From assembly GCF_005848555.1 (NCBI RefSeq), contig NZ_CP040518.1:1239001-1303000 (forward strand): a stretch of DNA of 64,000 nt. Reading direction: 5' to 3'. This document shows, piece after piece, positions 1 through 64,000 of the stretch. Position 1 is the first letter of the stretch. Every line of letters starts with the position of its first letter. The notes under the pieces are model-generated. The model saw only the letters and a list, made by a program, of their open reading frames with translations. It ran no database searches and was not told the origin of the DNA. This DNA comes from Blautia sp. SC05B48 (GTDB lineage Bacteria > Bacillota > Clostridia > Lachnospirales > Lachnospiraceae). A program made the translations under genes and the position numbers.

Positions 1-428
1 CCGTCTGTTTCAGCTTCCAGTGCTTCTGTCTCAGGCTCTTCTGCTTCAGGTTCTGCTGACTCTTCATCCGGTTCTGATTTCGCAGTCTCAGGATCTTCCA
101 TTTCTGTTTCTTCGGCTTCCTCTGACTCTGCTTTCCATTTGGCTTCTTCTTTTTCGATTACATCTTCGATAAGCCCGATTAAGAAGTCTTTCTGTTTCAT
201 GCCATTCCTGGCGAGGACTGCTTTCAGTCTGGAAAATAAATCCTCGGTTACCTGTACTGCTACTGTTCTTAAATCTGCCATGTTCGTCTTTTCTCCTTTT
301 CTTGTCATGTGTTCTTCGATTACCATTTCAAGGTATTTTGGTATGCTGATTCCTAACTCTTCGACTTCCAGTTTTAGCTTTTCATGCAGCTCTACCGGAA
401 TTTTTCCGCATATGTTTTTCATCTCCAT
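1..428 (-). CDS. Tandem ribbon-helix-helix-like protein with acidic tail (partial, runs off window)
   Basis: The frame is open from an ATG at 428 to the window edge, so at least 142 residues and no stop is visible. An AAAGGAG site sits just upstream of the ATG. Two short modules follow each other (about residues 5-42 and 54-88), each a strand followed by two helices, the pattern of ribbon-helix-helix DNA-binding proteins. The rest is a tail of Glu/Pro/Ala repeats. An internal ATG at 281 also has an AGGAG site and could give a shorter product with only the second module. It lies downstream of the parM/parR pair on the same strand, so a role in segregation or copy control is plausible. The function is inferred from fold-like pattern and position only. 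Confidence 0.6.
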   Translation of the reverse strand, partial: MEMKNICGKIPVELHEKLKLEVEELGISIPKYLEMVIEEHMTRKGEKTNMADLRTVAVQVTEDLFSRLKAVLARNGMKQKDFLIGLIEDVIEKEEAKWKAESEEAEETEMEDPETAKSEPDEESAEPEAEEPETEALEAETD

Positions 429-646
429 TGTGTTCGTTCTCCTTTCTTTTTTCTACATACAACATACCCTAAAACATGACAGAAAGCTATTCACAATACC
501 CAACGAATATGAGGCTCTCAAAAGCTCCCAAAGGATGCAGATCCAATAACATTCAATAGGCATCACCCCTTTCAAAAATCCGTGATTTATACTAATTTGA
601 CTGCTTGAAATTTGGCTATTTTATCACCAGGAAAGACTTGACTTTT

Positions 647-940
647 TCAGAATGCATCCTCAAGCCCGGAGAGAAAATCCAGCATCTGGGACGGGATTTC
701 TTCCTTTTTTGAAACCCTCTCCCCGGAGCCAGAAATGGAAACACCTGCCAGTTCTTCCCGGATTGCCTGCCGGATGCTTTTCTCCAGCTGGTTGTTTTCC
801 TGATCTTTTAAAATCACCTGAACCAGATAGCTGCTCTTCTGTCCATCTGGAACACTTTGCAGGATCTCCCATGCCTTTTTGTGATCTGGGTTATCAAGGT
901 TCAGGCGGAACGAGAAAACGGGTCTCTTTACTTCGCGCAC
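647..940 (-). CDS. parR: ParR-like centromere-binding partition protein
   Basis: A 97-residue protein starting at a GTG (940) that overlaps the end of the upstream parM-like gene by 13 bases, a typical coupled partition operon. The N-terminus (REVKRPVFSFRLNLDNPDHK) resembles the strand-plus-helix start of ParR/ribbon-helix-helix proteins, and the middle has a charged helical region before a low-complexity Ser/Gly linker. ParR proteins bind iterated centromere sites and cap the ParM filament. Identification rests mainly on size, overlap and order after parM. Confidence 0.65.
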   Translation of the reverse strand: MREVKRPVFSFRLNLDNPDHKKAWEILQSVPDGQKSSYLVQVILKDQENNQLEKSIRQAIREELAGVSISGSGERVSKKEEIPSQMLDFLSGLEDAF

Positions 941-1836
941 ATCTGCCCCACAATCCGCTCATAGCCGGAAGCATTGGCGTGTATGTCTGTCAGGTAAATC
1001 TGCCGACACAGCCTGTCCTGCGGTGTCACGTGCCGTTTCAGAATGCTGGCTCCGCCGCCCATGATCACGGACGGAATTGCCTTCAGATCGAACCCGGCTT
1101 CCATAATTGCAGACAGTATTTTCTCCGTGTAGAGTCTTCCCTGCCGGACAATGATTTCTTTTGCGGCCGGGTCCATGCTGCAGCTCTGGCCGTTCAGAAC
1201 ACGTTCGATCTGAATATCCGTTACAGACAGTCCGGTATTTCTGCGTACCTGCTCGGTGATCTCATCCACACACCGGATCACACCAAGTTCCAGGCTGCGG
1301 CAGGTAGCGGCATTTGGAACACTGTTGTCCAGCCGCATCAGGTCTACGGTCCAGCCACCGATATCTGCGAGAAGAACAGAAGGCTCATCCCGAACACATT
1401 CCGGGTGAAGAGCCAGGGCAGAGTATCCCTGTGGGAACAGTTTTACATCCTGAATCCGGATCTCATAGCTCTCATCCTCGTACCGGAAACGCAGAGGCTG
1501 CTCTTTCCGAAACAGATATTCCCGGAAACCTTTTTTCTCCCTGCCAAAACTTGCCAGTGGGAGGCCGGCTGCCAGAACCACATCTGTTTTCCTCTCTCCC
1601 CGGCGATAGCGGATTTCCTGAGCAATAGCTGCCATTGTCAAAAGATAATAATTGTCATTGGAAGTCTTGCTTCTCACCAGCGTCTGCCGCCCGGTTCCAC
1701 ACACATAAAATTTCCCATTGTACTGCAGGACATTCTGCATGGTGTACGGCTCGTAATCATACCCGGTCAATCCTGTCGGGAAGCACACATGGGGAGTTTT
1801 GATGGCATAATATCCATGGTCAATTCCTATAATGAT
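928..1836 (-). CDS. parM: ParM/StbA-family actin-like partition ATPase, with a non-ATG start
   Basis: An actin-fold ATPase of about 302 residues that would polymerise to segregate an element or plasmid. Actin-family motifs are visible: phosphate-1 loop GIDHGYYAIKT near the N-terminus, phosphate-2 VLLADIGGWTVD near residue 180, and the adenosine-loop-like VIMGGGAS near residue 260. The phosphate-1 loop lies upstream of the first ATG (1788), so the real start must be further out. The only open extension begins CTT-ATC-ATT-ATA after an in-frame TGA, preceded by AGGATG/GGTG-like purines. An ATC (1836) or ATT (1833) therefore stands where an ATG is expected. This could be a rare start codon or a point mutation that damages the gene. 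It overlaps parR by 13 bases. Confidence 0.75.
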   Translation of the reverse strand: MIIGIDHGYYAIKTPHVCFPTGLTGYDYEPYTMQNVLQYNGKFYVCGTGRQTLVRSKTSNDNYYLLTMAAIAQEIRYRRGERKTDVVLAAGLPLASFGREKKGFREYLFRKEQPLRFRYEDESYEIRIQDVKLFPQGYSALALHPECVRDEPSVLLADIGGWTVDLMRLDNSVPNAATCRSLELGVIRCVDEITEQVRRNTGLSVTDIQIERVLNGQSCSMDPAAKEIIVRQGRLYTEKILSAIMEAGFDLKAIPSVIMGGGASILKRHVTPQDRLCRQIYLTDIHANASGYERIVGQMCAK

Positions 1837-1904
1837 AAGTCACCACATCCTTTCTGGTTTTCTTTGTTCTTTTCCAGCAGGTGGTCTTTCGGTCTGGAAA
1901 AAGA

Positions 1905-1936
1905 GAAAAAGGGCAGAACCCCGAAGAGCCCTGCCC
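1905..1936 (-). terminator. Hairpin terminator between the 2094 gene and parM
   Basis: GGGCAG and CTGCCC (1911-1916 and 1931-1936) form a GC-rich stem. Read on the minus strand it is followed by a T-rich tract (CCCTTTTTCTCTTTTT). It would end transcription from the upstream minus-strand gene before the par operon. Confidence 0.55.
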
Positions 1937-1946
1937 GTAATAAAAA

Positions 1947-1988
1947 ATACAGTTATGTATATTTACAAACAAATATGCATAACTGTAT
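1947..1988. repeat. Long near-perfect inverted repeat upstream of par
   Basis: Two 18-base arms (1947-1964 and 1971-1988) pair with one G-T wobble around a 6-base ACAAAC loop; the outer 11 bases, ATACAGTTATG/CATAACTGTAT, are perfect. It is AT-rich and lacks a T-tract, so it looks more like an operator, a partition site or a replication-related cruciform than a terminator. It sits between the terminator and the 2094 gene, upstream of parM. Confidence 0.6.
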
Positions 1989-2093
1989 GCTATCACTTTT
2001 AATTAATTTATAACTTGGATTCTCTATTTCTGTTCTTGTAGCACATAAATACTGCTTTAAAATGTTCCTACTAGCTGCCTATGTTACTATTCT

Positions 2094-2873
2094 TTATTTC
2101 ACCAATTCATGAATAGCTTTTACCATTGTAAGTCCATAATCAACAAGGAATTTTTTTTGTTCTTCGGAGTATGTCTTTCTTTCCTCTATTGCTTCATCTG
2201 TGCAATGTCTAAAGCACTGCATTTTCTTTCTATAATTCTTTACTATCGTATCGTCAATGAAGCCACAACATACATCTTCATATTCTGGTGTGATAAATTT
2301 TCCATCTTGTTTCAACAGGTTTTCAATAAGGTTTGCAATCTCAGCAATTTTTTCATCTATATGCATACTATTGAAAGATGCCTGTCTAGTAGAAATTTCA
2401 ATAAATTTCTGATTTATAGAATCGTTCACTTCAATATTACAAGACTTTTGCTCAAATGTCAGATCTGCTACAAAGGTTCTTCTAGTCGCATAACGAACAG
2501 TTCCATTATCATCTCCACCTAGAGCAATAATTCGATTTCTAATATCTCTATATGTAAAGTCTGTTGGATCAACAGGGGGTCTTGCTAGTATTCTAGGAAA
2601 CTCTTTTATCTCATAACCGAGCATATGTAGATAATATGTTATTAGATAAAACCAACATTTATTTTCACCTGAAAAATCAACATCTGGCTGACACAGTTCT
2701 TTAAATTTCGTTATTGCTTCTTCAACATCATAAATCTCAAATTGATAATTCTGAGTTTCTTCTTCACCATAAAAAATATTATATGTATAATTTACCTTTT
2801 TAACAGATTCCAGAAAACGATAATGGTATTCGGATTCCTTTATATTTTGAAAATAAAATTCTTTTAAATCCAT
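2094..2873 (-). CDS. Hypothetical protein paired with the PLD nuclease
   Basis: Not recognised. A 259-residue soluble protein starting MDLKEFYFQN; the ATG at 2873 has GGAG eight bases upstream, while the in-frame upstream Met would lie inside the preceding gene. It begins 14 bases after the stop of the phospholipase-D-like gene, so the two are co-transcribed. The C-terminal third is helical and charged with several Cys/His (EDVCCGF, QCFRHCTDEA). A tight pair of an HKD nuclease and an unknown partner on a mobile element is a common look for defence or toxin-type modules, but nothing in this sequence proves that. Confidence 0.6.
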   Translation of the reverse strand: MDLKEFYFQNIKESEYHYRFLESVKKVNYTYNIFYGEEETQNYQFEIYDVEEAITKFKELCQPDVDFSGENKCWFYLITYYLHMLGYEIKEFPRILARPPVDPTDFTYRDIRNRIIALGGDDNGTVRYATRRTFVADLTFEQKSCNIEVNDSINQKFIEISTRQASFNSMHIDEKIAEIANLIENLLKQDGKFITPEYEDVCCGFIDDTIVKNYRKKMQCFRHCTDEAIEERKTYSEEQKKFLVDYGLTMVKAIHELVK

Positions 2874-2886
2874 GAACATACTCCAT

Positions 2887-3657
2887 TCAAAAATCAAGCC
2901 ACAACATCGACAATTCAGCATCTCTTCTCATTTTCACAAATTCTTCTGCAAATGTTTTTGCTGTTTCTCTATTATGATCTACATCCCAATGTTCCTTATT
3001 ATAGTTTGCAGCGTTTGTCCAATTGAAAGTACCGTGCATTGCAACTTCTAAATCGATCACACAAAACTTCCTATGCATTATATTTTTGTACCGCTCTGAC
3101 ATCACATCCACCCGATAAACCTCAAAGTGATCTTCCAAAGTGAACGAAGGTTTCTCCTTATTAACACGATTATTATCAATAATAATTTTTACATCTAACC
3201 CTTCATTTCTTTTTTTCAATAATTCATCAAATATTTTTTTATTGGTGAACCATGCCATTGCTATCCAAATTGAGAACTTTGCTTCTCGAATTTCATCAAT
3301 TATCCGATTTTGTATATCATCAAAAAGTATCTCTTGGCTTACTTCTTCTGGTGCAATATTAAGTATTCCGGGTTTTAATACCAATCCGCTATACTCATTA
3401 TAATCGTTTGGTTCATAAACCTGTTTGCACAAATCATCAACAAAATCTTCATGTTCTTTCAAGACAATTAATTTATCTGGAACAACGCTAATAATAATAT
3501 ACTCTTGACGATGATCAGGCAAATGATATGTAAAAGCCCATTCCTTTTGAAATGAAACAGAAGCAACTTTAAGCGCCTCCACCACCTCATCTTTATGCTC
3601 ATAATCACTCATCTTTGCTGTTGCTATCAATAAATCCTTATACTGCTGTTCTGTCAT
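2887..3657 (-). CDS. Phospholipase D-like (single HKD) nuclease domain protein
   Basis: A 256-residue protein. Residues about 105-245 carry the PLD fold: a conserved region IRNRIIDEI-like helix, the strand SIWIAMAWFTNKKIFDELL, and the catalytic HxKx4D motif as MHRKFCVID followed by GTFNWTNAAN. Only one HKD motif is present, so the enzyme should act as a dimer, as Nuc-type nucleases do. The N-terminal 100 residues are a separate unassigned domain. No signal peptide or membrane segment is seen, which favours nucleic acid over secreted lipid as target. It is the first gene of a two-gene unit with the 2094 gene. Confidence 0.8.
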   Translation of the reverse strand: MTEQQYKDLLIATAKMSDYEHKDEVVEALKVASVSFQKEWAFTYHLPDHRQEYIIISVVPDKLIVLKEHEDFVDDLCKQVYEPNDYNEYSGLVLKPGILNIAPEEVSQEILFDDIQNRIIDEIREAKFSIWIAMAWFTNKKIFDELLKKRNEGLDVKIIIDNNRVNKEKPSFTLEDHFEVYRVDVMSERYKNIMHRKFCVIDLEVAMHGTFNWTNAANYNKEHWDVDHNRETAKTFAEEFVKMRRDAELSMLWLDF

Positions 3658-3775
3658 AACATCCCCCTATAGCTTTATATATATCGCAATGCTATGAGCA
3701 ATTTCTTTATCACTACTCATTATTGTGTCATTTCCTAACAAAATTCGATTTCTACCACTAATGATATCATATTTT

Positions 3776-4126
3776 TTATTTATAATCTAGGTCTTGTATC
3801 CACTCTCCGATCTCTTTTGGTGTGCTTTTGCAAAAATCCTGAATCCACATCTCATGGAGTTTAACTTCTGATTCTGTACTATCTATGTTTCCAACACGCC
3901 CACCTGTTTCCTGAAGTGCTTCCAGGCAATCCCATTCCTTTTGGAAGTCCCCAGCAAATTCCATCCATACTTTTATATGATATTCCTTAAAACCTAAATG
4001 GTAAATCAAGTAGGTCAACCTGTCAAAATCAGCTAACGGCATTTTTTCTTTTTTCAGCAATAACCTTTTATCATGCTCGCTGCATAAATATAAAAATGCA
4101 AGCTGTTCTATTTTTGCCTGCTCCAT
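3776..4126 (-). CDS. Hypothetical protein divergent from XRE regulator
   Basis: Not recognised. A 116-residue protein starting MEQAKIEQLAF; the ATG at 4126 follows GGGAG. It is Trp-rich in the second half (VWMEF, MWIQDF, EWIQDL) and appears globular, without membrane segments. It is transcribed away from the XRE-family regulator at 4259, and a 13-base inverted repeat spans the shared promoter region, so the regulator probably controls this gene as well as itself. Confidence 0.6.
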   Translation of the reverse strand: MEQAKIEQLAFLYLCSEHDKRLLLKKEKMPLADFDRLTYLIYHLGFKEYHIKVWMEFAGDFQKEWDCLEALQETGGRVGNIDSTESEVKLHEMWIQDFCKSTPKEIGEWIQDLDYK

Positions 4127-4150
4127 ATATTTCTCCCTTCTCTTCTGTCC

Positions 4151-4225
4151 TTGTCTCACTTTTACAACCGATTCTACCTTGTCCAATCGTTAAAATCAAT
4201 ACAGATGGTGCAAAAAGTGAGACAA
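4151..4225. promoter_or_regulatory. Inverted-repeat operator in divergent promoter region
   Basis: TTGTCTCACTTTT (4151-4163) and its exact complement AAAAGTGAGACAA (4213-4225) lie 49 bases apart between the minus-strand gene starting at 4126 and the plus-strand XRE gene at 4259. The 13-base perfect match makes chance unlikely. It is a likely binding-site pair for the adjacent XRE protein. Confidence 0.55.
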
Positions 4226-4258
4226 ACCATCTGTTTACCAGAGAGGAAGAGATTTAAG

Positions 4259-4510
4259 ATGCCAAAGCCAAGGACACAGTCTGGTGAGAAGAATCTGATT
4301 AGCCAGCGATTGATTGAACTTCGCAAGACCCACAATATGTCTCAGCGTGATCTTGCCTATAAACTCCAGTTAGCTGGTTACGATATGGATAAAAATGTAA
4401 TCACCAGAATCGAAACAAACAAGCGTTATGTCACTGATCTTGAATTAAAAGCCATTGCTGAAATCTTTCAGGTTTCATACATATTTCTCATTGATGGCAA
4501 AGATGAATAG
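4259..4510 (+). CDS. XRE-family helix-turn-helix regulator
   Basis: An 83-residue regulator made of little more than one HTH domain: RLIELRKTHNMSQRDLAYKL with the recognition part NVITRIETNKR, then AIAEIFQVSYIFLIDG. The start MPKPRTQ was chosen because GAGAGGAAG precedes it; the longer frame upstream would run through the divergent promoter region. It probably represses its own gene and the divergent 3776 gene. A perfect-stem terminator follows. Confidence 0.8.
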   Translation: MPKPRTQSGEKNLISQRLIELRKTHNMSQRDLAYKLQLAGYDMDKNVITRIETNKRYVTDLELKAIAEIFQVSYIFLIDGKDE

Positions 4511-4517
4511 AAGTGAC

Positions 4518-4550
4518 AAATGGGGAAGTGTCTTTCGTGCTTCCCCATTT
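4518..4550 (+). terminator. Rho-independent terminator
   Basis: AAATGGGGAAG and CTTCCCCATTT (11-base perfect arms, 4518-4528 and 4540-4550) are followed by a short T-rich tract. It separates the XRE gene from the convergent 4563 gene and can work in both directions. Confidence 0.7.
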
Positions 4551-4562
4551 TATCCGTCTCTT

Positions 4563-5171
4563 TTACAGATTCAGTAATTCCAGGATTTTCTGCATACCAG
4601 CCTGATACAAGGATTCCGCATATAGAATCCATCTCTCATTTACTTTCGTAACGTATGCATCTATCATTTTTCGTTTTTCTTTTTCAAGTCCCATTGCCTG
4701 AACCTGATCTTCATATTTTGATATTTTTTCGAGCATTTTCTGGTACACTGCATTTTCTTTCAGTTCATTTTCTACCTCATCAATCCAGGTATCCATTAGC
4801 AGTTCCAGTAATTTCTTTGTATCACTTTCGTCCTTTCCTGACACTGCTTTTTTGATTTTTCCAAGCATGGCACCATACGAAATCATCTGTGCCTGTCCCA
4901 TATAGAAATGATATTCTTCTTCTATCATTTCCTTTCCGTTCTCCAGTTGGAAATATTGGTGCAGTGCCTGATGTTCGTCTGCTGTCAGACTGATTGACTG
5001 AGCCGCTTCCATAAATGTTTCTATCACTGGATACTTCTCTATAAGTTCCAGTATTTTCTTTTGCAGTCTCTGGTATTCCGCATTATGCTTTTTCAGATAG
5101 ATACATACCTGTTCTCCTATCCGTATCCCCAGACATTGCTCGTTCCAGATGATATCTGGCTGTACTGACAT
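4563..5171 (-). CDS. Hypothetical helical protein, 202 aa
   Basis: Not assigned to a family with confidence. It starts at an ATG with AAAGGAG upstream and is predicted to be nearly all helical with long charged stretches (residues 20-60 and 105-170), and no transmembrane segment. The middle contains a HFYMGQAQMISYG motif. Proteins of this kind recur in Lachnospiraceae accessory regions, but no biochemical role can be read from it. It stands alone between two terminators. Confidence 0.55.
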   Translation of the reverse strand: MSVQPDIIWNEQCLGIRIGEQVCIYLKKHNAEYQRLQKKILELIEKYPVIETFMEAAQSISLTADEHQALHQYFQLENGKEMIEEEYHFYMGQAQMISYGAMLGKIKKAVSGKDESDTKKLLELLMDTWIDEVENELKENAVYQKMLEKISKYEDQVQAMGLEKEKRKMIDAYVTKVNERWILYAESLYQAGMQKILELLNL

Positions 5172-5300
5172 ATCGTTTTCTCCTTTCTGTGTCGTTTCCC
5201 TGTTCCAAGCACAAGACTATACCACACTTCCGGGAGAAAGCTATTCAGCAGATCTACTAAAATGACCGGGCGGATACTGTGCAACCTATCCTTTCTTTAT

Positions 5301-5339
5301 AATAAAAAAAGGCATGGAAGAATCTTATTCTTTCATACC
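5301..5339 (-). terminator. Terminator after truncated ABC gene
   Basis: A 13-base imperfect stem (GGCATGGAAGAAT with ATTCTTTCATACC, 5311-5339), followed on the minus strand by TTTTTTT (5304-5310). The 118 bases between it and the truncated ABC gene show no coding pattern. Confidence 0.65.
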
Positions 5340-5457
5340 TACTACTTATTTCTATATTCAACTGAATACACATTCTTTTCCATTATCTGTGTATCATGTA
5401 CCTATTTTCCTCTAAAAGCAAACTGTATACACTCCATACACGCCTACCATCTATACC

Positions 5458-5922
5458 TCATTTTACATCCAGCATCAGGAATTCTGCCTGATGTGTCAAT
5501 GCAACGATCAGATTCAGCTTTGCTTTCATTCCTGTTGAGTACTCTTTTATAAATTTATTCAACGGAATCTGATATTCCTCACACATCTGATGAAATTTTT
5601 CTGCTTCAAACTTCGGATACAATTTGGCAAGGACTGCCTCAATATCTTTTCCTTTCAAATATCCGGTAAATCCAGCTTCTGCCAGGACGACTCCCAGCTC
5701 TTCTTTCTCTTTTTCACTTAACTCTTCCGGTATTTTTCCCAGGATCTTTATCTCGCCGGCATCATAAGAAATGAGTCCGAGCACCGCCTTGAATAAAGTA
5801 CTCTTACCGGCTCCGTTCTCTCCAACCAGACCAGTAATTCTTCCTTTTTCTACATTTAACGAACAGTCTAACTGAAATTCACCGTAGCTTTTCTTTACTC
5901 CTTTGATCTCTAACATAATCAT
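5458..5922 (-). pseudogene. Truncated ABC transporter ATP-binding protein (YtrB-like)
   Basis: The 154 residues give the first half of an ATPase: Walker A GENGAGKST near residue 37 and signature YSTGMKAKL near residue 128. The reading frame stops right after Walker B (FLMLDVK instead of LDEP), so the catalytic Glu, D-loop and H-loop are missing. Family members are 230-300 residues long, and the downstream DNA does not continue the gene. The start overlaps the GntR gene by 4 bases, with an alternative ATG at 5916. A GntR regulator plus such an ATPase is the Ytr-type arrangement. The permease is lost too, so the unit is probably dead. Confidence 0.75.
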
Positions 5923-6293
5923 TCATCCTCCATGATGAGTTCAAACAATGAACGGATCTCTTCCTCCTTCATTCCGCAGCGCCTTCCCTTCTGAATCGCT
6001 GCTTCCAGATCCGCCTCAACCTCTTTCCTGCGCTCTTCTTCCATCAGCTGTGTATTCGAAGCCGCTACATATGTTCCTTTTCCATGAACTGTGACTGTCA
6101 TGCCCTCTGCTTCCAGATTGTCATATGCTTTCTTCACAGTAAGTGCACTGATCTTCAGTTCCTTTGCCATTGTTCTCACGGACGGCAATATATCATTTTC
6201 TTTTAATTCTCCGGAGATGATCTGCGCCTTGATCTGCTCCATGATCTGTTCATAAATTGGTACCATCGATGTATTATTGATTATAATCTTCAT
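5919..6293 (-). CDS. GntR-family (YtrA-type) transcriptional repressor
   Basis: A 124-residue protein with an N-terminal winged helix (PIYEQIMEQIKAQIISGEL, then LPSVRTMAKELKISALTVKK) and a short C-terminal helical region, the size of the YtrA subfamily. The start at 6293 follows AGGAGGG by seven bases; the longer frame upstream runs into the promoter. It heads the ABC unit and should bind the 17-base inverted repeat covering its own promoter. The regulator is intact although its target ATPase gene is truncated. Confidence 0.85.
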   Translation of the reverse strand: MKIIINNTSMVPIYEQIMEQIKAQIISGELKENDILPSVRTMAKELKISALTVKKAYDNLEAEGMTVTVHGKGTYVAASNTQLMEEERRKEVEADLEAAIQKGRRCGMKEEEIRSLFELIMEDE

Positions 6294-6310
6294 ATGTTCC
6301 CTCCTGTTGT

Positions 6311-6359
6311 AAACAGTATATAACAGTGTAGTACTGTTGTCAACTGTTATATACTGTTT
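6311..6359 (-). promoter_or_regulatory. Consensus promoter inside a 17-bp inverted-repeat operator of GntR
   Basis: On the minus strand TTGACA (6343-6338), 17 bases, TATACT (6320-6315) form a near-perfect sigma-A promoter. Perfect 17-base inverted repeats (6311-6327 and 6343-6359; core ACAGTATATAACAGT) overlap the -10 and lie next to the -35. This is a textbook layout for autorepression by the GntR protein. Confidence 0.8.
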
Positions 6360-6396
6360 TGCAGTAGTTGACTGCTGGGATATATTTTTTAACACG

Positions 6397-6440
6397 AAAA
6401 AAAGCACCTCTCAGATCAAAAAACTCTAAGAAGTGCTTTT
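6397..6440. terminator. Terminator downstream of metG fragment, copy 1
   Basis: AAAGCACCTCTCAGA pairs with TCTAAGAAGTGCTTTT around an A-rich loop and is flanked by A- and T-runs, so it could stop transcription both ways. A close relative lies at 44735-44776, in the same position relative to another metG 3' copy. Confidence 0.65.
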
Positions 6441-6467
6441 GTTGTCATGTATATCAATAATTTAATT

Positions 6468-6515
6468 TTAGTACAGCTTTGCACCTGCCGGGATTTTGTC
6501 ATCTACCATCAGAAG
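6468..6515 (-). pseudogene. metG 3'-end fragment (attachment-site copy 1)
   Basis: The minus strand reads LLMVDDKIPAGAKLY and a stop, the last residues of the tRNA-binding domain also encoded at 26322 and 44956. Similarity to those copies stops sharply after 6515. This is what a recombination core at the 3' end of metG would leave. TGTTGTCA (6440-6447), also found at the ends of the 26.3-45 kb element, lies beside it. Confidence 0.75.
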
Positions 6516-6579
6516 GTATGGGAAGTCTTAGACACTTACTTTTCATGATCATTAATTTTTATTTGTTACGCAAAATGAA

Positions 6580-6608
6580 TTGACTTTATAGACCGATTAG
6601 TCTATTTT
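6580..6608 (+). promoter_or_regulatory. Promoter and TetR-type operator of DUF3786-tetR
   Basis: TTGACT (6580-6585), 17 bases, TATTTT (6603-6608). A palindrome ATAGAC-N6-GTCTAT (6588-6605) fills the spacer, consistent with repression by the TetR protein encoded in the same operon. Confidence 0.6.
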
Positions 6609-6644
6609 GTAAATAACTGCAACAAAATATTCTTGGAGGGATAT

Positions 6645-7283
6645 ATGACAAAAGCTCTCACTAATTATGATAAAACAAAAATTTCTACAGCACATGTTTT
6701 CCTGCAATATGATCAAGCTACAATGATACATAAATATTCATTACATTACAATTCTGACTGGTTATATATTACTTTTATTAACCGTACCTATCGTATTAAC
6801 CGAAAAACGGGAAATGTTCAGTGGTCAGATAATGATTTTGAAACAGTTCATGAAGCCAATCATAATGAAGCAATGACTATTTATGATGTTTTATGTTATT
6901 CAAAGGATAGATGCCATCTGTCACATGAATTTGTAAATATAAACAGCCTTTCCTCTGTCCGAACAGGAAATCTCTCACCGAACAGAGGATTTTTCCAGAA
7001 TACCGCTGACTTTTTTAACGGAAAAACCGTTGAATTGCGTAATGCCTGTATATCACTTTCCGGAAAGGAACTGGAAAAAGGAGATGTTGCTTTTAAATTA
7101 AATCTTTTTCCTTTTTTGCCGATTATCATTCGTTTCTGGGAAGCTGATGACGAATTCCCGGCAAGTCTTCAAATTCTTGCGGATAGAAATACTTTAGATT
7201 ACATGCATTATGAAACGCTTATGTTTGCACTTACACATCTGTTTTCCAGACTGAAGGAAGAAATGCGAATTGAAAAAGGGTGA
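6645..7283 (+). CDS. DUF3786 domain-containing protein
   Basis: A 212-residue protein; the ATG at 6645 follows GGAGGG. The C-terminal half shows the DUF3786 pattern: an FF/GKTVEL region, then LPIIIRFWEADDEFPASLQILADRNTLDYMHYE (given here as two adjoining parts, LPIIIRFWEADDEFPAS and LQILADRNTLDYMHYE). The biochemical role of the family is not established; some members lie near corrinoid or metal proteins. It overlaps the following TetR gene by 14 bases, so the two are translationally coupled and the regulator probably controls this protein's level. Confidence 0.7.
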   Translation: MTKALTNYDKTKISTAHVFLQYDQATMIHKYSLHYNSDWLYITFINRTYRINRKTGNVQWSDNDFETVHEANHNEAMTIYDVLCYSKDRCHLSHEFVNINSLSSVRTGNLSPNRGFFQNTADFFNGKTVELRNACISLSGKELEKGDVAFKLNLFPFLPIIIRFWEADDEFPASLQILADRNTLDYMHYETLMFALTHLFSRLKEEMRIEKG

Positions 7284-7812
7284 AGAATCCAGACAACGCC
7301 TGATCGAGTGTGCTGCTGAATTATTTTGGAAAAATGGGTATTCTGCTACTGGAATCAGCGAAATTCTCAAACAAACAGACCTTCCAAAAGGATCTTTTTA
7401 TTTTTATTTCAAAAGCAAGGATGACCTGGCAACAGCGGTAACGGAATACTATCAACAAATCTTGCTGGAACAATTTCAAAATAGTTCTCAGGGAAATGAC
7501 TGGGAAAGTTTTATTGAAGAAATCTTTGATTTTTTATCTGAAAGGACAAATGGACAAACATTTGCAGGCTGCCCGTATGCGGTGATGGGCATGGAAACAG
7601 CACTTGGCAAGCCTGCAGTTGCATCTGTATTTATGGAAGGACTGAAAAAATTTGAGCAGATTTTTCAGGAAGTATTGTTATACTCCGGATTGTCTCCAGA
7701 TCATGCAAAAAATCTTTCTCAGCGCATGCTTTCTATCTATCAGGGATATTTTCTTCTTGGACGAATCAGCGACAATACTTCTTATTTGAAAAATGCAAGA
7801 AAAAACGTATAA
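7270..7812 (+). CDS. TetR/AcrR-family repressor
   Basis: A 180-residue protein starting at TTG (7270), with GAAGGAAG upstream inside the DUF3786 gene. The HTH is classical: RLIECAAELFWKNGYSATGI then LPKGSFYFYFKSKDDL. The C-terminal ligand domain resembles the YxaF/LmrA-type group (FAGCPYAVMGME). The palindrome in the operon promoter is its likely operator. A related TTAGT-N4-ACTAA palindrome sits in front of the convergent methyltransferase gene (8661-8674), so both may be under its control. Confidence 0.85.
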   Translation: MKKGEESRQRLIECAAELFWKNGYSATGISEILKQTDLPKGSFYFYFKSKDDLATAVTEYYQQILLEQFQNSSQGNDWESFIEEIFDFLSERTNGQTFAGCPYAVMGMETALGKPAVASVFMEGLKKFEQIFQEVLLYSGLSPDHAKNLSQRMLSIYQGYFLLGRISDNTSYLKNARKNV

Positions 7813-7820
7813 AGACTCTT

Positions 7821-8636
7821 TCACATGCTTTGTTCGTCCTTTTCAAATATCAGAATCTTCTGCGTAACCTTTTTTGCAATCGGTAATAACGCCAAAAGTC
7901 TGTATGCAGATGAAAATAACTCCATGCCACGAAGAATATTATCATCTTTTATTTTATGATACCCTGTTGTCATATTCCCAAGGTCTTCAAAATGATCTGC
8001 ACCGAAGACAAATTTTGAGCCTGTTTGCTGTATGGATTTTTCTATTCCTTCTTTCTTTATCCATGCCTTTGCCAGACATTCCATAAGAATACAGGCATTA
8101 TCAAAGTTGTCCTTTATTATTTTTAATATCTTACCGTTTTCCTCTGCTGTCAGATACATTGATAATCCTTCAATGATAAAAAGCATTTTCCCCCGCACTT
8201 TTACTTCTTTTGACCATGCAGGATCAAGTGCAGAAATTCCTATCGTAGAAACACGTCCTGATTCCTCGAAAATCTGATTGCGGATTGCTATCGTTTCTGG
8301 CAGGTCCAGATTGTACCAGGTGATTTTACCATTATCCATACGATAAAATCTCGTATCCAGACCACAGGCAATATTAACCACCGTACAATCAGGATTTTTC
8401 TCTATAAAATTCTTTACTAATTCATCAAAAACTACCGTTCTGGCAATTACCCCTTTCCCCATCGTAGAATCCCTAGCCGCTGTAGAAAAATCATAATCAA
8501 TTTTGTCGACTAATTCTACCGCCTTTGCATCATAGAATTTATTATGTTTACTTTTGGAATATTGGGCTCTGGCATAAAAGCTCTGGAGCATTGTCTCAGC
8601 ACTGCCACTGATAGTAGGTTTTATTCTTTCACTCAT
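7821..8636 (-). CDS. Leucine carboxyl methyltransferase-family SAM-dependent methyltransferase
   Basis: A 271-residue class I methyltransferase of the LCMT/TcmP O-methyltransferase type. The SAM-binding motif I is VVNIACGLDTRFYRM near residue 88, the acidic motif II is YNLDLPETIAIR, and a family motif LFIIEGLSMYL follows. Such enzymes methylate carboxyl or hydroxyl groups of small molecules; the substrate here is unknown. It is convergent to tetR with only 8 bases between stops. A short palindrome upstream of its start shares the TTAGTC half-site with the tetR operator. Confidence 0.8.
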   Translation of the reverse strand: MSERIKPTISGSAETMLQSFYARAQYSKSKHNKFYDAKAVELVDKIDYDFSTAARDSTMGKGVIARTVVFDELVKNFIEKNPDCTVVNIACGLDTRFYRMDNGKITWYNLDLPETIAIRNQIFEESGRVSTIGISALDPAWSKEVKVRGKMLFIIEGLSMYLTAEENGKILKIIKDNFDNACILMECLAKAWIKKEGIEKSIQQTGSKFVFGADHFEDLGNMTTGYHKIKDDNILRGMELFSSAYRLLALLPIAKKVTQKILIFEKDEQSM

Positions 8637-8660
8637 ACATTTACCTTTTTTGCAATATAA

Positions 8661-8674
8661 TTAGTTTCGACTAA
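8661..8674. promoter_or_regulatory. Palindromic operator candidate before methyltransferase gene
   Basis: TTAGT-TTCG-ACTAA, 24 bases upstream of the minus-strand methyltransferase start. The TTAGTC half-site also occurs in the tetR operator at 6588-6605. Confidence 0.35.
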
Positions 8675-8774
8675 CTTGATTGTAACACATTTTATGAAAA
8701 TAAACAATTCAAATTGACGTGTCTTGGAAACAGGCCCCATAAACTTTCTCCCCATAAACTTCTTAAACTGAAAT

Positions 8775-9473
8775 TTAGCAATTTCTAATTTTTTTGACGT
8801 TTCGGTTCATTAAATGCCTGCCAAAGTGTTTATATAAAAATGCTTTTATCGCAGACATTTCTTGATGGTGTACTTTTAGCAAGTCATCAGGCGAATCATA
8901 GACTCCAAAATCTTGATTAATTCCTTCACTCTGAATATATGTATTATTTCTATCAAAATCTATAATTGGATTTTTGAAGTCTTTTACGGCTACACCGTAA
9001 CCACAAAATGCACCTTTACAATCACTATTTTTTTTCTGTAATTTTTGTAAATACTTTTTATCAAGAATAAACGCCTCTAACTCATACCATCTATCCTCAA
9101 AGTAAACTTCAACCCAACTATGAAATACATTTTGTGGTGCATTTTTATAGACAACCCCTGTCATTGCTCCCTTTTGTAATTTTTTATCAATGGTGAATCC
9201 ATGTACCCTGCAAGGAATATTGCATGCCCTTAGTATTGCCATAAACAATGTTCCTTTTGTATTACATTGTCCATAACCATCTGCCAAAACCTTTGATGCA
9301 GGAACATTATCATCAATATTATATCCAAACAATATTTCATCCCTAACAAAATCATAAATCGATTTTAAGCGTTCAAATTCATTTATACTTTTCCATCTTC
9401 TTTCCCGAATTAACAGCTGTATGTTTTCGTTGGAATAATCTAACATTTTTGTTTCTTTTAAATATTTGTCCAT
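8775..9473 (-). CDS. Transglutaminase-like cysteine protease-fold protein
   Basis: A 232-residue protein of the transglutaminase-like superfamily. The catalytic Cys is in DGYGQCNTKGTLFMAILR (near residue 70), and the His in NVFHSWVEVYFEDRWYELEA (near residue 118), followed by the acidic residue of the triad. There is no signal peptide, so it is cytoplasmic. Bacterial relatives act as peptidases, amidases or cross-linkers; the substrate cannot be read. The gene is alone, with a 10-base inverted repeat (9520-9550) in its upstream region. Confidence 0.75.
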   Translation of the reverse strand: MDKYLKETKMLDYSNENIQLLIRERRWKSINEFERLKSIYDFVRDEILFGYNIDDNVPASKVLADGYGQCNTKGTLFMAILRACNIPCRVHGFTIDKKLQKGAMTGVVYKNAPQNVFHSWVEVYFEDRWYELEAFILDKKYLQKLQKKNSDCKGAFCGYGVAVKDFKNPIIDFDRNNTYIQSEGINQDFGVYDSPDDLLKVHHQEMSAIKAFLYKHFGRHLMNRNVKKIRNC

Positions 9474-9771
9474 AATGCACCTTCACAACTTCCGATTGAG
9501 ATTTCACCTGTTTTAAGAGATTTAATAACTGTTATATTTTGTTATTAAATTCTCCGCAAACCATTGAAAACACTGGATTTGTCGCAGGTGAGCTTTCCCT
9601 TATTTTTTCCCTTGTGTTATATCGTCCCGTCAGTGTTTATGAACTCTGATAAGGGCAAAAAAATTATATAAAACAGTATAACATAAAATAAAAGTGACAT
9701 GGTGGACTGATTGAAATGCTTCTTAATTTTTGCTACTAATGATTGATTAAATGATAAGGAGATGGGATACG
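9474..9771. other. Intergenic stretch with an AT-rich hairpin
   Basis: No gene is supported. ATTTAATAAC (9520-9529) and GTTATTAAAT (9541-9550) form a perfect 10-base stem with an 11-base loop, upstream of the transglutaminase-like gene. The rest is AT-rich. Confidence 0.4.
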
Positions 9772-10008
9772 ATGAGAACAATATTTGCAGAATACAATCC
9801 ACAACGAAACAGCATTGACATTTATACAAATGTTGGCTATATGCTTCGCATTGACTGCTGGGAAGCCGAAAAGGATCTAAAAACCACACCCGGATCAGAC
9901 TGTGCATTGACTTCACTTGCAGTCGATGAACCACTTGAATATGCGAGATTATATCTTGAGGGCAATTTACAGATGTGGGTAGATACAGAAGATTCATTAG
10001 AGTTATAA
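9772..10008 (+). CDS. DUF6061 family small protein
   Basis: A 78-residue protein starting MRTIFAEYNPQRNSIDIYT; the ATG at 9772 has AAGGAG upstream, whereas the earlier ATG at 9751 lies before that site. The sequence follows the DUF6061 pattern (AEYNP...NSIDIYT...GYMLRIDCWEAE, then PLEYARLYLEGNLQ). The family is common in Clostridia and often lies near mobile elements; its role is unknown. A strong terminator follows at once. Confidence 0.7.
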   Translation: MRTIFAEYNPQRNSIDIYTNVGYMLRIDCWEAEKDLKTTPGSDCALTSLAVDEPLEYARLYLEGNLQMWVDTEDSLEL

Positions 10009-10013
10009 AATGC

Positions 10014-10049
10014 AAGCAGCCTGTATGCTTCATTACACACAGGCTGCTT
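10014..10049 (+). terminator. Terminator of DUF6061 gene
   Basis: Perfect 11-base arms AAGCAGCCTGT (10014-10024) and ACAGGCTGCTT (10039-10049) with a 14-base loop; the downstream bases are AT-rich but without a strict T-run. Confidence 0.6.
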
Positions 10050-10167
10050 AATCAAATTTATTATAATTGATGAAAAATCGGTTGCATTTTGTCAAAAGTA
10101 CAAAACTTTTTGAAACCAAATGCTTTTAATTCCTGTTATGATACTGAGGATATCCCAGCAATACTTG

Positions 10168-12612
10168 CTATCCCTGATACCTTATTCTTTCTACCAGCGT
10201 TTCCTTTTTCAGATTACTGCTTAAAACGCAGGAAAGCACAATCTGCAAAAGGCTGACCAGCAAAATCATAGCAAGAATTGGTGTAATTGGAACATGATAG
10301 ATATTCATTCCAAATATTCCATTATGTTTTGCATAGGAAAAAAGTGCATAGCCGAGCGGCAGACCAATGATCAAAGCTACGCATATGGTGCCAACCGTAA
10401 AAATCAGTCCCTGTAACTGCAGGCATAAATTTAATTGTTTATTTGTCATACCCACAGCCTGCAATACACCATATTCCTGCTTTTTTGTCGTAATATTCAT
10501 AATCATGGTGTTTGCCATATTCATAAAACCGATGAGTCCTACAACCGCCATAAACAGATAACAGCCAAGCTTCATCATGCGGGCTGCGACTTCTGCATAT
10601 TGTAACTGCGCATGATAGGTATCCATTTTTATATGCGAAGTATTAGAAATCAAAGTATTCAGACTTTGTTCTACAGATGCCACATCTTTTTTATCACAGT
10701 CCACCCACAGATAGCCATAGGCTGTTCCTCTCGGATTCATGGAACGGTATACACCTTCCGGAATGACAAGATAAGTGTCCGCACTTGCAAAGGATCCTGC
10801 AATCTTTCCCTGATAGGTATAGGTTCCACTTCCATTCTCAAAGTCAAATGCAATGGATTCATCCGGAGCATATCCATCTTGTTCCATCCACGTTGACCAG
10901 CCAAAGAAAATATCACCATTCTTTACCGCCTGATCATAGTCCATAGAGCCAATATCCCCGTCCTGGCGCATAAAATCAAAATCATTTTTACTCACAATAT
11001 CAGCCGGAAATCTTGTTCCGTTCAGATTTACAGAGACAATCTCTCTCGTCATGACATCTGTCACTCCTGGAATGCTTTTGATTTCTTCAATCAGCGAATC
11101 ATTCAATAGATTATCCGTCAGAATCGTATCCAGATTATTCTCCGGATATTTTTCATCATACTCATCAGAATAGTCAAGCTGCAGTTCAAATTGTCCATGA
11201 TTTATGTAACGACGTGCTTCATGCTCCGTGTCAATATTTCCCACATAATTAGAGATAATCACAAACAATGCGCAGGAAAGCCCCAGTGTGAGGATGGTAC
11301 CAATGGTTCTTTTTGGATTACCCGTTATATTTGCCATTGCCATAGAAAACACGGTAACATTTTTTCTGCCATTTCGTTTTCCTTTTTTTTGTGTTTCTGC
11401 ATTTTCTAAATACCGTGTTGCTTCGATAGGTGAAATCCGTGAAACAATTTTCATTGGTTTACGCAGTGCCAAAGCAACGGTAAGAAATGATACGAAAATA
11501 CAGAGAAGCATAACAGGCAGGGAAAACAGTGACACCTGCTGATTTTGGACTCCCATAGAGTCAGTTCCGGTTGATACAAGGTTCCCCTGTTCTACCAGCC
11601 AGTTAAAACCGCATTTTGCAATCAGAAAGCCAAAAAGCAATCCAACCGGTATTGAAAAAATTGTCAAAAAAATGCCCTCTCTAAAGATCAGTTGTTTCAT
11701 CTGCTTTTTTGTCGCTCCCAGAGCCTTGATTTTTCCATACTCCTGTATCTTGTTGGCAATACCGACCTGAAAAATATTATAAATGACCACAACAGAGAAA
11801 AGTACAATTGCAAGAATCAAAACCCCGCATACCGCAATCGTTTCATAACTCGGCTGCAAGACCCATTGCAAATAGAGATCATTGACTATAACGTTTTTTT
11901 CTTCGATCCCACAAGCTGCTGCAATCTGCTTTATAACCGAATCAATATTATTCATAGATACATTTGCAGAATCATTTAAAGTAAAATAAATATTATACTG
12001 TCTGTCATTCTCTGCGACGTGCTCATCATAAAACTCCTGTGACCCGAAAGCAACATAAGATGCCTCGATGGTATACTCATCCCGATCATATAGGATTCCG
12101 CTGACAACAAATTCTTCCGGCTTATATTCTGACTGCATCCCTGCGCGGTAATCCAGTGTAACCGTATCTCCGATCTTTACATCACCATACCCCATTGCAC
12201 GAAAAAATGCTCTTCCTGCGGCAATTTCCTGCATTTTTTCCGGATACTTTCCTTCCTTCAACTCATATTCTTTATTATAAGGAAGCATTTTTCTAGCAGT
12301 CTCATCCATGCAGACAAACCCGCCTTTTTCATTGCCTTTTATGATACCTTCGGTGCACATAGTGCCTGTAGCATCTATTTCCGCACGGCGGTTTACTTCT
12401 TTTAACTGCGATCCGTCTGCGGAAACAAACAGACCATAATTGCTTCCATATGATCCTGCCGCCTGACTTTTCTGTAAATGAATTACCCCATTTCCCACAG
12501 TACTGATAATAACAAGCAGCATCGTGGTCAGACAGATTGCCATCATGATCAGTATACTTCTTGTCCTGTTCCTTTTGTCATTGCTATATGCAATCCTGCT
12601 TATTGTCTTCAT
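10168..12612 (-). CDS. FtsX-type ABC transporter permease, 814 aa
   Basis: A large MacB/FtsX-type permease. It has an N-terminal membrane helix (residues about 20-42), a roughly 200-residue extracytoplasmic domain, three helices near 255-395 with the family LGATKKQMKQL loop, and a repeat of the same unit in the second half (EYGVLQAVGMTNKQLNL near 715). Its start overlaps the ATPase stop (ATGA). With the adjacent kinase and response regulator it resembles operons for peptide or antimicrobial sensing and export. It is longer than LolC-type permeases because the FtsX unit is duplicated. The substrate is unknown. Confidence 0.85.
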   Translation of the reverse strand: MKTISRIAYSNDKRNRTRSILIMMAICLTTMLLVIISTVGNGVIHLQKSQAAGSYGSNYGLFVSADGSQLKEVNRRAEIDATGTMCTEGIIKGNEKGGFVCMDETARKMLPYNKEYELKEGKYPEKMQEIAAGRAFFRAMGYGDVKIGDTVTLDYRAGMQSEYKPEEFVVSGILYDRDEYTIEASYVAFGSQEFYDEHVAENDRQYNIYFTLNDSANVSMNNIDSVIKQIAAACGIEEKNVIVNDLYLQWVLQPSYETIAVCGVLILAIVLFSVVVIYNIFQVGIANKIQEYGKIKALGATKKQMKQLIFREGIFLTIFSIPVGLLFGFLIAKCGFNWLVEQGNLVSTGTDSMGVQNQQVSLFSLPVMLLCIFVSFLTVALALRKPMKIVSRISPIEATRYLENAETQKKGKRNGRKNVTVFSMAMANITGNPKRTIGTILTLGLSCALFVIISNYVGNIDTEHEARRYINHGQFELQLDYSDEYDEKYPENNLDTILTDNLLNDSLIEEIKSIPGVTDVMTREIVSVNLNGTRFPADIVSKNDFDFMRQDGDIGSMDYDQAVKNGDIFFGWSTWMEQDGYAPDESIAFDFENGSGTYTYQGKIAGSFASADTYLVIPEGVYRSMNPRGTAYGYLWVDCDKKDVASVEQSLNTLISNTSHIKMDTYHAQLQYAEVAARMMKLGCYLFMAVVGLIGFMNMANTMIMNITTKKQEYGVLQAVGMTNKQLNLCLQLQGLIFTVGTICVALIIGLPLGYALFSYAKHNGIFGMNIYHVPITPILAMILLVSLLQIVLSCVLSSNLKKETLVERIRYQG

Positions 12613-13283
12613 CTGAAATCCACCACCTGTCCGTCCTCAATCACCAGAATACGGTCAGCGACCTGTGCAATTTCGTCATCATGGGTAATCATTACAATTG
12701 TCTGTCCATATTTTTTTGCTGTCATCTTAAGCAGAGCGATTACCTCATCACTGGTCTTAGAATCAAGATTGCCTGTCGGCTCATCCGCAAATATAATTTC
12801 CGGACGATTCACCAGTGCTCTTGCAATTGCTACTCTCTGCTGCTGTCCTCCGGATAACTGATTTGGCAGATTATAAATCCGGTTTTCAATCCCCAGAGTT
12901 GCAATAATATCATTTACATACGCTTCATCCACTTTTCTTCCATCCAGCCCCAGTGGCAGTACAATATTTTCCCAGACATTAACAGATGAAACCAGATTAA
13001 ATGCCTGAAAAACAAATCCGATTTTTCTTCTGCGGAAAACAGCAAGGGCATCTTCCTTCATCCTGTATAAATCTTTCCCCGCTAAAGTAACTCTGCCTTT
13101 TGTCGGGGTATCAAGCCCTCCAAGCATATGAAGTAATGTACTTTTACCGGAACCTGACTTTCCAACAATTGCGACAAATTCTCCCTGCTCAATCTGAATG
13201 TCCACCTGATTGACCGCTTTGACCTGATTCTCACCTGCGCCATAAAACTTACAAAGCTGCTTGGTTTCTAATATCACACTCAT
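12609..13283 (-). CDS. ABC transporter ATP-binding protein (LolD/MacB type)
   Basis: A 224-residue ATPase with Walker A GKSGSGKST (near residue 41), Q-loop GFVFQAFNL, signature LSGGQQQRVAIARAL, Walker B IIFADEPTGNLDS and H-loop MITHDDE. The LDS after Walker B is typical of LolD/MacB/BceA partners of FtsX permeases. The ATG at 13283 follows AAGGAGG; the longer frame is upstream non-coding DNA. It overlaps the permease gene by 4 bases. Confidence 0.9.
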   Translation of the reverse strand: MSVILETKQLCKFYGAGENQVKAVNQVDIQIEQGEFVAIVGKSGSGKSTLLHMLGGLDTPTKGRVTLAGKDLYRMKEDALAVFRRRKIGFVFQAFNLVSSVNVWENIVLPLGLDGRKVDEAYVNDIIATLGIENRIYNLPNQLSGGQQQRVAIARALVNRPEIIFADEPTGNLDSKTSDEVIALLKMTAKKYGQTIVMITHDDEIAQVADRILVIEDGQVVDFR

Positions 13284-13460
13284 GTGTTGCCTCCTTTTCA
13301 ATTCTGTAAAGCGTACCTTTTCAGCACGCTTTCTTTGCCTGTTTATATATTTGGTCATTTTTCAACCTACATCCAAATTGTATCAGGATAATCTTTCATT
13401 TCACTTTCAAAAAACGAGCAGAAGTCTTACAGAATTGTAAGATTTCTGCCCACTTAAAAT

Positions 13461-14705
13461 TTAACCAACATATGGTAATTGAATCACAAACGTGCTTCCT
13501 TTTTTCTTTTTGCCGGAGATTACCGTGATCATACCTCCGTGTTTTTCGATAATTTCTCTCGATAGAAAAAGTCCGATTCCCGTGCCACTCTCTTCCCTGA
13601 CCTCCCTGGAACCCCCTCTGTAAAATCGTTGAAAAATTTTGTGATACTCATTCTGCGGAATACCGATTCCCTGATCCTCAATTTCCATTCTTACAAGATC
13701 GTTTCTTTTTTGTAACCGGATAAATATTTTTGAACCACCCGGACTGTACTTGACCGCATTATCCAGAACATTGATAAAAGCTTCACCAAGCCACCTTTTA
13801 TCCTGCACAACCATGCATGTTTCCAGCTCTTTTGCATAGTCAAAAACGAATTCAATTTCTTTCTCATCCGCTTTTGGATAAGTACGGTTCACAGCAGATA
13901 TGACAGTATCCATAAGCGGAAGTTTTTTCTTATTAATCTGAATCAGTCCGGTTTCCATCTTGGATATTTCAAGAAGCGACTGCAATAATGTCTCCAGTCC
14001 ATCCAAAGCACTCCGACAACGAATACGAAACTCCTCCTGTTCTGTGGCACTTAAGTCATTCTGCATCAGCACACTAAAACATGTATCCAAAGCTGCAACC
14101 GGTGTCTTTAACTGGTGAGAGATATCAGAAACCATTTCTTTCGTGCTCTCTTTTTCTTCCCGTGCTTCTTCCTTTAGCAACTGAATATGATGTCCGATTG
14201 CTTCAAGCTGGTCATTCAATTTTTCCAGTTCAGCGAGATTTTCCGTTTTCAGTAAATCATCAAATTTATTTTCACGGAATCTGATCAGAATTTCTTCTAA
14301 CTGGTCTAAAATTTTCTGATGACACGCATCTTCTGTCTTCTTCCAATAAAATAAAATAATCAAAAGAAGCACGCATATCACAGTGCTTACAGCACCGGTC
14401 ACCATAACCTGATGCCGGAATTGCGAATAAAACACATTCCCTTTATTTCCCCAGTATCCATATTGCTCCAATAATCGCCTTCCCTGTTCGTTGGTTTCAA
14501 TATCCTTATCCTTAAGCAATTCCGAAACAGCATCCAGCCCGGAAAATTTTTCCTTTGCTGCAATTTCTGTCATAAGATTCATTTTATATTTATAATCTTC
14601 ATAAAACACATACGTGGTAAAGCAATTTAATATTGCAAACAATAATATGACAGGTAATACCAAGGAGAGCACTACTGTAATCTTCTTGCGATATCTCTTT
14701 GTCAC
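13461..14705 (-). CDS. Two-component sensor histidine kinase
   Basis: A 414-residue kinase starting at GTG (14705), with AGGAGGT six bases upstream; the GTGA overlaps the response-regulator stop by 4 bases. Two membrane segments (about residues 8-30 and 100-122) flank a roughly 70-residue outside domain. Then come an H-box (ISHQLKTPVAALDT), N-box (INVLDNAVKYSP), G1 (DQGIGIP), F-box and G2 (GTGIGLFLS). It is intact. The small sensor domain and its place upstream of an ABC pair suggest it detects a peptide or envelope stress that the transporter deals with. Confidence 0.9.
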   Translation of the reverse strand: MTKRYRKKITVVLSLVLPVILLFAILNCFTTYVFYEDYKYKMNLMTEIAAKEKFSGLDAVSELLKDKDIETNEQGRRLLEQYGYWGNKGNVFYSQFRHQVMVTGAVSTVICVLLLIILFYWKKTEDACHQKILDQLEEILIRFRENKFDDLLKTENLAELEKLNDQLEAIGHHIQLLKEEAREEKESTKEMVSDISHQLKTPVAALDTCFSVLMQNDLSATEQEEFRIRCRSALDGLETLLQSLLEISKMETGLIQINKKKLPLMDTVISAVNRTYPKADEKEIEFVFDYAKELETCMVVQDKRWLGEAFINVLDNAVKYSPGGSKIFIRLQKRNDLVRMEIEDQGIGIPQNEYHKIFQRFYRGGSREVREESGTGIGLFLSREIIEKHGGMITVISGKKKKGSTFVIQLPYVG

Positions 14706-15391
14706 TGCCTTACCTCCTGATTCCATATATACCCAAGACCTCTGATATTCTTTATATAGACCGGTGCAGCCGGATTGTCTTCGATTTTCTCACGGAGTCT
14801 TCTGATATTGACAGCGATTGTATTTTCATCCACAAAATCCCCTTCCAGATCAAACACATTTTCCAATATTTGTGTTTTTGAAAGAATCTGTTTCGGATTC
14901 TGAAGAAAAAAAGTCAGCATTTTCAACTCCGTTTTTGTCAGACTGATTTCACAACTCTTTATCAGGACTTTCATTTCTCCTGCAATAAATACGATATCTC
15001 CCGAAATCATCTTTCCGGCTTCCGTTTTCTCCTGTCTGCGGCGGAAATGTGCTTCTATTTTCAAAAGAAGTACCGAAAGACTAAACGGCTTTGTAATATA
15101 ATCATCTGCCCCTGCTTCATATCCCATGACCTGATCCATCTCCTGATCTAGTGCTGTAAGACAAATAATATATGTATTATAATTGCATCTCATCCACCTT
15201 ACAAATTCCAGTCCATTCCCATCCGGAAGATTCACATCACAAATGGTAACATCCACATTATTATCACTTGCAATTCTTTTCGCTTTTTTCATTGATTCTG
15301 CTGAAAAAACCTCATATCCGGATTTTTTCAGTGAGAATGTAATTCCACGATTTAAATTTTCATCATCTTCAACCACGAGTATACCTGGCAT
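14702..15391 (-). CDS. OmpR-family response regulator
   Basis: A 229-residue regulator: receiver domain with acidic pair EDDE, phospho-acceptor Asp in TICDVNLPDGNG (about residue 53), CLTAL and the Lys in YITKPFS; then an OmpR winged helix (LTKTELKMLTFFLQNP ... NTIAVNIRRLREKI). The ATG at 15391 follows GAGAGGTG. It leads the RR-kinase-ATPase-permease operon and presumably controls the transporter genes. No binding repeat could be assigned. Confidence 0.9.
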   Translation of the reverse strand: MPGILVVEDDENLNRGITFSLKKSGYEVFSAESMKKAKRIASDNNVDVTICDVNLPDGNGLEFVRWMRCNYNTYIICLTALDQEMDQVMGYEAGADDYITKPFSLSVLLLKIEAHFRRRQEKTEAGKMISGDIVFIAGEMKVLIKSCEISLTKTELKMLTFFLQNPKQILSKTQILENVFDLEGDFVDENTIAVNIRRLREKIEDNPAAPVYIKNIRGLGYIWNQEVRQ

Positions 15392-15747
15392 AGCATATGC
15401 ACCTCTCTTTATTAACTATATATATTTAATATCAGAGTACTGCTTCTTCAATTCTCTCATCGTTTGTATCTCCAAAAGATAAAACAATGAAACTATCGTC
15501 AGCACTGTTATCCTCTGAAAGGAGTCGTCAAATATGCTTTTGCTTTTTCAATGCCGGAAGTGTGGCAAGTTCTTCTGTCGGAGTAAGCATTATACAGCGT
15601 CTGTTTCCAATATATGCTGTGTGAAAATCATAACTCCTTGCAATATAAACAGGCAAAGAATCCTGATGATTCCCTGCTTCATATTTTATAGAAATTCCGA
15701 CTACGCTTGTAAGGATATTTCTTATTCCCCTTTTAACTTAATTTCTT
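15392..15747. other. Gene-poor stretch with a doubtful short ORF
   Basis: A plus-strand frame at 15534-15791 starts after a good GAAAGGAG site and begins MLLLFQCRKCGKFFCRSKHY, which has a zinc-ribbon look. The rest is not protein-like and it runs into the convergent AbiEii fragment. It is probably the start of a decayed gene. Confidence 0.3.
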
Positions 15748-16228
15748 TCATTTTAACATACTTCCATATAGTGTACAAATTGATTTCATAATTGTATGCC
15801 ATGAAATATCAGCAGCGTAAGAATAATTTTTTTGATATGTTTTCCATAAATTTTCCATAACAGAACTTATTTCTATTTCATCAAATATTTCTCTTCTATC
15901 CCCAGAGTTTATCTGCTCCAATGTTCCACGTTTTCTTGCAGTTGCCACAAGTGCATTCCATAAAACTTGCTTTTTGAGTTGTTCTCCATACAACTTTTGT
16001 AAAATATAAATATCATAAAAATCTCTCATTCGTGTATTTGTAACGTTTCGGCTAATAACAGTTTCCAGTTTTTCAGCCAATACCGTTTCCAGATTATATG
16101 CCCATACCTCGATTGTGCGATCTTCAAGCATAAGATTAAATTTGTACTTGATTTCTCTTGGTGTGATTACATCCTCCACACTGACATTAGTGCCTTTTAT
16201 GGTAGCTAATAGAATTGTATACTGTTTC
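15748..16228 (-). pseudogene. AbiEii/AbiGii-type nucleotidyltransferase toxin, C-terminal fragment
   Basis: The minus strand encodes about 150 residues matching the C-terminal part of the AbiEii family (VWAYNLETVLAEKLETVISR, then TNTRMRDFYDIYIL), followed by the helical tail. The nucleotidyltransferase core with its GG/SxD motif is absent. The frame opens after a TAG near 16231, and a GTG (16179) would be the only start. Full proteins are 250-300 residues, so about half is lost. No AbiEi antitoxin gene is adjacent. The break lies near the end of the neighbouring integrated element, which probably removed the 5' half. Confidence 0.7.
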
Positions 16229-16470
16229 AGCTAATTAATGTTTGCAGATTTCAGAGAGATTGTTTCTTTTCCCGCCTTTTCTCTGATTTACATCCCCAAA
16301 TAAGGGGTGACAACAGAGCGGAACCCAAATGTTAACTGGACTCTTGAAAGACCATGTTTGCAAACCAGTGATTTTGATTAGCTGTCAGCTAACAAAAATC
16401 GGATTGTGTTAGCTGGAAATGGAGCATTTTGAATGGAATTTCATGTCACGAACGTGATTAGAAAATAAGA

Positions 16471-16516
16471 AAAGCGTTCGTTGTCAGCTAATCCAGCTAA
16501 CATTTTCGAACGCTTT
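16471..16516 (-). terminator. Terminator next to tRNA-Arg 3' fragment
   Basis: AAAGCGTTCG and CGAACGCTTT (perfect 10-base arms, 16471-16480 and 16507-16516) are followed on the minus strand by TTCTTATTTTC. It lies just past the tRNA 3' end, so it looks like the original tRNA terminator carried with the attachment site. Confidence 0.6.
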
Positions 16517-16522
16517 GAAGCC

Positions 16523-16564
16523 CGTCCATAAGAGGATTTGAACCTCCGACCCCTCGCTTAGGAG
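16523..16564 (-). repeat. 3' end of tRNA-Arg(CCU): attachment-site fragment
   Basis: The minus strand starts in an anticodon loop CTCCTAAG and continues through a variable region, a T-arm GGAGG-TTCAAAT-CCTCT and the 3' acceptor strand. The 5' half of the tRNA is missing: upstream bases do not form a D-arm or a matching acceptor strand. This is the usual trace of an element integrated in a tRNA gene 3' end, and fits the integrase/excisionase set at 18.1-20.8 kb. Confidence 0.65.
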
Positions 16565-16915
16565 AGCTCCAACCTATTGTCACTCTCTGTCAATCTGAGG
16601 TAAGATAAACCCATATGGGACACTATTAAAAACTGTTTCCGATTCAATTTGAGTTATTCTGAATACCCCCTCTGTCAAGCTCTGTAAAGCTCTGAAAGTT
16701 AGCTGATTGTTTGCTTCAGCTAATAATTGGGGAATGCCTTGATATTACCATCGACATCTGTTATATGACCACCATGCTTCGTACGTTCGATCATGGTAAA
16801 CAGTATTCAATTAAACTTCCTATCGAAAGCACAAGATATTTTCTTGTCTATAAATAATATAACGCATACGAGACGGTTTGTCCATGCGTTTTTGACTGGC
16901 AAATTTTATATTTTA
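16565..16915. other. Probable integrase arm-site region
   Basis: There is no gene. CTCTGTCAA occurs at about 16584 and 16671, with further CTCTGTAAAGCTCTG copies directly after the second. Short direct repeats next to a tRNA att core are typical of arm-type integrase-binding sites. Confidence 0.4.
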
Positions 16916-18016
16916 TTACGATATTTTTTTCAAAATCTTTTTCGCATTTGTCTTTGAAAAATCACTTAACCGATAAGATCGGACTCTTGTCTTTACAATG
17001 ATTGGAATTAACAAACCATTATTTACCAGCTTTGCACATCGATTAATAATCGTTTTGTTGGTTACACCTAGCATTTTGCTGACTTCAATTGGTGTAAACT
17101 CATATAATCGCTTTTTTAACAGAAATGCTAAGAATTCTTTTTCTTTTGCATTTAAATAAGATAGACTTCCATCTAACTCGTCGTTTTCGGATGTTTTTGA
17201 TAATTCATATACCTTTTTAGAATACAATTCCATCATCCGCAAAAAATAATTGATCCAAATTTCCGGATGAGGAGGGTTTTCTCTTCCTGAATAATATAAC
17301 GCCGGTAACCCCATTTGCAGTGATGCATAATACTCATCTGGATCATAGGCAAAATATTCTTCCAGAGAACCTATTCCATTAAAACCATATCCATAATAAT
17401 CAAGAATATAGCCTGACATTAATCTGGCGGTTCTTCCATTTCCATCTTCAAAAGGATGAATGGTAACCAATTGATAATGAACTACAGCAGCAATAATCAG
17501 CGGATGATCATCTGTAGTATTTACATATTCAACAAGTTCATCCAACAAGTCTGGAATATCAATATACTCTGGTGGAATATATTCCGCTGCGCCTGTTTCG
17601 GAATCATATACTGCGAATAACATTCCAGGTGGCATAGGGCCTCTTAAGCCTATCTTTTCTTTTGACGCACCTTTTTCAACCATTGCCTGCACTTCTAAAA
17701 TCATTTCTTTTGAAAAAGCTTCTTTCTTTTTCAGTTTTTCTTCTAAAAAATTTAAAGCCAAAAAGTAATTACGAACTTCCTGTTCTGGCTTTAAAAAATG
17801 TTTGTGAGGATCACTATCAATAGCCTCATTTGCCTGTTTTTCAGTTAATGGATTTCCTTCAATCTTATTAGAAGCATAGGAACTTTTTTTCTTAGAGTTT
17901 TTTCTAAGTCTGTTTTTTATAACAGGTGGCATTTCTATCGTACTAAGAGAAAAACGCTTTTCGTCTATTTCCGATATTTTTTTTAAAATTTCATTTGTTA
18001 ACGTAACCTTAATCAC
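16916..18016 (-). CDS. Fic-domain AMP-transferase with N-terminal autoinhibitory motif
   Basis: A Fic protein of about 366 residues. The active site is HPFEDGNGRTAR (near residue 190), complete with catalytic His and the GNGR anion hole. The inhibitory helix motif (S/T)xxxE(G/N) appears near the N-terminus as SNKIEG, the class II arrangement in which the Glu blocks ATP. A C-terminal winged helix (FTPIEVSKMLGVTNKTIINR) could bind DNA. GTG at 18016 has GGAGGT seven bases upstream; an ATG at 18040 lacks a site. Such stand-alone proteins AMPylate cellular targets; the target is unknown. It sits inside the tRNA-Arg element between att and integrase. Confidence 0.85.
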   Translation of the reverse strand: MIKVTLTNEILKKISEIDEKRFSLSTIEMPPVIKNRLRKNSKKKSSYASNKIEGNPLTEKQANEAIDSDPHKHFLKPEQEVRNYFLALNFLEEKLKKKEAFSKEMILEVQAMVEKGASKEKIGLRGPMPPGMLFAVYDSETGAAEYIPPEYIDIPDLLDELVEYVNTTDDHPLIIAAVVHYQLVTIHPFEDGNGRTARLMSGYILDYYGYGFNGIGSLEEYFAYDPDEYYASLQMGLPALYYSGRENPPHPEIWINYFLRMMELYSKKVYELSKTSENDELDGSLSYLNAKEKEFLAFLLKKRLYEFTPIEVSKMLGVTNKTIINRCAKLVNNGLLIPIIVKTRVRSYRLSDFSKTNAKKILKKIS

Positions 18017-18103
18017 ATGATCCACCTCCATTTCATCCATATATTATATCGTTTTATGAATTGTTTTTCCACTAAAATTACACTATTTTTTCACTATTTT
18101 TCA

Positions 18104-19494
18104 TTACTTCATTGTCTTCGCCAGCGAATTGAGTAATGCCCGCATCTCTGGATTTGCCAACACTTTTGCCAAAAGTTCAGGATCGACTTCATCAGCAACA
18201 GTTGCATTATTATTTTCCTGCTGTACATGCATCTGTGGATCCAGATTCTTCTTCTCATAAAATGCTTCTTCAAAAAGCTCTGCATTTTTCCTTCGGTCAT
18301 CATCCAGAATATGAGAGTACACATCCGTAACCATATTGACCTGAGCATGGCCGGAATCACCCTGTACCGCTTTGATGTCCCCACCATTCAGTTTCAGCTT
18401 ATAAGTAACGCTGCTATGACGGAAACTGTGAAATACAACCGGTGGGAGATTATAGTCCTCGATCAGTTTTTTTAAAGGACCACGGATTGCTCCATCTCCG
18501 AGAGGAAGCCCAAAGGTACTTGCCATAACCAGGTTATAGTCCATATATTCATCACCAAGAATTTCTTTCATTTCATCTTGCTCAGCTTTCCAGTCTACCA
18601 GCATATTAGCAACACTCTTCGGTAAGAATATTTTACGCACATTGCTTTCTGTCTTCGGTGTTTTCAGAATACGGACCGTAGAATTCTTCCTATGATTTGT
18701 CGGAAATACCAACAACACATCTTTTCCATCCAATGCATTTAAAGATTCTTTTCTTATACGCTGTGATTCTTTGTTGATGAAGACATATGCACGGTTTTCT
18801 TCAATTGCCTCATGAGAAATATCTACACAATCCCAGGTAAGACCAAGCAGCTCACCAAGTCGCAGAGAACATGAGAAAGATAGATTAATTGCGAGCTTTA
18901 ATCGTTCATCTTCACAGACACTGAGCGCATACATCAATGTATCCGCTGTCCAGATGTCTCTTTTTTGTGATTTATGTTTTGGTACAGTCGCATGGGTGCA
19001 AGGATTCTTCTCCATCAACTCCCATTTCACTGCCTGTTCGAAACAGTTCCTGAGCAGCTTATTAACATCCCTGACCGTACTGGACGATACAAATTCATTT
19101 CGACTGGTTTTATTTAATGGATTGATAACTGCACGTCTCTTCAAAAGACTCTGATAATATCTTTCGATGAATCGGGTATTGATCTCTGAAAGTTTCGTAT
19201 CACCAATAATTGGAAGAATATAGTTATTGATAAGAGAGACATTTCCTTCATATGTAGAAAGCGCCCAGTTTTCTTTTCCATAAAGTGCAACATACTCTGT
19301 AATAAGCTCATCCAGTGTTTTGCATTTACGAACGACAAATGATCCCATCTCTTTTTATATTCAATTTCTTTTTTTCTTCTCTTTGCTTCGGCTTTCGTTT
19401 CATAGGTTTCCCATTTCTGTTTCCTCTCACCTTTTTCATTCGTATAAGAATAGATTACATTAAATTTTCCGTTTCGTTCTCTTATTGATGCCAT
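18104..19494 (-). pseudogene. int: Tyrosine recombinase (element integrase) split by a -1 frameshift
   Basis: The ATG at 19494 starts MASIRERNGKFNVIYSY, the arm-binding N-terminal domain, and reads to KKEIEYKK. At an A5 run (19352-19356) the frame must slip by -1 to continue EMGSFVVRKCKTL and the catalytic part: Arg in CSLRLGELLGL, HxxR in FHSFRHSSVT, His in SGHAQVN and Tyr in VTDVYSHIL. All catalytic residues are intact. Either one A is missing or ribosomes slip on the AAA-AAG codons. It follows the 329-residue excisionase-like gene by two bases and should recombine at tRNA-Arg. Confidence 0.8.
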
Positions 19495-19495
19495 A

Positions 19496-20485
19496 TTATT
19501 GCATACTCCTTTCCAAATCTCTTTGCTCCATCCAGTCCTCAAATTCATCCCGACGGATTCTAACTCGACTGCCAACTTTTATTACTGTGAACTTTCCTGT
19601 ATCCGCCCACTTGTTGATCATGCTTCTGCTGACCTTTGCCAGATAGGAAGCTTCATCAAAAGTAAGATACTTTATATTTCCATTGCTTCCTCGTATTCCG
19701 GTCTGTGATAATTTCTTCCGCCGGTAATTAGCCAGAGCAATATTTTGTTCCTGTGCAAGTTCTTCATAATCATTCGATGGATCCAGCTTATACCGATCCT
19801 GACCTTTCAGGAATTTTTGAAAACTCTCTTTTGTGATCCTTTTCTTTTCTGCAATCACAATGAATTCAAAAAAATGACTATACTTCGGATTATCAAGAAT
19901 TGTATATACTGAGCTTCTGGTTGTTCCTAGCAGCTGTGCCATCTCTGGCATCGTAATAGTTGCATCTTCCAGAAGAGCGTCCTTTTCTCTGTCTTCCTTT
20001 GTCCGATACCGGGACTGGCTTTTATACCAATTCTGAAAAGATTCTTTTGGTATACGTTTCCAGTAATCGACAATAACAGCTTCCATTTGATTTTTCTTGA
20101 GTAAATCATAAACAAGATATTCATCAACACCCAACAGATCCTCGACTTCCTTAACAGAATAGGACCAGGATTTCAATTCTTTCCCCGGTTCTTCTCCGGT
20201 AACTTTATAGTATTTAATCTGATTGGCGTACCATTTTTCAAAGCTGGCAATATTGATTCGTATCTTTCCGGCAATCTCTTTTGATTCAAAAACATTTTTA
20301 TGCACCAGCCAGTATCGATCTGTCTTTTTTAATCCCAGTAGCTTTCCCATTTCCGGCACGGTCATCCAGGTCCTCTTTTGTGTTGGACGCCGTTTATAAG
20401 GACTTTCTTCTGATATCTTCGAAATGATTTCTTCAACATCGTCCGTTTCCGGAACTTCTTTTTGTTTCATAATTGCTGTTGCCAT
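19496..20485 (-). CDS. Multi-HTH excisionase-like protein, 329 aa
   Basis: The protein is built from repeated excisionase-type modules. Three units of about 75 residues each contain a helix-turn-helix (MGKLLGLKKTDRYWLVHK; VEDLLGVDEYLVYDLLKK; MAQLLGTTRSSVYTILDN) and end in a similar FxxWYxxQxxYK-type wing. A fourth C-terminal HTH_17 module (FDEASYLAKVSRSMINKWAD) follows. Ordinary Xis proteins have one such unit in 60-100 residues. It is immediately upstream of int, so it probably controls excision directionality by binding several repeats. The ATG at 20485 follows AGGAAG. Confidence 0.75.
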   Translation of the reverse strand: MATAIMKQKEVPETDDVEEIISKISEESPYKRRPTQKRTWMTVPEMGKLLGLKKTDRYWLVHKNVFESKEIAGKIRINIASFEKWYANQIKYYKVTGEEPGKELKSWSYSVKEVEDLLGVDEYLVYDLLKKNQMEAVIVDYWKRIPKESFQNWYKSQSRYRTKEDREKDALLEDATITMPEMAQLLGTTRSSVYTILDNPKYSHFFEFIVIAEKKRITKESFQKFLKGQDRYKLDPSNDYEELAQEQNIALANYRRKKLSQTGIRGSNGNIKYLTFDEASYLAKVSRSMINKWADTGKFTVIKVGSRVRIRRDEFEDWMEQRDLERSMQ

Positions 20486-20605
20486 TTATTCTTCACTTCC
20501 TGTCTTTTTTAGTGTTAGTGTTTTTTCTTATATCATATCTCAAATCCAGATAAAAATTTAGGATGTCGATTGCAGACAAAATCTGCCTGATCAACACCCT
20601 GTTTT

Positions 20606-20782
20606 TTACTGTTCCAAGTTATCGAGCCAGTCATCGAAACTCTTCTTAGAGATGCGATACTTTCCGCCATCCAACTGGATCCACCGGAATTCCTTTTTCT
20701 TCAAAAGGTTATAAATAGTAGGTCTGCTGACTCCTAAGATTTCCTGTAACTCCTGAACTGTATAACATCTTTTCTCTGACAT
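20606..20782 (-). CDS. xis: Small excisionase/HTH_17 DNA-binding protein (58 aa)
   Basis: The minus-strand ORF starts MSEKRCYTVQELQEILGVSR and continues with PTIYNLLKKK and a wing (KYRISKKSFDDWLDNLEQ), a complete MerR-like HTH_17 domain. It has the canonical excisionase size. It lies 120 bases upstream of the multi-HTH gene on the same strand and belongs to the recombination module. Confidence 0.8.
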   Translation of the reverse strand: MSEKRCYTVQELQEILGVSRPTIYNLLKKKEFRWIQLDGGKYRISKKSFDDWLDNLEQ

Positions 20783-21200
20783 TTCTTTATCCTCTTTTCT
20801 TTGAAATATGAAAGAAAAATTATCCCTTCATATAACGAAACGCTCAGAGCATGTTTTACAGTGGTCAAAAGCAATCTTTTTGAAATTTCTACATTTTTCT
20901 TGAAATTCAGTAAAGAATCGGGTTGCCTTTACATAGTTTCCACTTTCGAAAAAATGAAAAAACTTCAATTTCTGAAAGTGGGTGACTATATGAAAACAGT
21001 CACGAGAGCAAAATATCTCGATAGAATCATTGAACTGAGTCTTCTTGCGAGTTTTTTAAATACCACTCGTAAGAAACTCGTAATATTAGATTTTTCAGTA
21101 AAGAAAAAGAGCATATGGAATTGAATCCATACACTCTATGATTACTGGAACTTTATTTCATTTTTAATTCAACAAACTTGAAGTTGTATGGCCCAACCCC
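20783..21200. other. Non-coding stretch with a possible ATPase remnant
   Basis: No intact gene. On the plus strand an ATG near 20991 begins MKTVTRAKYLDRIIEL, which resembles the start of AAA_14-type ATPases common in Lachnospiraceae, but similarity stops after about 16 residues. It is probably a broken 5' end. Confidence 0.3.
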
Positions 21201-21827
21201 TTATCGGCCTGCTGCGGCTCGTTTATAAAGTAGCCCCCCTTTTATAAGTAACAACAGAAAAGCCACTGTTACTGCATATGCTTCTCTCGCAATCGACAAA
21301 AACAAAACAGTAATAATACTAAGCCCAACAGATAAAAAAGTAATCGCCTTTTTTCCCTTTTCAAATTTGAAATTGACCATTAAAATCTTCACAATTCCAA
21401 CAATCGTTAATGCGATAAAAAGACCCCAATATGTCGTACAAATCCAAATTTCTTTATCTACATACTCAATAAGATTGACCGAATAGATATATCCGCCAAC
21501 CGGTTTGGGATACAATGGAAGAAAAATAAGCATCAAAGAAAGCAAATCGGCAAATCCAAATAACAAGTCACATAGACCGCCTAGGTTTGACTTGTTTTCT
21601 TTTTCCGCAATCAAAACCAACTGATTTCCAGATAACAACTCATCAATGGACACAGAGAAATATCTGGATATTTCCTTTAATGAATCTATGCTTGGATACC
21701 CTCTTCCAGATTCCCATTTTGAAATTGCAGTTCTGGAGACAAATAAAGCCTCGGCCAGCTCTTCTTGTGTCAAACCTCGGCTCTTTCTTAATTCCTGAAG
21801 CTTTTCATGGAATTCCACTTCCTGCAC
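21201..21827 (-). CDS. XRE regulator fused to a membrane domain
   Basis: A 208-residue protein. Residues 5-65 form a Cro/CI-type HTH (LRKSRGLTQEELAEALFVSR, then ISKWESGRGYPSIDSLKEIS). After a short linker come about four hydrophobic segments (near 85-105, 130-150, 160-180 and 185-200), so the DNA-binding domain is tethered to the membrane. It starts at GTG (21827, or 21818 with GGGGG upstream). It lies 13 bases downstream of a PAP2-type phosphatase gene on the same strand, suggesting the pair responds to a membrane signal. Confidence 0.75.
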   Translation of the reverse strand: MQEVEFHEKLQELRKSRGLTQEELAEALFVSRTAISKWESGRGYPSIDSLKEISRYFSVSIDELLSGNQLVLIAEKENKSNLGGLCDLLFGFADLLSLMLIFLPLYPKPVGGYIYSVNLIEYVDKEIWICTTYWGLFIALTIVGIVKILMVNFKFEKGKKAITFLSVGLSIITVLFLSIAREAYAVTVAFLLLLIKGGLLYKRAAAGR

Positions 21828-21840
21828 CCCCTTTTTTATA

Positions 21841-22500
21841 TCATTTTTTTATTGACAGCATAACTACCGCCTTATAGACAGTAAATAATCCGGCACTTAA
21901 CAATACGCCGCCCACAATATCCGTAACCCAATGTACTCCGGAAATCAATCTGCCGATAACCATGAATGCCGAAAAAGCGATTGCCAGAATCGTAACGATT
22001 CTTTTCACTGCAATGCTTGACAGTCTACGCTGAATCTGTTCAATCAAAGTCGGCATCACACACAATACCAGTAATGTCGTTGAAGAAGGATAAGAAGCCT
22101 CCATAACTCCATTGATTAAAATCGGTCTGTAATTGATTGAGATCATTTCAAAAATCAAATATGCCAGTATCACGACAACATAGTAAACTCCAAGGATAAT
22201 GATATCTGGATCCACTTTGAAGAGACTTCTTCTCTTTATTAACTGAACCACTCCAATACCTGCAAAAATCAGGCATACAACTAAAGGAATAAGTCCCATC
22301 CAATCGGTAATCGTATAAATTGTCATATTGACACCTGCCAAACGATGAAACCAGCAATTGAATGTTGCAAATCCAATATTGGTTCCGTTCTGACCCAGCG
22401 GCTGCACGTCTACCATCTGGATCAAAGCTGTCCATACTGCAAACGCTACAATAAGTATTCCTCCAAATAATAAAACCTGTTTTCCACTTTTTTTCATCAT
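21841..22500 (-). CDS. PAP2-family membrane phosphatase with altered motif
   Basis: A 219-residue integral membrane protein with about six helices. Two of the three PAP2 motifs are visible: NYRPIL (end of motif 1) and GRLISGVHWVTD (motif 3, with His and Asp). Motif 2 reads SYPSSTTLL where PSGHT/PSSHT is usual, so the catalytic-site His is replaced by Thr. It may be a clade with other chemistry or a non-catalytic lipid binder. Members usually dephosphorylate undecaprenyl or phosphatidyl phosphates. AAAGGA precedes the ATG. Confidence 0.7.
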   Translation of the reverse strand: MMKKSGKQVLLFGGILIVAFAVWTALIQMVDVQPLGQNGTNIGFATFNCWFHRLAGVNMTIYTITDWMGLIPLVVCLIFAGIGVVQLIKRRSLFKVDPDIIILGVYYVVVILAYLIFEMISINYRPILINGVMEASYPSSTTLLVLCVMPTLIEQIQRRLSSIAVKRIVTILAIAFSAFMVIGRLISGVHWVTDIVGGVLLSAGLFTVYKAVVMLSIKK

Positions 22501-22692
22501 TCTACGTCCTTTCTATAATTGGTTTGTCTTTTCGACAGTTTCACCTTATCAAAAAACGTAAAATGACGAAAGAATCGCTCTTTCACATGTGTGACACGAT
22601 TCGTATCATCCCCGCAAATGCGCAGTTTTCACTATATTTTCCAGAATATCTATTCCTACAAATTCCGATTTCTCAGTTTCAAAAACTGGAAG

Positions 22693-23136
22693 TTATAAAC
22701 ATCTTTGCAAATATACCATATCTATTAACTGTACACCACACTCATAAATTGGGTGGTCATAATTGTCCGTAAAGAAATTCGGAATATTGTGAGATCGGAC
22801 AAATCCGCATTTTTCATAAAACGGTACGGTCAACGGGCTGTCACCTGTTCCAACCTGCAAAATAGAATATTCATCTGCATATTTACTTGAAAGGAAGTCA
22901 ATCAATGCTTTTCCATATCCCTGTCCTTGATTCTGAGGATCAACTGCAATATTTTTAATTTCAAGTATTCCATTATCTTCATCAGTAACGACACATTCAG
23001 CTTTTACATTACCATCTTCAAGTACATACATAGTACCTTTTTCAAGATAGTGATCAATCATATTTTCCTGCTCATCAGCTAATAACAATAATGCTATAAA
23101 TTGCTTTTTATTCTCATTCACTTCTCGGATTTTCAT
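22693..23136 (-). CDS. GNAT-family N-acetyltransferase
   Basis: A 147-residue GNAT fold enzyme. The acetyl-CoA P-loop is VDPQNQGQGYGKALIDFL (near residue 67), preceded by the strand ILEIKNIAV and followed by VPFYEKCGFVRSH. The length is normal and the gene looks intact. The substrate cannot be told; relatives in Firmicutes acetylate small amines or protein N-termini. It lies in a row of acetyltransferase and methyltransferase genes and fragments that looks like a scavenged accessory block. Confidence 0.8.
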   Translation of the reverse strand: MKIREVNENKKQFIALLLLADEQENMIDHYLEKGTMYVLEDGNVKAECVVTDEDNGILEIKNIAVDPQNQGQGYGKALIDFLSSKYADEYSILQVGTGDSPLTVPFYEKCGFVRSHNIPNFFTDNYDHPIYECGVQLIDMVYLQRCL

Positions 23137-23163
23137 ATTTATTACTCCGTCAAACTTGAATTT

Positions 23164-23403
23164 CTATTTGTGTTGCCATGTCATTACATAATCTTTTTCT
23201 TCGGTAGCCTCATCTAAGCCACTATGCTGAATCTCAAATCCTTCTCTCTTATAAAAAGATATTGCCCGTGCGTTCTTTTGGTATACGTTCAAGTACAACT
23301 TATTCATTTTATCCTTTGCATAATTCAGCAGAATTTTACCTAGACCCTGCGATTGCATTTCACCAGAAACAAAAATGCCCTCAACATATTCATCATTTAA
23401 CCC
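23164..23403 (-). pseudogene. GNAT acetyltransferase, C-terminal fragment
   Basis: The minus strand encodes EYVEGIFVSGEMQSQGLGK..LLNYAKDKM and FYKREGFEIQHSGLD, the P-loop and C-terminal half of a GNAT protein, ending KDYVMTWQHK. No N-terminal half is found. Homology stops at about 23400, where an 18-base perfect palindrome (TTTAACCCTAGGGTTAAA, 23396-23413) begins, so the rest was probably lost by a rearrangement there. Confidence 0.65.
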
Positions 23404-23413
23404 TAGGGTTAAA
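23396..23413. repeat. 18-bp perfect palindrome
   Basis: TTTAACCCTAGGGTTAAA. It marks the point where the acetyltransferase fragment begins. AACCCTAGGGTT-type dyads resemble MerR-family operators, but no MerR gene is adjacent. Confidence 0.5.
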
Positions 23414-23468
23414 CTTAACTACTATTTTTTCTTTGCGATATAAAATACATAACTGTAATAATCTACTA

Positions 23469-23963
23469 CTAATCTAAAATAAAGCGATTATAAGCTATCC
23501 TTTTTCCTGTGTTTGTTTTAAAGTTTTCATCTATACACTTTTTTATCTTTTCCTGTTCTTTTTCTTTATCCATAACCGTTAAATTTTCAAGCAAATCAGC
23601 TTCCCATTGTATTTGAAAATCAAGTCCATCAATTTTAGATGGAGTATGATGGTTGCCTATTATAAAGCATATTCTATCAATATTTTTGTTATAGCCTACC
23701 TTTTTTAATATTTCTTTCGCTACTTCTGGTCCTTCCTTTTCTTGATAGACACCATCAATAGAACCGTATTTTTTTTGTGCTTCAACCGCACCAATATCAT
23801 GTAGTATAGCAATAATACTGATGAATTCTTTTTCTTCCTCTCCGATATTTTCTCCTTTCATTATATCTTCTGCATTTTTTAAAACTTTGAGAGTATGCTC
23901 TATGCCAAAAGGAATTTCTTTGAATACTTCTTTCATCTCTATAATAATTTTTTCTTTAAACAT
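23469..23963 (-). CDS. HD-domain phosphohydrolase
   Basis: A 164-residue metal-dependent phosphohydrolase of the HD superfamily. Visible ligands are the His in GIEHTLKVLKNAE, the HD pair in AILHDIGAVEAQ, and the later GNHHTPSKIDG with an Asp in WEADLLENL. These fit a small stand-alone HD protein acting on nucleotides or phosphorylated metabolites. GGAGG precedes the ATG. The length is normal and it looks intact. Confidence 0.8.
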   Translation of the reverse strand: MFKEKIIIEMKEVFKEIPFGIEHTLKVLKNAEDIMKGENIGEEEKEFISIIAILHDIGAVEAQKKYGSIDGVYQEKEGPEVAKEILKKVGYNKNIDRICFIIGNHHTPSKIDGLDFQIQWEADLLENLTVMDKEKEQEKIKKCIDENFKTNTGKRIAYNRFILD

Positions 23964-24000
23964 AAATTACCTCCATTTATACCTTATAGGTGTTTTAGTT

Positions 24001-24312
24001 CTATCTATCCACTTTTTTGTTCGCCGATACAATCAGCATCATGGGACGGCGCATTTCATCCTGCATCCCCGGAATATCCATCATGTATTCCGGCGGCTGC
24101 GGCTCCACAATATGATTTATTATAAAACCATTTGAAAGCAGTGTATTTAGATATGTGGTCAGTGTTCTATGATATTTTGTAACCTTTTCTCCCAAAAACA
24201 CAGCTGTCCGTTTGCCCTCATAATAATAATTATCCACCGGAAAATGCAGTATTTCTCCTTTTTTGTTATAATGCCAGTCTTGTGTTCCATAGGCAGTAAA
24301 AACAGGATCTAT
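24001..24312 (-). pseudogene. SAM-dependent methyltransferase, C-terminal fragment
   Basis: The minus-strand frame from about 24312 reads DPVFTAYGTQDWHYN..KGEILHFPVDNYYYEGKR, then LGEKVTKYHRTLTTYLNTLL, then EPQPPEYMMDIPGMQDEMRR. This is the C-terminal third of a class I methyltransferase common in Clostridia. The SAM-binding N-terminal domain is absent and a TAA closes the frame upstream. Any product from the internal GTG at 24237 would be inactive. Confidence 0.65.
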
Positions 24313-24343
24313 GTTTTACCTTCCCAACTTCTAATTTTTTACA

Positions 24344-24853
24344 TCATATCCCAAAAGCCTTGTCGTACTCAATAACTCCATTTAATTTGTTTTGACTTCC
24401 GTTAAGATTAAGTGCCATAAAACTTTCATCGTCAACTTCAAATGGCGCTTTTATTCCACACTCACTTGCCGGAATATATCCTGCCTTTGGATAGTATTTG
24501 GAATGTCCCAAAACAACTGAATATTCATATCCCAATTTATGTGCTATACTGTGTCCTTCTTTCATCAAAGATAATCTGATTCCCCTGTTCTGATAATCGG
24601 GTAATACAGAAAGAGGGGCAAGCGCAAGAACCTCAACCCCTTGAACAACTGCTTTTGTAAAAAGAATATGTCCTACAATTTTTTCGTCCTCGACAGCAAC
24701 AAGAGAAAGTTCCGGAATAAACGATTTGCTTTTTCTTAACGCAGCAACTAAGTTCTGTTCATTTCCATCTGTATATTCAGCATTTTCAAATGCTTCTTTT
24801 ACAACATGATATACCGTATCATAATCTTCTGGTCTTTCTTGTCTTATAATCAA
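24344..24853 (-). CDS. GNAT-family N-acetyltransferase (YhbS-like)
   Basis: A 169-residue protein starting at TTG (MIIRQERPEDYDTVYHVV). YhbS-type features are VVKEAFENAEYTDGNEQNLV, then VGHILFTKAVVQG, and LSVLPDYQNRGIRLSLMKEG as the acetyl-CoA loop, with YPKAGYIPASECGI near the end. The loop reads NRGIRLSLM rather than the commoner GIGSALM, but the Q/RxxGxG/A skeleton is kept. Probably functional; substrate unknown. Confidence 0.8.
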   Translation of the reverse strand: MIIRQERPEDYDTVYHVVKEAFENAEYTDGNEQNLVAALRKSKSFIPELSLVAVEDEKIVGHILFTKAVVQGVEVLALAPLSVLPDYQNRGIRLSLMKEGHSIAHKLGYEYSVVLGHSKYYPKAGYIPASECGIKAPFEVDDESFMALNLNGSQNKLNGVIEYDKAFGI

Positions 24854-24912
24854 AATAGATACCTACATAGTTTTAAGCTTTTTACAATTACAGGAAATGG
24901 CAAATCTACTAT

Positions 24913-25608
24913 CTACCTCTCAATTTTTATGGCTCTGACAATGATAATATCCGGGATTTCTTTATTAAAATAGCATTCTTCGTAAAATCCGTCTATGACA
25001 AATCCGGTATCAAAACACAGATTAAAAATATCCTGTAAAGAACGATGATAATAACATTGTTTTTGAGGCTGTCCTTCAATCGCAATATCGTAATAGCTGT
25101 GCGGCGTCATATATTTTTCTGTAAGCGTTACAAAACAGGGGTGCTGTGTCGCAAATACAAATACTCCGTTATCCTCAAGCAATTTATAAACAGAGGTAAA
25201 AAGCGGCTTAATATCGGTAATATCCATGACCGCCATATTGGAGACTGCTTTTGTAAACGGCTTATTTCTTTTTAATGCCATCAGACTTGTTTCATTCGTG
25301 GCGTCTGCTACACAAAACTCAATGTGATCAGCATACCGTTTTTGGCGCTTTTTTGCCAGTTCCACCATTTTCTCACTATAATCAAAAGCCAAAACAGAGA
25401 CAGCTTTTTCTGCAAGATATGCAGAATAATTTCCATTTCCACAGGCAATATCTAAAATATAGTCTGTTGGATCAGGATTTAGAAGCTCTGTTACTTTGGG
25501 GCGGACAACTTCTCTGTGAAAATCATTTGATTCATCCCCCATTGCACAATCCCAAAATTCAGCGTTTTGATTCCAGATTGTTTTACTTTCTTCCTTTGAA
25601 TACTGCAT
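24913..25608 (-). CDS. Class I SAM-dependent methyltransferase
   Basis: A 231-residue enzyme starting MQYSKEESKTIWNQNAEFWD, with GAGG seven to ten bases upstream. SAM motif I is YILDIACGNGNYSAYLA, motif II VLAFDYSEKMVELAKKR, and motif IV AVSNMAVMDI. The frame is open upstream to 25719, where LRKSPFVITDEILEHHYHAF looks like a piece of a different gene fused in frame, so the shorter start is preferred. The FATQHPCF segment is typical of Clostridial members of unknown substrate. Confidence 0.75.
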   Translation of the reverse strand: MQYSKEESKTIWNQNAEFWDCAMGDESNDFHREVVRPKVTELLNPDPTDYILDIACGNGNYSAYLAEKAVSVLAFDYSEKMVELAKKRQKRYADHIEFCVADATNETSLMALKRNKPFTKAVSNMAVMDITDIKPLFTSVYKLLEDNGVFVFATQHPCFVTLTEKYMTPHSYYDIAIEGQPQKQCYYHRSLQDIFNLCFDTGFVIDGFYEECYFNKEIPDIIIVRAIKIER

Positions 25609-25745
25609 AATATCCTCTTTCTGCAAAATTACTTTTTCTCCTTCGCCCCATGGCTCCTGAAATGCGTGATAATGATGTTCCAATATTTCATCTGTTATCA
25701 CAAACGGCGATTTTCTCAATTCTCCAAACTGAAAATTTGACTTGC

Positions 25746-26069
25746 CTATTTTCTTAAAATCTCATGTGGAGCTTCTATTTCATTTGCCAAGGTATGCTCT
25801 GTTAATTCTGACATCAATTTCAATTTTTTATTAATCAATGGTCGCATACAATTAGGAACATGTTCCTGATGCGCTCTGTGGATTGCTACACATTCCTTAC
25901 AGTTTCCGTGATAACGACAGGCTTTCAGGCAAGGACAGTGATCTTTGTCTTTATACTCCTTACGAAATTCCGCTGCAAATTCTTCTTGCAGTCTCAGTCC
26001 CTCGACACGGTTTCCCTTATGAAATTCTACCATTGCATCCAGTTCTTTCTGGTTCCCTTCAATCTTCAT
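25746..26069 (-). CDS. Cysteine-rich small protein, 107 aa
   Basis: Not assigned to a named family. The centre carries CPCLKACRYHGNCKECVAIH and a further Cys at PNCMRP: six Cys and three His within about 35 residues, which would suit a zinc or iron-sulfur site. The rest is helical and charged. GGAGG lies 12 bases before the ATG at 26069, a long spacing. It is the last gene before the terminator next to the metG copy. Confidence 0.6.
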   Translation of the reverse strand: MKIEGNQKELDAMVEFHKGNRVEGLRLQEEFAAEFRKEYKDKDHCPCLKACRYHGNCKECVAIHRAHQEHVPNCMRPLINKKLKLMSELTEHTLANEIEAPHEILRK

Positions 26070-26141
26070 GTTATTATAGCGCCTCCATTTCAACTATTCC
26101 TCATTTTCTGATAAATTCCTATTTGCATTTCCATTCATTTT

Positions 26142-26172
26142 AAAAATGGGCAACTCCGATTGGAATTGCCCA
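26142..26172 (-). terminator. Terminator downstream of metG copy 2
   Basis: TGGGCAACTCC (26147-26157) and GGAATTGCCCA (26162-26172) pair with one mismatch, followed on the minus strand by TTTTT. Confidence 0.65.
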
Positions 26173-26321
26173 CTCATTGCACTAATTATGCGATTTTTTC
26201 TTGCTTGCACCGATTTCTGCATCAATTGATGTAAGTTTGATGTAAATCGCTGTTTTTTTAGTTTTTTATCAAATGAAGTACGTCCCGTCTATTCGGTAAA
26301 ACGGTACATCTTTACATCATC
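26173..26321. other. Element-end region with GATGTAA repeats
   Basis: No gene. GATGTAA occurs twice on the plus strand (near 26228 and 26240) and in the opposite orientation within TTTACATCATC near 26311. These look like arm-type integrase sites beside the metG core, but different in sequence from the TGTTGTCA set. Confidence 0.4.
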
Positions 26322-26802
26322 TTAATAGAGCTTTGCACCTGCTGGAATGTGGTCATCAACCATCAGAAGATGGAGCTTTTCTTCGCCTTCTTCTTCGTGG
26401 ATAGCACTGAGGAGCATACCGCAAGAGTCAATGCCCATCATAGCTCTCGGTGGAAGATTTGTGATAGCAATAAGAGTCTTTCCAACCAGTTCTTCCGGCT
26501 CATAAAAGCTATGAATACCGCTTAAAATGGTTCTGTCTGTGTCTGTTCCGTCATCAAGAGTAAACTGTAACAATTTCTTTGACTTCGGTACTGCAACACA
26601 CTCTTTAACCTTTACTGCACGGAAATCTGACTTGCTGAATGTATCAAAATCAACAAATTCCTCAAATAAAGGCTCTACCTTTACCTTAGAAAAATCAATC
26701 TTTTCAGACTCAGTTTTTACATTTTTTTCAGGTGCTTCAGAAGCTGTATTATTTACATCATTTTTCTTATTTACACCATCTAAGGACTTCATTGTCGGGA
26801 AT
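26322..26802 (-). pseudogene. metG 3' portion: MetRS C-terminal tRNA-binding domain (copy 2)
   Basis: The frame encodes about 156 residues: a linker, then the EMAP/Trbp111-like tRNA-binding domain of methionyl-tRNA synthetase (FDTFSKSDFRAVKVKECVAV, then ITNLPPRAMMGIDSCGMLLS, ending HIPAGAKLY). It lacks the catalytic domain. Similarity to copy 3 begins at the shared bases CATTGTCGGGAA (26790-26801). It lies 170 bases after the element integrase, so the element carries or acquired a replacement 3' end of its target gene. Without an obvious promoter it is probably not expressed by itself. Confidence 0.75.
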
Positions 26803-26908
26803 TTTTTTGATTTTTCTTCATTCCTCTTCGTGATTCTTCGCTGAGCTATTCCTATTAAATTGTCTTCTCTTCATCACCGTTCATGATGAATCATCGTCAA
26901 ATCATATC

Positions 26909-26947
26909 TGTTGTCAATTTGATGTCATTTGGTTCTTTCTGTTGTCA
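26909..26947 (+). repeat. TGTTGTCA arm-type repeats, integrase side
   Basis: TGTTGTCA at 26909-26916 and 26940-26947, between the integrase stop and the metG copy. The same octamer in the same orientation occurs three times at the far end of this element (44776, 44894, 44905). Confidence 0.6.
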
Positions 26948-26971
26948 GATGGAAAGGTTCATAAGCCCTTC

Positions 26972-28206
26972 TTAAAATACATCCATTGTTGCAGCCAAAT
27001 GTTCAAATGTTTCCTGTTTTTTCTCCTCTGTCGCCTCTGCATAGATATCCATAGTGGTCTGGATATCCTTATGCCCCATGATCGACTGGATAACCTTCAG
27101 GTTGGTTTCTCTTTCACAAAGCCTTGTACAGAATGTGTGTCTCAAACTATGCGCTGAAAAGTTCGGCAACAGCACCGGCTCCCGATGCTCTTTCTTAGCT
27201 TCTACTTCTTCCGCCGCATTATAAGCAGAAGATATTCTCTTGATTGCCCGATTGACTGACTGAGCATTCATTACATTTCCATAACGGTTACAGAAGACAA
27301 AGCCTGTCATCCCGTCAATCTCTGCATCTGTCCAGCCATTTTCTTTCTGCTCTTCCCAGATCATTTCGAAAGCATCCTTCACTGTGTCCAACATGGGAAT
27401 CGTACGCATACCGGCTTCTGTTTTCGGCGTTGAAATGTGATTTTCTGATGCCCTGTCTTCTCCTACCGGATAATACGTCAGATTATGATTGATACTGATA
27501 ATTCGCTTTTCATAATTGATGTCTTCCCATCGAAGCCCTAAAACTTCTCCGATTCGGCATCCGGTTCCAAGAAAAATCGTAAAAATCGGCCACCAATGAA
27601 AATAAATCGGACGCGTAGCAATATATTCCATAAATGCTCTCTGCTGTGGAATTGTCAGCCCATGTCTCACACCGGTTTTCATGCCTAAGTTTTTTTTAAT
27701 TCTGCCATGACTCCATCCGTAGGATTTTTTCTGATAATGTCATCCCTTACAGCCAGTTGAAAAGTTGGATGCAATAACGTGTGAATGGTTTCCAATGTGT
27801 TGATCTTCAGTTCCTGCTTCTTGGTCAGATGATTATAGAACTGCGCCACATCAGAATACTTAATCTCTGCTATATTCCGCTTTCCAAATATATCCCGGAT
27901 AAATCGGTCATACATATAAAGATAATTGCTCTTGGTCGTTGGTTTCAGATTGTTTTTGAGACTCATGTAACGGTCAAATACAAAATTTATTGTAGCCTTT
28001 CCGGCAACATAAATATCCAGACCGTCCATCTGATCTTTCATGAGCTGTGCTTCTTTTTCCCGAAGCGTTACAAGGTCTTGTGCATAAACATATTTACATC
28101 TTCCGAGAGGATCCGTATAAGTATATACATATCTCCCGTCTGAATGTCTCTGTGATTCACCTTTCCGCAGGGCTCTGCCCCGCAGATCTTTTCTTGTCTG
28201 TGCCAT
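26972..28206 (-). pseudogene. int: Tn916-type tyrosine recombinase split at an A8 run (metG-targeting integrase)
   Basis: The N-terminal part (28206 to about 27690, MAQTRKDLRGRALRKGESQR, then arm-binding and SAM-like core) ends ELKK-T-stop. The C-terminal part resumes one frame away with GVRHGLTIPQQRAF and contains Arg in TGCRIGEVLGL, HxxR in HSLRHTFCTR, His in MGHKDIQ and Tyr in MDIYAEATE. The intact relative at 45591 reads straight through the same point. The junction is A-AAA-AAA (27690-27697 on the plus strand), a classical -1 slippery heptamer with a stop one codon later. So this is either an indel in a homopolymer or programmed frameshifting. Confidence 0.8.
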
Positions 28207-28242
28207 ATAAAATCCTCCTTCAAATAAAGGAAGGACTACATA

Positions 28243-28413
28243 TTATTCAGGTCTGTTCAATACTTTTTCCAGTCCCTGCAAGACAACTTCTGTCACAGTC
28301 ATTTTGTGTTTCCTGGCATAATCACAGATACACTTATACATAGAATCTTCCACCCGGATACTCAACACTTTCTTTTTTACATTTTCCGACTTTGGTCTTC
28401 CTATTTTCGCCAT
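28243..28413 (-). CDS. Small ribbon-helix-helix protein upstream of integrase (56 aa)
   Basis: The ORF begins MAKIGRPKSENVKKK and continues LSIRVEDSMYKCICDYARKH..TVTEVVLQGLEKVL, an RHH-type strand-helix-helix. It is the counterpart of the 57-residue protein in front of the 45591 integrase (VAKMGRPKAESPKKK). Position and partner suggest a regulator of integrase or excision. Confidence 0.7.
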   Translation of the reverse strand: MAKIGRPKSENVKKKVLSIRVEDSMYKCICDYARKHKMTVTEVVLQGLEKVLNRPE

Positions 28414-28506
28414 ATCTGTTCTTATTCCTCCACATTCACATTATAATTTTCGTATGACAAGAAGTCAATCCCTATTTTTCGTCCTTCCACAGTTTTCTTC
28501 TGTTCC

Positions 28507-28716
28507 CTACGCAATCCGGAATGTCTCCAGATATTTTTCAAATATCTCACAGTTTACAAGAGCAACCTTGTCAATCTTATACACTGCTTTGGCTTCTTTC
28601 GCCAGTTCCTGAAACTTTGTCAGTCCAATGCTATAAAGCTCTGCCCCTTCCTGATAGCGGACAAATTTCTTTGCTAATTTCTTTGTTTTCTCTACATCTT
28701 TACGTGCATATCCCAT
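28507..28716 (-). CDS. DUF6462 family excisionase-like protein
   Basis: A 69-residue protein; the ATG at 28716 follows AAGGAGG. It has the DUF6462 pattern: FVRYQEGAELYSIGLTKFQE, then KEAKAVYKIDKVALVNCEIF, a winged-helix-like unit. The same gene type precedes the integrase in the 45-47 kb module. In this order (DUF6462, RHH, int) it is a probable recombination directionality factor. Confidence 0.7.
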   Translation of the reverse strand: MGYARKDVEKTKKLAKKFVRYQEGAELYSIGLTKFQELAKEAKAVYKIDKVALVNCEIFEKYLETFRIA

Positions 28717-28803
28717 ACACGGCACCTCCTTTTTTGCATAAAAAAAAGCAGCTAACCTATTTTTCGTAGACTAACTGCTCGTGTTTTTGTTCCATATTCT
28801 GTT

Positions 28804-29142
28804 TTAATTTACTAAAACGTCTTCTGTTTGACTTAACTGTTTATGAACATCACGTCCACCATACATAATTCGCACTACATATACTATCTCAGTTTCATCA
28901 TCTGTTTTGTAAAATACCAGATAATTATCCACCGGAAAGAATCGAAGTCCTCTGCTGTGCCACGGTTCCTCCTCATAGAGCCGATTTCTATTTGGCATAG
29001 TATCCAGTTTCCGAATTGCCGTCATAATCCGCTCTGTCTGTCCTGCAGCATTCTCCGGAGCTAACAGTTCCTCTGAAATATATCTGAAAATATTTCGCAG
29101 ATCTTTCTTTGCTCCGGCTGTATACATCACTTTATATTTCAT
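28804..29142 (-). CDS. RelE/ParE-family toxin
   Basis: A 112-residue protein with the RelE/ParE fold pattern: YKVMYTAGAKKDLRNIFRYI, LDTMPNRNRLYEEEPW, RFFPVDNYLVFYKTDDE and VVRIMYGGRDVHK. Toxins of this family cut mRNA at the ribosome (RelE) or poison gyrase (ParE); the sequence alone does not decide which. It overlaps the antitoxin gene by 4 bases (ATGA). It probably stabilises the 18.6-kb element. Confidence 0.85.
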   Translation of the reverse strand: MKYKVMYTAGAKKDLRNIFRYISEELLAPENAAGQTERIMTAIRKLDTMPNRNRLYEEEPWHSRGLRFFPVDNYLVFYKTDDETEIVYVVRIMYGGRDVHKQLSQTEDVLVN

Positions 29143-29447
29143 ATACCAAATTCCTGTTTCATTTCTGCTTCAACTTCATCTGCTGAATACACTCTGCCAG
29201 CCTTAATATCTTCCATGCCTTTTCCTATTTCTGCATTGAACTGTTCCTTTGTCAGAGAGCCATATGCAACAGGCTCCTCATAAGCTGGAAGTTTCATCTC
29301 AAAAGGAATTCCTCTCTGGAGTACAATCTGTCTCAGAAACATTCCTACCGCATTGGACATTGGAATTCCAAGTCTATCAAGCACCTGCTCTGCCTGTTCT
29401 TTCACTTCAGGCTCAACACGTGCAAATACATTTGCTGTTCTTGCCAT
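29139..29447 (-). CDS. RelB/DinJ-family antitoxin
   Basis: A 102-residue antitoxin: an N-terminal ribbon-helix-helix (ANVFARVEPEVKEQAEQVLD, then MSNAVGMFLRQIVLQRGIPF) and a C-terminal toxin-binding tail (YSADEVEAEMKQEFGI). It binds and neutralises the downstream toxin and should repress the operon through the dyad at 29485-29512. Confidence 0.85.
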   Translation of the reverse strand: MARTANVFARVEPEVKEQAEQVLDRLGIPMSNAVGMFLRQIVLQRGIPFEMKLPAYEEPVAYGSLTKEQFNAEIGKGMEDIKAGRVYSADEVEAEMKQEFGI

Positions 29448-29484
29448 AGATATCGCCTCCTTTTTTCTTCATTATATTTCGTTT

Positions 29485-29512
29485 GATTGCAAATTACAAG
29501 CAATTCGCAATC
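29485..29512. promoter_or_regulatory. Operator dyad of toxin-antitoxin operon
   Basis: GATTGCAAATT and AATTCGCAATC (one mismatch) flank a 6-base centre, 38 bases upstream of the antitoxin ATG. Confidence 0.6.
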
Positions 29513-29537
29513 TTTTTTAATTTCATTTTCAACTTAA

Positions 29538-29567
29538 AAGGCTGCCTATATTTCTATAAACAGCCTT
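29538..29567 (-). terminator. Terminator of GHKL/nuclease-like gene
   Basis: AAGGCTG (29538-29544) and CAGCCTT (29561-29567), followed on the minus strand by a short T-run, directly after the stop at 29572. Confidence 0.5.
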
Positions 29568-29571
29568 CATG

Positions 29572-31572
29572 TTAAATGCCAAGTTTTTCAAATAGTATTC
29601 TGTTCCTTTTTCCTGCATCATCAATGATTTTATCAAACGATAAGATTTCAATATATGCTCTCTTTTTGTCGTGGTATTTATACATTCCACGTTTATCCGG
29701 AGTTTCAATAAAATCAAAATCTTCTGCAATTTTTCTCAGCTTAGATGTAATATCGCATACCGCATATAAATAAAACTGGGTATTAGTTCCCGTTTTTATA
29801 AGTCGCCCATTTTTATCTTTCATCTCATTAGAACTAATCTTATCAACATATCCCAGCATTTGTATAATTGGATTTTCTGCCTGTGTATAATCATTTCTCA
29901 TAGGTTTCTTCAATTCCAAAATCACAATTGTTTCGTATTCTCGTCCAGTATTAGGCTCATCCGAAACAGCGACAGGTTTATCTAATATCATTACATCAGT
30001 TCTATCTTCTTTTGGATTATTATCAAATGGAATATCTGATGACACATATTCGCAATATGCTAATCTTTCATCTATAAGCCACAAGTTATGAGCCTGATAT
30101 TCAATTTCGTCTGACGTTCTTCGCATAGGATATATAAGGTTATGAATATATGCTTCTTTACTGTATTTTCCAAAATCATCCGACTGAATACCTTTTTTCA
30201 ATAATTCCAGAATCACTTTCCTATGTGCTACATATTCTGCTAAGGACGCTTTATTCGCTTCACTAATTTTAGCAAATTGTTTCTGGAATTTTTCCTGATA
30301 AGAATCTAAACTTGTTGCTCCTACTTCCAGCGTTTTAATAATATCCTGATTGTCTTTTTTTAACTGATTATCAAACTTTCTCTTAATCTTATACAATTCA
30401 TCATCTAATTTAGAATCTGGAAGATATGGTTTGATTGCCTCAACATCCTCTCGCATATACTTCAAGAGATGTCCATATTGTGGTGCTTCATCTTTTATAT
30501 ACGTCCGAACTCTTTCTTCTTTTTTCCCTTTTACCTCGGATAAGTAATCAGCCAAATATATCTGAACATTTTGTGCGACATTTGAGATGATATCATCCAT
30601 ACTTATCTCAGATTCATCTTCAGCTGTATCCGAAATCTCAAAAGAAGTTCTGTTTGTTCCTACATTTTCATCTAAAAACTCACCCGACAAAATTCCTGCA
30701 TAATAATAACCCTTTGCAGAAAATAGATTCTTATCCAAATCTACAATTTCTTTTTCGAGATTTATTTCTTGAACCATTCTATCATTTGCATATAAATACA
30801 GTTTGCTTGCCCCAAATGCAGCATCTTCAATCTGCGTATGCAATAATGAAAACTTTTCGTTTCCAATCTCAAATTCGATTTTTTCAGATTCCTTTTTAAT
30901 ACGCTCATCGAACATTTCATTAATATTATATGTCTGATCTTCATCAGCTACTCTTATGACCGGACACTTTGCAGACATCAGATAAATAAAACAATGTTGC
31001 ATTATTTTAGTAGCAATAACTTCTCCCTTTTTAGGAAGATTTTTCTTATATGGAGCCAAACATTCTTTCAAAGCTACTATTGTTTTATTATCAGTCAGAG
31101 GTTCAATAGATTCCAACGAATCATTAATTTCATTTTGCTCCAATGTAAAGCAAAATTTTCTTCTAACCCATTCGCCTGCATCAATAAATGAACTTTCTAT
31201 ATCCGCTTCTTTAAAGGCTTTTAACCAAGCAAACCTCCCAACACCTTTACCGCCTTTTTCAGCTCTATACGTAGAATCAGACTGAAGAAAGGATTTCATA
31301 TTGTTCTCATCAAAACCAACTCCGTTATCAGTTACTACAAAACCCGTAATATCATTTATACTACTGTCTATTCCCACTGTCTGAACCCTCATTTGCGGTT
31401 CACGTATTATTTCAATATTAATATAGCCATTTATTTTCTCCTCATTTTGCTGTCTTTCCTCAATCGCATAAATCGAATTAACTATTGTTTCAAATAATGG
31501 CATCAATGGTTTTGTTCTTGGTAACTCAAAATTTTTTACACGCCCAGGTAAATCAATTGAAAAAACAGCCAT
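29572..31572 (-). CDS. GHKL ATPase with C-terminal PD-(D/E)XK-like region: probable defence protein
   Basis: A 666-residue protein; the ATG at 31572 (MAVFSIDLPG) follows GGAAGGGG. The N-terminal 180 residues are a Hsp90/MutL/MORC-type ATPase: N-box LFETIVNSIYAIEE, G1 VTDNGVGFDENN, G2 GGKGVGRFAWLKAF. A middle domain and coiled-coil (about 380-470) follow. The C-terminal region has RTDVMILDKPVAV and TIVILELKKP, the D...ExK spacing of a restriction-endonuclease fold. ATPase-plus-nuclease proteins alone on mobile elements are typical of anti-phage systems. Family membership beyond the GHKL fold is not recognised, and the function is inferred. Confidence 0.65.
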   Translation of the reverse strand: MAVFSIDLPGRVKNFELPRTKPLMPLFETIVNSIYAIEERQQNEEKINGYINIEIIREPQMRVQTVGIDSSINDITGFVVTDNGVGFDENNMKSFLQSDSTYRAEKGGKGVGRFAWLKAFKEADIESSFIDAGEWVRRKFCFTLEQNEINDSLESIEPLTDNKTIVALKECLAPYKKNLPKKGEVIATKIMQHCFIYLMSAKCPVIRVADEDQTYNINEMFDERIKKESEKIEFEIGNEKFSLLHTQIEDAAFGASKLYLYANDRMVQEINLEKEIVDLDKNLFSAKGYYYAGILSGEFLDENVGTNRTSFEISDTAEDESEISMDDIISNVAQNVQIYLADYLSEVKGKKEERVRTYIKDEAPQYGHLLKYMREDVEAIKPYLPDSKLDDELYKIKRKFDNQLKKDNQDIIKTLEVGATSLDSYQEKFQKQFAKISEANKASLAEYVAHRKVILELLKKGIQSDDFGKYSKEAYIHNLIYPMRRTSDEIEYQAHNLWLIDERLAYCEYVSSDIPFDNNPKEDRTDVMILDKPVAVSDEPNTGREYETIVILELKKPMRNDYTQAENPIIQMLGYVDKISSNEMKDKNGRLIKTGTNTQFYLYAVCDITSKLRKIAEDFDFIETPDKRGMYKYHDKKRAYIEILSFDKIIDDAGKRNRILFEKLGI

Positions 31573-31722
31573 TAATTTCGCCCCTTCCAAACTCCGTTTT
31601 TTACACCTTAACATATTGATAATTTTCATTCTACCAGAGTTTTTTATTATTCTCAATTTAATTTTTCACCTCTTTTTAATTCGCAAAAAATTTTAGTTAC
31701 TGTTCAGAGGTTAGCTGGACTT

Positions 31723-31773
31723 AAGAAAACCGATGGTGTAGACTGATAACAGTCAAAGCCATCGGTTTTCTTT
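31723..31773. terminator. Terminator at the IS66 end
   Basis: AAGAAAACCGATGG and CCATCGGTTTTCTT form a perfect 14-base stem just downstream of tnpC. It would insulate the IS in both directions. Confidence 0.6.
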
Positions 31774-33445
31774 ATCCAAATATCTTGGACACTCTGTCAA
31801 ATATATTCTCTGGTTCTTCCAGCCGCATCAAAATAAGCATGCTCATGCATTGACAGAGATAATCGATACTCTCGAAACTCCTAAATGTCACAGCCTGCGC
31901 CTGTTTCCGCTTATAATTCCTCAGAAGCCTTTCCGCTTCGTTATTAGTAGCAGGTATCCGGAAATCATGCAAAAACAGCAGATGATTCCGTATGTATTTC
32001 TCCATTCTCAGGAATAAATTATACCCTTCTCTATAATAAGTGTTTGCTGGAATGTCCTCGTATTCCTTTCGGGCAGTTTCCAGTATCTTCAGGTATTGTT
32101 TTTCAAACTCGGAAGATTTTTCTGTCTCCGGGGTGTATGGCACCTGGGACTTATTTCGGAAGTGGATCATTTCCTGTATCAATGAATGCATCTTTTTGTT
32201 CCAGGTTCGATCTGGTTCATTTTCGATGCTGGATTTCAGGTATCTCAGCACATGTGCAAGACATTCCTGATGATCTTCCCCATAGTTGTAGAAGGTGATA
32301 TCATGATCATGGACAAGGATTCCCTGATAATCCTCAGCAACAGTTCCTTTTACACCTTCGTGCCCCTTTTTTCTGCGTGCAAAATAAAGAGCTTTTCCGT
32401 CAGGTGTTGCACAGACATATACATAACAGCTCTTTCCGTTCTCTCTGGCATTTGTACAATCTGTATGCATGACTGGAGAAAGCAGCATATCTGCATAAGC
32501 AGACCTGCGCTCAGGCTCAGTTTTTAAAGCAAACTCTTTGCTGAGTTTACTTACCATTCCTTTAGAAATGTTTAATTTTCCACCTGTCAGATCTGACAGG
32601 AACTTTCTGCTCTTATCAATAGAAGTACAACAGTCATTGTTCAGGAGAAACAAAAATGCCCGAATGCTGCCATCGTAGTTTACATCATCAACAACACCAT
32701 CCGGAAATGCAGCATGTACACGTTCGCCCGTTTTACTGTTATAATAAACATCTGCATGATATTCCGTCATATCCAGCATCATACGGATGCTTACCAGCTG
32801 TTTTATGATCGTTTTTCCAGTCTTTTTAAAAGCACAGTCTTCACTCACCTCTTCTGGTGGAGGAAGAAGTATTATAGGATGTGTAGGCTCCTGTTTCTTT
32901 CGGCTGTGTCCTTTATGACCGGGTTGGCCGCCTGGCTTTCTGCCTGATTTTTCCCTGCTGTTTGTGATCTTTTTACGCTTAATGGTTTTTGAGGAAGGAA
33001 TCGATGAGTTTTCATAATCCCGGTTTATCTGTGCACGGAGTTTCAGATTCTTTCCCTGTTCTTCTTCCAGTCTGGCAGCTGTTTCGTAAAACAAAAGCCG
33101 GAGTTCTTTTACCTTATCCAGTGCATCATCTCTTTGTTTTTCAGCAAGAAGGACCCGCTTCTCCATCTCCTGAAGTTCCTGGGCTGCCTTTTTCTGCATA
33201 GACTCAAACTCCAAAAGCATGTCTTCCAGAACCTGAAACCAGTAGTTACGTACACGGATTGCCTCTTTATGTGCATCTGCTATCGCAGATTCCAGCTTCC
33301 GGATCTTATGTTCATAAAGTCTGTACTCCTTTTGATGGAGTTCTTTCAGCTGGATATATCTTTCGCCGGATTCCAGTTCTTTATTTCTGGCCTGTGTGGC
33401 TTTCAGCCGGCACATGAGTGTGATGTGATCATAAGCATCAGGCAT
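31772..33445 (-). CDS. tnpC: IS66-family transposase TnpC
   Basis: A 557-residue transposase. N-terminal coiled coil (about 1-130), then the IS66 zinc-finger-type region after the basic stretch SGRKPGGQPGHKGHSRKKQ, and the DDE core: Asp in SPVMHTDCTNARE, Asp in GILVHDHDITFYNYG with HQECLAHVLRYL, and Glu in FRIPATNNEAERLLRNYKRK. The C-terminal IS66 tail (SFESIDYLCQCMSMLILMR) is complete. The ATG at 33445 follows GGAGGG; an upstream GTG would overlap the small ORF. Confidence 0.9.
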   Translation of the reverse strand: MPDAYDHITLMCRLKATQARNKELESGERYIQLKELHQKEYRLYEHKIRKLESAIADAHKEAIRVRNYWFQVLEDMLLEFESMQKKAAQELQEMEKRVLLAEKQRDDALDKVKELRLLFYETAARLEEEQGKNLKLRAQINRDYENSSIPSSKTIKRKKITNSREKSGRKPGGQPGHKGHSRKKQEPTHPIILLPPPEEVSEDCAFKKTGKTIIKQLVSIRMMLDMTEYHADVYYNSKTGERVHAAFPDGVVDDVNYDGSIRAFLFLLNNDCCTSIDKSRKFLSDLTGGKLNISKGMVSKLSKEFALKTEPERRSAYADMLLSPVMHTDCTNARENGKSCYVYVCATPDGKALYFARRKKGHEGVKGTVAEDYQGILVHDHDITFYNYGEDHQECLAHVLRYLKSSIENEPDRTWNKKMHSLIQEMIHFRNKSQVPYTPETEKSSEFEKQYLKILETARKEYEDIPANTYYREGYNLFLRMEKYIRNHLLFLHDFRIPATNNEAERLLRNYKRKQAQAVTFRSFESIDYLCQCMSMLILMRLEEPENIFDRVSKIFG

Positions 33446-33470
33446 ATATTTCCCTCCAGCACAGTTATAA

Positions 33471-33635
33471 TCAAACGCCACTGATTATGTCTGTGATCTT
33501 AGAAATATGATCTTCCAGATATTCGATCAATTCTTTTTGTTTCTGGATAAATTCCTCCTGGATCTCAATCTGTTTGAAATAACCAGCAAGAAGTTCATCG
33601 CGTTTCTTAAGCTCTTCTTTTAAATCAATGTCCAT
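33471..33635 (-). CDS. Small coiled-coil protein of the IS66 element
   Basis: A 54-residue protein (MDIDLKEELKKRDELLAGYF...) that is one long charged coiled coil. The ATG at 33635 follows GAGAGG. It lies just upstream of tnpC inside the IS ends, in the place of the accessory genes of IS66 elements. Its role is unknown. Confidence 0.55.
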   Translation of the reverse strand: MDIDLKEELKKRDELLAGYFKQIEIQEEFIQKQKELIEYLEDHISKITDIISGV

Positions 33636-33950
33636 GAAGAAACCTCTCGTGTTTTTTGTTAAAAAGAGTATAACAAAAACGTAGAAAAAAAGCGAATTAC
33701 CAGAAAACACTCTTTCGTCATTCTGACTGTGGATAAACTATTTGTTTTATGATAAAAAAGTATTAATGTAAATCTTGAGACTTCAAAAAAAGAGGACTTA
33801 AAAGCAGAACCCGGTGTATAACTGTTCATAAAAAGAGCAGCAGAAAAAACTATAAACACAGTTTTTCCTGCTGAAAATGATTATCCACAAAATAAAAAAA
33901 TAAATTTCGTCATTTTTAACAACGACTTATACATACCCCTGAACAGTAAC

Positions 33951-34389
33951 GGATAAGCAACAGGCATCTCAGCCTGTCATCTTATCCAGCCATTGTTTCC
34001 GTCGAACAATCAACCCTCCGATGAACAGTTACAGTATATGGCATCTGGTTTTTTGCGTCAAGCAATAATAAACGACATCAGATAAAAAGGCGTACTCCCT
34101 TCAGGAGAATCCGGAAGGATTTCCACCTGAAGATGGTGTTTCTGTCTTTCTCCGTGATGCAGCACCGGTTCCAGGAACTGGCAGTCGCCCCCCATCTAGG
34201 ATAAATTCCTCTTTCTGATCCGGCCATTTTTAAATTTTTCCTCTATTTATTGCTCTTCGAAATTGCTTTTTAGCTTTCCCTGTTATATGTCACTCAGAAA
34301 ATATAGGACTCTTATATTTCATCATTCTATATGAAGGAAAAATATCTCCTCGCTTTGTGTAAACATTTATTTAAAAATTCTTCTCTCCA
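33951..34389. other. Remnant DNA beside IS66
   Basis: No intact gene. The minus strand at about 34196-34070 is coding-like (QFLEPVLHHGERQKHHLQVE, then ILPDSPEGSTPFYLMS) without start or full length, probably a relic of an IS66 accessory gene. Confidence 0.4.
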
Positions 34390-35295
34390 TTATCTCCTAT
34401 AAATATTATGAAAATAATTTAAAAGTTTCTGTTCATCTATTTCTGCAGTTAAACATCCCATTTTTGTTACCGCATACCCGCCGGTAATATTTCCAAACCG
34501 TATACAATCATCCAAACTATAATCATAATATAATCCATACATAAATCCAGCTGCAAATGCATCACCTGCACCCGTTGAATCTACATGTTTTACTGGAAGC
34601 GGTTCAACAGTATGAATCTCTCCATCCTCTTTATAAAGACATCCTTTATTTCCATTTTTTACAATTGGATATTTTAAATACTGACCCAATTTTTCCAATG
34701 CCTTTTCCGGATTTTCTTCGCCTGTTATTTTTATCGCCTCCATGGAATTCGGAATAAAATAATCCACATACGGAAAAACATCATAATACCATTCCAAACT
34801 TAACATATCATTCCATGCAGAATCCAACACGATAATACATCCTGCTTCTTTCAAAGATTTACAAAACTCTTTCTGTTCAAGAGAAAGAAAAGCAATTTTA
34901 CAATCCTTATAAAATTCATAAATTTTTTTACTGTCCACCCCAAACGCTTCTTCTTTAGGTTTATAGGAAACAATACCTCTGTCCTGTTCACAGGAAACAA
35001 TACAACTGAGAGTAACTGGATCTTCTTCATCCGTTGATAACATGTTAATGTACTCTATTTTTTCCTTTTCCAATTTTTTTACAAGATATTTACTAAGAGA
35101 ACCATTTCCTATATAAGTTGCAAGTTTCACCGGAACACCCAACCTTGAAAGCTGAATCAGTGTTGCAACTACACCTCCGCCAAGTTGCTTAAAGCAGCTT
35201 GGCGTATAAATCTCTTCTCCAAGCTTTGGAATTCTGTCAGCATTTCCAAAAATGATATCCACATTGGCAATTCCAAATCCACCTACGCTATTCAT
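34390..35295 (-). CDS. PfkB-family carbohydrate kinase
   Basis: A 301-residue ribokinase-fold kinase. The N-terminal signature region QLGGGVVATLIQLSRLG and the C-terminal catalytic motif DSTGAGDAFAAGFMYG (with the base Asp) are intact. The ATG at 35295 overlaps the GH4 stop (ATGA), with GGAGG nine bases upstream. It is the last gene of the catabolic operon and should phosphorylate the sugar, amino sugar or inositol released by the glycosidase. The specificity cannot be read. Family members include ribokinase, fructokinase, iolC and nucleoside kinases. Confidence 0.85.
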   Translation of the reverse strand: MNSVGGFGIANVDIIFGNADRIPKLGEEIYTPSCFKQLGGGVVATLIQLSRLGVPVKLATYIGNGSLSKYLVKKLEKEKIEYINMLSTDEEDPVTLSCIVSCEQDRGIVSYKPKEEAFGVDSKKIYEFYKDCKIAFLSLEQKEFCKSLKEAGCIIVLDSAWNDMLSLEWYYDVFPYVDYFIPNSMEAIKITGEENPEKALEKLGQYLKYPIVKNGNKGCLYKEDGEIHTVEPLPVKHVDSTGAGDAFAAGFMYGLYYDYSLDDCIRFGNITGGYAVTKMGCLTAEIDEQKLLNYFHNIYRR

Positions 35296-36668
35296 AATGT
35301 CCATCCTCCTGTATACTCCTTATAGACCTCCAGATATTCCCCTAACAGTTTTACTGCCAAAGAATATGAGTTTACCAGTGGATTTATCATCAATGCGTCA
35401 ATAGCCTTTTCTGTATTCCGTTCCACAATCGCCTCTGCGGCCAGTCTCTCATAACATTTCACAGTACGAATCAGCTGTTTTGCACATTCTGGTAATTCAT
35501 ATAGACCTTTCTTCGGTGTGGCCCCATTCTTTGAAATATTACAGGATACCTCTATTATATCTGAATCTTCTAACCAATCCACAGTTCCATGATTGGGGAC
35601 GCACAAAATCATCTCTCCTTTTGTACCAGTAATCTTTGCTTTCATAAATGCCAGTGCAACCCCTGCATATCCACCTTCATCTTTTGTATAAAGTTCAAAT
35701 CGTGGAATGCAAGCCTCATCTCTTGCCACAGAAGTTTCCCCCTGCATATAATTACTTTCTCTCATATAAATATGTTCACTGTAGATTTCTAACATTTTAT
35801 CAAAATCTCTTGCTGCATCATACTGTCCAAGTTCCTTCAACATATGATCATTGATTTTCTTAATTCTTTCTCCTCGTGTTTCCCCTATTTTCTGAATATT
35901 CCGAAGAGCTTTCTCTCTATAATAAAAATAATACAGATATTCATTCAGCATACAACCAATATGTTGTGCAAGCTTTGGCTCAAAATAACGCATATCTGTA
36001 TGTTCATAAAGCCGTGAATCTTTCAAAATTTCCGAAAGTATTTCCCGTCCATCCTTCTTTACACTGGTAAAATAAGATAAATGGTTCAATCCTATAAGCT
36101 GCACCTTTAAATCAGAATATTCCAAGTCATACAAAGCTGCTACCTGTCTTAAAAATCCAGACGGTGCATCACAAATACCATACACAAACGAATATCCCTG
36201 ATTTCTTAATGCCTGCGTTACAAGACCAGCTGGATTTGTAAAATTAAATACCATAACGTTTGGATTAGAATACTCACCAATCAACCTACAATAATAAATT
36301 AATGTTGGAATAGAACGAAGTGCCATAGCAAAGCCACCAACGCCTGTCGTTTCCTGCCCTATTACCCCATTCTTTAGTGCTACCCGTTCATCAATAATAC
36401 GGCTTTCTTCTTTTCCCGCACGAATAGTTGTAATAACAAAATCTGCCTCCATTACAGCCTCTTTCTCATTTGTTGTACAGAGATACTGAACATAAGGTGC
36501 AATTCTGGAAAATACCTCTCTCACCATAGAGCCAAACACCCGGACTCTTTCTTTATCTATATCCATAAATACAACATCTGTAATGTCAAGGTCTTCCGCA
36601 TGCTGTGCCAAACATTTTGCCAACATCAAGCTTCGTGAACCACATCCACCAATAACTGTTAATTTCAT
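35292..36668 (-). CDS. Glycoside hydrolase family 4 (NAD- and metal-dependent)
   Basis: A 458-residue GH4 enzyme. The Rossmann start is LTVIGGCGSRSLMLAK, followed by FMDIDKERV for NAD. Metal ligands appear as NFTNPAGLV, the Cys of GICDAPSG and the His of GLNHLSYF. Family 4 enzymes cleave alpha- or beta-glycosides, often 6-phosphorylated or uronic, by oxidation at C3 and elimination, needing NAD and Mn. The transporter here is ABC, not PTS, so the substrate is probably not phosphorylated on entry. AAAGGAG precedes the ATG. Confidence 0.85.
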   Translation of the reverse strand: MKLTVIGGCGSRSLMLAKCLAQHAEDLDITDVVFMDIDKERVRVFGSMVREVFSRIAPYVQYLCTTNEKEAVMEADFVITTIRAGKEESRIIDERVALKNGVIGQETTGVGGFAMALRSIPTLIYYCRLIGEYSNPNVMVFNFTNPAGLVTQALRNQGYSFVYGICDAPSGFLRQVAALYDLEYSDLKVQLIGLNHLSYFTSVKKDGREILSEILKDSRLYEHTDMRYFEPKLAQHIGCMLNEYLYYFYYREKALRNIQKIGETRGERIKKINDHMLKELGQYDAARDFDKMLEIYSEHIYMRESNYMQGETSVARDEACIPRFELYTKDEGGYAGVALAFMKAKITGTKGEMILCVPNHGTVDWLEDSDIIEVSCNISKNGATPKKGLYELPECAKQLIRTVKCYERLAAEAIVERNTEKAIDALMINPLVNSYSLAVKLLGEYLEVYKEYTGGWTL

Positions 36669-36681
36669 AACATCATCTCCT

Positions 36682-38031
36682 TTAATTTCCCATCATAATT
36701 TCCAGAATTTTACTATCCATCTCTTTCATGCCATCTTTCCCAATTATGCCAACAGATTCAATAGTTTTATCCGCATTTTTTCCAACAATTCCTTCCCCAC
36801 TTATAAAACGGCATTGATTTTTTGCCATTTCATAGGATAAAAGACCTGTCTCAATTGACATAGCTATTTTTGCAGCACAAGATGGCTTTGCTCCGTCACA
36901 TAACATTCCTGATATCGTTGCCAATGTATTTGTGATAATGTCTTCAATTACTGATAATGGCTGTTGATCCAAATATGCAATTCCACAAACCGCAGCACAT
37001 CCCGCATTAACTGCACCACAATATGCCGACAACTTTCCTATACCTCTTTTAATATAAATTGAAACCAAATTTGCAAATATCAATGCTCTATACAGCATCT
37101 CGTTACTTTTATTTTCTTTCTGGGCATAAATAGCTATAGGCACCGCAATAGTAATTCCCTGATTTCCACTGCCGCTGTTAGCAACTACCGGAAGAATACT
37201 TCCTCCCATTCTGGCATCACTTCCTGCTGCTGCGTATGCCGCTAATACGGCTGTTTTTTCTTTCTCATGCAATTTCAGGTAATTCTTCCCTACCTTCGCT
37301 CCATAATCATTTTTCATTCCTTCTTCTGCTATTCTCCCATTGTGGGTGATCTGCAATTTCATGAGATTCTCCAAATCGCCAATTTCTGTTTCATATGCAA
37401 AATTGTAAATATCTTTCAATTTTAGCTTATATTCACTGCCATTAACCTCTCCAACACATTCTCTGTATTGATATTGCCTTGTAATATCTTTCCCATCTTT
37501 TTGTACCTTTGTTATATTAAGATGATTTTTCTGAATTTCCACCAGAGAGGTATGCTCTCCTCTAATCAATTCAACTCGTACATATAGGGGCTCTTGTACT
37601 CTCGAAAGATGCACATCGTACATATTTTCTTCCGCTACAAGCTTTCGTACCATTTCAACGTCTGCCATAGTCAAAGTATTCAAAACTTCCAACTTTCGTT
37701 TCGGATTGCCTCCTACAATTCCGCAAAAAGCAGCTTCCGCTATCCCTTTAAGATTTTGAGTGTTTGGAATAACTACACTTTTCACATTTTTCAAAATATT
37801 ACCACTCACATAAATCTCCATATGATTCGGAATCGCACCTAAAATCTCCTTCGCACACGCCGCTGCATAAGCAATCGTTCCCGGTTCTGTACATCCAAGG
37901 GCTACGATAATTTCATTTTTTAACAACTCTCGACAGATTTTTTCTATTCTCTCTCTACCATCCTTTAAATCTTCAAACGTTTTTTGACAATTTTTGCTGC
38001 TACCCCTATACATCCTTTCAGTATTTTTCAT
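36682..38031 (-). CDS. UPF0597/CyuA-like cysteine desulfidase (Ser/Cys lyase)
   Basis: A 449-residue member of the YhaM/CyuA family, related to the alpha subunit of iron-sulfur serine dehydratase. Conserved Cys lie in IVALGCTEPGTIAYAAA, AYCGAVNAGCAAVCG and GMLCDGAKPSCAAKIA, the expected cluster ligands; NSGSGNQGITIAVP is the family motif. E. coli CyuA and M. jannaschii MJ1025 convert L-cysteine to pyruvate, ammonia and sulfide. It overlaps the M20 gene by 14 bases, so it should act on an amino acid released by that hydrolase. Confidence 0.8.
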   Translation of the reverse strand: MKNTERMYRGSSKNCQKTFEDLKDGRERIEKICRELLKNEIIVALGCTEPGTIAYAAACAKEILGAIPNHMEIYVSGNILKNVKSVVIPNTQNLKGIAEAAFCGIVGGNPKRKLEVLNTLTMADVEMVRKLVAEENMYDVHLSRVQEPLYVRVELIRGEHTSLVEIQKNHLNITKVQKDGKDITRQYQYRECVGEVNGSEYKLKLKDIYNFAYETEIGDLENLMKLQITHNGRIAEEGMKNDYGAKVGKNYLKLHEKEKTAVLAAYAAAGSDARMGGSILPVVANSGSGNQGITIAVPIAIYAQKENKSNEMLYRALIFANLVSIYIKRGIGKLSAYCGAVNAGCAAVCGIAYLDQQPLSVIEDIITNTLATISGMLCDGAKPSCAAKIAMSIETGLLSYEMAKNQCRFISGEGIVGKNADKTIESVGIIGKDGMKEMDSKILEIMMGN

Positions 38032-39220
38032 TTATCCTCTCAAACCCCTTTTCCGAAAATGCAGATGCCAGAATACAAAAGGCTGCAATTCCATCCAACA
38101 ATATTGATTCTTCAATCTCAAAACAACTACTATGTAGTGGAAAATGCCGTTTTTCATCCTCTTTCCAACAGCCTAGTCTCAGAAACAGAGATGGACATAC
38201 TGTTCCATAACATGAAAAATCTTCTCCTAGCATAGATGGTTCTCCTTCTGTTAAAATCTCCACTTCCGGAATCTCCTTTTTCAAAATCTCAGCTGCCCAG
38301 CAAGCTGCCGTTTTATTATTGATCGTTGCCGGATATCCTGAATCCATATAATAGGATCCCTCTATTTCCCAGGCATCTGCAATAGATGTGGTCAGTTTTT
38401 TCAGACGTCGAATAATCTCTTCCCGCACTTTTGTATCATAAGTTCGAATTGTTCCTTCCAGATATCCTTTTTCTGCAATAATATTATATTTTTCGCCACA
38501 TCGAATCCGGCAAATGTTTACAACTGCTGTTTCCTGCGCTGATATATCATTTGCTGTAATATTTCCGATTGCATTGATCAACGCCGCCATTGCTGGAATC
38601 GGATTCCTACAAATGTGAGGTGTTGCTCCATGTCCACCTTTCCCTATTAGTTCAATAGAAAACGCATCCGGTTGTGCCATTACAGGTCCTGACATGCAGG
38701 TAATAGTACCTGCTCTTTGTGGCCATACATGAAAAGCAACTATCAAATCCGGCTTCGGAGTTTTCATTGCTCCATCTACAATCATACGGGCAGCACCACC
38801 CTGATGTTCCTCAGACGGCTGGAATAAAAATACTATATTTCCATATAGCTGCTCCCGATTTTCATGTAAAATCCGAATACAGCCAAGCAGCACTGTCATA
38901 TGCGCATCATGTCCACACGCATGCATAACACCATTTTCTTCCGAGCTCCATGAAAGTCCTGTCTGTTCTTGAATTGGAAGTGCGTCCATATCTGCACGAA
39001 AAGCAATCGTATAACCAGGTTTTCCGCTTCGAATTATTGCATATACACCCGTATCAGCACATGTCCTGCATTCCACTCCCCATTGTTTCAATTGACTAAG
39101 AATCCATTCCTGTGTCTGATATTCCTGCCCGGACAACTCCGGGTGCTTATGGAGATGGGTATAATATCTTTTAATTTCTTCCTCCGCCTCTTTGGCCTTT
39201 TGGTAAAAATCAACTTTCAC
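38018..39220 (-). CDS. M20-family amidohydrolase / N-acyl-amino-acid deacylase
   Basis: A 400-residue metallo-amidohydrolase of the M20D type (hippurate hydrolase, N-acetyl-cysteine or IAA-amino-acid hydrolase). Metal and active-site residues are FRADMDALPIQE, MHACGHDAHM, FQPSEEHQGGA and GHGATPH, with ML-GEDFSCY near the C-terminus. GTG at 39220 follows GGGAGGG. The family releases free amino acids from N-acyl forms, including mercapturates. Its overlap with the CyuA-like gene suggests the product is cysteine or a similar amino acid. Confidence 0.85.
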   Translation of the reverse strand: MKVDFYQKAKEAEEEIKRYYTHLHKHPELSGQEYQTQEWILSQLKQWGVECRTCADTGVYAIIRSGKPGYTIAFRADMDALPIQEQTGLSWSSEENGVMHACGHDAHMTVLLGCIRILHENREQLYGNIVFLFQPSEEHQGGAARMIVDGAMKTPKPDLIVAFHVWPQRAGTITCMSGPVMAQPDAFSIELIGKGGHGATPHICRNPIPAMAALINAIGNITANDISAQETAVVNICRIRCGEKYNIIAEKGYLEGTIRTYDTKVREEIIRRLKKLTTSIADAWEIEGSYYMDSGYPATINNKTAACWAAEILKKEIPEVEILTEGEPSMLGEDFSCYGTVCPSLFLRLGCWKEDEKRHFPLHSSCFEIEESILLDGIAAFCILASAFSEKGFERINEKY

Positions 39221-39246
39221 TCTTAATCCCTCCCCCAAAATCTTAT

Positions 39247-39924
39247 TTACATCTTTTTGCAGTCTCTCAAAAGATCTGCAATACTATCAATGGTGATGCT
39301 ATGTCCTAAATAAATTCCCTCAGCAAACTCTGTTTTTGCATCTCTTCCATATTCCTCTGATAAACTCATTGCATATGGAAGAATATTCTGAGATGTATGT
39401 GCCAGGCAAGCATTTTTCTTTATTTCTATTACGTCTGAAATGTCTACGTAGATATCTGGTCTGCGACGATTGCTTCTATTATCTGCGCCAAAATAGATCA
39501 GCGCATCATAATGCCAGTCAGTATCATCATCTGAATACTTTTTCAATCCAGCCGTAAAACAAGCCGCCCTTGTAATTCTTGATACAGCTGTATGATCCGG
39601 ATGATAATCATCCTCCAAAAGTGTTAAAACAAATTTTGGAGAACACTTTCGCAAATGTGGAATCAAAGCATCCACTGCTTCCTTACAGAAATAGACGCCT
39701 GCATCCGGAAAATTTAGCATTTCAAAATAATCTAGCTTTAAAATTTCTGCGGCTTTTTTTGCCTCTGCTTCTCTTTCCCTCTGCTCCGCATAACCTCCCG
39801 CTTCCCCTCTGGTAAAAATTACAAGCCCTGTTTTTAATCCTTCTTTTTTTGCTTTTGCAAACATTCCTGCAGCACAGACTTCCAAATCATCTGGATGTGC
39901 ACAAACTGCTAAAATATCAACCAT
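39247..39924 (-). CDS. PIG-L/LmbE-family amidase (BshB1/Mca-like)
   Basis: A 225-residue zinc deacetylase with the hallmark AHPDDLEV near the N-terminus, TRGEAGG, and the DDYHPDHTAVSRI His motif. The sequence from DILAVCAHPDD to AAEILKLDYFEMLNFPDAGV follows BshB1, the GlcNAc-malate deacetylase of bacillithiol synthesis; related enzymes (MshB, Mca, BshB2) cleave mycothiol or bacillithiol amide bonds. Inside a catabolic operon it would cleave an N-acyl group from a glucosamine unit. Confidence 0.85.
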   Translation of the reverse strand: MVDILAVCAHPDDLEVCAAGMFAKAKKEGLKTGLVIFTRGEAGGYAEQREREAEAKKAAEILKLDYFEMLNFPDAGVYFCKEAVDALIPHLRKCSPKFVLTLLEDDYHPDHTAVSRITRAACFTAGLKKYSDDDTDWHYDALIYFGADNRSNRRRPDIYVDISDVIEIKKNACLAHTSQNILPYAMSLSEEYGRDAKTEFAEGIYLGHSITIDSIADLLRDCKKM

Positions 39925-39939
39925 AATCTATTCCCCCTA

Positions 39940-40755
39940 CTACTGTTTTACTCCTGTGGTTGCAATTCCTTCTACGAACTGTTTCTGGAAAAAGAAAAAT
40001 AGTACTATCATCGGAAGAATCGCAATAATGCCTCCCGCCATGACCTGCGGATAATAGGTTGTATGCTCTCCGATAAGCATTGCAAGACCAGCAGATAATG
40101 TCATTTTCTCCATAGAATTATTTACAATTAACGGCCACATCAAATCTTTAAATGTAGATATTGCTGTCAAAATTGCTAAAGAAGACAATGCAGGTTTTAA
40201 TAACGGCAATAAAATCTTATAATAAATCTGAAAAAATCCACATCCATCTAACATAGCTGCTTCATCTAAACTCTTCGGAAGTCCTTTAAAAAATTCACAT
40301 AACATAAATGTACCAAAAGCACTGAATATTTTAGGAATCCATAATGCTGTTACCGTATCTGCCAAATGTAGCTTTACCATGATCTCATAATTGGGAACTA
40401 GGAAAATCTGTCCTGGAACCATCAGTAATGCCAAAAGGACGATAAAAATTACATCCCTTCCCGGAAAATTCAATCTGGCAAACGCATATGCAGCCATAGA
40501 ACATATCAGTAACTCAATCACAATTGTAAAAATCAAGACCAAAAATGTATTGATGTAAAAACTAAGAAACGGAAACTTGGCTACAATCTCCTGGTAGCTT
40601 TCCACTGTAAAAATTTTCGGAAAAATTGTTGGTGGTATCTGAATACTTTCTTCATAGGATTTGAAAGATGTCAAAATCATCCATATAAATGGACATACTG
40701 TCACAGCAGCACATAGAACAAGTAACAGATATACCTGCCACTTTCTTTTTTTCAT
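39940..40755 (-). CDS. Carbohydrate ABC transporter permease (MalG type)
   Basis: A 271-residue permease with six membrane helices. The EAA loop DEAAMLDGCGFFQIYYKILLP couples it to the ATPase. It follows the MalF-type gene by 32 bases. No ATPase gene is in the operon, as usual for CUT1 sugar importers that share an MsmK/UgpC-type ATPase encoded elsewhere. Confidence 0.9.
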   Translation of the reverse strand: MKKRKWQVYLLLVLCAAVTVCPFIWMILTSFKSYEESIQIPPTIFPKIFTVESYQEIVAKFPFLSFYINTFLVLIFTIVIELLICSMAAYAFARLNFPGRDVIFIVLLALLMVPGQIFLVPNYEIMVKLHLADTVTALWIPKIFSAFGTFMLCEFFKGLPKSLDEAAMLDGCGFFQIYYKILLPLLKPALSSLAILTAISTFKDLMWPLIVNNSMEKMTLSAGLAMLIGEHTTYYPQVMAGGIIAILPMIVLFFFFQKQFVEGIATTGVKQ

Positions 40756-40787
40756 TATATAATCTCCTTTCTACGTCCTGATCCTCA

Positions 40788-41690
40788 TTAATCATCATAA
40801 AATACCAATTTCTTCTGACAGATCATCTGAATTGCTGTAATCACTAAAATCAGAAAAAACAGCACCAGACTGATTGCTGCACCATATCCCTTATGAAATT
40901 TTACAAAAGATTGTTCAAAAAAATATGTAACCAGCGATCTGGATGCTGCAGTTCCACTGCTTCCCTGTGGAATCATCAGATAAATAAAATCAAAAATCTG
41001 GAATACATTAATAACAGTTGTTACACATACAAAAAATATAGATGGCGATAACAGCGGTAATGTAATCTTAAAAAAACGCTGAATCCCATTCGCTCCATCA
41101 ATTTCAGCAGCCTCCTTGTAACACACCGGAATCCCCTGTAATCCGGCTAACAATACAATTACTTGATATGCAACACTTGCCCAGATAAATACAATAGAAA
41201 TAGAAAACAACACTATTCTAGGATCAGAAAGCCATGCAATTGGATTCACTCCAAACTTTCCAAGAATTTCATTGAAAATACCAAATTTATAATTCATCAA
41301 CCATTTCCACAAAAGTCCAATTGCGGCCGGTAAAGTAACTGCCGGAAGAAAGATGCATACTCTGAAAAAACCAATTCCCTTTACCTTAGAATTCAATAAT
41401 ACAGCCAGCAAAATCGCCAGAATCACAACTGCCGGTACACAAATAACTACATATAATATCGTATTAATAAATGCCTGATAAAACGCTTCATCATGAAAAA
41501 GCTTTACATAGTTCTCAAGTCCAACAAATTTGGGAATGCCAAAGCTTGACTTATTTGTAAAACTATAATAAACATTCTGAAAAAATGCCCAGATAAAAAA
41601 TACGATGACTCCTGACATCAATGGCGCAATCATTAGATAACCTGTCCTTATTTCCCGATGCCTTAGTGAATCCACTTTATTTTTTTTCAT
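40788..41690 (-). CDS. Carbohydrate ABC transporter permease (MalF/UgpA type)
   Basis: A 300-residue permease with six to seven membrane helices and the EAA loop KEAAEIDGANGIQRFFKITL. The ATG at 41690 follows AGGAGA; a TTG directly before it is not needed. It forms the channel together with the MalG-type subunit. The hairpin at 41791-41826, between the binding-protein gene and this one, probably lowers its expression relative to the binding protein. Confidence 0.9.
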   Translation of the reverse strand: MKKNKVDSLRHREIRTGYLMIAPLMSGVIVFFIWAFFQNVYYSFTNKSSFGIPKFVGLENYVKLFHDEAFYQAFINTILYVVICVPAVVILAILLAVLLNSKVKGIGFFRVCIFLPAVTLPAAIGLLWKWLMNYKFGIFNEILGKFGVNPIAWLSDPRIVLFSISIVFIWASVAYQVIVLLAGLQGIPVCYKEAAEIDGANGIQRFFKITLPLLSPSIFFVCVTTVINVFQIFDFIYLMIPQGSSGTAASRSLVTYFFEQSFVKFHKGYGAAISLVLFFLILVITAIQMICQKKLVFYDD

Positions 41691-41784
41691 CAAATATTCT
41701 CTCCTGTCAATTAAGCATAGATTCGAAATCTGCCTTCGCTATTTTATTCATAATTGAACAGCTTTTTTGCAGCTTATTCGTTGG

Positions 41785-41826
41785 AAAAAAGGAAGTGTTG
41801 CTCATTTCATTATTAGCAACACTTCC
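41785..41826 (-). terminator. Intra-operon attenuating hairpin after the binding-protein gene
   Basis: GGAAGTGTTGC and GCAACACTTCC (perfect 11-base arms, 41791-41801 and 41816-41826), with a T6 run on the minus strand. The place is typical for letting the binding protein be made in excess over the permeases. Confidence 0.65.
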
Positions 41827-41834
41827 AATCCATC

Positions 41835-43100
41835 TTATGATTCGCTGTCCAAAGCACTCTGTGTTACTTCCTGCATCTGTGAACATCCCTCTTCCGGAGT
41901 TAATTCTTTTGCAAATATCTTTGCTGAAATCTCAGTTACAGCAGGAAGCCATTCTGCAACGCTTGTAGATGTTGGAAATGGAAATCCAGTTTCTGCTGCT
42001 TCGAAAATTACACTTACATCTATGTGATCTGCTTTATAATACTGCTGGGCACTAATCAGTGCCGGAACATCTACCTTCGCTTCTGCCTGCATTTTATTAG
42101 CCTCTTCCCCTGAAAGATATTTTACAAGTTTCCACGACGCATCCTTGTTTTCACTGTTAGCATTGATTGCATAGCCCAATCCGCCAATAACGCTCTGATT
42201 TCCTGCTTCTTTTGCGGGCATAGCAATAGTTCCTATCTGATCAGCGAAACTCGCTTCATCAATAACAGATGTTTTCCAGGATCCCATGAAAAGAATGGCT
42301 CCCTTCTGAGACAGAAACAAATCTGTTCCCTTTGTATCCGAAAGCACTTCGCTTCCTGGCATCAGACCTTCATCCATAAGTGATACCATATCACTAAACG
42401 CTTTCACCGTTCCTTTCTGATCAAAACCTGCTGTTTTCATATCTTCACTGAGCACAAAGCCTCCTGATTGATTGATAAAGTTGAAAAAAGAAGGCTGGGC
42501 ATCCAGTTCCATTAGTATCGGATATTCATCAGATCCTGCTTCTGTAATTTTAGTCTTTAACTGTTTTGCAATATCTGTCATATCCTCCCATGTCCATCCG
42601 GTCTGAGGCTCTTCTACCCCATATTTTTCAAAAATAGCTTTATTGAAAAATACCTGTACCGTGTCCATTCCCTTTGGTATACAGTATTGAACATCCTTAT
42701 AATTATAAGAGTCTTTCAAAACACTTACGTAATCATCCATATTAATTTCATCTTTTTCAATATATTCATCAAGCGGTTCCAAAACACCAGCCTCTGCATA
42801 TTTAGGAAGATATGTATTCATCCAAAATACATCTGCCGCACTATTTGATCCCATTGCAGCATCCAACTTTGTCCAATACTGTGACCAAGGAGTTAACTGT
42901 AAATCTACATCAATATCAGGATTCTCTGTTTCAAATTTCTCAATAATCTCATCAAATATCGGCTTCTGAACCTCATCCCAAATTGCAAAAGAAATTTTAG
43001 TAACATCATCTTTTTTCTCTGCATGCACCGGTGAAGTTACTCCTAAGACCATTGAACCAGTCATTACAAGTGTCAGCATTTTACAAATTCTTTTTTTCAT
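41835..43100 (-). CDS. Extracellular sugar-type solute-binding protein
   Basis: A 421-residue family 1 binding protein. A signal peptide with a basic start (MKKRICKML), a hydrophobic core and VHA-EKK cleavage site precedes the mature domain (ISFAIWDEVQKPIFDEIIEKFE...). There is no lipobox Cys after the hydrophobic core, unlike most Gram-positive binding proteins, so anchoring must differ or the protein is released. GGAGGG precedes the ATG. It delivers the substrate of the catabolic operon; the ligand cannot be read. Confidence 0.85.
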   Translation of the reverse strand: MKKRICKMLTLVMTGSMVLGVTSPVHAEKKDDVTKISFAIWDEVQKPIFDEIIEKFETENPDIDVDLQLTPWSQYWTKLDAAMGSNSAADVFWMNTYLPKYAEAGVLEPLDEYIEKDEINMDDYVSVLKDSYNYKDVQYCIPKGMDTVQVFFNKAIFEKYGVEEPQTGWTWEDMTDIAKQLKTKITEAGSDEYPILMELDAQPSFFNFINQSGGFVLSEDMKTAGFDQKGTVKAFSDMVSLMDEGLMPGSEVLSDTKGTDLFLSQKGAILFMGSWKTSVIDEASFADQIGTIAMPAKEAGNQSVIGGLGYAINANSENKDASWKLVKYLSGEEANKMQAEAKVDVPALISAQQYYKADHIDVSVIFEAAETGFPFPTSTSVAEWLPAVTEISAKIFAKELTPEEGCSQMQEVTQSALDSES

Positions 43101-43144
43101 GTTTTCCCTCCAAATTTGTACTTTTTTATCATTATTAACTGTTT

Positions 43145-44133
43145 CTATTCTTTTAATATTTTCTGATTGAGAATGCAGGTTTCTCCTTCTTCCAGTTTGT
43201 AGGGTAATGTAATTTCTATGTTTTCTTCCCTTTTCTGGTTCTGAAAAGTATCCAATGTCTGCTCTATCATTTTTTTGATAGGCTGACGGATAGTTGTTAG
43301 CTTGGGAGTTACCTGCCTAGATAAACTAATCCCGTCAAATCCCATAACGGAAACATCCTCCGGAACTCTTAACCCTCTCTCAGCCAGAGCACTGATAACC
43401 CCCAATGCAGCTTCATCACTGAATGCAAATACTGCTGTAAAAGAAATTCCCTGTTGAAGTGCCTGCGTGGTTATACGATACCCACTATTATATGTCAACT
43501 CACCATATTTCACTCGATCTGCATCGAATTCCAATCCATATTCCTCGAAAGCTCTTTTGCATCCTGCAATACGCTGAAATCCGGAGCTGATACTCTTAGG
43601 ATAATCCGATATAATCAAGATTCTCTCATGCTTAAGTTCAAGAAGATATCTCGCGCCTTCATGTGCTGCTGCCAAATCATTGATATGAATCATTTTGCAG
43701 CGCTGATCCTCACTGATTGCACCAAACATCACCATTTTAATATTCTTAGCCGCTATATAATTGAGCATATCCTGATTTGTATTTTCCTCCAGATAAATTA
43801 CGCCCGTGATATCCAGTTCTTTAAAATATTGTTTATAAGACTCATCTTGACCCACAACAGGAATAAATATCATTCTGCAACCATATTTCGGAACCGCATC
43901 TAGGAAATTCTTTAGAACCTCACTGAAATATGCCAGCTTAAGATTTGGAATTAAAACAGCAATTACACCGGGATTCTTTTGTTTATATACAGGTTTATAT
44001 GAAAGTTCTCGGACTGCTTTTTCAATTCTCTTGGAGGTTTCCGTTGTTACAACATTTTTCCCATGAAAATATCTTGAAACCGTAGCTGGTGATACTCCTG
44101 CCCTTTTTGCAACATCTCTTATTGTTGCCCCAT
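43145..44133 (-). pseudogene. LacI-family regulator with a frameshift at its start codon
   Basis: The frame encodes a full LacI protein: HTH ATIRDVAKRAGVSPATVSRY, hinge, and periplasmic-binding-type domain ending in LNQKILKE. Upstream, GGAGGTGAT leads to an ATG (44133) that is one base out of frame: ATGGGGCAACA has four G where five would give M-G-A-T-I-R-D-V. No other start exists before the HTH, and the first in-frame ATG (43873) would lack it. The deletion (44128-44131) should abolish DNA binding. It is the first gene of the operon under a perfect promoter, so the operon may be constitutive. Confidence 0.75.
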
Positions 44134-44408
44134 ATCATCACCTCCTTTTTTCAACGTATTTCACATTCTTTTTTGCTGTTCTGCATTGTTTGTTGTATCT
44201 TTTTACCAATTTTATATTTGAAATTATAAGAATCAATGTATAAAATGTCAACCCCGTTTCATTTGTTTCATTTTTATTTCATGTATTTCACCGAAACATC
44301 ATTTTTCACCACGTGTTTTCTTTTCTCTCCATTTATTTAGATCCAGAAACTTATAAATAAGATCCTCATGATGTAACACATTTTATCAAATGTACTTCTT
44401 ACACAAAG
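44134..44408. other. Regulatory region of the catabolic operon
   Basis: It holds the promoter at 44224-44252 and upstream TTTC/GAAA-containing repeats (plus strand TTTCACCGAAA near 44288 and several TTTCAT copies), which could be LacI operators. No gene is present. Confidence 0.5.
44224..44252 (-). promoter_or_regulatory. Consensus sigma-A promoter of lacI-ABC operon
   Basis: On the minus strand TTGACA (44252-44247), 17 bases, TATAAT (44229-44224): both hexamers and the spacing match the consensus. It lies about 90 bases before the regulator start. Confidence 0.8.
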
Positions 44409-44666
44409 TCAGCACGCCCTGTTTTCCAGAAGAAACGTGAACGTATCATTGCTCATTTTATGATCCACTACACTGCATTGCTTGATCAATACGGTTCCAT
44501 CTATTCTGTAAATCGCACCTGCATCACTGGCAAGTTCAAATAGCTTCTTATGAGAAATACTGTAAATAATCTCTGCCTGCTGATAACGTAGATACTGTCG
44601 GCGTAATTTTCTAAGCTGCTCTGGTACTTCCTTCATACTTGTGATTGGTTTATAATTTTTATCCAT
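44409..44666 (-). CDS. DUF6462 family protein at element end
   Basis: An 85-residue protein; the ATG at 44666 follows GGAGG. The DUF6462 pattern is LRRQYLRYQQAEIIYSISHK, then SDAGAIYRIDGTVLIKQCSV. Unlike the copies at 28507 and 47139 it has no integrase next to it and sits at the far end of the 26.3-45 kb element, right after the repeat region. It may be a second excision factor for the element or a leftover of an older one. Confidence 0.65.
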   Translation of the reverse strand: MDKNYKPITSMKEVPEQLRKLRRQYLRYQQAEIIYSISHKKLFELASDAGAIYRIDGTVLIKQCSVVDHKMSNDTFTFLLENRAC

Positions 44667-44734
44667 GATATTTTCCTCCAAAATTAGATTCACTGTTTTA
44701 CAGAAGTTGACTGCCGGGATATATTTTTGAGTAC

Positions 44735-44776
44735 GAAAAAAAGCACCTCTCAGATTAAACTCTAAGAAGTGCTCTT
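44735..44776. terminator. Terminator downstream of metG copy 3
   Basis: AAGCACCTCTCAGA pairs with TCTAAGAAGTGCT. It is a near copy of the hairpin at 6397-6440 in the same relation to a metG 3' end. Confidence 0.6.
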
Positions 44777-44912
44777 GTTGTCATGCATATCAATCATTGA
44801 TCCAGTGAATCAATTTTGATTTCATTCTCAAACCTGTGTCCTTTCACCTGAAATTCGTCATGCTTCATAACGATTCATTATTATCCCAAATTTTGTTGTC
44901 AAATTGTTGTCA
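44776..44912 (+). repeat. TGTTGTCA arm-type repeats, far end of element
   Basis: Three copies of TGTTGTCA at 44776-44783, 44894-44901 and 44905-44912, in the same orientation as the pair beside the 26972 integrase. With the metG core at 44956 they mark the other end of that element. Confidence 0.6.
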
Positions 44913-44955
44913 AATGCGGTCTGACATCATGGTTTTAGACATTTTATATTTAATT

Positions 44956-45441
44956 TTAGTACAGCTTTGCACCTGCCGGAATATGGTTATCAACCATCAG
45001 AAGATGAAGTTTTTCTTCGCCCTCTTCCTCATGGATTGCACTAAGTAACATTCCACAGGAATCAATTCCCATCATAGCTCTTGGCGGCAGGTTTGTGATA
45101 GCGATCAGTGTTTTTCCAACCAGTTCTTCTGGCTCATAATAAGCGTGAATACCGCTTAAAATGGTACGATCTGTGCCTGTTCCATCGTCCAGAGTGAACT
45201 GTAACAGCTTCTTGGATTTCTTAACTGCTTCACATGCTTTTACCTTTACAGCTCTGAAATCTGACTTGCTGAAAGTATCGAAATCAACAAATTCCTCAAA
45301 TAAAGGCTCTACCTTTACCTTGGAGAAGTCGATAACTTCTTCTTTCTCCGGTGCTGCTGTGGAAGTGCTGTTTTCTGACTTCGCAGATTTCTTATCAGCG
45401 TCCAGTGACTTCATTGTCGGGAAAACTGATTCGCTTACCAT
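44956..45441 (-). pseudogene. metG 3' portion: MetRS C-terminal tRNA-binding domain (copy 3)
   Basis: An open frame of 161 residues, closely similar to copy 2 (FDTFSKSDFRAVKVKACEAV, then ITNLPPRAMMGIDSCGMLLS, ending NHIPAGAKLY). It has no catalytic domain. It lies 150 bases past the 45591 integrase, the same arrangement as copy 2. It is the target-gene 3' end at the junction of two tandem elements; the complete metG should lie outside the window. Confidence 0.75.
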
Positions 45442-45530
45442 ACTATCCCGTACTGTCAGGTATTATACATTATTTTCAAAAAGACTTCAACCTATTATAA
45501 GGTATTATTCAGTATGTATTTGTTGTAGTT

Positions 45531-45559
45531 CTGTTGCACACCACATAATTCTGTTGCAC
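45531..45559 (+). repeat. CTGTTGCAC arm-type repeats of the third element
   Basis: CTGTTGCAC at 45531-45539 and 45551-45559, 20 bases apart, between integrase and metG copy 3. They are similar in place and shape to, but distinct in sequence from, the TGTTGTCA set. Confidence 0.55.
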
Positions 45560-45590
45560 CTCATAGAATCGAACCCACAAGGACTCTTTC

Positions 45591-46829
45591 CTAGAATATG
45601 TCTAAATTATGTGATAATTTTTCTATTGCTTCTGTTTTTTTCATATCGGTGACTTCGGCATATATATCCATCGTTGTCTCAATATTTGCATGTCCCATAA
45701 CTGCCTGTATCACCTTAATATTCGTTTCATTTTCGCAGAATCTCGTACAAAAAGTATGTCTCAAATGATGGCAGGAAAAATGTGGAATAATGATCGGCTC
45801 TCTTTTCTCCTTTTTTGCTTTTAAAATTTCTTCTGCATTGTAGTTTTCCCGGATGCGTTTGATTGTCCGGTTGACTGCCTGCGGATTATGAAGATTGCCA
45901 AACCGATTTGTAAATATAAATCCCTCCATACCGTCCAGTGTAACGGTACTGAATCCATTTTCTTTCTGATATTCATACTCTTCCATAAAAGCATTATATA
46001 CTGGCTCCATCATCGGAACTGTACGAATGCCCGCCTCTGTTTTAGGTAACGAAACAGCAAATTCGCATTTGGTTGTTTCTGCTCTGCGTGGATAATATGT
46101 AACACTGTGATTAATATTGATCAGTCGTTTCTCTAAATCAATATCTTCCCATCGAATCCCAATAATCTCACCTATACGACATCCTGTACCTAAAAGAACC
46201 GTAAACAATGGTGCCCAATGATTAAATACCGGACTGTTCGATGTATAATTCATAAATGCTCTCTGCTGTTCTACTGTCAACGCATGTCTCACTCCATGAT
46301 TCCTCCCTGGTTTCTTTTTTATTTCTGACATTACACCATGAGATGGGTTGTTTCGGATAATATCATCTCGCACTGCTAACTGAAATGTTGGATGAAGCAC
46401 CGTATGAATCGTTTCCAGTGTATTAACCTGCAATTTTCTTTCATTTATCAAATGATAATAAAAGTACAGTACATCTGAATATTTAATTTCACCGATTTTC
46501 TTCTTTCCAAAACTGTCTCTGACGTAATGATCATACATGTACATATAATTGGTATATGTTGTTCGTCTCAACTCTGTTTTCGTAGAAATATATCTATCAA
46601 ATACAAAATTAAGATTGGCATTTCCCGCAGCATACACATCAAGACCGTCTAATTGGTCTTTCAACAATTTCTGCTCTTTTTCCCTTAACTTAACCAAATC
46701 CTTGGAATATGTATATCTTCTTTTTCCAAATGGATCTGTATAAGTGTATATGTACATCAGGTCGGACTGGCGTTGACTCTCGCCTTTGCGTAAGGCCCTG
46801 CCTCTGTTATCTTTTCTTGCTTTTGCCAC
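45591..46829 (-). CDS. int: Tn916-type tyrosine recombinase (integrase)
   Basis: An intact 412-residue integrase starting at GTG (46829), with GGAAGGAG upstream. Domains: arm-binding N-terminus (RGRALRKGESQRQSDLMYIY), SAM-like core binding (about 70-170), catalytic domain with Arg in TGCRIGEIIGI, HxxR in HHLRHTFCTR, His in MGHANIET and nucleophile Tyr in MDIYAEVTD. It is very similar to the frameshifted integrase at 26972, and both sit beside metG copies, so both should recombine at metG. It is the integrase of the element extending to the right. Confidence 0.9.
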   Translation of the reverse strand: MAKARKDNRGRALRKGESQRQSDLMYIYTYTDPFGKRRYTYSKDLVKLREKEQKLLKDQLDGLDVYAAGNANLNFVFDRYISTKTELRRTTYTNYMYMYDHYVRDSFGKKKIGEIKYSDVLYFYYHLINERKLQVNTLETIHTVLHPTFQLAVRDDIIRNNPSHGVMSEIKKKPGRNHGVRHALTVEQQRAFMNYTSNSPVFNHWAPLFTVLLGTGCRIGEIIGIRWEDIDLEKRLININHSVTYYPRRAETTKCEFAVSLPKTEAGIRTVPMMEPVYNAFMEEYEYQKENGFSTVTLDGMEGFIFTNRFGNLHNPQAVNRTIKRIRENYNAEEILKAKKEKREPIIIPHFSCHHLRHTFCTRFCENETNIKVIQAVMGHANIETTMDIYAEVTDMKKTEAIEKLSHNLDIF

Positions 46830-46865
46830 TGTAACTCCTTCCTAATGTAGCAAGGAGTCCTTGTG

Positions 46866-47039
46866 TTACTTTTCTGGCATCTGATATAAAAGCTCAATAC
46901 CTTTTTGTATCGTTTGTGTTGTAGTCAGCTCATGCTTCGCTGCATACTCTGACAATTTCTGATATTCTTCCTCTGTTAAGCGGAAACTTACATTTTTCTT
47001 CTTAGGGGATTCTGCTTTCGGTCTCCCCATTTTAGCCAC
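46866..47039 (-). CDS. Small ribbon-helix-helix protein upstream of integrase (57 aa)
   Basis: GTG at 47039 follows AAGGAGGT and reads VAKMGRPKAESPKKKNVSFR, then LTEEEYQKLSEYAAKHEL..TIQKGIELLYQMPEK. Its counterpart is at 28243. It is probably a DNA-binding regulator of the recombination module. Confidence 0.7.
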   Translation of the reverse strand: MAKMGRPKAESPKKKNVSFRLTEEEYQKLSEYAAKHELTTTQTIQKGIELLYQMPEK

Positions 47040-47138
47040 CGTATGCACCTCCTTCATAGCTTGATTACATTATACTTTTTGTCGTGCAAAAAGTCAATAC
47101 TTTTCGTAGCACAAAAACTCTTGCAATACTATTTATCA

Positions 47139-47330
47139 CTAAATACCGGTTCGGAATGTTTCCAGATATGCCTCAAAAATATCACAGTTCACCAGTACCA
47201 ATTTATCCAGCTTATAAACAGCATTTGCTTCCTTTGCCATTTTTTCAAACTTACTTTGACACATGCTGTATATTTCTGCACCTTCTTTATAACGAACAAA
47301 TCTTTTCCTATTTATAATATGTCTTTGCAT
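47139..47330 (-). CDS. DUF6462 family excisionase-like protein
   Basis: A 63-residue protein; the ATG at 47330 follows AAAGGAG. FVRYKEGAEIYSMCQSKFEK and EANAVYKLDKLVLVNCDIFE are close to the 28507 protein. It is part of the DUF6462-RHH-int module. Confidence 0.7.
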   Translation of the reverse strand: MQRHIINRKRFVRYKEGAEIYSMCQSKFEKMAKEANAVYKLDKLVLVNCDIFEAYLETFRTGI

Positions 47331-47717
47331 TCTTTCGCTCCTTTCCCAATTTATAACAATCCCACAGGCAGCCATCGGGTAACAGCTTCATTGGTATTTC
47401 ACCATCTTTCCAGACCGGGTAGCCTTCCCGGAAGTATCATTATCAGAAACAGTATCTTCGCCACAAAAATCCCACTTCCTGATCACAGTCAAATATTTAT
47501 CGCTCGTGCCTTTACTTCAATATCATTTTGATATTTCTTCGTTTACAACATTTCTACTTTGCGTCACGATGTCGCAAAGTTATAATGCAGACAGTCTTGG
47601 CGTATTTGCTATATAGCTCCTCTGTTTCATATGTCCTGCAGGATAAATATTAAATTTTCAAGGTACAAACAATGCTAAATAGCTTTTTCAGCAGAAAGGG
47701 ATGCTTTCAAATGTTTT
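47331..47717. other. Intergenic region with an inverted repeat
   Basis: No gene. ACTTTGCG (47556-47563) and CGCAAAGT (47573-47580) form an 8-base dyad that could be an operator for the element's regulators. Confidence 0.4.
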
Positions 47718-47975
47718 TTAGCGAACTATTTTAAATCCAATAATTGTTTTTATCAATTTTGTTTCCAGACGTCTGCGAAGTGTTTCATCTACACAATAAT
47801 GAACACAGCCATACTCATCATACATTTTTCTGACCGATAATTTTGCAATATATCCTTCATAATGTTTCAGAATTTTATTTATCGCCTGAATGTCACCCTC
47901 CAATGCTCTTTCGATTACCCAAAACGGTATCAATTTTTTATTATTTACGCTTTTTTCTTCCGTTTTCACCTGCAT
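47718..47975 (-). CDS. HTH_16 domain regulator of conjugative-transposon type
   Basis: An 85-residue protein with the pattern of the Tn916 orf8-like helix-turn-helix family: IPFWVIERALEGDIQAINKI, then HYEGYIAKLSVRK and RLETKLIKTIIGFK. Its start overlaps the end of the sigma-factor gene by 35 bases. The pair (sigma-like plus HTH_16) regulates transfer or excision genes in Tn916-family elements. Confidence 0.75.
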   Translation of the reverse strand: MQVKTEEKSVNNKKLIPFWVIERALEGDIQAINKILKHYEGYIAKLSVRKMYDEYGCVHYCVDETLRRRLETKLIKTIIGFKIVR

Positions 47976-48396
47976 TTTCCTCCAGCATAATCTTTAATAT
48001 TTCAAGCGATCGTGTACGATGCTCATGTACCGTACTTCTTACCAGGTTCAGTTTTCTTGCTATATCCGCATCATTCATTTCCATAAAGTATGACAAAAGA
48101 ATAATGTCCCTTTTTCTCTCTGTCAGTGCAGTTAATGCTTCTGCCAATAGAGCATTTTTTACCTCTACATCATAACCGCCTGCCCGAAAATAGCTTTTTT
48201 CCAATTCATATTCATCAAATATAGAAAGGCTCTCCATCTCTTGTTCAGATAATTCTGAAAACAAAGTTTCATGTTTTCTAAGATAAGCTAAATGCCTTTC
48301 ATAATCCACTATTTCGCCCTTTAGTGCCAATTTGCATTTTCGATCAAACTGGTGCATTACCCTTTTCTCATCGTAGGAAGAAGATTGCTCCATAGA
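47941..48396 (-). CDS. Sigma-70-like regulator (Tn916 Orf7 type)
   Basis: A 151-residue protein; the ATG at 48396 follows AAGGAGGT. The C-terminal half is a sigma region 4 (LTERKRDIILLSYFMEMNDADIARKLNLVRSTVHEHR, given as two parts: LTERKRDIILLSYFMEMNDA and DIARKLNLVRSTVHEHR). The N-terminus is helical and charged. Tn916-type elements use such a protein with an HTH_16 partner to control excision and transfer. Confidence 0.8.
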   Translation of the reverse strand, partial: SMEQSSSYDEKRVMHQFDRKCKLALKGEIVDYERHLAYLRKHETLFSELSEQEMESLSIFDEYELEKSYFRAGGYDVEVKNALLAEALTALTERKRDIILLSYFMEMNDADIARKLNLVRSTVHEHRTRSLEILKIMLEENAGENGRKKRK

Positions 48397-48524
48397 GTTC
48401 ACCTCCTTCCCGACCATGAGATATGAGCAAAGGTCTTTTTCCCTTTCACCCTTATCCCGATTGGGAAGCCCCCATTGTTCGGGTTTAAAAGAAAAACTCT
48501 ATAAAAAAGTTCTTATGATATACA

Positions 48525-48563
48525 AAAAACGTCCTTATGGATTGAAATCCATTGGACGTTTTC
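48525..48563. terminator. Terminator between agr locus and element regulators
   Basis: AAAAACGTCC (48525-48534) and GGACGTTTTC (48554-48563) with an inner ATGGATT/AATCCAT stem. A- and T-runs on both sides make it bidirectional. Confidence 0.65.
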
Positions 48564-48639
48564 ATATAAATAATCTAATATTCAAAAATAATTTTCTTCC
48601 TCCATTCCATATAATAAAAAAAGCGGAAACAATTTTTTA

Positions 48640-49230
48640 TCATCTCCGCTTATTCTTGCTCTTTTCAATTTTATATTTCAAAATACCAACATACTGAGAG
48701 ATTAAAATTATAAAGGAAGTCAGTGCAACTAAGGAAAGTATGGCTAGTATTCCTGCAAGTGTACAACAACCAGCAAATACAATAACAGCAATTAAGACTT
48801 TCATGGTTACTTTTTTGCAGTGTTCTTTTTCAGTATCATCAAGTTCTCGATTGACACACTCTACTGGTGCAGCTTTCAATATCAATATCGCACTTACTAA
48901 TATAAGAAGCCATGCTGTACCTACCGTAAATTTATATTTACTGTTAAAATACATTGCTATTGTCTGTACAGTGACTGAACATATAAAACATGATCCAAAA
49001 CTGTTAAGATGCACGCCACCTGCATAAGTCCGTAGCAACATAAAAATCCCCGTAAATATTGCAAATTCCGGAATCATATGCATATATATTGCTATACTCA
49101 AACAAGTTACGAAACAGCATAGCATCTCAAGTCCAATCTGAAAGCCATATTGATATATGTCATATGATTCCGAAGGAACTGCACCGGTCTTAATAACATA
49201 TTTTGTTAATTTTTCTGACAGCCGTCTCAT
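48640..49230 (-). CDS. agrB: AgrB-type autoinducer peptide processing protease
   Basis: A 196-residue membrane cysteine protease with five to six helices. The catalytic His and Cys are in LRTYAGGVHLNSFGSCFI. AgrB removes the C-terminal tail of AgrD and forms the cyclic thiolactone intermediate. It directly follows agrD (one base between). The hydrophilic loop NRELDDTEKEHCKK lies between helices near residue 130. It is intact. Confidence 0.9.
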   Translation of the reverse strand: MRRLSEKLTKYVIKTGAVPSESYDIYQYGFQIGLEMLCCFVTCLSIAIYMHMIPEFAIFTGIFMLLRTYAGGVHLNSFGSCFICSVTVQTIAMYFNSKYKFTVGTAWLLILVSAILILKAAPVECVNRELDDTEKEHCKKVTMKVLIAVIVFAGCCTLAGILAILSLVALTSFIILISQYVGILKYKIEKSKNKRR

Positions 49231-49231
49231 T

Positions 49232-49381
49232 TCAAATCTTTTTAAGTTTTTTCAAGTCCTTCGGAACTTTCGGCTGGTGAAAGATATAGCAACATGCACT
49301 ATCCGCTGACACTTTTCCAAGTTTTAAAGATACATTTGCCAGTGCTTTCGCTGACTGAGCTTTTACATTTTTCATATTCAT
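49232..49381 (-). CDS. agrD: AgrD-type cyclic autoinducer peptide precursor (49 aa)
   Basis: The ATG at 49381 follows AAAGGAG. The precursor has an amphipathic N-terminus (MNMKNVKAQSAKALANVSLK), a centre SADSACCYIF and the conserved tail HQPKVPKDLKK that AgrB removes. Two adjacent Cys (30 and 31) are present, so the five-residue thiolactone ring could be C30-F34 or C31-H35. A LytTR-type promoter element lies 65-92 bases upstream. Confidence 0.85.
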   Translation of the reverse strand: MNMKNVKAQSAKALANVSLKLGKVSADSACCYIFHQPKVPKDLKKLKKI

Positions 49382-49445
49382 AGTAAAACTCTCCTTTCGT
49401 TTTCTTTTTAAAACAATACTACAAAAATACATTCCATTTCTTTTT

Positions 49446-49473
49446 CTGTAAAAAAAACGAGTATTCATGTAAC
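49446..49473 (-). promoter_or_regulatory. LytTR-type regulator box upstream of agrD
   Basis: On the minus strand TTACATGAATACTCG, six bases, TTACAG. The same element occurs at 50012-50041 and 61105-61134. A -10-like TATTGT follows 24 bases after the aligned block. Confidence 0.7.
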
Positions 49474-49533
49474 TTTTTCCTATGGCACTACTACAAACAC
49501 CAATATTTCTTAACAAAAAAGGTTGCAATGAAT

Positions 49534-49941
49534 TCATTGATCATTACAACCTTTTTGAGAACCATACTTTTTTAAGTACCATATCCACAATAATATCTCT
49601 TCTATTTTTTTTTGATATTCTTGTAAATCCTCCACATTCTCCAAATAATCATACACTCCTGCCTTCAATACCGAAAAAATATCCTGCTTTGTCCCATTTT
49701 CAATCAAAGCAAGAATTGGAATTGTATTTCCCAATATCCCTTTTACTCTGACGATAAATTCAAATGTTCCTTTTTCAACCATTTTTTTATTAAAATACAT
49801 AATAATAACATCTGGAGTAAAATGCTTATCATCATCCGACCAATCATAGGTGCACCACTTCAGTTTATACTTTCCTTTTGTTATTTTATTTGTAGTTTTA
49901 AATATTTCTCTATGATCACTAAACAATAATATCTTTTTCAT
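49534..49941 (-). CDS. Stand-alone receiver-like protein in the agr locus
   Basis: A 135-residue protein resembling a response-regulator receiver domain: KKILLFSDHREIFKTTNK at the start, VIIMYFNKKMVEKG around strand 3, GNTIPILALIENGTKQDIFS and VLKAGVYDYLENVEDLQEYQ for helix 4 to helix 5. The acidic pair and the phospho-acceptor Asp are not in their usual places, so it is probably a pseudo-receiver. It has its own copy of the LytTR-type box, so it is part of the quorum-sensing regulon. No family function is known to me. Confidence 0.65.
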   Translation of the reverse strand: MKKILLFSDHREIFKTTNKITKGKYKLKWCTYDWSDDDKHFTPDVIIMYFNKKMVEKGTFEFIVRVKGILGNTIPILALIENGTKQDIFSVLKAGVYDYLENVEDLQEYQKKIEEILLWIWYLKKYGSQKGCNDQ

Positions 49942-50011
49942 TCTACCCTACCATGACGTTCAAATCGTAAAATTATTTTTACATTTTATCATGTTATTTC
50001 AAACATTATTT

Positions 50012-50041
50012 ACATTGTAATAATTCCGACTATTCGTGTAA
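50012..50041 (-). promoter_or_regulatory. LytTR-type regulator box upstream of the receiver gene
   Basis: On the minus strand TTACACGAATAGTCG, six bases, TTACAATGT. TAAAAT follows 23 bases after the aligned block as -10. Confidence 0.7.
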
Positions 50042-51343
50042 TTATTCCTTTTCTCCGTACAACACGACTCTCACCAGAAATCTTTCTGGTATAGAATCAT
50101 CAACTGTAACTATTCCATTATACTTCGCTGCAGCTCGATAAACTGACGGCAAACCAACGCCATGATTTCCAGCATCGGATTTCGTAGATTTCAGTCTCTC
50201 ATCCTTCATTTTTATTAATTGCCCCTGGTAACTATTCATTAAAAATATCAGCAGATTGCCTTTATCATATTTCATTTGGATTTTTATGTACTTCTTCTTT
50301 TTTACCCTTTCAGCCGCTTCTACAGCATTTTCTAATAAATTCCCAAGTATCAGACATATATCCGCACCCTTAAACTCCATCTTCATAGGAATCTTTATAT
50401 CCAAAGAAAAATCTATCCCTTTCTTTTGTGCTGTTACATACCAATATCCAAGTAGTGAATCAATTACAATGTTGCCACTATTGGCAACCACAGATATTGA
50501 TAAGCCACTTTCATCCATTATGTCCTGGATAAATTCTATGATTTTCTCGTCTTCTCCTTTCTCTGCGTAAGCAAGAATAGATACTAGATTATTTTTCATA
50601 TTATGTTTCATGTCTCTTAATTGCAACATGGAAAGTTCTCTTTCTTGTTGATGTCGTTCACATAATTCCAATTGTTGTTCATAAACTGAAGTCATCCGCC
50701 TTAACTGTAAATCATCCGTCAACTTCACATAAATATAAAAAATCAATATATTTAAGCACAGCAAAATAATCGCAGCAATTGCAGAATGAAAATATGCACG
50801 ATCATTATTTATTTTGTAGCTAAATAAGAAAACCTCATTCATAACATAAATACTTCCAATTGGAATTAAAATTAACATAATACTGTATTTAACAGAAAAT
50901 TCTGTAATTCCACCTACCGAAAATATTTTTCTTAGTGCAAATATAATCAGTAAAAATAATATTTTTGATATGACTGATCCTAGGATTCCGTACATCTGAG
51001 AATATCTAAATTGATTACAATAGATTGAAAGTATATAACCACTTACTGTTTCTATCATCATCCAAATTGCATTAAAAGCCAGAACAAAAATACATTTATT
51101 CAAATTCCTTCCTTCATAAACACACATAGCTGAAATAAATGTTATTACAATTGTAACGCTTATATTGATGTAAACTGGTAATATACTGGCATTCAAAAGC
51201 ATTAACTGCCAGACTGCAAAAATGGTGTAGCCAATTACAATTGTTATCTTTTTCTTTCTTCTTGTAAAAAATATAGAAAAATAGCAAGAAAACAGAAATA
51301 TCGCAAATATTACGAGCAATATCTCTGTCACATTCATCAACAT
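50042..51343 (-). CDS. agrC: AgrC-type sensor histidine kinase (GHKL)
   Basis: A 433-residue kinase with six to seven N-terminal membrane helices (about 1-190), a linker, and the AgrC/LytS-type kinase core: H-box MLQLRDMKHNMKNNLVSILA, N-box LILGNLLENAVEAAERV and G-box NHGVGLPSVYRAA. AgrC detects the thiolactone peptide outside the cell. The start MLMNVTEIL overlaps the response-regulator stop region. Intact and of normal length. Confidence 0.85.
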   Translation of the reverse strand: MLMNVTEILLVIFAIFLFSCYFSIFFTRRKKKITIVIGYTIFAVWQLMLLNASILPVYINISVTIVITFISAMCVYEGRNLNKCIFVLAFNAIWMMIETVSGYILSIYCNQFRYSQMYGILGSVISKILFLLIIFALRKIFSVGGITEFSVKYSIMLILIPIGSIYVMNEVFLFSYKINNDRAYFHSAIAAIILLCLNILIFYIYVKLTDDLQLRRMTSVYEQQLELCERHQQERELSMLQLRDMKHNMKNNLVSILAYAEKGEDEKIIEFIQDIMDESGLSISVVANSGNIVIDSLLGYWYVTAQKKGIDFSLDIKIPMKMEFKGADICLILGNLLENAVEAAERVKKKKYIKIQMKYDKGNLLIFLMNSYQGQLIKMKDERLKSTKSDAGNHGVGLPSVYRAAAKYNGIVTVDDSIPERFLVRVVLYGEKE

Positions 51344-51344
51344 T

Positions 51345-52073
51345 TTATTCACCAACATAAAATGTATCCTCCATCGAGCAGTACTGTTCACTAATCATTT
51401 TTCTTCTATCTTCACTGATTGAAATCTTCTTTCCATTATCCATTATAACAAAGTCATATGCCAATCCATCCACATGTCTATAATTTACAAGAAAAGATTG
51501 ATGCACACGTAAAAACGGCATTTTACAGTTCTTCAAGCTTTTCTCAATCTCATTCAGTTTTTCGTATACTTCATAGGTATCTTTTTCTGTTACAATGGAT
51601 ATTTTTCGTCTATTGCTTTCAAAATATAAAATGTCTCTTACCGGAACTTTATAACTTATTCTCTTATAACTATATCGAAAATAAAAATCGGTATTATTTA
51701 TATCACTGAATGCAGCTTTAAAACATGTTTCCATCTGTTCTTCAGCTACTGGCTTCACGAGAAATTGAAATGGACGAACAGAAAAAGAGTCTCTCATATG
51801 ATTTTCATGGCTTGTGACGTAAATAATCAAAACATTTTTGTCATACGTTCTTATTCTTTTTGCTACTGAGATACCATCTTCTTTCGGCATTTCAATATCA
51901 AGATAAATAATATCAAATTTACTGTCCTTTATAATAGCATCCAGCAAACCTTGTCCATTCCAGAAAACTTCCGTCTCTACTTCAACAAAATTTTTGTTTG
52001 CTATTTTTCGTACTAAATTTTCAATCGTTCCTGTAATCTGTATATCATCATCGCAAATTGCTATATTTAGCAT
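51345..52073 (-). CDS. agrA: AgrA-type LytTR response regulator
   Basis: A 242-residue regulator: receiver with acidic pair ICDDDIQI, Asp in FDIIYLDIEMPKEDG (about residue 60), YVTSHENHM and the Lys of FQFLVKPVAEEQ; then a LytTR DNA-binding domain (VRDILYFESNRRKISIVTEK, FLRVHQSFLVNYRHVD). LytTR proteins bind two direct repeats about 21 bases apart, the shape of the box found at 49446, 50012 and 61105. It overlaps or abuts the XRE gene upstream and the kinase gene downstream. Confidence 0.9.
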   Translation of the reverse strand: MLNIAICDDDIQITGTIENLVRKIANKNFVEVETEVFWNGQGLLDAIIKDSKFDIIYLDIEMPKEDGISVAKRIRTYDKNVLIIYVTSHENHMRDSFSVRPFQFLVKPVAEEQMETCFKAAFSDINNTDFYFRYSYKRISYKVPVRDILYFESNRRKISIVTEKDTYEVYEKLNEIEKSLKNCKMPFLRVHQSFLVNYRHVDGLAYDFVIMDNGKKISISEDRRKMISEQYCSMEDTFYVGE

Positions 52074-52074
52074 T

Positions 52075-52443
52075 TTAATCCACTCTCTTCTGTTCCCTTT
52101 TTCTCTTTTCATCCAATTTTTTAATAATTTGTATAATTGACCATATCATTTCCTGATCATATTTATCCAGGTTCTTGTATATCTCCACAAGATCATAGTA
52201 TTCGTCCAACGTCTCATTCACTTTCATTTGTCCCTGTAAATCTCTCTTAACCTCTGATAGCCCTAACAAATAATCTGTTGTCACATTAAAATATACCGCT
52301 ATTTTTTTTAGAATGTCTACTTTAATAAACGTAACATCTCTTTCATATTTACTGAGCATCTGTTGTGTTATTCCTAATTCTGCGGCCAAAATTTCTTGTA
52401 TTAACCCTCTTTTTTCACGAAGTTGTTTGATACGACTTTCCAT
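52075..52443 (-). CDS. XRE-family regulator leading the agrAC operon
   Basis: A 122-residue protein with a Cro/CI HTH (IKQLREKRGLIQEILAAELG, then ITQQMLSKYERD, IAVYFNVTTDYLLGLSE) and a helical C-terminus. It sits two bases before agrA and so is co-transcribed with the sensor pair. It may set the basal level of the quorum system. It is separated from the RiPP genes by the IS1634-like insertion. Confidence 0.8.
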   Translation of the reverse strand: MESRIKQLREKRGLIQEILAAELGITQQMLSKYERDVTFIKVDILKKIAVYFNVTTDYLLGLSEVKRDLQGQMKVNETLDEYYDLVEIYKNLDKYDQEMIWSIIQIIKKLDEKRKREQKRVD

Positions 52444-52609
52444 AATTGGTTACCTCTTAAACATATTTTACTATCATGCTACCTTAATTCTTTTCAGTCG
52501 GTACAAATAATAGAAGTAATCAATTACCTTTAATTATAAACTCCAATTTTCCCTATTTTCAAAAATACAAGCCCCCTGAAAGCATCAAATATAATGTGAA
52601 CTTCCAGTC
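52444..52609. other. Intergenic region upstream of XRE-agrAC
   Basis: No gene and no copy of the LytTR-type box. The right border meets the end of the insertion sequence. Confidence 0.4.
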
Positions 52610-52657
52610 TTTTTCCGTCTAAATCGAGTGACACTATATATGTGACTCAAAATAATT

Positions 52658-52903
52658 CTATTTTTCTGTCTTTTCTCCATCTGATCCTGCATTTAAAAAG
52701 TTCATGATCTCCTCATATGACCGTCCACTTTTTACAACCGCTGACAGGATTTCTTCTTTCCTTATGGCATCACGCTTGTCTAGCAGCTCTTTCAGATTTG
52801 CTGTTGCCTGATCATATTTTTTCTTCGCTGCTATAACATCAGCCTCTGCTTTTTCAATCTTTTCTTCCAATGCTTCCCTGCTTGTTTTTCTTGTTCTTGC
52901 CAT
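52658..52903 (-). CDS. Small coiled-coil accessory protein of the IS
   Basis: An 81-residue protein (MARTRKTSREALEEKIEKAE...) with one long charged helix followed by SAVVKSGRSYEEIMNFLNAG, an HTH-like end. It starts 14 bases after the transposase stop in the same direction and lies within the inverted ends. Function unknown. Confidence 0.6.
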   Translation of the reverse strand: MARTRKTSREALEEKIEKAEADVIAAKKKYDQATANLKELLDKRDAIRKEEILSAVVKSGRSYEEIMNFLNAGSDGEKTEK

Positions 52904-52917
52904 CTTTATTCCCTTCC

Positions 52918-54612
52918 TTATTCAGCTTTTTTCAGTTCCTTACTCAGCTCTGATGCAAAGTATTTTATACTGTTTGTATCCAGTCCAAAAGCTTTCAATA
53001 TTACTTTCTGATTCGCTGTTACTGCATGATCCAGCCGATATATATTATCTAACTGGCGTACCATTTCTATTTTTTCCAGCTCTTTTAGTGCCGCCGGTAC
53101 AGTCATATAATTCGGTCTCTTATCCAGTTTTTTCATCTCTTCTTTTAGTTTTATATACATCTTGCAGCGCACGATCATAGCTACGAACTCAACAAATATC
53201 TTCGCTCTTGCTGATTCTTCTGAATACACCCGGATGCTCTTATTTCCCAGATATGATTTATCTCCACGGAACAGTTTCTCCGATACATCCCTGCTCTTAT
53301 ATAGCTCGATTGCTTCCTTCGCACTCATCTTTTCCGATGTAATGATACAAAAATATCCTGCCAGATCGAGTTCTCTTTCTAACACACTGTTGCGTTCTTC
53401 CGGCAATACAAAAGCCTGGCTCTTTTCATCATAATGAAGGTTAAAGTACTTCTCAAATCCAGGGCCGAATTCCTTCACTTTATTCTGATACTTTTTCAGA
53501 TACTGTGTCATCTGGTTGATCCTGTTTTCAATCTCTATCCGTTCTGCACTTTCTTTTGAAATACTATGATACAAATGAAAATAACGTTCTTTTTTATCAC
53601 TTGCATACAGCCTGTGCCGTATTGTCTTTCCGTAAACTCCATATTCATAGATATTGTTTGCTCGCTTATTCTCGAATGTCCCTTTATTTTCCAGGATCAA
53701 TCCATTTACAAGGGCAGACATCCCTTTTACCATGATTATAAAACTATACCCACATTTGTCCATATATTGTATGTTTTCGCAGCTGAAATAACCCCTGTCC
53801 AAAATAAATCCGATCTTCTTATAACCATATCCAGATGCCTTATCCAACATGAACTGAAGCTGGGAGATATCATTCAGGCTGCCAGGATATTTTTCATAAA
53901 ATAATGGTTCCTGATTACGGGTGCCATACGCAACTGTATAATTAAATACTGCCTCTCCCACATCTACTTTCGGATGCCCAAATTCGACCATTTCTATATC
54001 TCCCGCCTGACAGTTTTTATTCGTTGAATCATAAGAAATATAGATCTTTTCGCGGTAATCCCGTGACTCATTCCATGTATTCAGAAAGCCTGTACTTTGG
54101 TTATCTGTTATTGAATTCAAAAAGTCTGATACCCTCGAATCACTGTATTGTTTCATCTTTTCCGTAAAAAGTGGATGGTTGTATGTATAATCCGGATAGT
54201 ATTGTGCTGCATTATTTTCTGCTATGATCGAATAAACAACCAGATCTAAAAACAGCCCCATATCATGCGGTTCAAAATACTTTCCAAGGATATCTTTCAA
54301 TCTGCATTCTTCTATGATCTTACGCAGTACAAAGTATGTTCCTACTCTGAGACAACTGCTTCTGTAAGTCCTGTTTTTGCATTCTGGAAGCTCTGCATCA
54401 GGAAAATATTTCAGGAAATTTTGATTCGGTCTCATAAGTTCCAGATCCGTATCTGACAGTTTTCCAATCGTTACTCTTTTGGGAAAAGTATACTTTCTGG
54501 ATGGATCATAAACCCGGTCATACTCATACTCTATATATACAACATTTGACTTTTTTCTCCGTGTGATCTTGCCTTTTACAGTTGGTACTTTCACTAAAAA
54601 ATCCAGATACAT
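52918..54612 (-). CDS. IS1634/IS4-family DDE transposase
   Basis: A 564-residue transposase. DDE residues: Asp in YISYDSTNKNCQAG, Asp in KIGFILDRGYFSCEN, and Glu in LYKSRDVSEKLFRGDKSYLG (the IS4-type Y-(2)-R-(3)-E-(6)-K signature). Full length and apparently intact. AAAAGGAGGGCG precedes the ATG and follows directly on a perfect 10-base hairpin. Confidence 0.85.
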   Translation of the reverse strand: MYLDFLVKVPTVKGKITRRKKSNVVYIEYEYDRVYDPSRKYTFPKRVTIGKLSDTDLELMRPNQNFLKYFPDAELPECKNRTYRSSCLRVGTYFVLRKIIEECRLKDILGKYFEPHDMGLFLDLVVYSIIAENNAAQYYPDYTYNHPLFTEKMKQYSDSRVSDFLNSITDNQSTGFLNTWNESRDYREKIYISYDSTNKNCQAGDIEMVEFGHPKVDVGEAVFNYTVAYGTRNQEPLFYEKYPGSLNDISQLQFMLDKASGYGYKKIGFILDRGYFSCENIQYMDKCGYSFIIMVKGMSALVNGLILENKGTFENKRANNIYEYGVYGKTIRHRLYASDKKERYFHLYHSISKESAERIEIENRINQMTQYLKKYQNKVKEFGPGFEKYFNLHYDEKSQAFVLPEERNSVLERELDLAGYFCIITSEKMSAKEAIELYKSRDVSEKLFRGDKSYLGNKSIRVYSEESARAKIFVEFVAMIVRCKMYIKLKEEMKKLDKRPNYMTVPAALKELEKIEMVRQLDNIYRLDHAVTANQKVILKAFGLDTNSIKYFASELSKELKKAE

Positions 54613-54622
54613 AACGCCCTCC

Positions 54623-54646
54623 TTTTAGGCGGTTATCCGCCTAAAA
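54623..54646. promoter_or_regulatory. Hairpin next to the transposase ribosome-binding site
   Basis: TTTTAGGCGG and CCGCCTAAAA around TTAT, ending next to the AGGAGG of the transposase gene. Such hairpins near IS ends can stop outside transcripts from driving transposase synthesis. Confidence 0.5.
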
Positions 54647-54781
54647 TAATTGTACTATATTTCCCGATCTTCCGCAACGGAAAACCGCAGAAAACCGGGA
54701 TTTTTTATGATTTTATTTTGTTCTTTTTTCTTTAGGTGGAAAAATTACTTGCAATTTACCACAAACCTTTGCTCAATCTTT

Positions 54782-56062
54782 TTACTTAATCATAAGTATA
54801 CTCGATAACAAGAAAACTATAATGCTTAATACAGTGTATATCTTATTTAATAAATTTTTATTTTTTATTCCAAAGTACATCGTTATCCATATATACATCA
54901 CCATTATCACTCCAAAAATAATACTTAAATAAATACGACTTTTTAATAGAATTGTTACTATTACTGACATAATTATAATATATATGGTTGGTATAATTGA
55001 AAATTGCAAAATAATTTTAGATAACTTAAAAGGTATATATAATCCATTTTTTTGTTTTTCCACAAGATCCGATAATTGTTTAAAAAAAGCTTGTATACTA
55101 AACTGAAATAATGAAAAGACGCCAAAAATTAGCAAAAAATATCGTATTTCTTTAAACTCCAATACTGGTATACTCCAGAATACTGGCAGCGTATATATCA
55201 TAAAAGTTAAGGAAAAACATACAATTCCTATAATAATTGGTAGTTTACCAATCCTACTAATTGATATAACTGCTTTCCACACCAATGGATATTTTTTTAA
55301 AAAGTCCGGCATATATTCTTTTCCATAAAGTTTTCTTGCAATTTTTTCTTTTGAGTACTGATTTAGTAATATGGTATCGTTATTATTTTGTGCTACCAAA
55401 ACCTTATCTAAATACTTAATATCATTCTCATATTTCAAATAATTTATATTCAAATATTTTGCCGTATATATAAATATCAGAATCATACAAACCAAATTAA
55501 TAAATTCTATTATTACAGAAGTACAACTTGTAAGTGTTAAAATACTCAAAAAAACAAAAATCGCTTTCCATATATATATATATGATTGTTTTATTACATT
55601 ATAAATATTCCAAGAAACTAACAACCCTTCAATCAAATATATAGTATACCCCCCAAATACCATCACATATTTATTTGATTGAAAACTTCCGCATGTACAA
55701 AATGCCAACAGCAATGACAATAGCACATATTTTATTACAAAAAAAGCATACTTGAGCACAAATACATCTCTAATTTTTCTTGTATTAAATAAATACAGAG
55801 TCATAGGCTTTACAACGATTTGCGGCATACTGTTTTTTCTCATCTTACAGATAATAGAAGCCAACATACACAAAAAGGATATAAAATAGATTTTACTATC
55901 AAACATTTTTATAGATTTAATTATGTTAAAAAAATCTTTTCCTATTATAGAAAGCACCATTGCTAAAAAAATTATTAATCCAACAATTGGTATATACATA
56001 TTTCTTATTAGCCGAACTTTTTCTCTAATTTTATTTAAAGCTAAAAATTTATATACTTTCAT
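54782..56062 (-). CDS. RiPP ABC exporter permease
   Basis: A 426-residue membrane protein with about ten to twelve helices and a cytoplasmic loop in the middle (NDIKYLDKVLVAQNNNDTIL...). No close family could be named; the size and hydrophobic profile resemble SkfF-type permeases of peptide clusters. The ATG at 56062 follows GGGAG and overlaps the ATPase stop region. It is the last gene of the radical-SAM cluster and would form the exporter or self-immunity pump with the 56064 ATPase. Confidence 0.7.
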   Translation of the reverse strand: MKVYKFLALNKIREKVRLIRNMYIPIVGLIIFLAMVLSIIGKDFFNIIKSIKMFDSKIYFISFLCMLASIICKMRKNSMPQIVVKPMTLYLFNTRKIRDVFVLKYAFFVIKYVLLSLLLAFCTCGSFQSNKYVMVFGGYTIYLIEGLLVSWNIYNVIKQSYIYIWKAIFVFLSILTLTSCTSVIIEFINLVCMILIFIYTAKYLNINYLKYENDIKYLDKVLVAQNNNDTILLNQYSKEKIARKLYGKEYMPDFLKKYPLVWKAVISISRIGKLPIIIGIVCFSLTFMIYTLPVFWSIPVLEFKEIRYFLLIFGVFSLFQFSIQAFFKQLSDLVEKQKNGLYIPFKLSKIILQFSIIPTIYIIIMSVIVTILLKSRIYLSIIFGVIMVMYIWITMYFGIKNKNLLNKIYTVLSIIVFLLSSILMIK

Positions 56063-56063
56063 C

Positions 56064-56786
56064 TCATTGCTCCCTACTTTCAATAATCTGAAGATACAAT
56101 TCTTCTACACTTTTTTTACTATCAAGTCCATATTTCTTTGCAATTTCTTGTTTACTTCCAGCTGCAATAACTTCACCTGCACATATCATAATATATTTAT
56201 CACATAACTCTTCCACCATATCTAATAAATGTGTAGAAATCAGTATTGCCTTATTATTAGCCCTTGATTCGATTAATAAATTTTTAAATTCTTTAATTTG
56301 TTTTGGATCTAATCCATTAAAAGGTTCATCTGCAATAAAAGCCTCATATTCTCGCAGCATTGCTATTGCAATCAACATTTTTTGCAAGGTTCCTTTCGAT
56401 AGCATACTTGGAATTTTATGTAAATGAGGCTGCAATTCCATACGCTTTACAAGTTCCTGTATATCTATATCATTTGATGGATATAACGCATGAACAAATT
56501 GTAAATGCTCCATCAAAGTTAACTCTTCATAATAAACAGGTTCATCCGGAATATATGCAATATTCAATTCATCCATTTGAATATCTTTCAGCAACTTTCC
56601 ATTTAATAATATCTCACCGCTTTTAGGAATAAGCTTTTTTACGATATTATATATAATTGTCGTTTTACCGGCTCCGTTAGCTCCGATTAATCCTGTAATT
56701 TCTCCTTTTTCCACTCCAAAATTTACATTTTTTAAAATAACATTTTCTCCATATGAAAAGTTTATATTTTTTAATTCTAAGTACAT
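56064..56786 (-). CDS. RiPP ABC transporter ATP-binding protein
   Basis: A 240-residue ATPase: Walker A GANGAGKTT, signature SMLSKGTLQKM (a variant of LSGGQ), Walker B EAFIADEPFNGLDP and H-loop ISTHLLDM. This is the CcmA/BcrA-like type used for peptide export and immunity. It starts 13 bases after the TldE-like gene stop, within the same operon. Confidence 0.85.
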   Translation of the reverse strand: MYLELKNINFSYGENVILKNVNFGVEKGEITGLIGANGAGKTTIIYNIVKKLIPKSGEILLNGKLLKDIQMDELNIAYIPDEPVYYEELTLMEHLQFVHALYPSNDIDIQELVKRMELQPHLHKIPSMLSKGTLQKMLIAIAMLREYEAFIADEPFNGLDPKQIKEFKNLLIESRANNKAILISTHLLDMVEELCDKYIMICAGEVIAAGSKQEIAKKYGLDSKKSVEELYLQIIESREQ

Positions 56787-56799
56787 ATCTGATCCCTCA

Positions 56800-58140
56800 T
56801 TATTTTAATATTGTTCTTTTTACTACTACGTCTGGTGCTAATATATTTCCATCTAATTCATATTTGCATTTATTTCCAACTCCACAGATTTTTATAAGTA
56901 TATCTTCTAGATTTATTTTAGTAGAAATTTCAATTCTGCTTTTTAATTTTCCATGCTGATATTCTTTCCCATATAAAAATGCTGTAAAATCCATAGTAAT
57001 CGGATTAAAGCTTTCCTCTATACCACAAATTTTATCTACTAAAACGATATGTCCCTTTTTCTTTAATTCTATATCTATATTTCCTGATAGAATTTTTATT
57101 TTATCCAGTTTATATCGAATATTTTCACGATAATCATATCTTCGTAATGATCTATAAGATAATGAAACTTTTCCTTCTTTACATATATATTGTTCTTTAA
57201 GTGCCCTTCCTGAACCATCTATATTTCCTCCAACAGTTTTATTATCAAAATCATTTAATTTAATTGTTAAAAATTCACTAATTTCCATGCTTCTGTTTTT
57301 TAAGTTGTTTACATGCATCGTAAAATAATAAATATAAACGATTTTAGCCAAAACATTACTTTGGATTATTAGTTCATCTATATCATTTGGAACAAACTTT
57401 TTTAGATTGACTTTTTCACATAATTTTTCCCAAGCAGTTTCAGCAAATGTTTTTTCTAAACAACTATATATATCTGTTCCCAAAAATATTTGCGACTTAC
57501 TTTCTATTCTTTCGCCAATTCTATACACTAAATTAGTATTAATTACATTTTTATATCCATATCCTTTAATGCCATCTGAAGTCATTAAATTGAATAATAC
57601 ATATTGACATATTCCATTCATTTCAATCAGCATTATATTTTGTTTTCCTAATTCATTTTTCAATTTGAAATACAGTTGTTTATAATCTCTTTTATTTACG
57701 ATAATTTCACCGAGTTCTAATCTGTTACTTTTTTGTGCAACGCTACTTTTTAGGACACCCTTTTCTTCGATATTAAGAGGTAACTCTATATATTCGTTCT
57801 TTAAATCTTCGAATCTAATATCCTCATTTTTATATACACCATTATACATTTTACATAAAATCTTTTTTTTGATCTTCTTTCGAATTGAACTTCCATTTAT
57901 TACACCTTTAATAATAGTTTGCTTTCCATCAATAATACGGATTTCTTCGTTCCAAGATGCAGAACTAAAAACTTCTTCATTTGCACCGTGAAATTCAAAA
58001 TCATTTAATTGTATATTGTCTGATAAACGAATAATCTGCATATGCACCTCCCCCTCAGTCTGTTCGAAAACTGATTTAACATGGTTTTCATCATCCACTT
58101 TTGTCTTAAAATGAATAGTTAAACCGTCTTCTAGCTCCAC
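56800..58140 (-). CDS. TldE/PmbA-like subunit, 5' end uncertain
   Basis: A protein of about 446 residues, divergent from TldE/PmbA but with the family layout: N-terminal fibronectin-like part, and C-terminal NKTVGGNIDGSGRALKEQYI followed by EGKVSLSYRSLRRYD. TldE lacks the metal motif and pairs with TldD to form the protease. The GTG at 58140 has no ribosome-binding site. A good site AAAGGAGAGG (58216-58225) lies 76 bases upstream and is followed by CTG-AAA-ACT in a frame that closes after about 13 codons, while the main frame is open back to a TAA near 58170. The start may be damaged or shifted. Confidence 0.65.
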   Translation of the reverse strand: MELEDGLTIHFKTKVDDENHVKSVFEQTEGEVHMQIIRLSDNIQLNDFEFHGANEEVFSSASWNEEIRIIDGKQTIIKGVINGSSIRKKIKKKILCKMYNGVYKNEDIRFEDLKNEYIELPLNIEEKGVLKSSVAQKSNRLELGEIIVNKRDYKQLYFKLKNELGKQNIMLIEMNGICQYVLFNLMTSDGIKGYGYKNVINTNLVYRIGERIESKSQIFLGTDIYSCLEKTFAETAWEKLCEKVNLKKFVPNDIDELIIQSNVLAKIVYIYYFTMHVNNLKNRSMEISEFLTIKLNDFDNKTVGGNIDGSGRALKEQYICKEGKVSLSYRSLRRYDYRENIRYKLDKIKILSGNIDIELKKKGHIVLVDKICGIEESFNPITMDFTAFLYGKEYQHGKLKSRIEISTKINLEDILIKICGVGNKCKYELDGNILAPDVVVKRTILK

Positions 58141-58261
58141 ATTATTCTTTTAATGATATTTCAAATTGATTCTTAACTTACGCTTTTAAATCTGACTTTT
58201 TTAGTTTTCAGACAGCCTCTCCTTTACATTTACGATTTATTTACAGGCTTATATCAAAACT

Positions 58262-59461
58262 TTAAAAAAATATTTGTTGACTTTCTAATTTAATAGTTGG
58301 ACATCCATAAGATACATCCAGTTCCTGCCCATCTTTAACACATTTTGCAAACTTAAATTCCAAATCATTTCCAATTTCACTTATTGAATTTAATGTTTTC
58401 AAAACATTTCCTTCTAATAAACATGGTGGTAAAATTGATACAATTTCTCCATTTCTTACATATCCTCCTAATGCAATATTAAAAACAAAATGACCTGATA
58501 CAATATCTACACTCCCGCCACCTAATTCTAAAGCAATGATCCCCTCTCTCATATTATCGATTATTTCATTTGCTGTTTTTTCTCCATTGTGTAAATATGT
58601 ATTTCGCATACGTGGTAACGCCATATTTTCAAATGTTGCACACCTACCGTTCCCAGTATCCTCAACGCCATAACAAGAGGATATATACATATCACTAAGC
58701 AATCCATTAATAACTCCATTTTTTACTAAATCAACGTTTTGTGTAACACTTCCATCCGACGATAAGTTGTAATATATATAATCAATTTCATTACAACTAT
58801 CACTTATATTGATTTGTTTATTAAATATCTTTTTCTTTAACATATTATTTAGAAGACTTTCTTTTTTAAAATAAATATCGCCTTCTAAATTATGCCCAAT
58901 ACCTTCATGAATCAAAACCCCTCCCTGCCCTGGACATAATATTACATTATACTTTGCAGTTTGAAGATTTCTAATTTTTAATTTTGTAATATTTTTATAT
59001 TTTTCCACTATACTCTTTACAATTTCTTGCAAAGCACTACAAATATTTCCGTTTATTACTTTTCTTCTTCTAACAACAGGAATTATTCTTTCATCTAACA
59101 TATATGTCACATTTACTTCTGCAAAGACATTGTTTATCATATCCGTTTTTTCTTTTTCAAATACATATTTATGTTTTTGCAAGATCATAGAAATAAGGAC
59201 TCTCTTTACCGTTCCTACCACTTTTAGACTATGTACCAAATTTTCATACATAAGAGTCCCTATATCTAATTTATCTAATATATTTTCTTTCTCTTTACTA
59301 AAAATATCTTTACTATTTTCGACATATAATCGTCTATCGTAATTTTCAATAGTATACGCCCTTTTTCCTCCCTGCATCGTACTAGAAGCAAATCTTTCAC
59401 CATTCAAGTAATAAACCATATATTCCTGAATTATTTCTGTTGAATTTTTTTCTATTTTCAT
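58262..59461 (-). CDS. tldD: TldD-family metalloprotease
   Basis: A 399-residue protein with the TldD zinc-binding motif HEGIGHNLEGD (near residue 195; HEAVGHxLEGD in E. coli) and the C-terminal domain LLEGNVLKTLNSISEIGNDL. TldD/TldE complexes degrade unfolded peptides and remove leaders of modified peptides such as microcin B17. ATG at 59461 has GAGGAAGG upstream; an earlier ATG (59482) overlaps the radical SAM stop. Placed directly after the radical SAM gene, it should remove the leader of the precursor. Confidence 0.8.
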   Translation of the reverse strand: MKIEKNSTEIIQEYMVYYLNGERFASSTMQGGKRAYTIENYDRRLYVENSKDIFSKEKENILDKLDIGTLMYENLVHSLKVVGTVKRVLISMILQKHKYVFEKEKTDMINNVFAEVNVTYMLDERIIPVVRRRKVINGNICSALQEIVKSIVEKYKNITKLKIRNLQTAKYNVILCPGQGGVLIHEGIGHNLEGDIYFKKESLLNNMLKKKIFNKQINISDSCNEIDYIYYNLSSDGSVTQNVDLVKNGVINGLLSDMYISSCYGVEDTGNGRCATFENMALPRMRNTYLHNGEKTANEIIDNMREGIIALELGGGSVDIVSGHFVFNIALGGYVRNGEIVSILPPCLLEGNVLKTLNSISEIGNDLEFKFAKCVKDGQELDVSYGCPTIKLESQQIFF

Positions 59462-59478
59462 CCAAACCTTCCTCAATT

Positions 59479-60831
59479 TCATTGTATAGGTTTCAATATT
59501 TGATTTAATATTTTAAGAACCCGTTCATTTTCTGTTCTCCAGTTACAATTCGTCTTTGTTAATTCACTCTCATATACATTAGCAATGCATTGTGTACAAC
59601 TGTTTCCATTTGTGCACTCATGACATAGATAAAAATTCGGTGACATTAAATCCTTTATTGTATTTCCAACATCTTTTGTAAGAATCTGTGAAAGCTTATT
59701 CTTTTTTAAATTTCCCATTGAATAAAAAAAACATACACATGGAGAAACATCCCCATTCTCTCGAATTGCAATTTGATTTAAACCTAATCCACAATTATTT
59801 TTATAAGAAACATTTTCTGCTTTCCCTCCAACTTCATCCGAAACATTAACAAAAAAATTTATTGAACTATATTCTTTTTTCATCTTTAATGTTATGCTAT
59901 AAAATTCTTCTACATTTAATTGATTCGCTAATTCGTTTGATGCAGCTCTTCCCACATCCATAGTCAAACCATATGTTATTTGCATAGCTCCCAGTTCTTT
60001 TACTGTTCGTGTTATTTCTTCTATATCACAAATATTATCTTTATTAAATGTAGAAGAAATAGCAACTTTAAATCCATATTTCTTTAAAAGGGTAATGGCA
60101 TTACAGGCCTTCTCATACGAGTCTTTCACACCTCTTATCATATTATGATGTTCTTTGTTTCCATCTATGCTAATCTGAAAGACTGTATTATTTTTACACT
60201 CAGAAATTTCTTGCAATATCTTTTCAGTTATTAAATAACCATTACTCATTACTGCTACTGCTAAAAAATTCTCAGATGCATATCTGCAAATATCTGTAAA
60301 ACCTTTTTTGGCAGTTGGTTCACCCCCAGTTAATGCTACCTTTATAACACCAGATTGTTTCAGATCACTCATAATTTTTATTATTTCATCTGATGATAAT
60401 TCGTCATCTTTTTTATTTCCCGAGTTATTATAACAATGTAAACATTTTAATGGACATTTTTTAGTAATCTCAAATTCCGCATGAAAAGGAGTATATGATT
60501 CACTATCTCCCAAAACTTTGATTTTTTGTATATTTGGTTTTTCCCTAAATTCTATATATCCCTTTTTTACGCTTTCTTGCAAAAACTCGTCCACTATGGT
60601 TTCTATATCTTCTGATTTTTGCTTTATTTTTTCAGATAATATTTTCACGATATCTTCAATTTTTCTTGCACCATTACACAATTCTAATATATATGTGGCA
60701 TCCTTATTAATTATTTCATACATAAAATGGCTTGACACAATAATACCATTTTCTTTTCTACTTAAATTATAAATATATGATTTCTCATATTGCTTCACTA
60801 AAACAACATTCCATTTTAATAATGGATACAT
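59479..60831 (-). CDS. Radical SAM/SPASM peptide-maturation enzyme with PqqD-like domain
   Basis: A 450-residue enzyme. Residues about 35-100 form a PqqD-like recognition element (FMYEIINKDATYILELCNGA, then VDEFLQESVKKGYIEF) that binds leader peptides. The radical SAM core has Cys126, Cys130 and Cys133 (KKCPLKCLHCYN), with ALTGGEPT. The C-terminal SPASM region has at least eight Cys (NNCGLG, SPCVCF, YLCHECTNGNSCTQC, TKTNC) for auxiliary clusters. The ATG at 60831 follows AAAGGAGG. This layout is that of sactipeptide, ranthipeptide and related thioether or C-C forming enzymes. It acts on the upstream 46-residue peptide. Confidence 0.9.
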   Translation of the reverse strand: MYPLLKWNVVLVKQYEKSYIYNLSRKENGIIVSSHFMYEIINKDATYILELCNGARKIEDIVKILSEKIKQKSEDIETIVDEFLQESVKKGYIEFREKPNIQKIKVLGDSESYTPFHAEFEITKKCPLKCLHCYNNSGNKKDDELSSDEIIKIMSDLKQSGVIKVALTGGEPTAKKGFTDICRYASENFLAVAVMSNGYLITEKILQEISECKNNTVFQISIDGNKEHHNMIRGVKDSYEKACNAITLLKKYGFKVAISSTFNKDNICDIEEITRTVKELGAMQITYGLTMDVGRAASNELANQLNVEEFYSITLKMKKEYSSINFFVNVSDEVGGKAENVSYKNNCGLGLNQIAIRENGDVSPCVCFFYSMGNLKKNKLSQILTKDVGNTIKDLMSPNFYLCHECTNGNSCTQCIANVYESELTKTNCNWRTENERVLKILNQILKPIQ

Positions 60832-60845
60832 ATATGTTCCTCCTT

Positions 60846-60880
60846 TCCAAAAATAGCTACCAGAAAACTGGTAGCTATTT
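60846..60880 (-). terminator. Partial terminator between precursor and radical SAM gene
   Basis: AAATAGCTACCAG and CTGGTAGCTATTT (13-base perfect arms, loop of four) followed by T's on the minus strand. It sits 18 bases after the precursor stop and would keep precursor mRNA far above enzyme mRNA. Confidence 0.7.
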
Positions 60881-60898
60881 TCTGTAAAAATTTTGAAT

Positions 60899-61039
60899 TT
60901 AGTAAGCAAGTGCAGTAACATTACTAATGCATGCAAGTGTCAGATAATTCATATCTGGTGCAAATCCTACTAAAATCTGAGCTGCTGTACATCCTGCACA
61001 AGCCGCAGTTTCTGTTCTTTCATATTTTGGATTTAACAT
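60899..61039 (-). CDS. RiPP precursor peptide (46 aa)
   Basis: A small ORF with a strong GGAGG site before its ATG (61039). A short leader (MLNPKYERTETAA) is followed by CAGCTAAQILVG, a hydrophobic middle, and LACISNVTALAY. Cys are at 14, 17 and 37. The CxGC start and a single later Cys resemble the core of sporulation killing factor SkfA, though spacing and length differ. It is the first gene of the operon, separated from the radical SAM gene by a hairpin, and has a LytTR-type box upstream. The mature peptide is probably antimicrobial or a signal; this is inference. Confidence 0.8.
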   Translation of the reverse strand: MLNPKYERTETAACAGCTAAQILVGFAPDMNYLTLACISNVTALAY

Positions 61040-61074
61040 GTAGCATTTCCTCCTTTCTTTTTGTTTATATTCTG

Positions 61075-61134
61075 ATTATACATATATTTTGGTTTTATTA
61101 TCTAACAATGTAATTATTACGACTACTCATGTAA
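61075..61134 (-). promoter_or_regulatory. LytTR-type box and promoter of the RiPP operon
   Basis: On the minus strand TTACATGAGTAGTCG, six bases, TTACATTGT (61134-61105), then 24 bases to TATAAT (61080-61075). No good -35 hexamer is present, as expected for a promoter that needs an activator. The box is shared with agrD and the receiver gene. Confidence 0.75.
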
Positions 61135-61139
61135 TTTTT

Positions 61140-61407
61140 ATTAATACCAGAGCAAGTTTCGCCTGAGTAACTCAAAACTCACTCCGTGACTTTCGATTTT
61201 CCGGCAATCTTGATGGGGATTCTGCTCCCCATACCCTCAGATAATACATTTTTCACTAATATGCAGACTTGGCTCCTGTAAAAAAACAGTCGCATCGTGA
61301 TCATATCTATCACGAAAAATCCATAAATATTTTTATTGTGTTACCGCCTGATATTTTTAAATCGGCTTTATATATAGAAATATCTTTATTTTGAAAGGAA
61401 CTATAAA
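61140..61407. other. Candidate oriT region upstream of mobC
   Basis: No gene. ATGGGGA (61213-61219) and TCCCCAT (61226-61232) form a hairpin in a GC-richer segment immediately upstream of mobC and the relaxase gene, where MOBP elements usually carry the origin of transfer. A nic site was not identified. Confidence 0.4.
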
Positions 61408-61815
61408 ATGGCACGACCAAAGAAAGATAAAAACTTACGGCATACTCGTCATATCATGCTCCGTCTCACCAATACTGAATATGAAATAATTGCAGAAAAC
61501 GCAAAAGCAACAAGTCTCCCGTTAGCAGAGTATGTCCGTAAACAGATAACAAATAAAAAAGTAATTGTGAAATATGAAATTGTGGCAGATTTACCGGAGT
61601 TAAAAAAATTAATTGCTGAATTTGGAAAGATTGGTAGCAATCTGAACCAGATAGCTCGTTACTTTAATACTGGTGGACTCCATTCTCAGGAAATGCGCAA
61701 CGAAATCAAAAAGAGCATTTCTGAAATTTATAAATTAAAATATGAAGTAATAAAACTGGCTGGAGATTTTACCACTGTCAATGCAAATAATAGAAATAAC
61801 ACAGGAGAAAACTGA
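61408..61815 (+). CDS. mobC: MobC-type relaxosome accessory protein
   Basis: A 135-residue protein with a ribbon-helix-helix N-terminus (HTRHIMLRLTNTEYEIIAEN, then PLAEYVRKQI) and the MobC motif FGKIGSNLNQIARYFNTGG. It binds oriT and assists the relaxase. AAAGGA precedes the ATG, and its stop lies one base before the relaxase ATG. Confidence 0.85.
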   Translation: MARPKKDKNLRHTRHIMLRLTNTEYEIIAENAKATSLPLAEYVRKQITNKKVIVKYEIVADLPELKKLIAEFGKIGSNLNQIARYFNTGGLHSQEMRNEIKKSISEIYKLKYEVIKLAGDFTTVNANNRNNTGEN

Positions 61816-61816
61816 T

Positions 61817-63478
61817 ATGGCAATCCTGAAACATATTGCAAGCAAGAATGCCGACTATGGAGAAGCTGAACGCTATCTGATTTTCCAACATGATGAATAT
61901 ACGCAAAAACCAATTCTTGATGATAATGGGAATATGCTTCTTCGTGAAGAATATTATCTGGATGGTATAAACTGTGATCCGTTTACATTTGATGCGGAAT
62001 GTCGGGAAACTAACGCTTTCTTTCATAAAAATCAATCTTTTAATGAGATTAAGTCGCATCACTACATCATCAGCTTTGATCCTAAAGATCAGGAAGAACA
62101 TGGTCTGACCGGAGAGCAGGCACAGAAACTTGGCGTGGAATATGCCAGAGAGAATTTTCCCGGGCACCAAGCTCTTGTCTGCACCCACACTGATGGACAT
62201 AATGGCAGTGGAAATATTCATGTACATATTGTAATCAACAGTGTGCGAAAGTATGATACCGAGCCACAGCCCTATATAGAATTTGACCGGGATTCAAAAT
62301 CTGGATACAAACATCATCTTTCTGACAGATACCGAATTTACTTAAAACAAAAAGTTATGGATATGTGTCATTCCAATGGACTAAACCAAGTAGATCTTCT
62401 GACATCTGCGGAAAGAAAAATATCCGAAAAAGAATACTGGGCAAAACGCAGAGGTCAAAAAAATCTCGATGAACACAATACAGAACTGAAAAAGAAAGGA
62501 CTTACTCCAAGACAGACAACATTTCAAACGGAAAAGCAATACCTTCGTGATGCGATTGATACGGTTTCTTCACAGGCAACATCACAAGAAGAATTTTCCA
62601 GATTGCTGTCTGATAGATATAATATTACATTTAAAGTCAGTCGTGGCAGATACAGCTACCTGCATCCTAATCGTCAAAAATACATCACCGGAAGAAATCT
62701 TGGAACGCTTTATGAAGAAAATCATCTTCTGCAGGTATTCCAGGATAACTCCAGCAGGCAACACGCAGAAAAATCACATTCTACTGACAGACCAGTTACA
62801 GATTTTTCAGAAAAGTCAAAATCGTCAGCTTCTATCCAAACTGACGAAACTACACACTCTTTCCTTTTTATAAAATCTGATTTACGACTTGTAACAGATT
62901 TACAGCACTGTATCAAGGCACAGCAAAGTCAGGCATACGCACAAAAAGTAAAGCTGTCTAATCTTAAGATGATGGCTCAGACAGTTGCCTATGTACAGGA
63001 ACATGGTTTCCAGAGCAAGGAAGATTTAGATACTGCCCTTTCCAATGCCTCCGCCCAAAGCACTGATGCCAAAAATACTCTGAAATCCACAGATGACTCT
63101 TTAAAAAGTATAAATGAACAGATTCATTACACCGGACAGTACCTTGCCAATAAATCCATCTATTTCGATTACCGAAAAAGTCGAAATAAAGAAAAATTTT
63201 ATGAAGATCACCGGGCAGAACTCACCCTTTATGAGTCTGCTCTCCGAGTACTCAAAGAAAAAGCACAGGGCAAAAAACTCCCTACTCTGAAAATGTTGCG
63301 TGAGGAAAAGAGTCGTTTAACAGAATTGCAGACAGTACAGCGAGATGAATTTAACTCCCGGCGTGAATATGAACGTGAACTTCGTACAGTATGCTCCAAT
63401 GTGGATATCATTCTTAATCACCCACATATACAGGAATCTCTGCACGAAACGTCACAAGAACATTCTTGTTTCCGTTAA
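61817..63478 (+). CDS. mobA: MOBP-family relaxase
   Basis: A 553-residue relaxase; the ATG at 61817 (MAILKHIASKNADYGEAERY) follows AGGAG. The catalytic metal site is HTDGHNGSGNIHVHIVIN, with the HxH pair. The N-terminal Tyr in the first 30 residues is the likely nucleophile. The C-terminal half is a charged coiled coil. It nicks oriT so the element can be mobilised by a helper conjugation system; no type IV secretion genes are in the window. Confidence 0.85.
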   Translation: MAILKHIASKNADYGEAERYLIFQHDEYTQKPILDDNGNMLLREEYYLDGINCDPFTFDAECRETNAFFHKNQSFNEIKSHHYIISFDPKDQEEHGLTGEQAQKLGVEYARENFPGHQALVCTHTDGHNGSGNIHVHIVINSVRKYDTEPQPYIEFDRDSKSGYKHHLSDRYRIYLKQKVMDMCHSNGLNQVDLLTSAERKISEKEYWAKRRGQKNLDEHNTELKKKGLTPRQTTFQTEKQYLRDAIDTVSSQATSQEEFSRLLSDRYNITFKVSRGRYSYLHPNRQKYITGRNLGTLYEENHLLQVFQDNSSRQHAEKSHSTDRPVTDFSEKSKSSASIQTDETTHSFLFIKSDLRLVTDLQHCIKAQQSQAYAQKVKLSNLKMMAQTVAYVQEHGFQSKEDLDTALSNASAQSTDAKNTLKSTDDSLKSINEQIHYTGQYLANKSIYFDYRKSRNKEKFYEDHRAELTLYESALRVLKEKAQGKKLPTLKMLREEKSRLTELQTVQRDEFNSRREYERELRTVCSNVDIILNHPHIQESLHETSQEHSCFR

Positions 63479-63535
63479 AAATCTCGATAAAAAATTTTCC
63501 AAATTATTGTTCCAAATTATTTTTCACTTTCTCCG

Positions 63536-63564
63536 TTGACTAAATTCATTTTTTCGCATATACT
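63536..63564 (+). promoter_or_regulatory. Sigma-A promoter of the leader/PBECR4 gene
   Basis: TTGACT, 17 bases, TATACT; five of six and five of six matches at ideal spacing. Confidence 0.7.
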
Positions 63565-63726
63565 ATGAATAGGAAAACAGGCGACATCCTGTTGGTGTGG
63601 CTGACACCTAAAATCCGAAACGAAAGCCGAACATGAATCGGAGAGTTGGCAGGCAACAGAAAAACCTGAAAGCAAAGCCAGACATATGGGCTGGAGTGTT
63701 GGCGGACAACAGAAAAATCAGTCTAT

Positions 63727-63765
63727 AAGGGAGATGCACAATGCTACGGTATTGTAATCTCCCTT
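63727..63765 (+). terminator. Leader hairpin, possible attenuator
   Basis: AAGGGAGAT and ATCTCCCTT (perfect 9-base arms) with further pairing inside, followed by a TTTAAATATTTTAT stretch, 34 bases before the PBECR4 ATG. Confidence 0.55.
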
Positions 63766-63798
63766 TAAATATTTTATACATATTGCAGAGGTCATAAT

Positions 63799-64000
63799 AT
63801 GACAAAATACAACAAACAGCAGGCCATTTCTATCATTATAGATTGTGCTGCCAAATACGAAGAAAATCTCAATGGCTATCAGCTCTTATTTATTTTAAAA
63901 GACAAGCATAAACATATTTCTTCTCTGGAAGTAAGTTTTTATCCATATAATTTTCTTCACCTTACAGGCATTAAATTAATTGATGGCACTACTGCTACTG
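63799..64000 (+). CDS. PBECR4-domain protein (partial)
   Basis: The ATG at 63799 with AGAGG upstream opens a frame to the window end (67 codons). MTKYNKQQAISIIIDCAAKY, then NGYQLLFILKD and YPYNFLHLTGIKL match the start of PBECR4 proteins (phage Barnase-EndoU-ColicinE5/D-RelE-like nuclease group). These are common on Clostridial mobile elements, where a nuclease role is predicted. The catalytic part lies outside the window. Confidence 0.6.
   Translation, partial: MTKYNKQQAISIIIDCAAKYEENLNGYQLLFILKDKHKHISSLEVSFYPYNFLHLTGIKLIDGTTAT

Follow-up and report, generated by a model that had tools for sequence, protein, structure and literature searches.

Among the described systems closest to the locus analysed here, the SKF product carries a Cys4-Met12 thioether and a Cys1-Cys16 disulfide in a head-to-tail ring, and the structure paper on its radical SAM enzyme SkfB cautions that sequence is a poor guide to function in this subfamily. 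After trimming by the TldD/E pair of E. coli, microcin B17 still has 13 residues ahead of its first modified position, and PbsP, a cluster-encoded protease of the TldD type, releases another macrocyclic RiPP with an N-terminal macrocycle. The window (the whole 64,000-nucleotide stretch of Blautia DNA analysed) contains a gene set related to these systems. With a probability of roughly 0.6, this set represents a quorum-controlled, mobile-element-borne biosynthetic cluster for a thioether-type modified ribosomal peptide of the SKF/sactipeptide kind, a bacteriocin being the most likely role.

All parts of the cluster were located on the minus strand and ran in one direction: the gene of a 46-residue precursor with an MxxP start and Cys14, Cys17 and Cys37 (60899-61039); a 450-residue peptide maturase, whose start codon was taken to be an ATG that has a ribosome site, with PqqD/RRE, radical SAM and seven-Cys SPASM domains (59479-60831; PF05402, PF04055, PF13186); a TldD-type metalloprotease with the motif HEGIGHNLEGD (58262-59461; PF19289, E=4e-46); a divergent TldE-like partner lacking HExxxH (56800-58041); an ABC transporter ATPase with 34% identity to the ATPase of the Anoxybacillus skf operon (56064-56786); and an ABC-type membrane permease (54782-56065, the frame being open to 56083), which resembled the permeases of loci L011 and L012 and gave nothing above cut-off in the Pfam scan. 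An earlier note on this DNA had listed the same parts at about the same positions, including the precursor with its three Cys, and each of them was found again; the boundaries it gave were about right, except that the TldE-like gene starts at ~58041 and the unit reaches upstream to ~61139. The unit probably extends to the agr genes at 48640-52112. The 67 nt spacer between the precursor and the enzyme folded with a minimum free energy of -22.8 kcal/mol (z = -5.9, none of 200 shuffles being as good) and contains a strong minus-strand hairpin at 60849-60882, which had been named before as a partial terminator. This is its probable function; the hairpin was missing from the list produced by a terminator-pattern search.

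The window precursor had 13 residues before the first Cys, nine after the last, a Pro4-x9-Cys14 spacing and a C-A-G-C-x-A-A core start, that is, the SkfA-like C-x-G-C followed by a later Cys. Scanning of 98 radical SAM loci, some of them short and some duplicates of one place, for a TldD-like frame gave seven positives, which are the members counted besides the window (by-eye gene inspection covered the best nine of 80 loci). These seven held precursor, radical SAM, TldD and ABC genes together, with TldE detected by Pfam in six, and belonged to Ruminococcus flavefaciens, Paraclostridium, Olsenella, two Lactobacillales, an Atribacteria assembly and one genome of the window's phylum. The earlier note had named the absence of a precursor near homologous radical SAM/TldD genes elsewhere as grounds for giving up its reading, which these loci leave unrefuted. 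Ten precursors, from nine loci plus the database variant P0004, were compared after selection by position and Cys, independently of the spacings. The leader motif MxxP was found in all ten, Pro-x9-Cys in eight, and the tail after the last Cys counted nine residues in seven precursors and eight in two; the first and the last Cys were kept in 10/10, at least two Cys being part of the selection for most, at a spacing varying from 17 to 32, and the core sequences differed from host to host. A wider survey took in 2662 small ORFs that have a ribosome site, and 19 of them matched Pro-x9-Cys plus the 8/9-residue tail: 11 were copies of five cluster precursors and eight were background. This filter misses L012 (no ribosome-site hit) and L015, L018 and L019 (other spacings). 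Recurrence of the gene set and of the precursor layout in distant genomes is more than chance would give, and a chance ORF as the origin of the precursor was ruled out by this recurrence and geometry. A literature search returned no described product of this precursor type among the matches listed, in agreement with the earlier note.

The maturase possessed the features of a radical SAM/SPASM RiPP enzyme, namely CX3CX2C, a seven-Cys SPASM and a PqqD/RRE-like domain. The nearest solved relative of its family was SkfB (221.9 bits), followed by PqqE (97.7 bits), and the two best NCBIfam models for the window enzyme were SkfB (TIGR04403, 145.8 bits at a curated cut-off of 300) and AlbA (NF012164, 138.7 bits at a cut-off of 850). 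Direct membership in skf or alb was ruled out by these cut-offs, and matches to other radical SAM families were nearly as wide. The enzyme might form something other than a Cys-to-alpha-carbon bridge, such as a ranthipeptide-type beta/gamma thioether, a carbon-carbon link or an epimerised residue, with the remaining model unchanged. The sub-threshold scores are consistent with this, as are the seven-Cys SPASM pattern, present in 29/29 members of A1 and unlike the Twitch domain of SkfB with its one auxiliary cluster, and the absence of a Cys4 counterpart from four of the ten precursors (L014, L015, L018 and L019), because of which SKF chemistry cannot hold group-wide. Still, the two top-ranking family models, like the top solved structure, belong to sactisynthases that act on the alpha-carbon, and the terminal Cys pair is universal among the compared precursors (with the same bearing of selection), so that a different chemistry is considered possible but somewhat unlikely.

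The protease had the HExxxH motif, PF19289 and the TldD fold, and kept a Cys aligned with Cys454 of E. coli TldD, the part ahead of the catalytic domain being ~77 residues shorter. The idea that it lacks the N-terminal domain and thus has a shorter ruler found no support in a full-length alignment of its model to E. coli TldD; since the whole fold is kept, a shorter ruler is not evident. Its partner gave nothing above cut-off in Pfam and NCBIfam, while the best PDB matches of its model were TldE, TldD and PmbA, and it aligned to the R. flavefaciens TldE (E=1e-20); the predicted fold is, accordingly to the model, that of a TldE without HExxxH. The 13-residue leader of the window precursor is no longer than the stub left by E. 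coli TldD/E on microcin B17, and locus L120 combines ABC genes with precursor and enzyme, its genome containing no PF19289 protein at all; both observations count against a simple model of leader removal by TldD/E. They would fit a pair that destroys internalised product as an immunity function or performs some other hydrolysis, with leader cleavage left to a host protease or to the export step, and, according to the title of a review, N-deacetylases occur among the TldD/TldE relatives. Against this, TldD adjoined eight of the nine loci with this precursor type, and no second PF19289 protein was found in five of the eight hosts with a cluster TldD (some assemblies being possibly incomplete); moreover, PbsP sets a precedent of a TldD-type protease freeing a product with an N-terminal macrocycle. 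A role outside leader cleavage is accordingly judged unlikely. More speculatively, the TldD/E pair, instead of a membrane protease, might both remove the leader and close the ring of SKF-like peptides that form a family of their own, with short leaders and head-to-tail cyclisation, wired to agr on mobile DNA in this case, which is a tentative and rather doubtful proposition. If so, the near-constant tail of 8/9 residues (9/10 precursors), unlike the variable distance from first to last Cys, would be the fixed arc of the ring.

What is new in this analysis, and had been overlooked by the earlier note, is an agr-type quorum system ~2.7 kb from the peptide cluster, together with a putative promoter element common to agr and the precursor. 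The genes expected of such a system stood side by side on the minus strand, with one more among them: an AgrB-type peptide processing protein (48640-49230; PF04647, 5.7e-32), a 49-residue AgrD autoinducer precursor (49232-49381; TIGR04223, 53.5 bits at a cut-off of 19), a receiver-like protein with no Pfam match, its response-regulator matches being far below cut-off (49534-49941), an AgrC-like GHKL sensor kinase (50042-51391) and an AgrA-like LytTR response regulator (51345-52112). The element TTACATGAGTAGTCGTAATAATTACA, with TTACA repeats 21 bp apart, preceded the precursor at 61109-61134 on the minus strand and was followed by a -35/-10-like pair at 61104-61075; by sequence match, further minus-strand copies were located upstream of agrD (49447-49472) and of the receiver-like gene (50016-50041). 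These were the only three sites in the 3.73-Mb genome, and the reversed control gave none. Generic repeat patterns did no better than chance, and only the longer element stood out; since it was built from the sites themselves, the comparison of 46 upstream regions with that of the precursor is the fairer test, in which the two agr regions scored best (26/31 and 24/31) and all others reached at most 22. The LytTR regulator is the likely binder of the element. Elsewhere, on two Paraclostridium plasmids, a radical SAM enzyme only distantly related (24-25%) was encoded next to agr genes, and an exact-word search found no long repeats joining the upstream regions of the L014, L011 or L100 precursor/enzyme to regulators. 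An element shared with agr genes would also suit a mature peptide acting as a second signal or as a cofactor, and no separate immunity gene was recognised. Bacteriocins, on the other hand, are typically marked by a precursor beside an export cassette and by core sequences variable between hosts, and here the precursor adjoins an skf-like export cassette and the cores vary among hosts, which makes a signal or cofactor quite improbable.

The peptide gene set is probably located on a mobile element of conjugative type. MobC-like and relaxase genes in its surroundings indicated a mobile setting, and an IS1634 transposase lay at the cluster end, between cluster and agr genes, a position that counts against the quorum-controlled reading; a search for an inverted-repeat pair flanking it gave none. 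A relaxase with 83% identity occurred in genome G016, with the cluster not adjoining. No copies of the cluster DNA were found in plasmids and phages, no match to P0011 in plasmids and no relatives in viral_contigs; among the rows listed, plasmid hits for the TldD of L014 and of L011 had 52-66% query coverage, and most were Proteobacterial. A decayed remnant, as the transposase and a 220-nt gap before the TldE-like gene might suggest, is very improbable, given that 6/6 cluster genes have open frames with catalytic residues conserved and that the database clusters comprise 125 (enzyme) and 76 (TldE) member sequences.

In the preferred reading of a quorum-controlled bacteriocin cluster, the AgrD-derived signal would act at high cell density through the GHKL kinase on the LytTR regulator, which, as the shared sites suggest, would turn on the precursor promoter via the repeat element, while the hairpin 3' of the precursor may keep it in excess of the enzyme. 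The PqqD-like domain would grip the MxxP leader, and the enzyme would link a Cys to a core residue, the likely donor being Cys17, which corresponds to SKF Cys4; the short leader might then be cut off near Cys14 by TldD/E, and a Cys14-Cys37 disulfide is possible, as in SKF. The monoisotopic masses calculated for these forms are 4882.351 for the unmodified 46-residue precursor and 4880.336 after one thioether (a loss of 2.016 Da); for residues 14-46 they are 3375.601 with the thioether, 3373.586 with an added disulfide and 3355.575 after ring closure as well, and a thioether peptide that has lost just MLN would give 4522.168. Finally, the ABC transporter would export the hydrophobic core, perhaps conferring immunity as well, and the product would most likely act as a bacteriocin against neighbours. 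If true, this would define an SKF-related peptide family with members in Bacillota, Olsenella (Actinomycetota) and an Atribacteria assembly, and would provide a cluster-dedicated TldD/E pair useful for studying how the cleavage site is chosen. It would also be a concrete case, open to testing, in which a radical SAM peptide encoded on transferable DNA of a gut bacterium is under agr quorum control.

The analogy with skf, already drawn by the earlier note, was borne out by the nearest solved enzyme, the core start and the ATPase, and the gene order (precursor, radical SAM, protease, ATPase, permease) is the same. The window cluster differs from skf in the full SPASM pattern in place of Twitch, in TldD/TldE replacing the CPBP protease, in a permease only marginally similar to SkfF and in the agr-type element. 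The precursor shares its C-A-G-C-x-A-A core start with the Anoxybacillus SkfA (a short, 12-residue match with E=0.06 against a small set), in which, by contrast, the first Cys follows 34 residues and not 13. As to subtilosin A, the AlbA model, second best, spans the whole enzyme (residues 12-437), whereas no AlbE/F-type protease was recognised among the window cluster genes. Unlike the TldD/E acting on microcin B17, the window pair is encoded within the cluster. The Pbs/biphenomycin system likewise uses a cluster-encoded TldD-type protease, PbsP, to free a radical-SAM-crosslinked RiPP, but it is an MNIO plus B12-radical SAM system with an unrelated precursor and no TldE partner found. With known agr systems the window shares AgrB, AgrD, the GHKL kinase and the LytTR regulator, as well as repeats located ahead of the agr promoters, the difference being that here the element also precedes the precursor of a radical SAM peptide.

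All parts of the gene set proposed in the earlier note were present on the minus strand in the order named there: a 46-codon precursor gene (61039-60899), a radical SAM enzyme with the Pfam domains PqqD, Radical_SAM and SPASM (60831-59479), TldD (59461-58262; PF19289), a TldE-like gene (58041-56800), an ABC ATPase (56786-56064; ABC_tran) and a permease (56065-54782), with gene starts set by eye at ATG codons, together with a ribosome site if one was visible. Pfam gave no family above cut-off for the remaining three products (precursor, TldE-like protein and permease).

The expected co-occurrence of such a precursor with radical SAM and TldD genes elsewhere was checked and found: precursor, radical SAM, TldD and ABC genes stood together in seven further loci, from Ruminococcus flavefaciens (L011), an Atribacteria assembly (L012), Paraclostridium benzoelyticum (L014), two Lactobacillales assemblies (L015 and L019), Olsenella (L018) and a genome of the window's phylum (L119). 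A scan of 98 radical SAM loci, which included short and duplicate ones, found a TldD-like frame in these seven only. TldE was confirmed by Pfam in six of the seven, the short TldE partner in L019 giving no Pfam match, and the TldD/TldE genes of L015 were on the opposite strand. Another locus, L120 (7470-10909), had the same precursor type, enzyme and ABC genes without TldD/E, and its genome had no PF19289 protein; it represents a natural control for the question of the protease role. The recurrence supports interpreting the gene set as a cluster for a modified peptide, with a TldD/E of its own; the chemistry and the protease role are inferred. The precursor and enzyme genes of the window are separated by a 15-pair hairpin (-22.8 kcal/mol, folding z -5.9); folding of the stretch directly 3' of the precursor in five other loci gave z from -3.5 to -5.2 in L011, L012, L014 and L019 and -1.5 in L015 (127 of 170 nt folded).

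The cluster system is rare among species representatives. The window's own genome was the single one of 397 genomes of the family at E<=1e-40, while 4 of 98 relatives were found at 1e-30 (three of the four 27-28% identical), 3 of 391 class genomes at 1e-80 (the two besides the window's without TldD) and 3 of 398 phylum genomes at 1e-70, the two besides the window's carrying L119 and L120. In the protein database, the precursor query produced seven matches, six being the window sequence, whole or partial, with altered ends; the sole true variant, P0004, was 80% identical. The enzyme query produced 41 proteins, including two with the window's own sequence; five full-length relatives had 57-63% identity. 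The one from Blautia wexlerae (59%) is probably a neighbour of the B. wexlerae TldE, which is 40% identical to the window TldE-like protein, as the longest contig recorded for each is equally long.

Ten precursors, from nine loci plus P0004, were compared. They had been chosen as ORFs of small size lying close to the enzyme and encoding two or more Cys, with a ribosome site except in L012; spacings played no part in the choice. Their cores are hydrophobic, and all ten contain MxxP, within ORF residues 1 to 5 in nine and at residue 14 in L018. The Pro-x9-Cys spacing is present in 8/10 (x10 in L015, x15 in L018), and the last Cys is followed by 9 residues in seven precursors, 8 in two and 11 in one, with a first-to-last Cys distance ranging from 17 to 32. 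The second Cys stands at +3 from the first in six (window, P0004, L011, L012, L119, L120). Since MxxP is kept in L120, which has no TldD/E, it goes with the enzyme rather than with TldD/E, and its inferred role would be leader recognition by the enzyme.

Other peptides were observed near distant radical SAM enzymes. Two very similar peptides, GNGCKLCAGCTGCMFCGPS...GFVGFF (L097, 10828-10953; L099, 6558-6683), come from a genome of the same genus as the window and from an Anaerococcus plasmid; they have no NCBIfam match, and each lies near such an enzyme and an ABC ATPase. In L096 (11205-11447), a peptide of 80 aa whose core reads CYACIAC is encoded near an enzyme of 27% identity.

A complete agr-type system lies at 48640-52112, on the same strand as the cluster and about 2.7 kb from its last gene, and its promoter element also precedes the peptide precursor. 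It comprises AgrB (PF04647, 5.7e-32), AgrD (TIGR04223, 53.5 bits against a cut-off of 19), a 135-aa receiver-like protein without Pfam match (49534-49941), a GHKL kinase and a LytTR regulator, all on the minus strand. An IS1634 transposase is located between the cluster and the agr genes, and a small sigma-70 region 4 protein (47941-48417) directly downstream of the latter. The element upstream of the precursor is TTACATGAGTAGTCGTAATAATTACA, with near-copies before agrD and the receiver-like gene; at <=3 mismatches exactly these three sites were found in the 3.73-Mb genome and none with the reversed control. Because the pattern was derived from the sites themselves, 46 further upstream regions of the window were separately scored against the precursor's 150-nt one: the two agr regions gave the best similarity, with 26 and 24 identical positions out of 31, ahead of at most 22 for the rest and at most 23 for 60 shuffles of the best agr region. 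AgrA of Staphylococcus aureus binds to direct repeats that immediately precede promoters whose spacers are 18 and 20 nt long. In the window, the shared element is followed by a -35/-10-like pair spaced by 18 nt, such pairs being not above chance in the region. In two Paraclostridium plasmids agr genes adjoin a distant radical SAM enzyme. The putative agr link to the peptide cluster goes beyond the earlier note and is directly testable.

MobC-like and relaxase genes are located upstream of the cluster, followed by long frames that read by eye as conjugative-element genes. The genome G016 has an 83% identical relaxase with recombinase-like frames where the cluster would stand, and it lacks a close copy of the enzyme. 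Elsewhere in the window, two closely similar proteins (26322-26792 and 44956-45441) have the stretch VDFDTFSKSDFRAVKV in common. Each of the two lies close to an integrase-like gene; Pfam confirmed the integrase only for 45591-46829.

No report of an SKF- or sactipeptide-type enzyme joined with TldD/E was found among the papers listed, an absence that is not proof, with subscription literature mostly outside the search. Two surveys, one of RiPPs in anaerobes and one of rumen bacteriocins, do not use the word TldD; the ortho-tyrosine papers describe TldD-type proteases paired with B12-radical SAM enzymes. In a PDB search with the enzyme family profile, SkfB scored 221.9 bits and PqqE, the next, 97.7. 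The SkfB and AlbA models matched all 29 members of the enzyme set A1 at E<=1e-20, as did four other families, and the window enzyme reached none of the listed family cut-offs. The seven SPASM cysteines fit 29/29 A1 members; in the set A5, a looser pattern was needed for six of its more distant members, and one of these six, L018, failed even that. SkfB carries a Twitch domain, in contrast to the seven-Cys SPASM pattern of the A1 enzymes, including the window's. The Anoxybacillus skf operon has the order skfA, skfB, CPBP protease, ATPase, skfF, and its SkfA contains the segment AAGCAGCWAA, compared with AACAGCTAA in the window precursor. SKF itself, 26 residues long, is closed by a head-to-tail bond and also carries a Cys4-Met12 thioether and a Cys1-Cys16 disulfide, so that 10 residues follow its last Cys, near the 9 of the window precursor.
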